Part shown: positions 1 through 41,037 of the stretch, in pieces | Layout of the letters: each line of letters begins with the position of its first letter | Numbering within the stretch: position 1 is the first letter of the stretch | Source: Candidatus Aenigmatarchaeota archaeon | GTDB taxonomy: Archaea; Aenigmatarchaeota; Aenigmatarchaeia; Aenigmatarchaeales; JAHLMR01 | Length of the DNA: 41,037 nucleotides | Reading direction: 5' to 3' | Assembly: GCA_018920255.1 (NCBI GenBank) | Contig: JAHLMR010000004.1 | Span: 1-41,037, forward strand | Made by a program: the position numbers and the translations under genes | Notes under the pieces: model-generated | The model's database searches: none | What the model saw: only the letters and a program-made list of their open reading frames with translations | What the model was told of the DNA's origin: nothing

Positions 1-2
1 AT

Positions 3-335
3 GCTTTTTCAGATGCATTAGCTGTACATATATCACAAGAATCTGAAAATCAGCATACTACAAAGGAAATATGGGAATCAACTTTATTTACATTTTTATT
101 CAAATTTATTTTTGCATCAATATTTATTGTCCCTATAATATTGTTTGAGTTATCTTTAGCTGTAATAATTAGTATAATTTTAGGATTATCTTTAATTTGT
201 ATATTTAGCCTTAATATTGCAAAACAACAAAATAAAAACTATTTAAAAGTGGTTATAGAACATTTAACAATTGCAGTAATTGTTATAATTGCAACATATT
301 ATATTGGCTATTATATAAAAAATATATTTATTTAA
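3..335 (+). CDS. C-terminal part of a VIT1/CCC1-like membrane transporter, truncated by window edge
   Basis: Open frame extends upstream of the listed 141 start to the window edge (...AFSDALAVHISQESENQHTTKEIWESTLFTFLFKF...); SDA..SQESE-like motif followed by hydrophobic segments. Confidence 0.5.
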   Translation, partial: AFSDALAVHISQESENQHTTKEIWESTLFTFLFKFIFASIFIVPIILFELSLAVIISIILGLSLICIFSLNIAKQQNKNYLKVVIEHLTIAVIVIIATYYIGYYIKNIFI

Positions 336-412
336 AAATATGTAATCTTTAAATATATGTAAAATAAATAAAAAATTGAAAATAAATGAAATTAAATTCT
401 TGGGGTGTTTTT

Positions 413-1030
413 ATGGAGAATACGTTAAAAACAGGAACTACTACAGTTGGAATAATATATAAAGATGGTGTAGTAATTGGTGCAGAAAGTAAATCAACTT
501 TAGGATATATGGTTGATTCGAAAGTGGCAAAAAAAATATTTAAATTAGATGATCATATAGGGATAACTATTGCTGGTTCAGTTGGAGATGCTCAAAGTTT
601 AATAAGAATTTTAAGAGCACAATTTAAATTATATAAATTAGAAAGAGGTCCTATTACATTAAAAGCAGCAGCAACATTACTATCAAATATAATGCAAGGA
701 ACAAAATGGATGCCATATTTTAATCAACTTATTTTAGCTGGCTATGATAATGAAGGTCCACATATTTATTCATTCGATCCGCTAGGTGGTTTTGATACTA
801 ATGATAAATTTTATTCTACTGGTTCCGGTAGTCCATTTGCTTATGGTGTTTTAGAGGCAAATTTCAAAGAAAATATGAATATGGAAGAAGCAATTTCTCT
901 TGTAATAAAATCTATTAAATCTGCAATAGAAAGAGATATAGCATCTGGTGGAAAAGAAATTTCTATTGCAATAATTGATAAAAACGGATTTAAAGAACTT
1001 TCTTCAAATGAAATAAAAAAATATTTATGA
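413..1030 (+). CDS. psmB: Proteasome beta subunit, short propeptide MENTLKTG/TTTVG
   Basis: TTTVGIIYKDGVVIGAESKST...; internal ATG at 413 preferred over 386. Confidence 0.93.
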   Translation: MENTLKTGTTTVGIIYKDGVVIGAESKSTLGYMVDSKVAKKIFKLDDHIGITIAGSVGDAQSLIRILRAQFKLYKLERGPITLKAAATLLSNIMQGTKWMPYFNQLILAGYDNEGPHIYSFDPLGGFDTNDKFYSTGSGSPFAYGVLEANFKENMNMEEAISLVIKSIKSAIERDIASGGKEISIAIIDKNGFKELSSNEIKKYL

Positions 1031-1058
1031 AAAATTAGAAGAATTTTAGGGTATTTTA

Positions 1059-2939
1059 ATGGTAGAACAAAAAACAGTTGAATTATTCGAAAGAATAAAG
1101 CAAATGTTACCCTCAAACGCAGAAATAACAGATATAAGATTTGAAGCGTGTGAAATAATAATATACACAAAAAATAAAGAATTTTTTGTTGATCCAGGTG
1201 AAAAAATAAAGGAAATAGTTAATACAATAAAAAAACGTATTATTTTAAGACCTGATCCTTCTATAACAAAAGATCCAGAAACTGTTGAAAAAATAATAAA
1301 AGAAATAATACCACCTGAAGCTGGTTTAAAGGCAATTGATTTCGAACCCGAATTTAGCAAAGTTATAATAGAAGTTGAAAAACCAGGAGTTGCTATTGGA
1401 AAATCTGGAGAGATTCTAAAGGAAATTAAAAAACAAACATTTTGGGCACCATCTATAAAAAGAACTCCTTTAATTCCAAATGATATTATAAAAACATTAA
1501 GAGAGCTTATTCATGCTGAATCTAGTTTTAGAAAAGAATTTTTAGATAGTGTTGGAAGAAGAATACATAGTGGCTGGAAAGGAACCGATTGGGTAAGAAT
1601 AACAGCATTAGGAGCATGCAGAGAAGTTGGAAGGAGTGCTATACTAGTTCAAACACCAGAAAGTAATGTTTTGCTTGATTGTGGTATAAAACCTGGATCA
1701 AATGAGTTTCCATTATTAAATGCACCAGAATTAAATATTCAATCTCTCGATGCAATAGTTATAGGACATGCACATCTCGATCATGTTGGTGCATTACCAT
1801 TTCTTTATGAAAGAGGATATACTGGTCCAGTGTATATGACAGCACCTACAAGAGATATAATGGTAATGCTTTGTATGGATTATATAGATATTATGCAAAA
1901 AGAAGGAAAATCTGCTCCTTATACAACGAAAGGAATAAAAGAAGCAGTAAGACATTCAATAACTCTTGATTATGGAGAAGTTTCTGATATCACACCTGAT
2001 ATGAGATTAACTTTTGGGAATGCTGGACATATATTAGGTTCTTCTCTTATACATCTTCATATAGGAGAAGGACTTCATAATATTTTATATACTAGTGATT
2101 TTAAGTTTGACAGAACAGCATTATATGACCCAGCATCTACAGATTTTTCAAGAGTTGAAACTCTTATAACAGAAAGTACATATGGAGGTACAGAAGATAA
2201 ACAACCAAAAAGAGCTGAAGCAGAACAAATGTTAATAGATACTATAAATAAAATACTTGAAAAAAAAGGAAAAGTTCTTATACCTTCGTTTGCTGTAGAA
2301 AGAGCACAAGATATAATTGCTATACTTGGAAAACATAACTTAGAAGTACCTATTTATTTAGATGGTATGCTTTGGGATGCTACTGCAATTCATACAGCAT
2401 ATCCAGAGTTTTTAAGTAAGGAACTACAAAAAGCAATATTAACGCAAGGTGATAATCCTTTTATGAAACCAAATCTTAAAAGAGTTGGCTCTGTTGATGA
2501 AAGAAATGCTGTATTAGAAAGTAAAGAACCTTGTATAATATTAGCAACTTCAGGAATGCTTATTGGTGGACCTGTAATGAATTATCTTGCAGGAATTGCT
2601 GAAAATAAGAAAAATGCTCTTATTTTTGTAAGCTATCAAGCAGAAAACACATTGGGTAAAAAAATTCAAAAAGGTTGGAGAGAGGTTCCTGTCGTTGAAA
2701 ATGGAAAAACTATTCCTGTACCAATAAAATGTGAAGTTATAACAATTCCTGGTTTATCTGGACACAGTGATAGAACACAATTAATGAATTATGTTGGTCA
2801 TTTAAGACAGAAACCACAAAAAGTTATATGTGTTCATGGCGAGGAATCAAAATGTCTTGACCTTGCAAAATCTATTCATAAAACATATAAATGCGAAACA
2901 ATTGCACCAAAAGCTTTAGATGCAATTAGATTAGTATGA
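1059..2939 (+). CDS. KH-domain/beta-CASP ribonuclease aCPSF1
   Basis: N-terminal KH region, HAHLDHVGALP metallo-beta-lactamase motif, beta-CASP C-terminus with GLSGHSDR. Confidence 0.95.
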   Translation: MVEQKTVELFERIKQMLPSNAEITDIRFEACEIIIYTKNKEFFVDPGEKIKEIVNTIKKRIILRPDPSITKDPETVEKIIKEIIPPEAGLKAIDFEPEFSKVIIEVEKPGVAIGKSGEILKEIKKQTFWAPSIKRTPLIPNDIIKTLRELIHAESSFRKEFLDSVGRRIHSGWKGTDWVRITALGACREVGRSAILVQTPESNVLLDCGIKPGSNEFPLLNAPELNIQSLDAIVIGHAHLDHVGALPFLYERGYTGPVYMTAPTRDIMVMLCMDYIDIMQKEGKSAPYTTKGIKEAVRHSITLDYGEVSDITPDMRLTFGNAGHILGSSLIHLHIGEGLHNILYTSDFKFDRTALYDPASTDFSRVETLITESTYGGTEDKQPKRAEAEQMLIDTINKILEKKGKVLIPSFAVERAQDIIAILGKHNLEVPIYLDGMLWDATAIHTAYPEFLSKELQKAILTQGDNPFMKPNLKRVGSVDERNAVLESKEPCIILATSGMLIGGPVMNYLAGIAENKKNALIFVSYQAENTLGKKIQKGWREVPVVENGKTIPVPIKCEVITIPGLSGHSDRTQLMNYVGHLRQKPQKVICVHGEESKCLDLAKSIHKTYKCETIAPKALDAIRLV

Positions 2940-2985
2940 ATATTTAAATAGTTTTTCTTTTTAAAAAATATAAAGGTTGATAACT

Positions 2986-3408
2986 ATGGTAAAATATGAA
3001 GAGATTAAAGAAATTTTAATGAGAACATTTAATGATTTAACTAATTATAAGATAGATTGTATTCCTGTTGGAAGCAATAGTATCGATGATAAAATTTATT
3101 GTTTAAGAATTTTTTATGAAAATTCAAAAGGAGATAAACCTGAACAATATTCAAAAAAAGTCCAAAAAATTGCTTCACAGATAGCAAAAATTAAAATAAG
3201 CGACGATAATAATAACGAGAATAATAAGATTTTTGAAAATCTTACACTTCCTGAATTTGAAATGCCTTCTGATGGTTGTGTAGGATTGTTCGAGTTTTCT
3301 TCAAAAATTTCATTAGATGACCTTAAAAAATACTTTGAAACAATAAAAAATCATTTAAATGATTATAAAAATAATAACTCTCAAAAGAAAAGTTTATTTG
3401 ATTTTTGA
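2986..3408 (+). CDS. Hypothetical protein (about 140 aa)
   Basis: ORF with ATG at 2986 after a GGTTGAT SD-like site; no family recognised. Confidence 0.6.
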   Translation: MVKYEEIKEILMRTFNDLTNYKIDCIPVGSNSIDDKIYCLRIFYENSKGDKPEQYSKKVQKIASQIAKIKISDDNNNENNKIFENLTLPEFEMPSDGCVGLFEFSSKISLDDLKKYFETIKNHLNDYKNNNSQKKSLFDF

Positions 3409-3474
3409 ATTTAAAAAATTCTTTTTAGATATTTTTCAATATTTATAAACTTATCTACTATAAAATAATTAATT

Positions 3475-4944
3475 ATGTATCTTTCACTAGAAGATTGTAT
3501 AAATAAAATTAATGAAGCTATATCCATTACTATTATAGGAAGAGATGATCCTTCTATTAATGCTGCGATGGATTTTTTTAATGCATTAAAAGAAAATAAA
3601 GAAATTAAATTTGAAGTTTCAGAAAGATCAAATATCTTAAATAGAGATATTTATAAAATTATTGAAAATAATAAAGATTTAGTTTTATTTCTTGGAATTT
3701 ATCCTCAATCATATAGTATATTTAAAAATTCTAATATGAAAAACATAATAAAATTTACAGATTCGATTGATGTAGGAAATGAAAAAAGCTACCTTGTAAA
3801 TAGAAATAATCTTCCTGCAATACCAGAAGAGTTTTCTCCAACAACATCGTTTGCAAATACTGCATATAAAATTATTAAAGAGTTAATACCATCTTATGAA
3901 CCTACTGATGAGATTGCAAAAAAAGCATTTATTGGGGACTATGATGATAATTTAAAATTAGAACCTACAAAATTTCAGAAAGAAATAGCAAAATATATAA
4001 AAAATTATGATGAAAAAAATGAAATTCCAAACTTTGATAGTGTGAGTATATTAAATTTTTATCCATTTTTCTTTTTAAAATTTATTGAAAAAGAAGATTT
4101 TAGAAAAAATATTAAAAGTATAGAAGGAAGAAAAAATATTGTAAATGAAATTTTAAGATATTGTAATTTAGATGAAAATATTTTAATAAAAGAACTTGAA
4201 AAACGCGGTTTACCACATGATATTATTTACTCTCCTAGAATAGATGGTTCTAATAAAATAGAAGTATTAAGAAAAATAGGATATAACAAAAAAATTAATA
4301 ATAATACTTCAAAAGAAATAATTAAAACTCATATTTCAGAATTTATTTCCGGAAAAATAAATTCAAAAATAATTAAAGGTAATCATCCTGTATCATGCGA
4401 TGAAAAAGAAATAGATTTAATATGTTTACAAACAGAAAAAAATATTAATTTAATGGGTTTTACAGAAATTTTAACCTTTCTTCCAAATGATTCGATTTTT
4501 ATCGTTTATAGAAATAATAATAATAACATTTATACTTCTTATGCAATTTTTTCAAAGTCAGATATTCATGCAGGATTATTATGCAGTTTAGGGTCAGTAA
4601 AGAAAAATAAAAACCTGAGAGGAAGAGGTAGTGGAGAAATAGATAAAGCACTTGGATATAGAAATTTAATAGAAGATTCTCCGGTAACATATGAATGGGT
4701 ATTGAAAAATTTTTTAAAAAAATCTTGTAGCTCAACATCATATGCTGATAAATCTACATATAAATCATTTTACGGACAACCTTCTGCTTTAGAAATCAAT
4801 CAAAAGGATGGCTCAATAAAATATAGTTTATTCTATTTACCATGGGAAGGAAATGTTATATTTGATTGTAATAAAGATGAATATGAAAATTTTTGTAAAA
4901 AATATGGATCAAAAGCTGAAATATTTAAAGTATTTTATGATTAA
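3475..4944 (+). CDS. Putative degenerate DHH/RecJ-like (GAN/Cdc45-like) protein
   Basis: Overall DHH-phosphoesterase-like layout (SITIIGRDDPSINAAMDFFNALKE; LPAIPEEFSPTTSFANTAYKIIKELIP) without intact DHH or DxD motifs; near the S3Ae gene. Confidence 0.5.
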   Translation: MYLSLEDCINKINEAISITIIGRDDPSINAAMDFFNALKENKEIKFEVSERSNILNRDIYKIIENNKDLVLFLGIYPQSYSIFKNSNMKNIIKFTDSIDVGNEKSYLVNRNNLPAIPEEFSPTTSFANTAYKIIKELIPSYEPTDEIAKKAFIGDYDDNLKLEPTKFQKEIAKYIKNYDEKNEIPNFDSVSILNFYPFFFLKFIEKEDFRKNIKSIEGRKNIVNEILRYCNLDENILIKELEKRGLPHDIIYSPRIDGSNKIEVLRKIGYNKKINNNTSKEIIKTHISEFISGKINSKIIKGNHPVSCDEKEIDLICLQTEKNINLMGFTEILTFLPNDSIFIVYRNNNNNIYTSYAIFSKSDIHAGLLCSLGSVKKNKNLRGRGSGEIDKALGYRNLIEDSPVTYEWVLKNFLKKSCSSTSYADKSTYKSFYGQPSALEINQKDGSIKYSLFYLPWEGNVIFDCNKDEYENFCKKYGSKAEIFKVFYD

Positions 4945-6239
4945 ATTTCTTTTTCTTTTGTTGATATAATTTTTAATTTAATAACTTTTCTTAACTCTTC
5001 TGGTAAGTTTTTATAATTTTCTAAAATTCCTTTTTCTATATTTTCTAAAGAAGTTTGTGTTTCTATGCTAAATAATCCTTCTTCAATAATTTTCTTTTTT
5101 TGTTCTGTTATTTTATTGCTTGAAATATGTTCTATTATTTTAGAAAAATAACAACTATCATCATTTGAACCTATTGGGATTGAAAGTTTTGTTATATCAT
5201 TTTTTTCAATAATAACAATTGGTACTTCAATTGGTTTTAAGTTATTTATTTTTTCAGATAGATTTTTACCTATTTCATGCTTTTTATAAACATCATCAAT
5301 GTACTTTTTCATTTCACAGCATTTTTCAATCTGAGAAACTGTTTCGGTATAAGTATTAATTATATTTTCATTTTTCCCTTTATTAGATTCTAATGTTTTT
5401 ATTAGGTTCTGTTTTATAGATTCTGGCATGTCTGAAATAGCACCAAACAATAATCTATTTAGATATTCTAATTCTTCTTTAGCTGTTTTTGCTTCATTTT
5501 CTAATTTTTTAATTTCTTCATCATTTTTAGTTAATTTATTTATTTTTTCTAGATCTTCTTTTGACCTTATTTCTTGATATTTTTCACTAATTAATTTTAT
5601 TGGATCTTCTTTAGACATTTTTAATGCTTCAAATAAATATTCTGCAGAGCACCCCGGATCTGGAATGCTATTTTTTAAAGCTTCATCATATTTTTTTAAA
5701 TTTTGGCTTAAACCTTTAAGTTTTGTTTCTAAGAATTCTGGTAAATCCATTTTACTGTAATTATTTAATTGTGTTTTAAGATTTTGATTTTCATGCTGTA
5801 ATTTTTGATTTTCATTTTGCAATTTTTCATTTTCATCTTTATGAAACTTAATTTGATAATCTTTGTGTTCAATATCTTTTTGTATTTCATTAATCTCTTT
5901 TTCAAGTTTTTTTATTCTACTTTCATATGGTTTTAATATATTTTCATAATCTTTGTCATTTTTTTCACTGTTTTTTATTTCATTTTCTTTATAAGTGAAT
6001 TCTTTTATTTTAAAAGAAGTGTCTCCTAATCGTTTTTGAAAATCAGAAACTATTTTTTTAATATGCCCTTCAGATTCCTCTGGAACGTTTTCAATGATTA
6101 TTCTACATGAATCGCCATCAACTTTTACCTTTACATTATTATAAAAACTTCTTAATCCACCAGAAAGTTTTTTCCTTAAATCGTATATATTTGCTCCTTT
6201 TCCATCATATTCTAATTCATATGCTCCCAACGTCAACAC
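4941..6239 (-). CDS. Long coiled-coil protein, unknown function
   Basis: 432-aa ORF with extended heptad-rich region (EKLQNENQKLQHENQNLKTQLNN). Confidence 0.7.
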   Translation of the reverse strand: MLTLGAYELEYDGKGANIYDLRKKLSGGLRSFYNNVKVKVDGDSCRIIIENVPEESEGHIKKIVSDFQKRLGDTSFKIKEFTYKENEIKNSEKNDKDYENILKPYESRIKKLEKEINEIQKDIEHKDYQIKFHKDENEKLQNENQKLQHENQNLKTQLNNYSKMDLPEFLETKLKGLSQNLKKYDEALKNSIPDPGCSAEYLFEALKMSKEDPIKLISEKYQEIRSKEDLEKINKLTKNDEEIKKLENEAKTAKEELEYLNRLLFGAISDMPESIKQNLIKTLESNKGKNENIINTYTETVSQIEKCCEMKKYIDDVYKKHEIGKNLSEKINNLKPIEVPIVIIEKNDITKLSIPIGSNDDSCYFSKIIEHISSNKITEQKKKIIEEGLFSIETQTSLENIEKGILENYKNLPEELRKVIKLKIISTKEKEI

Positions 6240-6348
6240 CTAAAATTTTATTACAAAACAATAAGTATTTAAATTTTTAGACAAATAACAAAATCTTTAT
6301 AAAGTTTTATAAATATTGAAATTCTAATTAAATAATCGAGTGAAAATT

Positions 6349-6921
6349 ATGGCTGTACAAAAAACAAAACAATTTAAAAAAGAATGGATTAAAATAATTT
6401 CACCAGAAGTTTTTGGAAATGTTGAAATAGGAGAATCTCCAGTCATGGAGTTAGAAAATTGTATTGGAAGGGTTATTGAAACGAGTTTATATGAGCTAAC
6501 TGGAGATGCAAGTAAATATTATATTAATTTACTTTTTAAGATAAATAAAATAGAAGGTGCACATGCAAAAACAGTTTTTCATGGACATTATTGCACGAGT
6601 GATTTTATATCAAGAATTGTTCAACCCAGAACTTCAAGAGTTGATATTATATTACCTGTAAAATTTAAAGATGCTTCTTTGATATTAAAAATGATTGCAA
6701 TAACAAATAGAAGAGTTGGAAAAAGAATAGCAAGTGAAATAAGGAAAAAAGTTAGTGAAATAGTAAAAAATTATGCTGAACAAACAGATTTGAACACGTT
6801 CTTAAAAAGTTTTATTTCTGGTCAAATTCAAACACAAATAAGGCAAGAAGCCAATAAAATTTATCCACTAAGAATTTTTGAAATACATAAATCAGAAGTT
6901 CAAAGTTTAGAAAAGCTTTAA
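6349..6921 (+). CDS. rps3ae: 30S ribosomal protein S3Ae (eS1)
   Basis: MAVQKTKQFKKEWIKIISPEVFGNVEIGES...HYCTSDFISRIVQPRTSRVD; ATG at 6349 preferred over GTG at 6340. Confidence 0.93.
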   Translation: MAVQKTKQFKKEWIKIISPEVFGNVEIGESPVMELENCIGRVIETSLYELTGDASKYYINLLFKINKIEGAHAKTVFHGHYCTSDFISRIVQPRTSRVDIILPVKFKDASLILKMIAITNRRVGKRIASEIRKKVSEIVKNYAEQTDLNTFLKSFISGQIQTQIRQEANKIYPLRIFEIHKSEVQSLEKL

Positions 6922-6946
6922 AAGTTTAAATAATAAATTTCTTATT

Positions 6947-7234
6947 GGCAGGGTTAGGTGGAGAGCTCGCCCTTCTCTGGGTAGCAATATGCTACTTGCG
7001 CAAACGGGCGTTATGGCGCACCGAAATCTGAAAGCGGTACTTTAAGTCTAAAAGGTCTTAGTATTCGACTGAGAAGCTTCGTCCCATAGGATTGTATATA
7101 TAGCGAACCGCGTGAGGCGGGGAACCGAGCAACGCTAAACTATATATGCAATGCTTATGGGGTTACGGAGTGGAGAAGAATACTAAGGTAAACCTTTTAG
7201 GTTTAAAGTATCAATTTCAGATGCACCCTGCCGT
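6947..7234 (+). ncRNA. Signal recognition particle 7S RNA
   Basis: 5' GGCAGGGT pairs with 3' ACCCTGCC; S-domain helix 8 core GCGT-GAGG-CGG-GGAA-CCG-AGCA-ACGC; ends in a T-run. Confidence 0.93.
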
Positions 7235-7279
7235 TTTTTTAATGAAAATTTTAAATATTTAAAATAATTAAACCAAATT

Positions 7280-8785
7280 ATGCAAAATTATATAGGAACA
7301 GTTATTTCTACAGAAGATACACCAAATATTTATGAGTTTAAATTTATAATAACTTCAAATGTTAAAGCCGGGCAATATATTTCTGTTAATACAAATGAAG
7401 GTGAATATATAGGAAAAATAAAAAATATAATAAAAATAAGTCCTTATTTTCAAAATCCTGATGCTGTAAAAGAAATTGAAAAAACTGGTAGTTCTATTTC
7501 AGAAGTTTTTCCATCTGATAACTGGGAATATCTTATTGGAGATGTTGAAGTTATTGGTTTATTTAATAATGGTAATATATCTAAAGCATATTTTCCAGTA
7601 ACCCCTGGTGCAAAAGTATATATCGCAAAAAATTATATTCTTGAAAAAATTTTTGGTTTTGATTTAGAAAATGGTTTAAATCTTGGAAAAATAGAACATC
7701 ATAATTTAGATGTAAAAATAAATATGTCAAAGCTTCTTAAAAAACATCTTGCAGTTCTTGCTATGTCTGGGGCAGGTAAATCATATTTTACTTCTGTATT
7801 AATAGAAGAACTATTAGATAAAAAAGAAAACGAACAGCCTGCAATAATATTAATAGATCCTCATGGAGAATATTCTGGTTTTAATGATGATTTAAACTAT
7901 AGAAAAAAAGTAAATTTAATAAAGGGAAAAGATTTTAAAATTTCTGTACCTACATTGAACGCAGAATTTTTAATAGATTTAATGCCTGATCCATCTTCTG
8001 TACAAAAAAGAGAATTGAGAAGAATATTTTCAATTGTAAAAGAAAAATATAGAAATACTGCTTATAATTTAGATAAAATTATTGAAGAATTAAACAACGA
8101 TGAAGAAATTAAATCTGACACAAAAAATATTTTATTAAATTTTTTAGAAGATTTAAATGATACAGGAATTTTTGCTGAATTTGATAATCCATCACTTGAA
8201 AAAATTACAAGACAAGGACATCTTACAATTATCGATATTTCAGATATAACAGAATTAAGAGAAAAAAGAATAATAGTAGCCATCCTTGCAAAAAAATTAT
8301 TTCTTGCTAGAAGAGCAAATATAATTCCTCCTTTTCTTTTTATTGTTGAAGAAGCACATAATTTTGCTCCTCAACAAGTTAAGAAAGAAAATGCAATAAG
8401 TAAAAATATAATAGAAAAAATTGCAAGAGAGGGAAGAAAATTTTATGCTTGTTTATGTTTAATATCTCAAAGACCTGTACATTTAAGTACTACAGCAATA
8501 TCTCAATGTAATACTCATGTTTTATTAAGAATTACAAATCCTTATGATATACAGCATATTCAAGAGAGCTGTGAAGGTATAACTGGAGAATCTGTAAAAA
8601 TTTTACCTTCGCTTAAAGTTGGTGAAGCAATCGTTGTTGGGGAGGCTGTTAACTTTCCTATTCAATTAAAAGTTAGAGAAATGAAAAGTAAGTTTAGAAA
8701 AAGCGATGTTTCTCTTGAAGAAGCATGTAAAAAATTTGCTTGTGAAAAATTAAAATTTGAAGAAGATGCTAAAGCATTTTTTTAA
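7280..8785 (+). CDS. herA: HerA-like (DUF87) ATPase/helicase
   Basis: Walker A AMSGAGKSYFTS, Walker B LFIVEEAHNF, IAREGRKF, C-terminal HerA features. Confidence 0.85.
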   Translation: MQNYIGTVISTEDTPNIYEFKFIITSNVKAGQYISVNTNEGEYIGKIKNIIKISPYFQNPDAVKEIEKTGSSISEVFPSDNWEYLIGDVEVIGLFNNGNISKAYFPVTPGAKVYIAKNYILEKIFGFDLENGLNLGKIEHHNLDVKINMSKLLKKHLAVLAMSGAGKSYFTSVLIEELLDKKENEQPAIILIDPHGEYSGFNDDLNYRKKVNLIKGKDFKISVPTLNAEFLIDLMPDPSSVQKRELRRIFSIVKEKYRNTAYNLDKIIEELNNDEEIKSDTKNILLNFLEDLNDTGIFAEFDNPSLEKITRQGHLTIIDISDITELREKRIIVAILAKKLFLARRANIIPPFLFIVEEAHNFAPQQVKKENAISKNIIEKIAREGRKFYACLCLISQRPVHLSTTAISQCNTHVLLRITNPYDIQHIQESCEGITGESVKILPSLKVGEAIVVGEAVNFPIQLKVREMKSKFRKSDVSLEEACKKFACEKLKFEEDAKAFF

Positions 8786-9843
8786 ATTGGTCCATGCAAA
8801 TAATGATTCAAAACTTCTTCGGGTGTTAATGGACGGTTCCAAACACGGACTTCATCGATTGTTCCATTGAAAGACCATGCACCATCATTTGTTGCACCAA
8901 TAGTTAATGGAGAGACTCTTTCTATAATATCTCCTGAATGAAGTTTTGTTATAAAACTATCATTTACATAAAGTATCATCATACTTTTATTATATATACC
9001 TGCTATATAATACCATTGATTTAATGAAATAGGTGTATTACTATCTATCTGATTACAAGTTGTAGAATTTGATATTCTAAAATAAGCATAAGATGAAATA
9101 AAAATTTCAAATGGATTATTAAGATTGCATCCGCCATTACTTCTTTCAATAATTCCAAATGTTCCACTTGTACTATTTTTTATCCAAACTTCTATACTAA
9201 TACTTTTTAAAACACCAAAACTTTTAGAATAAGATATATTTACCATTCCACCGCCTTTATTTCCATTTCCTGTTCCGTTTGAAAATGTTAAACAAGAATT
9301 ATATTTACAATATTGGCCTGTATTCCAAGAAACATTTGAACCGCCAACCAAAATTCCGTCGTTTCCATAAATAGAAGAATCATAAGCAATTGTCCCTGAA
9401 CCTTCATCAAATTTCCAATATCCAACTAAACTTGGGTCTGAATTTTCTTTTCCAACTTGTTTTGTTTGCACAACTCCAGGAATTGTTATTTTTAAAGTCC
9501 TCGGATAAGAATAATCAATAAAATCATAAACAAAAAATGTATAAATTTCCCCTGGATTAACTATTTTTGAAGAATTAGTAAAATTAACTGGTTTTTCATC
9601 TACATAAATTGCAAAATTTGTTATTGGGGTTTGTCCTGTATTTCTAATTGTTATTTGTTTTCCGCTAACTGCTTCTATAACAAAGTTTTGGGACATTCCT
9701 GTTGTAATTTGTGAAATTCCAGAACTTGCTGTTGAAGTTGTTTGGGAAAAAATACTAGAAAAGAAAAGATATCCTGCAGATGCTAAACTAACAGTTATTA
9801 ATAAAATTAAAACAACTGCTATTATTGCTGAAATTCCCTGCAT
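8782..9843 (-). CDS. Type IV pilin-like protein with C-terminal LamG/concanavalin-like domain
   Basis: N-terminal MQGISAIIAVVLILLITVSLASAGYLFF class III-like signal; LVGYWKFDEGSGTIAYDSSIYGNDG LamG-type repeat and IDEVRVWNRPLTPEEVLNHY. Confidence 0.82.
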   Translation of the reverse strand: MQGISAIIAVVLILLITVSLASAGYLFFSSIFSQTTSTASSGISQITTGMSQNFVIEAVSGKQITIRNTGQTPITNFAIYVDEKPVNFTNSSKIVNPGEIYTFFVYDFIDYSYPRTLKITIPGVVQTKQVGKENSDPSLVGYWKFDEGSGTIAYDSSIYGNDGILVGGSNVSWNTGQYCKYNSCLTFSNGTGNGNKGGGMVNISYSKSFGVLKSISIEVWIKNSTSGTFGIIERSNGGCNLNNPFEIFISSYAYFRISNSTTCNQIDSNTPISLNQWYYIAGIYNKSMMILYVNDSFITKLHSGDIIERVSPLTIGATNDGAWSFNGTIDEVRVWNRPLTPEEVLNHYLHGPI

Positions 9844-9925
9844 AAAATAAATTAATAAATTATTTATTTATAAAAGTTAATATAAGGAAAAATATTTATT
9901 AATACTAAAATTTAAATAATATTTT

Positions 9926-10753
9926 ATGGTAATTAAAAATTTTTTAAAATTTTTAGTAAATAGTAATGTATATTTAGCTATTGGTGCTGGTATAAATGCG
10001 ATTGTTGTAGCATTTTTATTAAATATGCCAATACTTTTAGAAATATTCTTTATACCGTTTTCAGGAAGTTTTTTTATTTATAATCTTAATAGAATAAGTG
10101 ATATAAAAGAAGATACTCTAAATCTACCAGAAAGAGTTAATTTTATAAAAAAATATGGAAAAAAAATATTTTTTATTTCCTTTATTTTTTATTTAATTGC
10201 TTTAATATTATCTTTTTTAAAAAATATAATTGTTGGTATTGTTGTTTTAATACCAGTAATAATTGCAATATTTTATTCATTTTTTAGATTGAAAAAAATT
10301 ACATTTATAAAAAATATTTTAGTTGGTTTTGCATGGGCATTTGGAAATTGTGTATTAGTTTATAGCTTTTTTAATATATGGAATCTTCAAAGTATAATAT
10401 TTTTCTTAATTTTCTTTTTATCATTTACAATAAATACAATAATATTTGATATAAAAGACATAACAGGTGATAGAATACAAAATATTATAACAATGCCAGT
10501 AAAATATGGCATTAAAAATACAAAATTAATATTATATGGAATATTTATATTAACAATTTTAATTACGTTTTATTCTTTTCTTTTAAATTTTAATACAATT
10601 ATAATATTTCCATATATAATATTTTTAGGAGTGTGTATAAACTATATAAGAGAAAATAAAAAATATCCTTGGTGGTATTTTGGGGTTGCAGTAGATGGTG
10701 AATTTTTAATTTTATTTTTAAGTTTTATAGTTTACACTTTGATGGTATTATGA
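9926..10753 (+). CDS. UbiA-family prenyltransferase
   Basis: Polytopic membrane protein with Asp-rich motifs NLNRISDIKED and DIKDITGDR. Confidence 0.75.
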   Translation: MVIKNFLKFLVNSNVYLAIGAGINAIVVAFLLNMPILLEIFFIPFSGSFFIYNLNRISDIKEDTLNLPERVNFIKKYGKKIFFISFIFYLIALILSFLKNIIVGIVVLIPVIIAIFYSFFRLKKITFIKNILVGFAWAFGNCVLVYSFFNIWNLQSIIFFLIFFLSFTINTIIFDIKDITGDRIQNIITMPVKYGIKNTKLILYGIFILTILITFYSFLLNFNTIIIFPYIIFLGVCINYIRENKKYPWWYFGVAVDGEFLILFLSFIVYTLMVL

Positions 10754-11865
10754 CAATAAAAGATAAAATAATATTATGGTATTTGAAAAAAATTTATCTT
10801 CCAAAACGTGAAATGTTTTATTATCCTGGATTTATAATGGAAAATTTAGGAACAAAAAATATTTATTTAAGAGAAATAGCTATCCCAGAAGATTTAATAA
10901 TAAATATAGAAAATAAAATACAAGAAAAAATAGCATATGAAATTGGTAAAAAATTTGGTTGGTATTATGCATTTTCTTCTAAATTACCAAGAATAAATGA
11001 AATTGAAAAGAAAAAATTTTTAGAATATGCTAATTTTTTAGTAAAATATATGGAAAGTGTTTCTTATGGTAAAAATTTAAAGGAAAAAATTGATTATGAT
11101 AAAAAAGTATTTCATTTGTTTGCTGATGAATATATAGTTTGTAAAAATAATGGAAAAGGATATATTTTTGGTTCTGGTGGCATAGCTGGAATTTGGGCTT
11201 ATGTTACAAACGATAAAACAATTGAAGGCATACAAATAAAATGTGTTGGAAAAGGAAATAAAAAATGTGAATTTATATGTGCGCCGTTTGAATTTTTAAA
11301 AGAAAAAGGATACAAGCCAATAAGATATATTGAATTGGAAGAAAATGAAATAATAAATAAAGAATATTCGGAAATAAATAAAATAAGAAGTGCGGTTTGG
11401 GCAAAACAATCTTTAAAAAGTTTAATAGATTCTAAAATTATAAAATATCAATTTGGTAATTTAATTTATAAAAATGAAAAATTTTGTCTTGTAGATAGTT
11501 TACTTATGTATCTTATTGAAGATAATATTAAAAAAATAAAGAATTGTGAAAAAATTTTATGGGATTGTTCTTTTGATTTTGGAAGAAAACTTGTAAGATT
11601 ATTTAATATTGAAAATGTTGAAAAATTTATTCAAGATTTATTTCCTGCTTTAGGCTTCGGAGATATTTTTATTAAAAAAGAAAAAAATAAGTATCAAATT
11701 TTTATAAGATGTTTTCCTTGGAATAAATATGAAATTGAATTTATAATATTTAGGGGAATTTTATCTGGATTATTATCAGAGTTTTATAATAAAAAAATAT
11801 TATTAAAATTAATAAGAAAAAAAATTAATAGTGAAGACGGTTTTTCTATATTAATTGGAAATTGA
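10750..11865 (+). CDS. V4R (4-vinyl reductase)-like domain protein, probably tandem
   Basis: FGSGGIAGIWAYVTNDKTIEGIQIKCVGKGNKKCEF plus C-terminal FRGILSGLLSEFYNKKI; ATGA overlap with the UbiA gene. Confidence 0.6.
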   Translation: MTIKDKIILWYLKKIYLPKREMFYYPGFIMENLGTKNIYLREIAIPEDLIINIENKIQEKIAYEIGKKFGWYYAFSSKLPRINEIEKKKFLEYANFLVKYMESVSYGKNLKEKIDYDKKVFHLFADEYIVCKNNGKGYIFGSGGIAGIWAYVTNDKTIEGIQIKCVGKGNKKCEFICAPFEFLKEKGYKPIRYIELEENEIINKEYSEINKIRSAVWAKQSLKSLIDSKIIKYQFGNLIYKNEKFCLVDSLLMYLIEDNIKKIKNCEKILWDCSFDFGRKLVRLFNIENVEKFIQDLFPALGFGDIFIKKEKNKYQIFIRCFPWNKYEIEFIIFRGILSGLLSEFYNKKILLKLIRKKINSEDGFSILIGN

Positions 11866-12519
11866 AATTCCTAAATCTGAAATTTTATAACTTTTAATTT
11901 CTTTTGAATTTTTTGTTCTTCTCATTTTTTTAACTTCTAATGTAAATTCTCTTTGCCCACCTAAATTTGTTGATATTAAATCTATAACTCCATCTGCAAC
12001 ATATTCTACAATATTATATCCATCATTACTTTCTTTTTCTGCAGTAAAAACTGTTGTGCAACCAGTTTCTTTAATTGCATTAATAAGTTTAAATAATTGT
12101 TTTCTCATTTCAAAGGGTTTTTCAAAATATAATGCTAAAGTAGAAACACTATCTATTGCTAATCTTGAAATTTTTTTTCTTCTTATTTCTTCTAAAAGAA
12201 TTTCTATTATATTTGTAACTTGAAATGGATCTTTATATATTATTGTTAATTTTCCTTGCTTTTCATATTTTTCTAAATCCCAACCAAATCTTTTAACATC
12301 ATTTTTCAAATCTTCTGGACTTTCTTCAAGTGTAATAATCATACAATTTTCTCCATTTTTTAATCCTTCATAAATAAATTGAATAACAAAAATAGATTTA
12401 CCTACTCCTGGACCACCATAAACTAAAATATTAGAACCCCTAATAAATCCACCTTCAATCATTTTATCTAAGCCAGGAATGCCTGTAGGAATTCTATCAA
12501 AATCTACATTCTTTGTCAT
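11851..12519 (-). CDS. KaiC/RadA-like P-loop ATPase
   Basis: RIPTGIPGLDKMIEGGFIRGSNILVYGGPGVGKS; ATG at 12519 preceded by GGTGAT. Confidence 0.85.
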   Translation of the reverse strand: MTKNVDFDRIPTGIPGLDKMIEGGFIRGSNILVYGGPGVGKSIFVIQFIYEGLKNGENCMIITLEESPEDLKNDVKRFGWDLEKYEKQGKLTIIYKDPFQVTNIIEILLEEIRRKKISRLAIDSVSTLALYFEKPFEMRKQLFKLINAIKETGCTTVFTAEKESNDGYNIVEYVADGVIDLISTNLGGQREFTLEVKKMRRTKNSKEIKSYKISDLGISISN

Positions 12520-12585
12520 ATAAATCACCTATTATTTATAAATTTTAAAGCATATTTATATAAAGTTTATGGTTCTATAATTATT

Positions 12586-13644
12586 ATGAAATATCTTTTT
12601 CTTTTAGGAAGAAACAATGAATTAAGTAAATTAGAAATATATTCATTTTTTAATACTGAAAAAATTAGTTTTAAAATTATTTCTGAGAAAGAAGATTATT
12701 TAATTATAGAGTCAAAAATTAATCCGGAAAAAATAATTAATAATCTAGGTGGAACAATAAAAATTTTTGAAAATATTTCAATTAGTGATTTTTTAAATTT
12801 TCATTTTCCAGAAAAGTTTATTTTTAAGTTAGATGTTAATAAAGAGCTTAGGAAAAAAATTAAAGAAAAAATACGTAATGAACACTTAAAGGCAATAGAA
12901 AAACCAAACATAACTCCAAGTCAAATTCATAAATTAAAATTACCTTTTTTTGAATTTATTGAAAGAGAAAATTTAATTTTTAAAATTTCAGCTATAACAA
13001 ATCCAAACATATTTAAAGAGTTAGATGAAAAACTTCCATTTAGAGATCCAAAAATAGAAATGAGTTTTAGGTTAGCTAAAATATTAGTTAATATTTCTGG
13101 TGCTAAAGAAGGGAAGGTTTTGCTTGATCCTTTTTGTGGCACCGGAACTATTTTATGTATTGGTCTTGAAAAAAATTGTAGAGTTATAGGTGTCGATATA
13201 GATGAAAAAAGAATAAAAGAAGCACAAGAAAATTTAAGATTTTTCTGTGAATATAAAAATATTCCTAAAAATTTTGAAGTTTTAAATGCAGATGCAAGAG
13301 AAATATCTAAATATATAAAATTTGCAGATATAATAGTAACAGAACCATATTTAGGTCCTCTTTTAAAGAAAATACCAAAAAGAGAAGAAATAGAAAAAAT
13401 TTTAAAGGAACTCTATAATCTTTATTCAACATTTTTATTTGAAGCTTCTAAAATCTTAAAAGAAAAAATGATTATTATTTTACCCTATTTTAAGCTGAAA
13501 AATGAAATTTTAAAATTAAATTATGAAGAAATGTTTAAAAAAGCAAATTTTAAAGTTTTAAATGAAATTGAATATTCACAAAAAAATAAGCTAAAAAGAA
13601 AAATATATATTTTAACACTTAATAATTTTACAGGCACCAGGTAA
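12586..13644 (+). CDS. Trm11/Trm-G10-like tRNA methyltransferase
   Basis: LLDPFCGTGTILCIGLEKNCRVIGVDID SAM motif; catalytic-loop position reads TEPYLGP. Confidence 0.75.
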   Translation: MKYLFLLGRNNELSKLEIYSFFNTEKISFKIISEKEDYLIIESKINPEKIINNLGGTIKIFENISISDFLNFHFPEKFIFKLDVNKELRKKIKEKIRNEHLKAIEKPNITPSQIHKLKLPFFEFIERENLIFKISAITNPNIFKELDEKLPFRDPKIEMSFRLAKILVNISGAKEGKVLLDPFCGTGTILCIGLEKNCRVIGVDIDEKRIKEAQENLRFFCEYKNIPKNFEVLNADAREISKYIKFADIIVTEPYLGPLLKKIPKREEIEKILKELYNLYSTFLFEASKILKEKMIIILPYFKLKNEILKLNYEEMFKKANFKVLNEIEYSQKNKLKRKIYILTLNNFTGTR

Positions 13645-14130
13645 TTTTGATGAAGCACGTCTTAATGCTTCTTTAACAATTTCATCCTTTCCTTCTGGAA
13701 CAGAAGCTACCATAATTTTTTGTCCGGGGTCTACTCTTGCTGCTTGTCCTATTGGTTTTCCAAAAGAATGTCTCATTCCTTCAGAATATCTATCTGCTCC
13801 AGCACCTGTTGCAAGAGCATTCTCTCTTAAAACATGATGAGGATATACTAAAATCTTTAAAAAGAAACCAGAATCACCAAAATTTTTTGAAAGATATTTT
13901 GTTGCTATAGTTCTTGCTGCTTCTAATGAATTTGATCTTATTTGTACTGGTACACTAGGAATAATAGCATATTTTAATGGAAAATTACCACTAACATTTC
14001 CTGTTTCAAAATGATGTATTTTTGAAGCAGGTACACCTTTTACATAGCTTTTTCTAGGCTTTCTTTTAGATATTCTTGTATATGGTTTTTTCTTTATATG
14101 ATGATAACATCTCATTGGACGTATTGGCAT
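13612..14130 (-). CDS. rpl10e: 50S ribosomal protein L10e (uL16)
   Basis: MPIRPMRCYHHIKKKPYTRISKRKPRKSYVKGVP... Confidence 0.95.
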   Translation of the reverse strand: MPIRPMRCYHHIKKKPYTRISKRKPRKSYVKGVPASKIHHFETGNVSGNFPLKYAIIPSVPVQIRSNSLEAARTIATKYLSKNFGDSGFFLKILVYPHHVLRENALATGAGADRYSEGMRHSFGKPIGQAARVDPGQKIMVASVPEGKDEIVKEALRRASSKLPGACKIIKC

Positions 14131-14195
14131 TTATCCCACCTTTATTGAAAATTATTTTAAGGAAGAATATATTTAAAGATTTTCATTTTAAATTT

Positions 14196-14606
14196 TTATT
14201 CCCCTAAAATTTTTACTAAAACTTTTTTTCTTCTTTGACCATCGAATTCAAAATAAAAAATTTCTTCCCAAGGACCTAAATCAAGTTTTCCATTTGTTAT
14301 TGCAAGCACAACTTGATGGCCCATAAACTGACGCCAAATATGAGCTGCTGCATTATCCTCTCCTACATTATGTTTATATTTATCATTATAAGGCACAAGT
14401 CTTTCTAGAACTCTTAAAAAATCAGAATGCAAGCCACTTTCATTATCATTTACAACAACTGCAGCTGTTATATGCATAGGATTTATAAGAACTAATCCTT
14501 CTTTAATTTTTGATTTTTCAACCAATTCTTCTATTTTATCTGTTATTCTTATAATTTCAATTTTATTTCTTGTATTAAATTCTAAATAATCTGTAAACAC
14601 TTTCAT
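14196..14606 (-). CDS. YjbQ/UPF0047 family protein
   Basis: [32 protein letters not shown]...[49 protein letters not shown]. Confidence 0.9.
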
Positions 14607-14632
14607 AGAAGAAATTATGGGTATTAAAATAT

Positions 14633-15790
14633 TTAAGTTTGTTTTTCCTTTTGTTTTTCCTTTTTAATTTCATTTAAAATTTTTTTAATAGATTCATCAG
14701 CTTTATCTTTATTGTTTTCAATACCACAGGTATTTCCAACACCAATAATTAAAATATTTTCATTTTTTTCAGCTTGTCTTATAAGTTTTTCTACCCTTTC
14801 TTTTGCTTTTTCAACAGCATTTACTATTTCTAGTTTCATAGGTTGAAGTGCTTCTTCATCACTTACTTTAATAACAACAGCATCCAGTGGAATATTATTT
14901 GAAACAGCAAATTCTTCTATTTCATATCTTTCAACACCAGATCCACCCATTGCAACCCCAACTCCTTCAGCAATAGATCCTGGTTTTTCTCCTTCTAATC
15001 TTAAGCCAGCATCTATTGTTATTATTCTGTTAATCTTAATATTTTTTGATAGCTTTAATAAAAATTTTCCAGGTTGGCCTGTTGATGCACCTGGACCTAA
15101 AGCTTTACTAATAATAACATTTTTTCCAAACATTTTTGTTTTATAATAAACAAATTCTTCTTCTTTCATAATTTCTGGATTCCCACTTATCATTGTTGCT
15201 GCAACAAGCGGACCTATTCCATCACCAATTGCTTTTCCATCTGCAAAAGCCATTGTTGCTTTTTTTACAGAATTTGCTATTCTTTCAATAAGAGGTAATT
15301 GCATTTGAAGAATAATAGCCAATTGATACAACTTATATTTTTTTATTATTTCAAAATTATGACGTACTATTTTTGCAAGTTGATGAATAGTTATTGCTCC
15401 CATTAAAGCATTCTTAATATTATTTTGTTTTTCTAAGCTTGCTGTTGGAAGAATTTGTTTTACAAAATAATTAAATTTTTTATCTGATAATCTTATTATC
15501 ATATCTAATTTTTTAACTATTCCATAAGGATCTAAACTTACAGGTTCAACAGAAAAAAAATCTAAAAATTCTGTTATTTTTCTTTTTAATTCTGAATTTG
15601 ATGTTTTTGATATACTTTTGATAACATAATCTCTTGAACTAGAAGCAATTATTTCAAATTTTTTAACATCGTTTTCTAATTTTAACATAGTTTGAGTAAA
15701 AATAATTCTTGGACCAAAAATTATAAAGATAAAGAAAAATAATATCCAAATTATTGTTGAAACCAAGTCACCTGATTCTAAACCAAACAT
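14633..15790 (-). CDS. DUF1512 family archaeal membrane-anchored protein
   Basis: N-terminal TM; conserved [24 protein letters not shown] and [18 protein letters not shown]. Confidence 0.8.
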
Positions 15791-15835
15791 TTAAATCACA
15801 GTTATTTAAATTAATTTTATAATTTAAAAAGATTT

Positions 15836-16000
15836 TTATTTACTTATAGCACCAACTGGGCAAACAGATATCGCTTCCTCAATACATTTTGCTTTTTTAT
15901 TTTTAACTGTAGATTTTCCATTTTTTATTTCAAATCCGTCCGGACAAACAGATGCACATGCACCACAACCTATACATTTATTTTTATCTACTTTTACCAA
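15836..16000 (-). CDS. 54-aa 4Fe-4S ferredoxin (missed by ORF track), TTG start
   Basis: MVKVDKNKCIGCGACASVCPDGFEIKNGKSTVKNKKAKCIEEAISVCPVGAISK; GAGGTGAT SD upstream of TTG at 16000. Confidence 0.92.
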   Translation of the reverse strand: MVKVDKNKCIGCGACASVCPDGFEIKNGKSTVKNKKAKCIEEAISVCPVGAISK

Positions 16001-16005
16001 TTTAA

Positions 16006-16335
16006 TCACCTCAAATTTTTATTTAACCATTCTTTAATTTTTTCTTCTGGCATTAGTCCTATAAACTCATTTATTATTTTTCCGTTTTTAAAAAGTTTTA
16101 CTGAAGGCACTGACATTATATTATATTTTTCTGTTGTTAGGATACATTTATCAATATTTATTTTTGCTAATATAAACTTTCCTTTATATTCTTTTGCAAT
16201 TTTTTCTAAAATTGGTTTTAATAAATTACAAGGACCACACCAATCCGCATAAAAATCAGCAAGTATAGGTATTTTTTTAGATTGTTCTATTACCTTTTCA
16301 TTAAAATTTTCATCTGTAACTTCTATTTCATACAA
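16006..16335 (-). CDS. Thioredoxin
   Basis: FYADWCGPCNLLKPI; likely TTG start at 16335 after GGGGTGAT (track uses GTG at 16344). Confidence 0.9.
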   Translation of the reverse strand: MYEIEVTDENFNEKVIEQSKKIPILADFYADWCGPCNLLKPILEKIAKEYKGKFILAKINIDKCILTTEKYNIMSVPSVKLFKNGKIINEFIGLMPEEKIKEWLNKNLR

Positions 16336-16346
16336 AAAAATCACCC

Positions 16347-16898
16347 CTATAACATAATCATTAAAAATCCAACGGTTAATGGTATTGAAATGTTATCATT
16401 AACATATGGAAATACCTCTATACATGTAGTAATTATAGATATTAATAAAGCATTATAAAAATTTGTATAAAACAATAAAATTAATAAACATGATATGAAA
16501 AAAATGATTGAACCTTCTAAACTTTTATATTTATTAACATAAAATTTGTGTTTACCATATTTTATTCCAACTAATGTAGATAACATATCTGAAATTGAAA
16601 GCACAGCTATTGAAGCTGATGCAATATTTTTTGGAAATAAAATAATAGAAAGAGATATTGAAAAGAAAAAATATAACGCCCCTTTAAATGGAAATTTAGC
16701 TTCCTCTTTTCTTTCATAATCTTTTATAAACTTTTCTATTTTTTTATTCTTTCTTATAAATGTTCTAAAATAAGCAAAAAGAAATAAAAATATAATAGTA
16801 AAAAATGAAATAAAAAATGCTAATTCTCTATTTAAAATAACCATAATTGAAAAAATAATTCCGCTTCCATGAACTAATTGTCTTTTAATTTCATTCAT
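16347..16898 (-). CDS. Dolichol/polyprenol kinase or cytidylyltransferase-like membrane protein
   Basis: MNEIKRQLVHGSGII...SISDMLSTLVGIKYGKHK...KSLEGSIIFFISC. Confidence 0.65.
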   Translation of the reverse strand: MNEIKRQLVHGSGIIFSIMVILNRELAFFISFFTIIFLFLFAYFRTFIRKNKKIEKFIKDYERKEEAKFPFKGALYFFFSISLSIILFPKNIASASIAVLSISDMLSTLVGIKYGKHKFYVNKYKSLEGSIIFFISCLLILLFYTNFYNALLISIITTCIEVFPYVNDNISIPLTVGFLMIML

Positions 16899-17370
16899 TA
16901 AATACCCTCTTTTTTCTTTCAATTTCTTCATATTCCCTTTTAATTCTTTGAAATTCATCTTTTTTCTTTAAACCTAATAAAAATAAAAATGGAAATAAAA
17001 TTATTTTTAAAATAAATTTTATAAGATGAAAAAACTCATAAATAAAAAATAAAAGTACTGCTAAAAAAGCAAACTGAATTCCTGTTGAAATATCTGGAGA
17101 TATTCCAAGAGAAAGTCCTAAAAATGATATAATCCATGGAAATAAAAACCCTAAAATACCTATACCCATTGCTTTAATTAGTAATTTCATAGTACGATAA
17201 AGGAAAAAAATTGATAGTATAAAAACAATTAAAATTATTGCTGTTTGTAAAGATAAATCAGAAGGTATTAATGATGTAGGGAGAAAATCTTTCCATTGAA
17301 TTGTTGGTAATGTTATTGGAATTTTTATTGGAATATCACCAATTTTTATTGGAATTTCAATTTCAGCCAT
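16891..17370 (-). CDS. Hypothetical membrane protein
   Basis: ORF with several hydrophobic helices and basic C-terminus. Confidence 0.65.
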   Translation of the reverse strand: MAEIEIPIKIGDIPIKIPITLPTIQWKDFLPTSLIPSDLSLQTAIILIVFILSIFFLYRTMKLLIKAMGIGILGFLFPWIISFLGLSLGISPDISTGIQFAFLAVLLFFIYEFFHLIKFILKIILFPFLFLLGLKKKDEFQRIKREYEEIERKKRVFNE

Positions 17371-17374
17371 TTAA

Positions 17375-19561
17375 TCACTTTGCTTTTTCAATAGGCTGTT
17401 TAGCTTCCCAATCTTTTTTTGTTATACAACTTGGATCTAAACACATTTTGAATGGTCTTTTTCCTTGTCTTATTATGTAAACTATTGATGTTTTACACTT
17501 TTCACAAACATTTTCTGTTTTTCTTATTTCAGCATTGTTTGGAAGAGGGAAGCCTAACGTGCATATTGGTGTCCATTTTTTATCTTTCCATGAGCATTTA
17601 CATTTTCCTTTTTGTTCTCCACAAATTGGACATTTACATTTACATGCTGACCTAGAATAACCACATTTTATACATTTATTATAATTTGTACAACCTATGA
17701 ATTTCTTTTTTGTTAATGGATTAAAAAGTACTTTTAATGTTCCTCCACATTTTGGACATTTTCCCATATTTATTTTTTCTTCGATAGTTGAAATAATCGC
17801 CTTTCCTAATTCCTTTCCTATTTTTTCTTGATTTTTTTGAAGCTCTTCAACTATTTTTTTCACAACTTTTCTTGCAGAATTTAAAACATCTTTCCTTTCT
17901 TTTCTTTTATTAAAAATATCTTCTAGTTCTTTTTCAAATTTTCTTGTTAATTTTTCATCAACTAAATCTGGAACATACTTTTTAAGTGTTTCTGCAACAG
18001 ATAATCCTAAATCTGTAACTCTTATTGTTTTATCAATTAAATATCCTCTATCATAAAGAGTTTGTAAAATTGCTGCACGAGTTGCACGTGTGCCTAAATT
18101 TCTTTTTTCCATTTCTTTTATTATTGCTGCTTGACTATATCTGGGTGGTGGAGATGTTTCTTTTTCTATTTTTAATATTTTTTCTATTTTTATTTTATCA
18201 TCCTTTTTCATATCAGGAAGAATTATTTCATCAAATTTTGCATATGGACCATAAAATTCTATCCAGCCTTTTTCAATTGTTCTCCTTCCAGATAGTTTAA
18301 AGATATAACCATTAATATCAAGTTTTACGTGAATACCTTCTCTTTTTGCTGGTTTCCAAAATGCAACGAAAAATCTTCTACAAATTAAATCATAAATTTT
18401 TGCAGCAGGACCAGTAAGTTCTTTTGATGGGGGCTCTACTGTTGGATGTATACATTCATGTGCAGGATCTGTCTTTTTACCTTCAACTGGAACTAATTTT
18501 TCAAGTTCTAAAAGTTTTTTACAAATTGGTGCATATTTTTTAATATTAGAAAGAGCAGTTAGTATTTCTTTATAACCAACTGATGCTGGAAGCTTTTCGC
18601 TTGAAGTTCTAGGATAACTTATATATGCACTTGTATAAAGTTTTTGTGCAATTTGCATTGTTTGTTGAGGTGTATAACCAAAAAGTCTATATGCTTCTGT
18701 TTGAAGAGAAGTTATATTAAATGGAACTGGTGGTGATTGTTCATATTCTTTTTTTGTTATCTCCTTTACAATTGCAAATTTTGCGTTTTTAATTTTTTTA
18801 TTTATCTCTTCAGCTTCTTTCTCATTTGTAATTTTTTCCTTTTCAAACTCTGCTTCTATTTTTTTACCATTTACATTAACTATTGCTTGAATAATCCAAT
18901 AAGGAGTTGGTTTAAATTTTTTAATTTCAAGTTCTCTTTCTGCTAATAAACATAAAAGTGGTCCTTGAACTCTTCCTGCTGTTACTAAAGAAAATCTTGC
19001 TCCAGCTTTTTTAACTGCATTTGTAAGTCCCTTTGAAACGTTTATACCATAATAAAAATCTAATTCATGCCTTGCCAAGCCAGATTCTATATTTTGCCAA
19101 TCTAAATGCGGAAGTATGTTTTCATATGATTTTATCAAATCTGGTTTTGCTAATGTACTAAATTGCATTCTTTTTGCATCTTTTGCACCACAAATAAATC
19201 TAAGTATATTATATCCTATTACAGAACCTTCATTATCAAAATCACATGCTATTATAAAATCATTGCATTTTTTGGCTACTTCTTCCATAGATTTAAAATA
19301 TTTTTCAGTGAATTTTGATGCCTTTCTTATTGCATATGATGGCTCCCATTTAACATCAAAAACAGGAAACTGCTTTCCATCTGCAGCTAAATTAAATAAA
19401 TGACCAACAGCTGGTGCAGCAATAAATTTTTTTCCATCTCTTAAAAATTCATAATACTCAACACCATAAGAAGTTGTTTTTTTCTTTAATTCTCTTTCAG
19501 CTAATGCTTTTGCAATATGCATGCATGCATCAGGTTTTTCTGCAATAATTAAGGTTGTCAT
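17375..19561 (-). CDS. topA: DNA topoisomerase I (type IA) with C-terminal zinc fingers
   Basis: TLIIAEKPDACMHIAKALA, CDFDNEGSVIGYNI, YISYPRTSSEKLP, CPKCGGTL cysteine clusters; internal ATG at 19561 preferred. Confidence 0.95.
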   Translation of the reverse strand: MTTLIIAEKPDACMHIAKALAERELKKKTTSYGVEYYEFLRDGKKFIAAPAVGHLFNLAADGKQFPVFDVKWEPSYAIRKASKFTEKYFKSMEEVAKKCNDFIIACDFDNEGSVIGYNILRFICGAKDAKRMQFSTLAKPDLIKSYENILPHLDWQNIESGLARHELDFYYGINVSKGLTNAVKKAGARFSLVTAGRVQGPLLCLLAERELEIKKFKPTPYWIIQAIVNVNGKKIEAEFEKEKITNEKEAEEINKKIKNAKFAIVKEITKKEYEQSPPVPFNITSLQTEAYRLFGYTPQQTMQIAQKLYTSAYISYPRTSSEKLPASVGYKEILTALSNIKKYAPICKKLLELEKLVPVEGKKTDPAHECIHPTVEPPSKELTGPAAKIYDLICRRFFVAFWKPAKREGIHVKLDINGYIFKLSGRRTIEKGWIEFYGPYAKFDEIILPDMKKDDKIKIEKILKIEKETSPPPRYSQAAIIKEMEKRNLGTRATRAAILQTLYDRGYLIDKTIRVTDLGLSVAETLKKYVPDLVDEKLTRKFEKELEDIFNKRKERKDVLNSARKVVKKIVEELQKNQEKIGKELGKAIISTIEEKINMGKCPKCGGTLKVLFNPLTKKKFIGCTNYNKCIKCGYSRSACKCKCPICGEQKGKCKCSWKDKKWTPICTLGFPLPNNAEIRKTENVCEKCKTSIVYIIRQGKRPFKMCLDPSCITKKDWEAKQPIEKAK

Positions 19562-19667
19562 CTTATCACTTCTATTGTAAATATATAATATATGGTAAAT
19601 ATTTAAAGGTTTATAAGCCACAATTTTTAATAAACAATACTCAATAATTTATTTAAAAGGTGAGATT

Positions 19668-20756
19668 GTGGATATTGAAAGAAAAATTGAGATTATAATG
19701 CGGCCACCAACAGAAGAGATACTTACAATAGAAGAACTTAAGAATTTATTAGAATCAAATCCTCATCCAATAGCATATAATGGTTGGGAGCCATCTGGAC
19801 TTATGCATCTTGGAACTGGTTTAATTTGTGCTTATAAAATGAAAGATTTTATAGAAGCTGGAATAAAATTTAAAGCATATCTTGCAACATGGCATGCATT
19901 TATTAATAATAAGCTTGGGGGAGATATTGAATTAATTAAAAAAGCTGCTTTACATTTTAAACATGGGTGGATAAGCCTTGGTGTGCCTGAAAATAAAATA
20001 GAGTTTATATGGCCAGAAAATGAATATAATGATATAAAATATTGGGAAAAGGTAATAAAAATTTCTAAATTAATGACAATTTCAAGAGCAAAAAGAACGC
20101 TTGAAATAGCTGGAAGAAAAGAAATAGAAGTTAATAAAGTTGCTGACTTTATTTATACTCCTATGCAAGTAGCAGATATTTTTCAATTTAATGTAAATAT
20201 TTGTCAACTAGGAATGGATCAAAGAAAAGCAAACGTTGTAGCAAAAGAGTTAGGTGAATCGCTTGGTTTTTGGAATCCGGTTGCTGTTCATCATCATTTA
20301 TTACAAGGACTTTCTGAGCCACCGGTATGGCCTATTCCTGAAAATATGAAAAAAGAGATTTTAATTTCAATTAAAATGTCAAAAAGTAAACCGAAAACTT
20401 GTATTTTTATTTATGATTCTCCTGAAGAAATTAAAGAAAAAGTAAAAAGAGCTTTTTGTCCAGAAAAAATAATTGAATTTAATCCTATTATAGATATATG
20501 TAAACATATAATTTTTAGAGAAAGAAACGAAATTATAATAGAAAGACCACAAAAATATGGAGGTAGGTTAGAAATACAAAGTTTTGAAGAGTTATGTAAA
20601 GTGTATAGAGATGGAAAACTTCATCCATTGGATCTTAAAAATGCTGTTACAGAAATTTTAATAGAAATTTTAGAACCTTCAAGAAAATATTTTCAAGAGA
20701 ATAGGGAAGCAAAAGAAACATTAGAAATTTTAAAAAAAGCTACAATAACAAGATGA
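19668..20756 (+). CDS. tyrS: Tyrosyl-tRNA synthetase, GTG start
   Basis: NGWEPSGLMHLGTG (HIGH-like), KMSKSKP, QLGMDQRKANVVAKEL. Confidence 0.9.
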   Translation: MDIERKIEIIMRPPTEEILTIEELKNLLESNPHPIAYNGWEPSGLMHLGTGLICAYKMKDFIEAGIKFKAYLATWHAFINNKLGGDIELIKKAALHFKHGWISLGVPENKIEFIWPENEYNDIKYWEKVIKISKLMTISRAKRTLEIAGRKEIEVNKVADFIYTPMQVADIFQFNVNICQLGMDQRKANVVAKELGESLGFWNPVAVHHHLLQGLSEPPVWPIPENMKKEILISIKMSKSKPKTCIFIYDSPEEIKEKVKRAFCPEKIIEFNPIIDICKHIIFRERNEIIIERPQKYGGRLEIQSFEELCKVYRDGKLHPLDLKNAVTEILIEILEPSRKYFQENREAKETLEILKKATITR

Positions 20757-20760
20757 TGCT

Positions 20761-22050
20761 ATGCTTGATATTAAATTAATAAGAGAAAATCCGGAGATTA
20801 TAAAAGAAAATTTAAGAAAAAGAGGAGATAAAGAAAAAGAAAAACTTCTCGATAGAGTCATAGAGCTTGATAAACATTGGAGAATGAATATTAAAGAATT
20901 AAATGAATTAAGAATGAGAAGAAATAAAATTTCAGAAGAAATAGCAAAAGCAAAAAAAGAAAAGAAGGACATAAAAGAACTTTTAGAAATCGCATCACAA
21001 ATTCCTGAAAGAATTAAAATAATAGAAGAAGAAATTAGAAAGCAAGAAAGTGAAATACGAGAAATTTTAATGAGACTTCCTAATCTTTTACATGAATCTG
21101 TACCAATAGGTAAAGATGATTCTGAAAATGTTGAAATAAGAAAGTTTGGAAAAATACCTAAGTTTGATTTTGAACCAAAACACCACCAAGATATTGCAGA
21201 AAAAATTTGTGGAATAGATATGGAAAGAGCAGCAAAAATTTCTGGTGCAAGATTTTATTTTCTTAAAAATCCATTAGTAAGATTAAATTTTGCTATTTTA
21301 AACTATGCTCTTGATTTTATTTCTAAAAAAGGCTTTGAAATTTATCAACCACCATTTATGATAAATCGTACATCTTGTGAAGGTGTTATTGAATTTGAAG
21401 CTTTTGAAAATATGATATATAAAATAGAGAATGAAGATCTTTTTTTAATTGCAACATCTGAGCATCCATTAATTTCAATGTTTTCTGGAGAAACATTTTT
21501 AGAAAAAGAATTACCAAAATTTATTGCAGGAGTTTCTCCGTGTTTTAGAAAAGAAGCTGGAACGCATGGGAAAGATGAAAAGGGTATTTTTAGAGTACAT
21601 CAGTTTGAAAAAGTTGAACAGGTTGCTATTTGTAAACCTGAAGATTCTTGGGATATTCATGAAAAATTATTAAATAATGCTGAAGAATTTTTTAAAAGTT
21701 TAGAAATACCCTTTAGAGTTGTTAATATTTGTACAGGAGATATAGGAAGTGTGGCTGCTAAAAAATATGATATAGAAGCATGGATGCCTGCGCAGGGTAA
21801 ATATAGAGAGGTTGTAAGCTGCTCTAATTGTACTGATTATCAAGCAAGGAGATTAAATATAAAATGGAGAAAAAAAGAAGGTGCTGCACCTGAAGGTTTT
21901 GTACATACATTAAATTCAACTTTAGTTGCAACAGAAAGATTAATAGTTGCAATTTTAGAAAACTTTCAAAATAAAGACGGGTCTGTAAGCATTCCAAAAA
22001 TACTTCAACCATATATGAATGGTATTAAAAAAATAGGTCCAACATCTTAA
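20761..22050 (+). CDS. serS: Seryl-tRNA synthetase
   Basis: N-terminal coiled coil MLDIKLIRENPEIIKENLRKRGDKEK; motif 2 FRKEAGTHGKDEKGIFRVHQFEKVEQ; motif 3 LNSTLVATERLIVAILEN. Confidence 0.95.
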   Translation: MLDIKLIRENPEIIKENLRKRGDKEKEKLLDRVIELDKHWRMNIKELNELRMRRNKISEEIAKAKKEKKDIKELLEIASQIPERIKIIEEEIRKQESEIREILMRLPNLLHESVPIGKDDSENVEIRKFGKIPKFDFEPKHHQDIAEKICGIDMERAAKISGARFYFLKNPLVRLNFAILNYALDFISKKGFEIYQPPFMINRTSCEGVIEFEAFENMIYKIENEDLFLIATSEHPLISMFSGETFLEKELPKFIAGVSPCFRKEAGTHGKDEKGIFRVHQFEKVEQVAICKPEDSWDIHEKLLNNAEEFFKSLEIPFRVVNICTGDIGSVAAKKYDIEAWMPAQGKYREVVSCSNCTDYQARRLNIKWRKKEGAAPEGFVHTLNSTLVATERLIVAILENFQNKDGSVSIPKILQPYMNGIKKIGPTS

Positions 22051-22095
22051 TCTTTAAATATTTTATAAGATTCAAAATTTTAAAAGGAGATGTTT

Positions 22096-22284
22096 ATGGG
22101 TAGAATAAAAACAACATGGATAAAAAATATTTCAAAAGAATTGATTAAAAAATATCCTGATAAATTTACAGATAACTTTGAGCAAAATAGTAAATTTTTA
22201 TCTGAATTAAATTTATTTACAAGTAAAAAAATAAAAAATAAGGTTTGCGGATATATAAAAAAGTTAAAATCTAAGAGTATTTAA
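22096..22284 (+). CDS. rps17e: 30S ribosomal protein S17e (eS17)
   Basis: MGRIKTTWIKNISKELIKKYPDKFTDNFEQNSKFLSE. Confidence 0.88.
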   Translation: MGRIKTTWIKNISKELIKKYPDKFTDNFEQNSKFLSELNLFTSKKIKNKVCGYIKKLKSKSI

Positions 22285-22940
22285 CATTCGTTTTTTTCGC
22301 ATTTTTCTTTATATTCACAATAATTACACATCCATAAATTTTTTGGATTTTCTTTTGCTTCTGGTGGAGGAAGTTTTCTTTCAGTAAGAAAATTATTAAT
22401 TTTTTTAAATCTTTCTATGATTCTTTCTGCATCTTCTTTATTATATTTTATTTCATATGCTTTTGTTTTAAGATTTGTTTTATCAACATAAAGAATAATA
22501 CCATCTTGAATTTTTGTAATATGCATATAAAGTTGAAGTTGGTCGATGTTATGTTTCTGTGCATCATTTATATAAAAAAGATTTTTTGCTGATTTTACCT
22601 CAACTAAATAAATTTTATTATTTGCTTTTATTTGAATTATATTATCAACTCTTCCAGAAATTTCTATTCCGTCTACTTCTAATTTTATAGGAAGTTCTGA
22701 GTTTAATAAAATGATATCTGGATTTTTTTCAGATTTTAAAACATTTACAATAAAATCATGAATTATATTTCCTACTTCAAATATTTTTGATAAATCAGGA
22801 TGTATATCCTGAGGATATACATAATTATACCAAACTTTTCTCATACATAACCCTGCATCAGAAGGATAGTATTTTCCTATTCCTCTAATTTTCTTTTCCT
22901 TTTTAATATAATTGTCTATTAGTAAATTGAAATCAATCAT
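22281..22940 (-). CDS. Cas4/RecB-like PD-(D/E)XK nuclease, solo
   Basis: GRVDNIIQI...KIYLVEVKSAK nuclease core; Cys ligands GLCMRK and CNYCEYKEKC. Confidence 0.8.
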   Translation of the reverse strand: MIDFNLLIDNYIKKEKKIRGIGKYYPSDAGLCMRKVWYNYVYPQDIHPDLSKIFEVGNIIHDFIVNVLKSEKNPDIILLNSELPIKLEVDGIEISGRVDNIIQIKANNKIYLVEVKSAKNLFYINDAQKHNIDQLQLYMHITKIQDGIILYVDKTNLKTKAYEIKYNKEDAERIIERFKKINNFLTERKLPPPEAKENPKNLWMCNYCEYKEKCEKNEC

Positions 22941-22969
22941 AATTTTTCACTTTGGTGCGGGAGGCAGGA

Positions 22970-23022
22970 TTTTCAAAATTTGTCTTTCTTGATGAACCTT
23001 CTTTCTTTAAGAAAGAAGGTTC
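22970..23022 (-). other. 53-nt non-canonical tRNA intron in the T-loop (59/60) of tRNA-Leu
   Basis: BHB: TTCA/TGAA 4-bp helix flanked by 3-nt bulges AAG and AAT on the GCAGG/CCTGC stem; excision restores TTCAAAT. Confidence 0.85.
22994..23022. repeat. Perfect inverted repeat GAACCTTCTTTCTT-N-AAGAAAGAAGGTTC inside the tRNA-Leu T-loop intron
   Basis: 14-bp complementary arms read directly from the sequence. Confidence 0.97.
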
Positions 23023-23054
23023 TTTGAACCTGCGAACTCACTAAGAGACGGGAT

Positions 23055-23087
23055 TTCTTATCATCGAAATTCTCAAAACTCAATATT
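23055..23087 (-). other. 33-nt tRNA-Leu intron at 37/38 (imperfect BHB)
   Basis: Interrupts loop CTCAAG|A between CGGGA and TCCCG; central helix CTCA/TAAG has a C-A mismatch. Confidence 0.75.
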
Positions 23088-23170
23088 CTTGAGTCCCGCG
23101 CCTTTGACCTGGCTAGGCGACTCCCGCAGGTAATAAAAATATTTAGATTTTGAAGAAATAAAAATATTAA

Positions 23171-23188
23171 GGAAGCAAAAATGCTTCC
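23171..23188. terminator. Hairpin GGAAGCA-AAAA-TGCTTCC between histone-like gene and tRNA-Leu
   Basis: Perfect 7-bp arms, 11 nt past the minus-strand stop codon and followed by a T-rich tract. Confidence 0.45.
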
Positions 23189-23198
23189 TATTAAAATT

Positions 23199-23363
23199 TT
23201 ATAAATCTGCTGGTCTTATTGTTGCTCTTCCATTTTTCTTTGCTCTTTCAGCAGCCTTTTTTACTAATTCAACAACTGCTTTATCTAATGCATCAGCAAA
23301 ATCTCCACTAAATCTCATACCTTTAACCAATTCTTTAACTTTACTTTTAACGACTAATGCCAT
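23199..23363 (-). CDS. 54-aa minimal histone-fold protein (missed by ORF track)
   Basis: MALVVKSKVKELVKGMRFSGDFADALDKAVVELVKKAAERAKKNGRATIRPADL: single histone fold with C-terminal NGRxTxRPxDL motif. Confidence 0.85.
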   Translation of the reverse strand: MALVVKSKVKELVKGMRFSGDFADALDKAVVELVKKAAERAKKNGRATIRPADL

Positions 23364-23412
23364 ATTCTCACCTCAATTTTAAATTAAAGCTTATTTTATT
23401 TAATATTTTTCT

Positions 23413-23550
23413 TTATTTATAAATACTGTTTTTCTCAGAAGTTTTAGGAGTTATTTCACAAGTACCATCAATTCCAATCTTATAGTTTATTTCACCATAT
23501 GCGGTTTCAATTTTTTCTATATATTTTTTTATTTTTTCAATTAATCCCAT
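23413..23550 (-). CDS. Small hypothetical protein (45 aa)
   Basis: MGLIEKIKKYIEKIETAYGEINYKIGIDGTCEITPKTSEKNSIYK; the listed N-terminal extension runs into tRNA-Glu, so this shorter start is preferred. Confidence 0.4.
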   Translation of the reverse strand: MGLIEKIKKYIEKIETAYGEINYKIGIDGTCEITPKTSEKNSIYK

Positions 23551-23626
23551 TCTATATAATTTAGAATAAAAAAATTTAAAATTATCTATGGTGCCTCCGA
23601 CGGGATTTGGACCCGTGTCGGCGGCT

Positions 23627-23667
23627 TTCTTCACTTTCATAGCAAAAGCTCAAATCTTTCGTAAGTA
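23627..23667 (-). other. 41-nt canonical intron (37/38) of tRNA-Glu
   Basis: BHB: CTTT/GAAG central helix, bulges CGT and AAA, outer helix ACTT/AAGT. Confidence 0.92.
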
Positions 23668-23684
23668 CGAAAGGCCGCTATCCT

Positions 23685-23696
23685 TTCGGCATTTTT
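23685..23696 (-). other. D-loop insertion in tRNA-Glu (about 11-12 nt, AAAAATGCCGAA), candidate ultrashort intron
   Basis: Removal gives ordinary D-arm GTCTAGTCCGGTCAGGAT; CGG/CCG pairing frames TCA and AAA 3-nt bulges. Confidence 0.6.
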
Positions 23697-23794
23697 GACC
23701 GGACTAGACGACGGAGGCTTTTTGATTAATTATTTTTTAAATATATTTAAAATTTTAGTGGGCCGTGACAGATTCGAACTGTCGATCTTCACCG

Positions 23795-23810
23795 TTCCCA
23801 ATTTTATTTA
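23795..23810 (-). other. 16-nt intron (37/38) of tRNA-Val
   Basis: TAAATAAAATTGGGAA between A37 and C38; relaxed BHB (three contiguous pairs TCA/TGG). Confidence 0.75.
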
Positions 23811-23826
23811 TGTGATGGTGACGTCA

Positions 23827-23840
23827 TTGCGGCTTTTTGT
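23827..23840 (-). other. 14-nt D-loop insertion in tRNA-Val (ACAAAAAGCCGCAA), candidate ultrashort intron
   Basis: GCGG/CCGC helix with 3-nt bulges TAA and AAT; removal gives canonical GGTCTAGCGGTATGACG. Confidence 0.68.
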
Positions 23841-23862
23841 TACCGCTAGACCAACGGCCCTT

Positions 23863-23958
23863 TTAAGCTGTTGTTATTGCAAAATAACCTAATATTATTG
23901 CTATTAGCAATAATATTATTGCTATAATTAATTTTTTTGGATCTTTTAATTTTGGCAT
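23863..23958 (-). CDS. 31-aa single-span membrane miniprotein (missed by ORF track)
   Basis: MPKLKDPKKLIIAIILLLIAIILGYFAITTA with GGAGGT SD 7 nt upstream; sits between tRNA-Val and tRNA-Ser. Confidence 0.65.
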   Translation of the reverse strand: MPKLKDPKKLIIAIILLLIAIILGYFAITTA

Positions 23959-24037
23959 AATATAACCTCCTTTTATATTAATGGCGCTGGGACAGGGATT
24001 CGAACCCTGGAGGGCAAAAGCCCACTAGCTTAGCAGG

Positions 24038-24058
24038 ATCGCCTTTCCAAATTGAAAT
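24038..24058 (-). other. 21-nt non-canonical intron at 30/31 of tRNA-Ser
   Basis: BHB: CGCT/GGCG helix, bulges AGA and ATC, outer TTTC/GAAA helix; excision restores a perfect 5-bp anticodon stem. Confidence 0.9.
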
Positions 24059-24073
24059 CTAGCGCCGTACCAC

Positions 24074-24085
24074 TTTACCTAGCAT
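24074..24085 (-). other. 12-nt D-loop insertion in tRNA-Ser (ATGCTAGGTAAA), candidate ultrashort intron
   Basis: Removal gives the standard D-arm GCCAAGTGGTACGGC; short GCC/GGT pairing flanked by AAA/AAG bulges. Confidence 0.6.
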
Positions 24086-24178
24086 TTGGCTATCCCAGCT
24101 TAAATAAATAATAAGTAAAAATAATCTTTAAATATTTGCTTATTTATTTAAATAAATAAGTTTAAGGAGGTAATTTTT

Positions 24179-24499
24179 ATGGCTATAACAATAAAAAATT
24201 TATCTGAATTATTTGGAAAAGATGTATTTACAACAAAAGGAGTATATTGTGGAAAAGTTGAAGATGTTGAATTAAGTCTTCAAAAATTTAGAATTAGATC
24301 TTTGTTAATAGAAGCAGCTAAAGGAAGTTTCCTATATAATATTATAAGTGGAAAACGTGGAATTATATTACCATACCAACTTGTAGAAAGTGTTGGAGAT
24401 GTTGTAATAATAAAGCACATAACTGCACCATCATTAGCAGAAGAAACATCAAAAATGGAAGAAAAATCTGAAGAACCTCAATCTATTTCGAGTTTTTAA
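24179..24499 (+). CDS. PRC-barrel domain protein
   Basis: LSELFGKDVFTTKGVYCGKVEDVEL...ILPYQLVESVGDVVII; AGGAGGT SD. Confidence 0.8.
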   Translation: MAITIKNLSELFGKDVFTTKGVYCGKVEDVELSLQKFRIRSLLIEAAKGSFLYNIISGKRGIILPYQLVESVGDVVIIKHITAPSLAEETSKMEEKSEEPQSISSF

Positions 24500-25223
24500 A
24501 AATTTCTGCTAAAGAAAAATAAATAATTTTTGCTGCTATTGTTTTTGATATTTCATCACATTTACAATTTAAAGGTGTATATTCTACAAAATCTATTGCA
24601 CATAATTTTGATGCTAAAATTTTAATTATATTTTGTAATTCTAGCACACTAATTCCATTTATCTCTGGATTACCAACTGCTGGCATAATTGATGGATCTA
24701 AAATATCAAAATCAATAGAAAGATAAATTTTTCCTTTTATTTTTTTAATCTCATTTATATTTTTTAATATCTTTATTTTATTTTCTCTTAAAAATTTTTC
24801 TTCCTCCTTTGAATATGTTCTTATCCCATAAAGAAGCGCTTTATAACCATCTTCTATAAGATATTTTAAAACAGAGTCATGACCAAAATTTTTATTTTCA
24901 CAATCAGGATGTGCATCTAACCAAACTATATAATCTGGTTTTATTTGTTTTATTGTAAAATAACTTATAGAATGCTCTCCACCAATAATAATTGGAAATT
25001 TTTCTTTTAAATTAGAAAACATTGTATTTATTTTTTCATTTAATTCATTAAAATTTTTTGCTGAAATAAAATTTTCTTTTATAAATATATTTGTTAAATC
25101 AATTCCTGAAATATAGGTTTCTAATTTTGGAAAAATATTTCTAATAATTTTTGGTGCTTTAGCAGAACCCTTTCTAAAAGTTTGAGTTTTATCAAAACTT
25201 ATATAAAATATTGAAAAATCCAT
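24483..25223 (-). CDS. Agmatinase/arginase-family ureohydrolase
   Basis: IIGGEHSISY, WLDAHPDCE, LSIDFDILDPSIMPAVGNPE. Confidence 0.88.
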   Translation of the reverse strand: MDFSIFYISFDKTQTFRKGSAKAPKIIRNIFPKLETYISGIDLTNIFIKENFISAKNFNELNEKINTMFSNLKEKFPIIIGGEHSISYFTIKQIKPDYIVWLDAHPDCENKNFGHDSVLKYLIEDGYKALLYGIRTYSKEEEKFLRENKIKILKNINEIKKIKGKIYLSIDFDILDPSIMPAVGNPEINGISVLELQNIIKILASKLCAIDFVEYTPLNCKCDEISKTIAAKIIYFSLAEIFKNSK

Positions 25224-25277
25224 AAAGTTTTTTAAAAATTACAAATATTTATTTCTTTGCATTAAAATTAATTAAAT

Positions 25278-26321
25278 ATGAAAAATTATATTCAGTTTGT
25301 TACAACAGAAGGATTAGAAAGATATAATGCTAGAGGCATGGACTGTATTTTTAATATTAAAGGTAAGGATAAAAATAATGTTAAAATAAGATTTGATATT
25401 TCTCCAAAAATTTATCAGCAAGCTTTTAATGATAAATATATGCGTGAAGAAATGATAAGAAGAGAAATTGAAAGACAAATAAACCTTTTAGAAAACACTA
25501 ACTTTATAATATTTACGCATGGACATAATGATCATTTTTGGACAGAAATTTTAGAATATGATGAAAATAATATAAATAAATATGGATATAAAATTAATGC
25601 AGATTTTACTGTATATTATCCACACTGTCTAAACAATGAAAATTATACTAAAAATACACAATATACAATTAAAGAAGAACTTAAAAAAAGAGTTGAAATT
25701 TTGAAAAAGTATAGTCCAAGATGCTATGAAATAGGTGCTTATGCGCGTGCAAAATATAACGGAATAGAAATTGAAATGCAAGAAGTAAAACATAGCACAT
25801 ATAAAGGTTTTGATTTGGGAAAAGTTCTTACAGTAAATATAACAACACCTGAAAATAAAAAAATATTTTTCAGTTCAGATGTTTCTGGTCCAGAATATAA
25901 TGAAACACGTAATTTAATAATAGATAAAAATCCAAATACTATTCTTTTAGATGGTCCTTATAATGATATTTTATCTGTTTTAGGAAATGGAAATAAGCAA
26001 GTTAAAAAATCTATTTCAGAGCTTAAAAAATCATATGAAAATTTATATAAAATAATATCAAAAACTACAGATTTGAAAGAAATAATATTAATGCATCATT
26101 TTATGAGAAATATAGAAATAAAAAATGATATTCAAAATATTCCAGAATATCTTAAAGATAAGATTTGTAATAATAAAATTGAAAATAAATTTAAAGAACA
26201 TACTTTATTAATCTGTAATAAAATAGAAGAATATATTTTAAGCATTTTAGATAAGTGTGATGATAAAGAAATAGAAATATATACACCAAGCATATTAAAA
26301 AATGAAACAATTAAATTTTAA
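25278..26321 (+). CDS. Metallo-beta-lactamase-fold protein (UPF0282-like)
   Basis: FTHGHNDHFW metal motif, EVKHSTYKGFDLGKVL, FFSSDVSGPEYNET. Confidence 0.75.
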   Translation: MKNYIQFVTTEGLERYNARGMDCIFNIKGKDKNNVKIRFDISPKIYQQAFNDKYMREEMIRREIERQINLLENTNFIIFTHGHNDHFWTEILEYDENNINKYGYKINADFTVYYPHCLNNENYTKNTQYTIKEELKKRVEILKKYSPRCYEIGAYARAKYNGIEIEMQEVKHSTYKGFDLGKVLTVNITTPENKKIFFSSDVSGPEYNETRNLIIDKNPNTILLDGPYNDILSVLGNGNKQVKKSISELKKSYENLYKIISKTTDLKEIILMHHFMRNIEIKNDIQNIPEYLKDKICNNKIENKFKEHTLLICNKIEEYILSILDKCDDKEIEIYTPSILKNETIKF

Positions 26322-27382
26322 TAGTTTAAAGGTGTGAGCTCAAAATCCCATGGATCTGCACTTGGATATTCTTCAACTATTGCAATTTTAAAATTAGGTT
26401 TTTTCTTAACTAAAATTTTTGCTATAAATTCTGAAGTTTCTACTCTGTTTTTATCTTTATTAACAAAATAATTTTTCTCTGAAATTTTTTCAGATTTTAA
26501 AAAATTTAATATGTCTTCTATTTTAGCATCAAATAATATTCCTTTTATAATAAATCCATCTTTAGATATTTTTTCAAATGGTTTTTTAATACCTTTAGCT
26601 CTATTTATTAATCTGTTTCTTAACTGACAGTTTAGTTTAAGAGATGCTGTACAAAAATGAATATTTATTTTATTAGTGTTTTCTTTTGCCCATTCTAAAA
26701 TCTTTTCTGCTGTCTCTATACTTCCTTTAACTGCTGTTAAAGAATCTTCTCTTAATTCAAATCCTTGCTTTTTAAAAAACTCTATATTTCTGTCTGAAAA
26801 TTCAAGCTCATTTAAATTTATAAAATCTGCTCCTATTTCTTCTAAAAATTTAATTAAATCTATTATATCATTTTCTTTTCCTGGAAAAACAGGTATTTCC
26901 ATACCAACTTTCCAATTTTTCCATTTTCTTGCAACCTTAACAAATTCTTTATTAGAATGAATTCTTAGTTCATCTAGTCCAGCTTCATTGAGTTTTTTAC
27001 ATACTTCTTCTGGATTTTCAAGTATTCCGCTAGTATATAAGTGAATTTGAAATTTTTTTCCAAATTTTTGTTTTAAAAGTTTAATATATTTTATTGTTCT
27101 CTCTAATTCTATTAATGGCTCGCCACCAGTTATACCAGCTCCAGAAGAAGAACATGTTTTTGCTTCATTTATTATATCTTCATCTTTTTCGACCTTTTTT
27201 TCATTAGCCCAAACTTCATCTTTTCCATATCTTTTTTCAGATACTGTACAATACTCACAGTTTACATTACATTTTCCAGTAACAAACAAAACTAGTTTTT
27301 CTCCTTTAATACAGAGCTTACAACCATCTGTTAGTTCTCCTATGAACATTGAATTACATGGAGTTTTTGAGATTTTTCTCAT
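26318..27382 (-). CDS. Radical SAM protein
   Basis: VTGKCNVNCEYCTVSEKRYGKDEVWANE CxxxCxxC; SGAGITGGEPL. Confidence 0.88.
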   Translation of the reverse strand: MRKISKTPCNSMFIGELTDGCKLCIKGEKLVLFVTGKCNVNCEYCTVSEKRYGKDEVWANEKKVEKDEDIINEAKTCSSSGAGITGGEPLIELERTIKYIKLLKQKFGKKFQIHLYTSGILENPEEVCKKLNEAGLDELRIHSNKEFVKVARKWKNWKVGMEIPVFPGKENDIIDLIKFLEEIGADFINLNELEFSDRNIEFFKKQGFELREDSLTAVKGSIETAEKILEWAKENTNKINIHFCTASLKLNCQLRNRLINRAKGIKKPFEKISKDGFIIKGILFDAKIEDILNFLKSEKISEKNYFVNKDKNRVETSEFIAKILVKKKPNFKIAIVEEYPSADPWDFELTPLNY

Positions 27383-27407
27383 TTCTTTTATATTTTATTT
27401 AAAGAAT

Positions 27408-28664
27408 TTAAACTTTTTTTCTAAGTTCTTTAACTTTTTGATATAAAAGTTCTGCTAATTGTTTATATTCTTCTCTTTTAAGAGTATCTGGTATAAACAA
27501 TTTTGCACCTATTCCATGCCCTCCAAATTTTGAAACCCAATCTTCTGGAAATTCGATGAATCCTTTTCCATCTAATTCTGTCCCAGGATATATTGTTGCT
27601 AAAGATATCATAATTTGATCTGGTTTTATTTTTTCTAATAATGAAATAGATTCTAAAACACTTTCTCTTGTTTCCCCCGGAAGACCAAAAGTAATATATG
27701 CTCTAGTTCTTATTCCTAATTCCTTCGTATAGGAAAATGCTTTAATTATAGAATCTAAATTCATTTTTCTTTTTGTTGTATCTAAAATTTTTTGGGAACC
27801 ACTATCAACACCTATACAAATAAGAACACAACCTGCTTTTTGCATTTTTTCTAAAATTTCTTTGTTTAATGTATCTGCTCTACTTTCACAAGACCATCTA
27901 AAATCTAAATTTTCTTTTATTATAAAATCACAAATTTTATTTACATGTTCATGGTTTAAAGTAAAAGTACTATCTTCAAATCTTAATTTTTTAAAACCTA
28001 AATTTTTTAATTCCGTTAATTCTTCTAAAACATTTTCTGGTGTTCTAAATCTAACAATTCCTCGCCAAAACTTAGTAGCAGCACAATATATACAAGAATA
28101 AGGACACCCTCTACTTGTAATAAGAGACATTATTTTATATTTTTTATATGGAAATAATTTTCTATCTGGATATTTTAAAGAATCTAAATTCATTTCAAAT
28201 TCTCTATCGGGATTATGAATAATTTTTTTATTTTCTTTAAATGATATTCCTTTAATATCTTTTAAGGAAAGGTTTTTTTCTATAGCATTTAAAAGTTCTA
28301 TAATTGTTCTTTCTCCCTCACCTCTTACAACAATATCAAAACCATTGTTAATAGTTTCTTCTGGTCTAAATGTAGCATGCGCACCGCCTGCTATATAAAT
28401 TGTATCTTTATTTTTTATTTCATTTAATAATTGAATTATTGTTTTAAAATTTGGTGTCATTACTGTAAATCCAATTACATTTGGTTTATAGTTTTTAATT
28501 TCTTCTTTTAGTTTTTCAGTTCCTATTTTTTCTATGTGACAGTCTAAAACTTTTACTTCCCAAGAAGTTTGTTTTGCTGCAGTTGCCACATATCCTAATC
28601 CTAATGGAAAAGCATCGTCCCCTTTATATTTCTTAAACCATGGGTTTATAAATAAAATTTTCAT
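27408..28664 (-). CDS. B12-binding-domain radical SAM protein
   Basis: PLGLGYVATAAK...GGAHATFRPEET...ITSRGCPYSCIYCAATKFWRG. Confidence 0.9.
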   Translation of the reverse strand: MKILFINPWFKKYKGDDAFPLGLGYVATAAKQTSWEVKVLDCHIEKIGTEKLKEEIKNYKPNVIGFTVMTPNFKTIIQLLNEIKNKDTIYIAGGAHATFRPEETINNGFDIVVRGEGERTIIELLNAIEKNLSLKDIKGISFKENKKIIHNPDREFEMNLDSLKYPDRKLFPYKKYKIMSLITSRGCPYSCIYCAATKFWRGIVRFRTPENVLEELTELKNLGFKKLRFEDSTFTLNHEHVNKICDFIIKENLDFRWSCESRADTLNKEILEKMQKAGCVLICIGVDSGSQKILDTTKRKMNLDSIIKAFSYTKELGIRTRAYITFGLPGETRESVLESISLLEKIKPDQIMISLATIYPGTELDGKGFIEFPEDWVSKFGGHGIGAKLFIPDTLKREEYKQLAELLYQKVKELRKKV

Positions 28665-28735
28665 AAAAAATATTAATAGTTAAAGGTTTATATTTATTCA
28701 ATCTTTATAAAATCTTAATTATAATTTTTAATCAG

Positions 28736-29425
28736 GTGGTATTTATGCCTATAACTAAAAAAATAAAAAGTAAAAGAATTTCTAAAAAAGAAGTAAAAAA
28801 AGAAATTTCTGTACAAAAAATTCCTGATAATAAAGCATACGAATTAATAGAAAAGTATAAAATTCCTACTGTAAAATATGCGTTTGTTAAAAATGAAAAG
28901 CAAGTTCAAGAAAATGTTAAAAAATTAGGGTTTCCACTTGTTATGAAAGTTTCTGGAAATATTATACATAAAACAGAAATTGGTGGAATAATAAAAAATA
29001 TAAATTCTGAACAAGATGCTTTAACTGCATTTAAAAAGCTTATGAAAATAAAAGGATGTGAATCTGTTTTAATGCAAAAACAAATTGAAGGAATAGAATT
29101 AATTATAGGTGCAAAACAAACAAAAGAATTTGGAAATGTTGTCTCTGTTGGAATTGGAGGAATTTTTGTTGAAGTACTGAAAGATATTTCTTTTAGAGTT
29201 TGTCCTATAACAAAAGAAGATGCTCAAAAAATGCTTACCGAATTAAAAGGATATCAAATTCTTACTGGTGCAAGAGGAAAATCTGTTGATATAAATAAAA
29301 TTATAGAGGTTATTCTATCTGTATGTAAGTTAATTGAATCTGAAAAATTTTCAGAAATGGATATTAATCCTTTAATTTGTAATGAGAATGGATGTTATGC
29401 AGTTGATGTTAGAATAATAAAGTGA
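28736..29425 (+). CDS. ATP-grasp beta subunit of ADP-forming acyl-CoA synthetase
   Basis: KLGFPLVMKVSGNIIHKTEIGGI...GIELIIGAKQTKEFGNVVSVGIGGIFVEVLKDISFRV. Confidence 0.88.
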   Translation: MVFMPITKKIKSKRISKKEVKKEISVQKIPDNKAYELIEKYKIPTVKYAFVKNEKQVQENVKKLGFPLVMKVSGNIIHKTEIGGIIKNINSEQDALTAFKKLMKIKGCESVLMQKQIEGIELIIGAKQTKEFGNVVSVGIGGIFVEVLKDISFRVCPITKEDAQKMLTELKGYQILTGARGKSVDINKIIEVILSVCKLIESEKFSEMDINPLICNENGCYAVDVRIIK

Positions 29426-29429
29426 AAAC

Positions 29430-29786
29430 ATGGTTGAATGCGAAATTTGTGGAAAAAAAGCAAGTAAAAAAGCTGAAATTGAAGGAGCAATTCTTAACGT
29501 TTGTGAAAGCTGTGTTAAGTTTGGAAAAGAAATTGTAACACCAAATGTTTTAATAAGAAAACCAAACATTAAGCCATCTAAAATAGAAGAAATTATAATA
29601 AGAGATGATTTAAATATTTTAGTAAAAAAACATAGAGAAAAATTAGGATTAACTCAACAGCAGTTTGCTGAAAAAATATTTGAAAAAGTTGGGGTTATAA
29701 AAAGAATTGAAGAAGGTTGGATTCCACCTATTGAAATTGTAAGAAAGCTTGAAAGAGAAATGAAAATGAAACTTACAGAAAATTAA
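29430..29786 (+). CDS. MBF1-family transcription factor (zinc ribbon plus HTH)
   Basis: CEICGKKASKKAEIEGAILNVCESC and LGLTQQQFAEKIFEKVGVIKRIEEG. Confidence 0.88.
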   Translation: MVECEICGKKASKKAEIEGAILNVCESCVKFGKEIVTPNVLIRKPNIKPSKIEEIIIRDDLNILVKKHREKLGLTQQQFAEKIFEKVGVIKRIEEGWIPPIEIVRKLEREMKMKLTEN

Positions 29787-29814
29787 ATTTTAAAATTATT
29801 CAAAATTTCTGTTT

Positions 29815-31170
29815 TTATAATTTCTTCGAAACATAATATCCATCTAATTCATATCCCAATTTATAAAAATATTGTCTTACTCCAACGCCAGCTATTACAT
29901 AAATTTTATTAATTCCGTAGTCTTCTTTTGTAATTCTTTCTGCTTCTTTTACAAGTTTTTTTCCTAAACCTCTGTGTTGAAAATGAATATTTGTTGGTTG
30001 TTTTCCTATTTCTAATTCTGGTCCATAAGTATGAAGCTCTCTTATTATTGCTTTTCCATTTTGATTTATTCTTAATCTTAATAATGAAAATAAAGCATTT
30101 GATGTTTCAAAACTTAAAAATATTTCTTTACCGCCTGATGCATTATAGTTTATTCTTTTCATTTTAATTTCATTTAAATTTACATTACCACCAGAATGTA
30201 GAACATGTCCTATTTCTCTACATCTTATACAATTACATTTCATATTGTTTTCTTTCATATATTTTTTTAATTCATCTCTTAAATGCGAATATTTACATTC
30301 TGATATAATATATTCTGCAGGAATATCTCTCATTATCCTCATAATTCTTACATATTCAGGAACTATTGATTTTATTTTTGCAAGAAGTTTAACTATTTCT
30401 TCAGTTGTATATGGTTTATATTCATTTTTATTATACATTTCTTCAAGTTTTGTTCCTTTTATTACAAATGTAGGATACAATTTTATTTGATCTGGTCTAA
30501 ATCTTTCATCTTCAAAAAGCATTTTTATTTTTTGAAAATCTTCTTCTAAACTAGCTCCAGGAAGTCCAAGCATAAGATGGTATCCTAATTTAAAACCCGC
30601 TTCCTTTAAATTTTTAGTTGCTAAAATTACATCTTCTAATGTATGTCCTCTATTTGTAATTTTATAACTTTCGTTATCAGGAGATTGTACACCAATTTCA
30701 ATTCTTGTTGCTCCGTAATACAAAAAAGATTCTATATCCTCAGGACTACAAAAATCTGGCCTTGTTTCTAAACATAATGCAACACATCTATGATTTGCAG
30801 TTTCATTTATTTTTTTAGCTTCTTCTAAAGAATTAGATTTTATTCCATTTAAACCATCAAAACACTTTTTAATAAATTCTTCTCTATATTCTTTTGGATA
30901 AGCGCTAAAAGTACCACCCATAACAATAAGTTCTATTTTATTTGTTACATGGCCCATTAATTTAAGAATTTTTAATCTTGATAAAACTTGTTTTTCTGCA
31001 TCCCAATTACAATCCTTTGCTCTTAAAACAACAGGACTTGTTTTTGTATAACTCTCTGGAACATTTTCTTGAGAAGGACAGTAAATGCATTTTCCATGCG
31101 GACATGGAAAAGGTTTTAACATTACTGAAATTGGAGTTACTCCTGAGATAGTTCTTATTATTTTTTTCAT
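29815..31170 (-). CDS. elp3: Elp3-like tRNA U34 modification enzyme (radical SAM plus GNAT)
   Basis: MLKPFPCPHGKCIYCPSQENVPESYT; C-terminal acetyltransferase domain. Confidence 0.93.
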   Translation of the reverse strand: MKKIIRTISGVTPISVMLKPFPCPHGKCIYCPSQENVPESYTKTSPVVLRAKDCNWDAEKQVLSRLKILKLMGHVTNKIELIVMGGTFSAYPKEYREEFIKKCFDGLNGIKSNSLEEAKKINETANHRCVALCLETRPDFCSPEDIESFLYYGATRIEIGVQSPDNESYKITNRGHTLEDVILATKNLKEAGFKLGYHLMLGLPGASLEEDFQKIKMLFEDERFRPDQIKLYPTFVIKGTKLEEMYNKNEYKPYTTEEIVKLLAKIKSIVPEYVRIMRIMRDIPAEYIISECKYSHLRDELKKYMKENNMKCNCIRCREIGHVLHSGGNVNLNEIKMKRINYNASGGKEIFLSFETSNALFSLLRLRINQNGKAIIRELHTYGPELEIGKQPTNIHFQHRGLGKKLVKEAERITKEDYGINKIYVIAGVGVRQYFYKLGYELDGYYVSKKL

Positions 31171-31302
31171 AAATTAAAAATAAAGAATAAAAGTTTTTAA
31201 ATTATAGCTTAATTTTAAATATTAATTTAACTTCTTAATAGTAATAAAAAATAGAAATATTTAAATATAAGTTAAAGTATATTTATTATTAGGGTGAAAA
31301 AT

Positions 31303-31484
31303 ATGAGTAAAATGTTGCAACTGAAACTGCTGTATGGTATAAATTAGTAAATGGAATAACAGGAAATAGCGATAAAAATGATAATTATTGTTTACTTAAT
31401 ATTTATGCTTTGAAAATGGGCTTATTTAATAATGGTAAATTTAAAATTCCGAATCCAGTTTCAAACTATGATACTGAATCTTAA
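31303..31484 (+). pseudogene. Frameshifted small ORF (about 60 aa if one A is restored)
   Basis: ATG in frame 1 reads to an early stop; the -1-shifted frame encodes NVATETAVWYKLVNGITGNSDKNDNYCLLNIYALKMGLFNNGKFKIPNPVSNYDTES; shift lies at the AAAA run 31309-31312. Confidence 0.5.
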
Positions 31485-31499
31485 ATAAAGGTGAAAAAT

Positions 31500-31634
31500 A
31501 TGTATGATATTGAAGTTAAAGAAATAGTAGAAAAATTACAAAAATTAGCAGATCCGAATGAATTAAAGAAATATCCACAAGAAGAAATAGAATATTTTCA
31601 AAAGGTTATTGAAAAATGTTTAAATAAAATTTAA
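31500..31634 (+). CDS. Small hypothetical protein (44 aa)
   Basis: MYDIEVKEIVEKLQKLADPNELKKYPQEEIEYFQKVIEKCLNKI after leader AGGTGAAAAAT. Confidence 0.55.
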   Translation: MYDIEVKEIVEKLQKLADPNELKKYPQEEIEYFQKVIEKCLNKI

Positions 31635-31635
31635 T

Positions 31636-32043
31636 TTAAACAATCCTAACTTCAGAAATATTAGCATTGCGTTCTAAAATTTCACGAATAACTTTTAATT
31701 TACTCCCGCCTTTTCCTATTACCATGGGTTTTAATTTTGCATCAACAGAAATTAAAACAGAATCTCCAACAAATTTTATTGATTTTGCTTCTGGAATTAA
31801 ATTTTTTATAAACTTATTTATTTCAGAAGACCATTCAAACAAAATAATATTTTTCTTTAACATTTTTTTTGCAATATTAATATTTTGCCCATTTTTTCCT
31901 ATTGCTTTTCCTAAAAGACCTTCTTCTACTATAAAAAATATTGTTTTTGTTTCCGGAGAATAAACACAATCATGAACAGATGTGCCTGTTATAGTTTCAA
32001 ATGTTGTTATCATTCTAATTTTTTCAGAATCTAATACACGCAT
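31636..32043 (-). CDS. nusA: NusA-like KH-domain transcription factor
   Basis: Two KH cores GLLGKAIGKNGQNI and KPMVIGKGGSKLKVI; position in the rpo operon. Confidence 0.9.
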   Translation of the reverse strand: MRVLDSEKIRMITTFETITGTSVHDCVYSPETKTIFFIVEEGLLGKAIGKNGQNINIAKKMLKKNIILFEWSSEINKFIKNLIPEAKSIKFVGDSVLISVDAKLKPMVIGKGGSKLKVIREILERNANISEVRIV

Positions 32044-32048
32044 AATTT

Positions 32049-32315
32049 TCACATCTTTTTAATTCCTAAAACTGCAATTGCAAATGGTTTTGCAACAAAA
32101 ATTCCTAATTGTTTTCCTGTTCCCTGAAATTCTTCAACTTGTATATTTGATAATTTAGCATTTCTTATTAAATCATTTTTTATTTTATCCGGACAATTTT
32201 TAGCATAAATAACATACTCTATTTTTCCATTTTTTATTCCCTTTAAAACACTACGTGAGCCTATTACAAGTGTTTTTGTCTCTAGTGCTTTTTTTATTTT
32301 TTCTTCTAAACTCAT
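32049..32315 (-). CDS. rpl30e: 50S ribosomal protein L30e
   Basis: TLVIGSRSVLKGIKNGKIEYVIYAKNCPDKIKNDL; operon position. Confidence 0.9.
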   Translation of the reverse strand: MSLEEKIKKALETKTLVIGSRSVLKGIKNGKIEYVIYAKNCPDKIKNDLIRNAKLSNIQVEEFQGTGKQLGIFVAKPFAIAVLGIKKM

Positions 32316-32352
32316 GGTTTTTCACCTTTTATTTAAAAGAATATTTAAGTTT

Positions 32353-33495
32353 TTAAGCCTTTTCTTTCTTTTTAGGTTTATATAAAAGCTCAAACATTCC
32401 TGTTCCTACAGGCACAATTTGATTAATCATTACATTTTCAACAACACTTTCTAACCTATCTTCATCAGCAACAACTGCAGCATGAGTTAAATGTTTTATT
32501 GTTTCTTCAAAATTTGCTCTAGCAAGAACAGAACCTTTTGCTCCAGCAACTCCATATCTTCCTATTGGTTTTATATCACCATCTACAGTCATCATATCTG
32601 CAACAAGCATAATATATCTTATATCAACATCAAGACCCTGATCTCTCATTGTAGAACTTGCTTCTTCTATAATAGCATTCCTAGCTGCTTCTATACCTAA
32701 AACTTCGTAAATTTCATGAATGTTATTTGTTTTTATCGATGATATGTCAATACCATTAACATTTAAAATATCTTTAAGATTACTTCCCACCGTATTTAAA
32801 ACCCATCTATCATTTTCTTGAGAAACAATCACTTGTTTTATATTTTTAATTCCACTTATATACAAATCTATAACTTTTGTACGTAGCTTTTGTAGTTCTT
32901 TTATATCAATTTCTTCAGAATCAGATTTTATAACAATTTTATTTTCTTTATTTGATATTTTAAATTTTGGAAGTAACTCCTCTAGCTTTTTCACAATTTT
33001 ATTTATTGTTAAATCATAGTGTTTCATTAAAGAATTATTAATATTTATTTCAACTGCATTATTTACTAAATCTATTATAACTTCATCTGCTATGTCTTTA
33101 ATTCTTATTTCTTTTATTAATCTAGAAATTTCTGCTGCTTTTTCTTTTGTATCATAACTTTTTTTAAGATATATTTTCATTGATGGTGTAGATGGTTCTC
33201 TTCTAGCATCAAATATTTCAATTAATCTTGGTAAACCTAAAGTTACTTGAACTTGAACAGAGCCTGCGACATGATATGTTCTCATTGTTAACTGAGTTGC
33301 TGGTTCTGAAATACTTTGAGCTGCAATAACACCAATAGCTTCTCCTGGTTCAACTAAAGAACTTTTATAAGCTTTTATAACCTCTTCTATTATTTTTTCT
33401 TTTTGAGATTCTGATAAAGATAAATTCGATATTTCTGTTTTAAGTTGATTATATAATTTTGGTGGTAAAATTTCTTTTGCTTCTTCCAGATTCAT
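32353..33495 (-). CDS. rpoA2: RNA polymerase subunit A''
   Basis: [32 protein letters not shown]. Confidence 0.96.
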
Positions 33496-33500
33496 AATTA

Positions 33501-35954
33501 TCACTTCACAAATTTTTGTACTATTGATTTTATATCAATAGTACCCCAATTTGATTTGCTAGGATCTATTCCATCCTCTCCAAAATTAAATTGTACTATT
33601 ATTTTTCTATTATCTCTAATTGTTCCATCATATTCTACTTTAAGGTCTTGAAGAGCATTCATTAATCTTCTTTCTAAATAACCACTATGTCTTGTTCTTA
33701 ATGATTTATCCATAAGCGATCCTCTTCCTGATACTGCATCAAAGAAAAATTCATATGGTTTTAAACCAGTTTTAAATGAGCTTCCTACAAATCCATGAGC
33801 GTCTAAAGATAAATCATTTTCTTTGAAATGAGAAAGTGTTCTTCCAGTATATCCTCTATGAATTCTTTCTCCTAAACTTTGTTCTTGACCTACTGCTCCA
33901 GCAATTTGAATAAGATGTAATAAACTTCCTCTTGCTCCGGATTTTGCAATCATAATAGCACAATTTTCTTTTTCAAATACTCCAGAATCCTCTATTACTT
34001 TTCTTACTGAATTTATAATTCCACTAACTATTTGCATAATTCTTACTTCAACAGTTTCTTTAGCTGTTCTTCCTGGTAAACATTCTAATTCTCCTTTTTT
34101 ATAGATCTCAATTAATTTTTCTACTTCTTTTTTTCCATTTTCTATTATAGAATTTATTTTTTCTTCATTTTCTTTAGATACAATTTCAAAATCATCTAAA
34201 CCAATTGTGAATCCCAATTTTTCAAGCCATTTTATTCCTAACTTTGATACTCTATCAATAAATTTATGTACCTCTTCTGTACCATATTCTTTTTCTAAAA
34301 TATCTATTATTTTACCTTTTTCTCTTCCTATTGCATTTGCATCTATTACTCCTTCTATTAATTTTCCATTTTTTATAACAGTTTTAACTCCTGATTTTGA
34401 TTTAAATTCTATATTTAAATCTTTTGGAAGAAGATAACTAAAAATTTCTTTTCCTGTAAATTTATTTTTATTTGGAAGTTCAACTTCAACTCCTATTTCA
34501 AAAAGTAGTTGTAGTGCTGTTTCTCTACTTACTTCTGTTCCATCTTTTGTTAAACTATATAAACCTGAAACATGATCATGTTCAGCTCCTATTAAAGGAC
34601 CACCATATCTTGGTGATCTTATATGCTTTGGAACAGCCATAAGTAAAGCTGCTTCAGCTCTTGCTTCTTCGTTTTGAAGTACATGTAAATTCATTTCATC
34701 TCCATCAAAATCTGCATTATATGGAGGACATGTACATATATTAAGAGTAAATGTTCTCCATGGTGTTACTCTAACTCTATGAGCCATCATTGAAACTCTG
34801 TGAAGTGATGGCTGTCTATTAAATAAAACTATATCTCCGTTTTGTAAGTGTCTATGTACTATATATCCTGGAGCTATTTCTTTTGCTATTTCTTCACGAT
34901 TTTCATCTGTAATTTTCTTTTTTCTTCCATCTGGTCTTATTATATAATTTGCACTAGGCCAAGATGGATTCAATATAAGTGTTTTTATAAATTCAATATT
35001 ATTTTTTGTAACATAAACTGGTATTGTTAAATCTTTTGCAACTACAAGTGGAACTCCAACTTCATCTATACTTATAAATGGATCTGGTGAAATAACTGTT
35101 CTTGCTGCAAAATTTACACGTTTTCCTGCTAAATTATGTCTAAATCTTCCTTCTTTTGTTCTTAATCTATCTGCTAAAGTTTTTAGTGGTCTTCCAGATC
35201 TGTGCCTTGAAGTAGGTATTCCTACTAAACTATTATCAAAAAATGTTGCAACATGATATTGTAATAATTCCCATAAATCTGAAATAATAAAATCTGGAGC
35301 GCCAATTTCAATACTCTCTTTTAATCTTTGATTTATTCTTAAAATATCTACAATTTTATGAGTTAAATCATCTTCACTTCTTTCACCTGTTTCTAGGGTT
35401 ATAGATGGACGAACAAGTACAGGTGGTACTAAAAATAATGTAAGAATTAACCATTCTGGTCTTCCTCCTAAGAATTTTAAATCTTTTAAATCTTCATCTG
35501 GTATTTTTTCAAATCTTTCCCTTATTTGAAGTGGATTTAAAATATTTTCTCCTTCAATAAATGTATATGGTTTTTCAAATTTTATTGGAATCTGTTCTTC
35601 CCCACAATATGGACATTTCTTTGGTTGTGTTACTTTTTTTGTCATTATTCTTGAACATTTTCTACATGTTATTTTTAGAAGCTTATAAATATAATTTGCA
35701 TAAAGTACATGAATAACTGGTTTAACTAATTCAATGTATCCAAAGTGTCCTAAACATCCTTCCATTGTTAAACCACATGTTCTACATTTTAGTCCTGGGT
35801 CAATTACTCCTAATCTTGGATCCATTGGTCCTCCTTCAACTGGAAACCCATCATTGTCATATAAATCTGATTTTGTAACTTCCATTACTGCTAATTTTTT
35901 TGCTTCTTGTGGTGAAATTAATTTAAATTCTATTTTTTTAATTATACTAACCAC
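33501..35954 (-). CDS. rpoA1: RNA polymerase subunit A'
   Basis: [13 protein letters not shown] active site; [24 protein letters not shown]. Confidence 0.97.
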
Positions 35955-38900
35955 CGTTTAAAACTATTTTTGGATAAATAAACATACTCTTTAATTCATC
36001 TAACATAAGTTTAAATGCAAATGATATTTCTACTTCTTCTATTTCAGATTCGCCACATATAGGACAAATATATTTATCTTTTGTTTTTGACCATGATGCT
36101 AAAATACCGCATGATTTGCAAATTGGTACTTTAACTTTATCACTCTCGAATCTTTCTTTTAAAGTTAATACTGCACCATGAGCAATAAGAACATCTTTTT
36201 CCATTTCTCCTAATCTTAAACCACCCTCTTTTGCTTTTCCTTCTGTTGGTTGTCTTGTTAATAAAGTAACAGGTCCAGTTGATCTACTTTGTAGTTTATT
36301 TGCAACCATATGATCTAGCTTTAAATACCATTGCATACCAACAAAAATTTCAAATTCCATTCTTTCACCTGTATAAGAATTATAAAATGATTCTTTACCA
36401 TCTGATCTGAATCCAGCTTCTCTTAATAAATTTTTAATATCTTCTATATTTAATTTTGAAAATGCAGTTGCATCTATTTTCTTGCCAGAAAGTGCTGCTG
36501 CTTTTCCACAAAGTATTTCAAGAACTTGACCTATTGTTTGTCTAGATTGAATAGCATGTGGGTTTATTATAATATCTGGAATAACACCTGAAGCAGAAAA
36601 TGGCATATTATTTTGATCTAAAATAATACCTATAACACTTTTCTGTCCATGTCTTGATGCAAATTTATCTCCAACTTCTGGAACTCTTAAATCCCTTACT
36701 GAAACTTGTACAAATTTGTTTCCGTTAATATTTTCTGTTATAAAAACTTTATCTACAATTCCACCTTCTTGTGGTCTCATACATAAAGATGTTTCTCTTG
36801 TATTTGCTATTCCTGAAATTAATTCGTTTGCACTTAAAAATCTTAATGGGGATGTTCTTCCCACAAGCACTCCGCCTGGTTTTATAATTGTTTCTGGGTT
36901 TACAATACCATCTGAAGAAAGATATGAATATGCTTCTTCTGATTTATAACCATTAACATCTTTATCTGGTATTCCTATTTTATCTTTTTGTCCACCCCAA
37001 TACTTTTTTTCTTCAATTGAATAAACTCTATAAAAATATGACCTTAATAAACCACGCTCAACTGATGCTTTATTAAATATAACTCCATCTTCCATATTAT
37101 ATCCTGTATAACTCGCTATTGCAACTATAACATTTTGTCCTATTGGATGATGATCAATTCCAATAGTTGATGTTGTAACTGTTTCAACTAAAGGAGTTTG
37201 TGGATAAATTAAAATATTAAATTTACTATCAACTCTCAACGGATAACTTATTAATGGTATACCTATTGCTTGACAAACCATTTTTGCACCAAAGTTTACT
37301 CTGTCACCTCTATTATGTTCTGGAAATGGTATTGCAGATGCAGAAACTCCTAATAAAGTTAAAGGAGAAATTTCTAAATAATTATGTTCTTTTGTTACAT
37401 TTTCTGGATAAAATGCAACTAGCATATCATCTTCTTCTGCTGCATCTAAATATTCTATTATTGAATTTTTAATTAAATCATACCATGTCATTGTTTTTTC
37501 TTTTAATTTTTCAATATGTTCTTTTGTTAATTTTGGGGTTCCGTTTTCTACTAAAATTAATGGTCTTCTTACTCTTCCTGGCCCAGAAAATATTATAATT
37601 TCATTTTCTATTTTTCTATAAGAAACATTTATTTCTTTACTTATATTTGAGTTTCTTCTTTCTTTTCTTATATATTCTACAAATTCTTTTGGTTTATTTG
37701 TATATCCTAAAATTTTTCCGTTATAAAATATTATTGTATCATCTTCCTTTTCTTTATCTTTAATATATGATTTTATTGAGTTTAAGAATTTTTTTTCTTC
37801 TACATGTGATATTCCTTTTGTTATTTCTGCAAATAATGCTAAATGTTTTCTTAAACCTATTGTTGGACCTTCTGGTGTTTCTGCTGGACAAAATCTTCCA
37901 AAATGAGTAGCATGAAGTTCTCTTGCTTCAAAGTGCTCTTGTGTTGTTGTTAAAGGAGAAAGTACAAGACGTAAATATGAGAGAGTTTCTAAATAATTTT
38001 TTCTTTCAAGTCTTTGAGAAACTCCTGTTCTTCCTCCTGGCCATAAACCTGTTGCTAATGCAGAAATTATTTGGTTTGTTACAGCGTTTGCTTCTACTAT
38101 AGTTTGAAGTGGAGGTAGTTTTCCTCTTTTTGCCATTTTTTGATAATTATATTTAATTCTTGCTATTAAACCATATCTACTTATTATTATAGATCGTAAA
38201 AGAAGTTCTAATAAATCGCATGCTAGCTTTATTCTTTTATTTTTATAATGATCAATATCATCTTCTGGAAGAATATCTAAACCAACTTTTATTATTTTAT
38301 TTATTAAATATCCTAAATATTTTGCTTTTTCTTTTCTATCTTTTGCTTCCTGACCAATATGTGGAAGAAAATACATATCTAAAATTAAATCTATTCTTGA
38401 TTTTACATATTCCTTTGGTATTTTTAAAAGATTTCCTAAAAATTCATAAGCATCTTTTTGAGTTTGCACTTCAGAAGTATATAAATTTGGATAAAAATCT
38501 GATATTATTTTTTCTTCTGAACTAATTAAATCAATTATTTCTTTGTCTTTTTCTATTCCAAGTGCTTTAAATATAACAATAATAGGAACTCTTTTTAGTG
38601 ATGCAAATGAAATCACTATACTTCCATCATTTTTTCTTTCTAAAGTATGTCTTTGAATATAACCATTTGCTTCTGAATTTAATCTTAAAATTTCTGTATA
38701 ATTTCCTATATTTTGTTTTTCTATTATAAATTGATTTGAAGCAATTTCTTCTATTAAAACTAACATTCTTTCTATACCATTTATTATGAAATATCCTCCT
38801 GGATCATCTGGATCTTCGTTAATTTCTTCTAATTGTTCTCTTGACATTGTTGAAAGCGGACATAATCTTGATTTAACCATTATAGGTATATCACAAACAT

Positions 38901-39231
38901 GAACGTTAACTGGTTCTTGTTCAACTTTATTTATTATTGGTTTTATTTCTAAATAAACTGGTGCAGAATATGTTAATTCTCTTATTCTTGCTTCGTAAGG
39001 AAGAATTTTTCTTATACTTCCATCTGCTTCTTGTATGCTTGGCTCACCAATAGTAACTTTTCCAAATTTTAAAATAAGTTCTCCTATTTCTGGTATTTCT
39101 GGTTTTATTTCTTTAATTTCATCAAAAATTCTTTGTAATCTATTTTCAATAAAATCATTATAACTTTCAATTTGAAATCTTACAAATCCAATTTCATCTT
39201 TAAATGCACGTAATAGCGGTTGAAACTCCAT
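35947..39231 (-). CDS. rpoB: RNA polymerase subunit B (unsplit)
   Basis: VPEVGDKFASRHGQKSVIGIIL, GYNMEDGVIFNKASVERGL; internal ATG at 39231 preferred. Confidence 0.97.
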   Translation of the reverse strand: MEFQPLLRAFKDEIGFVRFQIESYNDFIENRLQRIFDEIKEIKPEIPEIGELILKFGKVTIGEPSIQEADGSIRKILPYEARIRELTYSAPVYLEIKPIINKVEQEPVNVHVCDIPIMVKSRLCPLSTMSREQLEEINEDPDDPGGYFIINGIERMLVLIEEIASNQFIIEKQNIGNYTEILRLNSEANGYIQRHTLERKNDGSIVISFASLKRVPIIVIFKALGIEKDKEIIDLISSEEKIISDFYPNLYTSEVQTQKDAYEFLGNLLKIPKEYVKSRIDLILDMYFLPHIGQEAKDRKEKAKYLGYLINKIIKVGLDILPEDDIDHYKNKRIKLACDLLELLLRSIIISRYGLIARIKYNYQKMAKRGKLPPLQTIVEANAVTNQIISALATGLWPGGRTGVSQRLERKNYLETLSYLRLVLSPLTTTQEHFEARELHATHFGRFCPAETPEGPTIGLRKHLALFAEITKGISHVEEKKFLNSIKSYIKDKEKEDDTIIFYNGKILGYTNKPKEFVEYIRKERRNSNISKEINVSYRKIENEIIIFSGPGRVRRPLILVENGTPKLTKEHIEKLKEKTMTWYDLIKNSIIEYLDAAEEDDMLVAFYPENVTKEHNYLEISPLTLLGVSASAIPFPEHNRGDRVNFGAKMVCQAIGIPLISYPLRVDSKFNILIYPQTPLVETVTTSTIGIDHHPIGQNVIVAIASYTGYNMEDGVIFNKASVERGLLRSYFYRVYSIEEKKYWGGQKDKIGIPDKDVNGYKSEEAYSYLSSDGIVNPETIIKPGGVLVGRTSPLRFLSANELISGIANTRETSLCMRPQEGGIVDKVFITENINGNKFVQVSVRDLRVPEVGDKFASRHGQKSVIGIILDQNNMPFSASGVIPDIIINPHAIQSRQTIGQVLEILCGKAAALSGKKIDATAFSKLNIEDIKNLLREAGFRSDGKESFYNSYTGERMEFEIFVGMQWYLKLDHMVANKLQSRSTGPVTLLTRQPTEGKAKEGGLRLGEMEKDVLIAHGAVLTLKERFESDKVKVPICKSCGILASWSKTKDKYICPICGESEIEEVEISFAFKLMLDELKSMFIYPKIVLNGG

Positions 39232-39241
39232 AAATATAACC

Positions 39242-39493
39242 TTATATTTTAACAACAAGTCTATAATATATTGATTCTCCTGCTGTATGACTTTTTCTAA
39301 TTATTTTAATTACATCTCCTTCTTTTGCACCTATAAGTTTTACAATTGGATCATTTATACTTATTTTTGGAAGTTGTTGTTCTGAAATGTTTAATTTTTG
39401 AAGAAGTTCGTTTTTTTCTTTTTCATTAAGTATGATGTGCTTAGGGACAAGATAATGATCTAGAATTTCTTTATTTATATTTATCCCTTTCAA
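39242..39493 (-). CDS. rpoH: RNA polymerase subunit H, TTG start
   Basis: LVPKHIILNEKEKNELLQKLNISEQQLPKISINDPIVKLIGAKEGDVIKIIRKSHTAGESIYYRLVV; GAGGTG SD. Confidence 0.93.
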   Translation of the reverse strand: MKGININKEILDHYLVPKHIILNEKEKNELLQKLNISEQQLPKISINDPIVKLIGAKEGDVIKIIRKSHTAGESIYYRLVVKI

Positions 39494-39504
39494 AATAGCA
39501 CCTC

Positions 39505-39518
39505 TTAAGCCGGCTTAA
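39505..39518. promoter_or_regulatory. Perfect 14-bp palindrome TTAAGCCGGCTTAA in the rpo operon leader
   Basis: Lies between TATA-like ATTTATATAAAT (39531-39542) and the rpoH SD/TTG start. Confidence 0.55.
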
Positions 39519-39530
39519 TTTTAGTGAAAA

Positions 39531-39542
39531 ATTTATATAAAT
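39531..39542 (-). promoter_or_regulatory. Candidate TATA box of the rpo operon
   Basis: ATTTATATAAAT about 40-50 nt upstream of rpoH. Confidence 0.5.
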
Positions 39543-39635
39543 CAAAATTTATAAAGATTTGCTTTTTATTTTTTTAAACTTAAAAAGAGAGAAAATTTTA
39601 AAAAATTTGTTTACAATATCTAAACTGGTGATAAA

Positions 39636-40652
39636 ATGGTTGAATTTAAAGAAATTCTTTTAAAATATAAACAAATTATTTGGCCTGAAGTTCAAAGATA
39701 TTTATTAAAATCTGGTCCTTATGGTTTTGATAAAGTTGTTAATGAATATTCATTAAGACAAGGAAAGTATGGAAGAGGAGCACTTATTTTAATGACATGT
39801 AAAGCTTTTGGTGGTGATATAAATAAAGCAATAAGAACTGCTGCTGCTATGCAACTATCTGAAGATTGGCTTCTCATTCATGATGATTTTGAAGACGGGT
39901 CTCTTGAAAGAAGAGGAAAACCTGCTTTACATAGAATTTATGGAGATTATATTGCAGTAAATGCTGGAGATATGGTACATTTACTTATGTGGAAAGCATT
40001 AATAGATAATAGAGAAATTTTAGATGAAAAAACATTTTTTAGAGTATTATATGAATTTTTAAGATTTTTAGAAATAACTGCAACAGGACAACATATTGAA
40101 ATGTATACAACATTTAATAGACCGCTTGAAGGATTAACAGATAAAGACTATGAAGATATTGTTTATGGAAAAACATGTGAATATACAATTGCTGGCCCGA
40201 TGAGATTAGGTGCAATAATTGCTGGAGAATCTGATGATACTTTAAAAAAATTAAGTGAAGTTGGAATTCCTCTTGGAAAAGGATTTCAGATTAGAGATGA
40301 TTTGTTAAATTTAATCGGTGAAGGAAAAGAATATGGAAAAGAAATAGGTGGAGATATTGTTGAGGGAAAAAGAACTTTAATGTTAATTCATCTTGTTAAT
40401 AATACTTCTGGAAAAGAACATGAAGATGTATTAAGAATTATGTCTAAACCAAGAGAAAAAAGAACACCTGAAGATGTAAAATATATCATTGAACTTATGA
40501 AAAAGAATGGCTCAATTGAATATGCAGAGAAAAAAGCAGAAATGTATGCAAACGAGGCAAGAGAAAAATTTAGAAAATATTTTTCAAATCTTCCGAATAA
40601 AGAAGAGTTTGAAGCCGCAATAGATTTTTTTGCATTAAAAAGAAGGGTTTGA
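39636..40652 (+). CDS. Polyprenyl (geranylgeranyl) diphosphate synthase
   Basis: HDDFEDGSLERRGKP first Asp-rich motif; FQIRDDLLN second motif. Confidence 0.92.
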   Translation: MVEFKEILLKYKQIIWPEVQRYLLKSGPYGFDKVVNEYSLRQGKYGRGALILMTCKAFGGDINKAIRTAAAMQLSEDWLLIHDDFEDGSLERRGKPALHRIYGDYIAVNAGDMVHLLMWKALIDNREILDEKTFFRVLYEFLRFLEITATGQHIEMYTTFNRPLEGLTDKDYEDIVYGKTCEYTIAGPMRLGAIIAGESDDTLKKLSEVGIPLGKGFQIRDDLLNLIGEGKEYGKEIGGDIVEGKRTLMLIHLVNNTSGKEHEDVLRIMSKPREKRTPEDVKYIIELMKKNGSIEYAEKKAEMYANEAREKFRKYFSNLPNKEEFEAAIDFFALKRRV

Positions 40653-40686
40653 GAAAAAAATATCAAGAACTTTTTTCAATCCTACT

Positions 40687-40770
40687 TTAGTCTGATTTTA
40701 ACACATATAAATTTGTTTTTAAATTTAATAATGCTCCCGCAATTGCTGTTGCAACTCCATGCTGTCCTGC
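40687..40770 (-). pseudogene. Probable relic of tryptophan synthase beta (trpB)
   Basis: AGQHGVATAIAGALLNLKTNLYVLKSD-stop with no start codon; matches the TrpB GAGQHGVATA region; preceded out of frame by GKDM. Confidence 0.55.
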
Positions 40771-40782
40771 TCATGTCTTTCC

Positions 40783-41037
40783 CTAAAACTTTACGGAATT
40801 AAAACTTCCATTAAAATCTAAAAAATAAATTATTTCTTCATCTAATTTTTCTAAATCCAACAAAACTTTTTCTTGTCTTGGCCTCCCATTAGAATTTCTA
40901 AAATCTCTTTGAAATGAACCACATTTTATAAGAACTGAATCATCAATTTTAATAAATGAGATTTGTTTTAAATTGAACTCAACTTTTCTTAACCTTGACC
41001 ATGCCCCTCTTTTTATCCTTTCTAATTCATAGTTTGA
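40783..41037 (-). CDS. C-terminal part of an unknown protein, truncated by window edge
   Basis: Open frame SNYELERIKRGAWSRLRKVEFNLKQISFIKIDDSVLIKCGSFQRDFRNSNGRPRQEKVLLDLEKLDEEIIYFLDFNGSFNSVKF-stop. Confidence 0.6.
   Translation of the reverse strand, partial: SNYELERIKRGAWSRLRKVEFNLKQISFIKIDDSVLIKCGSFQRDFRNSNGRPRQEKVLLDLEKLDEEIIYFLDFNGSFNSVKF

Follow-up and report, generated by a model that had tools for sequence, protein, structure and literature searches.

A 41,037-nt stretch of DNA from a 552-kb archaeal genome (25 contigs, 95% complete), hereafter the window, carries on its + strand, at positions 3475..4944, an open reading frame (P0001) that raises a two-part question: is its product an inactivated relative of the RecJ/GAN phosphoesterases, as an earlier note on this DNA had proposed, and if so, what might such a protein do in a genome that also encodes an intact GAN? 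The frame that the note had placed at these positions is borne out. It begins with ATG, comprises 489 codons (489 aa) and is maintained without interruption in DNA of 23% GC, where composition alone gives a chance of ~1e-23 for an open frame of this length. A TATA-box-like sequence, ATTTATAAAC (3439..3474, +), can be read directly ~25-35 nt 5' of the start codon and suggests transcription of P0001 from a promoter of its own into a leaderless mRNA.

At present sampling P0001 is an orphan. Searches of Pfam and NCBIfam, including the cut-offs of Pfam DHH and RecJ_archaeal, returned zero matches, as did PADLOC; nothing similar was found by sequence search of the PDB, and the two PHROGs matches were weak (E 0.13 and 0.87). 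No relatives were found among 155 further genomes from the phylum, in GTDB contigs by peptide-pattern search, or in IMG/VR. The comparison set of 156 genomes, which includes the source genome, holds 16 from the same order and none from the same family. A partial match in one genome (G057) to residues 381-481 (E 5e-4) was set aside, because a stop interrupts it and it runs across other coding DNA.

Both flanking ORFs are orphans as well. Upstream lies a 143-aa ORF (2977..3408, +) that belongs to no family and has only weak partial matches in the 155 other genomes; downstream, an antisense coiled-coil ORF (4941..6239, -) overlaps the P0001 stop by 4 nt. With P0001 they form a three-gene block between fttA and rps3ae that is richer in Asn and poorer in Ala than most neighbours. 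Three orphans in a row with such a composition, one of them the candidate RecJ homologue itself and lacking any curated family match, would fit P0001 being simply an unrelated protein in a lineage-specific or acquired insert, its DHH likeness a chance alpha/beta similarity. We consider this rather unlikely. The GC3 of P0001 (0.094) is similar to that of its neighbours and of the remaining window, which speaks against this explanation, and a check for a mobile insert around the block found neither an integrase nor clear flanking repeats.

Because the curated models missed P0001, we built RecJ/GAN models from relatives. An HMM of GANs together with short RecJs from a sister family scores P0001 at 15.8 bits, and its positions 12-168 correspond to residues 4-172 (3484..3990, +), that is, to the whole DHH domain. 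This score was reached by none of 20,000 composition-preserving shuffles of P0001 (the top shuffle had 12.9 bits), a figure that, like the others taken from single models, is somewhat optimistic since several models were tried. With this HMM, P0001 is outscored by 46 proteins, every one of them a DHH protein; it ranks above two genuine DHH proteins, and the best non-DHH protein attains 6.8 bits. An HMM from a broader set gave 12.0 bits and a still broader one, with other DHH branches added, 11.6 bits, each equalled by 1 of 20,000 shuffles. The narrowest HMM, of 20 GANs alone, did not distinguish P0001 from chance (6.1 bits); the NrnA-like DHH branch, modelled separately, yielded no match (-4.9 bits), and in a crude glocal PSSM test P0001 fell within the upper tail of unrelated proteins. 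With hhalign, P0001 fell in the same DHH register over residues 6-159, with P only 0.011. It is because the registers agree across models that we assign a DHH-like N-terminal domain to P0001; the DHH-like layout that the earlier note had perceived there exceeds what chance would produce. The same observations, a score unmatched by shuffling and an alignment in register across the entire domain, also weigh against the unrelated-orphan explanation.

Structure prediction, proposed in the earlier note as a comparison with GAN and Cdc45, gave a divided outcome. AlphaFold2 run on the single sequence was uninformative (pLDDT 34), whereas with two GAN rows (L084, L092) in the alignment the first 160 residues form a DHH domain of alternating helices and strands, with pLDDT ~55-78 in most blocks. 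The best 36 matches of this GAN-guided model in a Foldseek search of the PDB are all RecJ, GAN or Cdc45, with global TM-scores of ~0.25, so that the remainder of P0001 is not modelled. The model is compatible with homology between P0001 and GAN and in that sense supportive, but it is biased by the GAN rows.

Beyond the N-terminal domain the likeness fades. The short-RecJ model matches residues 248-356 (4216..4542, +) more weakly, at 7.9 bits, a score equalled by 9 of 10,000 shuffles; the match is colinear with the N-terminal domain, and the region adopts a strand-helix-strand-strand order in both AlphaFold2 models, so it may represent the linker and the first DHHA1 strands. P0001 was not detected by a DHHA1-only model or by submodels of the GAN mid-domain and C-terminal part, a CID-type middle domain is not detectable in it, and GGGH is not found. 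For the N-terminal domain, the description of P0001 as RecJ/GAN-like and inactivated is supported; for the linker and the first strands of DHHA1 the support is weak.

What remains of the catalytic center can be judged against 16 aligned GANs, all or nearly all of which have H24, D26, D28, D75, D96-H97-H98, D152 and G402-G403-H404 (numbered as in the GAN of the source genome). In P0001 the segment aligned with GAN HxDADG, motif I, reads GRDDPSIN (residues 22-29; 3538..3561, +), with the first Asp kept and the second Asp and the Gly lost. At the DHH position, motif III has become FTDSID (residues 94-99; 3754..3771, +), KFTDS replacing DHH, and an HH dipeptide is absent throughout the protein. 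The earlier note had read both of these correctly; absent from it were motif II, where LFLGIY (residues 71-76; 3685..3702, +) aligns with GAN IF[TL]D[LI]GS and the Asp is changed to Gly, and motif IV, where FIGDYDD (residues 152-158; 3928..3948, +) aligns with GAN G[AI][IV]GD and the Asp is retained. P0001 is left with at most two metal ligands, the first Asp of motif I and the Asp of motif IV, and RecJ-type catalysis is for that reason very unlikely. With HxDxDG reduced to GRDDPS, Gly in place of the motif II Asp, DHH gone and GGGH not found, P0001 has lost the catalytic motifs of RecJ and is probably a catalytically dead derivative of that family. One could instead imagine an active, divergent hydrolase that recruits other ligands from the several Asp residues left near motifs I and IV (D24, D25, D155, D157, D158); with the motif II Asp and the entire DHH missing and GGGH not found, positions that all or nearly all of the aligned GANs preserve, we hold this to be highly improbable.

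P0001 is also not the sole RecJ/GAN/Cdc45 of its genome, because the other active RecJ that the earlier note had suggested looking for does exist: a full-length, motif-intact GAN on contig C10 (L064:4693-5997), which scores 359 bits against NCBIfam RecJ_archaeal (cut-off 360). It adjoins a predicted Hjc-like Holliday-junction resolvase and a DNA ligase, both named by eye. Besides these, the genome has two further DHH proteins and a single gene each for MCM and GINS. We reject the idea of P0001 as a replacement of GAN, given the intact gene on C10.

The gene neighborhood adds less than it might seem to. S3Ae is encoded in 36 of 40 genomes, at least 18 of which carry a GAN directly upstream of it on the same strand. 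The gene for S3Ae in the window (6340..6921, +; PF01015, 8.8e-51) does follow P0001 on the same strand, 1.4 kb downstream, so the earlier note was right to call the two close and P0001 shares strand and order with many relatives' GANs; the antisense ORF intervenes, however, and S15 is on another contig. There, on contig C2 (L087), S15 lies beside TsaD/Bud32-like genes and an OB-fold protein, and the S15-GAN-S3Ae cluster typical of relatives is dispersed over three contigs in this genome. With that context broken, the argument from rps3ae counts for little. P0001 may be a duplicate that has decayed and stayed next to rps3ae.

These genomic observations bear on whether P0001 acts as a Cdc45-like replisome scaffold with MCM and GINS, in parallel to or instead of the active GAN. 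The co-occurrence that the earlier note had raised is found, in that MCM and GINS genes are both present in the genome; moreover, inactivated RecJ homologues in Crenarchaeota and Halobacteria have, or are predicted to have, such a role (PMC3307487), and the same-strand order of P0001 and S3Ae would be a weak remnant of the GAN arrangement. Set against this are the complete, motif-intact GAN, the undetectable CID, the broken S15-GAN-S3Ae context and the orphan status of P0001, whereas subunits of the replisome tend to be conserved throughout an order. We judge a scaffold of this kind unlikely. Similarly doubtful is the related proposal that in this archaeal lineage the RecJ/GAN function is divided between an active GAN and a separate, catalytically dead paralogue that serves as a dedicated Cdc45-like structural or regulatory subunit at the fork. 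If true, such a split would add one more independent loss of RecJ activity, observed here with an active copy still in place.

Taken together, the reading we favor, and consider likely, is that P0001 is a strongly diverged, fast-evolving and lineage-restricted DHH member of the RecJ/GAN branch that has lost most metal ligands, likely a duplicate and probably a non-catalytic binding subunit. Most likely, a RecJ/GAN gene was duplicated to give P0001, with the active copy found today on a different contig. P0001 would have kept the DHH alpha/beta fold and, with most metal ligands lost, would be incapable of RecJ-type cleavage of nucleic acid. Its probable role would instead be one of binding, either to single-stranded nucleic acid or to another protein, for example GINS or the active GAN.

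Compared with the archaeal RecJ/GAN proteins (arCOG00427, NCBIfam NF053576; e.g. Pyrococcus furiosus RecJ, 5x4j, and Thermococcus GAN, 5ghr), P0001 is similar in overall length (489 vs 434 aa) and in the register of its N-terminal DHH domain, but differs in having lost motifs I (second Asp), II and III, in lacking a recognizable GGGH and CID, and in scoring far under the family cut-offs. Eukaryotic Cdc45 is a dead RecJ, and P0001 resembles it as a probably dead DHH protein, with Cdc45 among the Foldseek matches of the GAN-guided model; unlike Cdc45, it displays no Cdc45-specific feature that we could detect. How and why Cdc45 lost its nuclease is an open question, and independent archaeal cases of a dead copy beside a live one bear on it.

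Independent inactivation of archaeal RecJ homologues has a known precedent (PMC3307487). The inactivated groups are arCOG00428 (Halobacteria), arCOG00432 (Desulfurococcales), arCOG05902 (Sulfolobales) and arCOG05692 (Thermoproteales), which P0001 resembles in its traits: they are RecJ-derived, have lost DHH residues and are in some cases extremely divergent. In Halobacteriales and Desulfurococcales the inactivated homologues stand in for an absent arCOG00427 (PMC3307487), unlike P0001, which coexists with a motif-intact GAN. As inactivated archaeal RecJs are already known, what would be new here is a lineage-restricted variant beside an active copy. More generally, curated profiles can overlook replication-type folds hidden among the orphan genes of reduced archaeal genomes.

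Variation in the RecJ/GAN complement was also seen elsewhere in the phylum. In one family of the comparison set (f14: G023, G029, G035, G059, G060; loci L101-L105) no full-length GAN match was found, and a short, motif-intact RecJ of 373-377 aa (HHDDADG...DHH...GGGH) is encoded elsewhere in the genome. In one of these genomes (G023, locus L079) S15 directly adjoins S3Ae, with no GAN between. Members of this family may lack a GAN bearing the GINS-interaction domain, though most have a GINS gene.

Two further observations concern the remainder of the window. An ORF at 8782-9843 (-) forms a paralogous pair with one at L065:408-1508 (-); the two share a pilin-like N-terminus, MQGISAII.VVLILLIT.SLASAGYLFFSS, and the copy in the window seemingly has a LamG-like C-terminal part. 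At 9926-12528, a V4R-like protein, a KaiC/RecA-like ATPase and a UbiA-like membrane protein, recognized by eye, lie side by side and possibly constitute a small sensory cluster.
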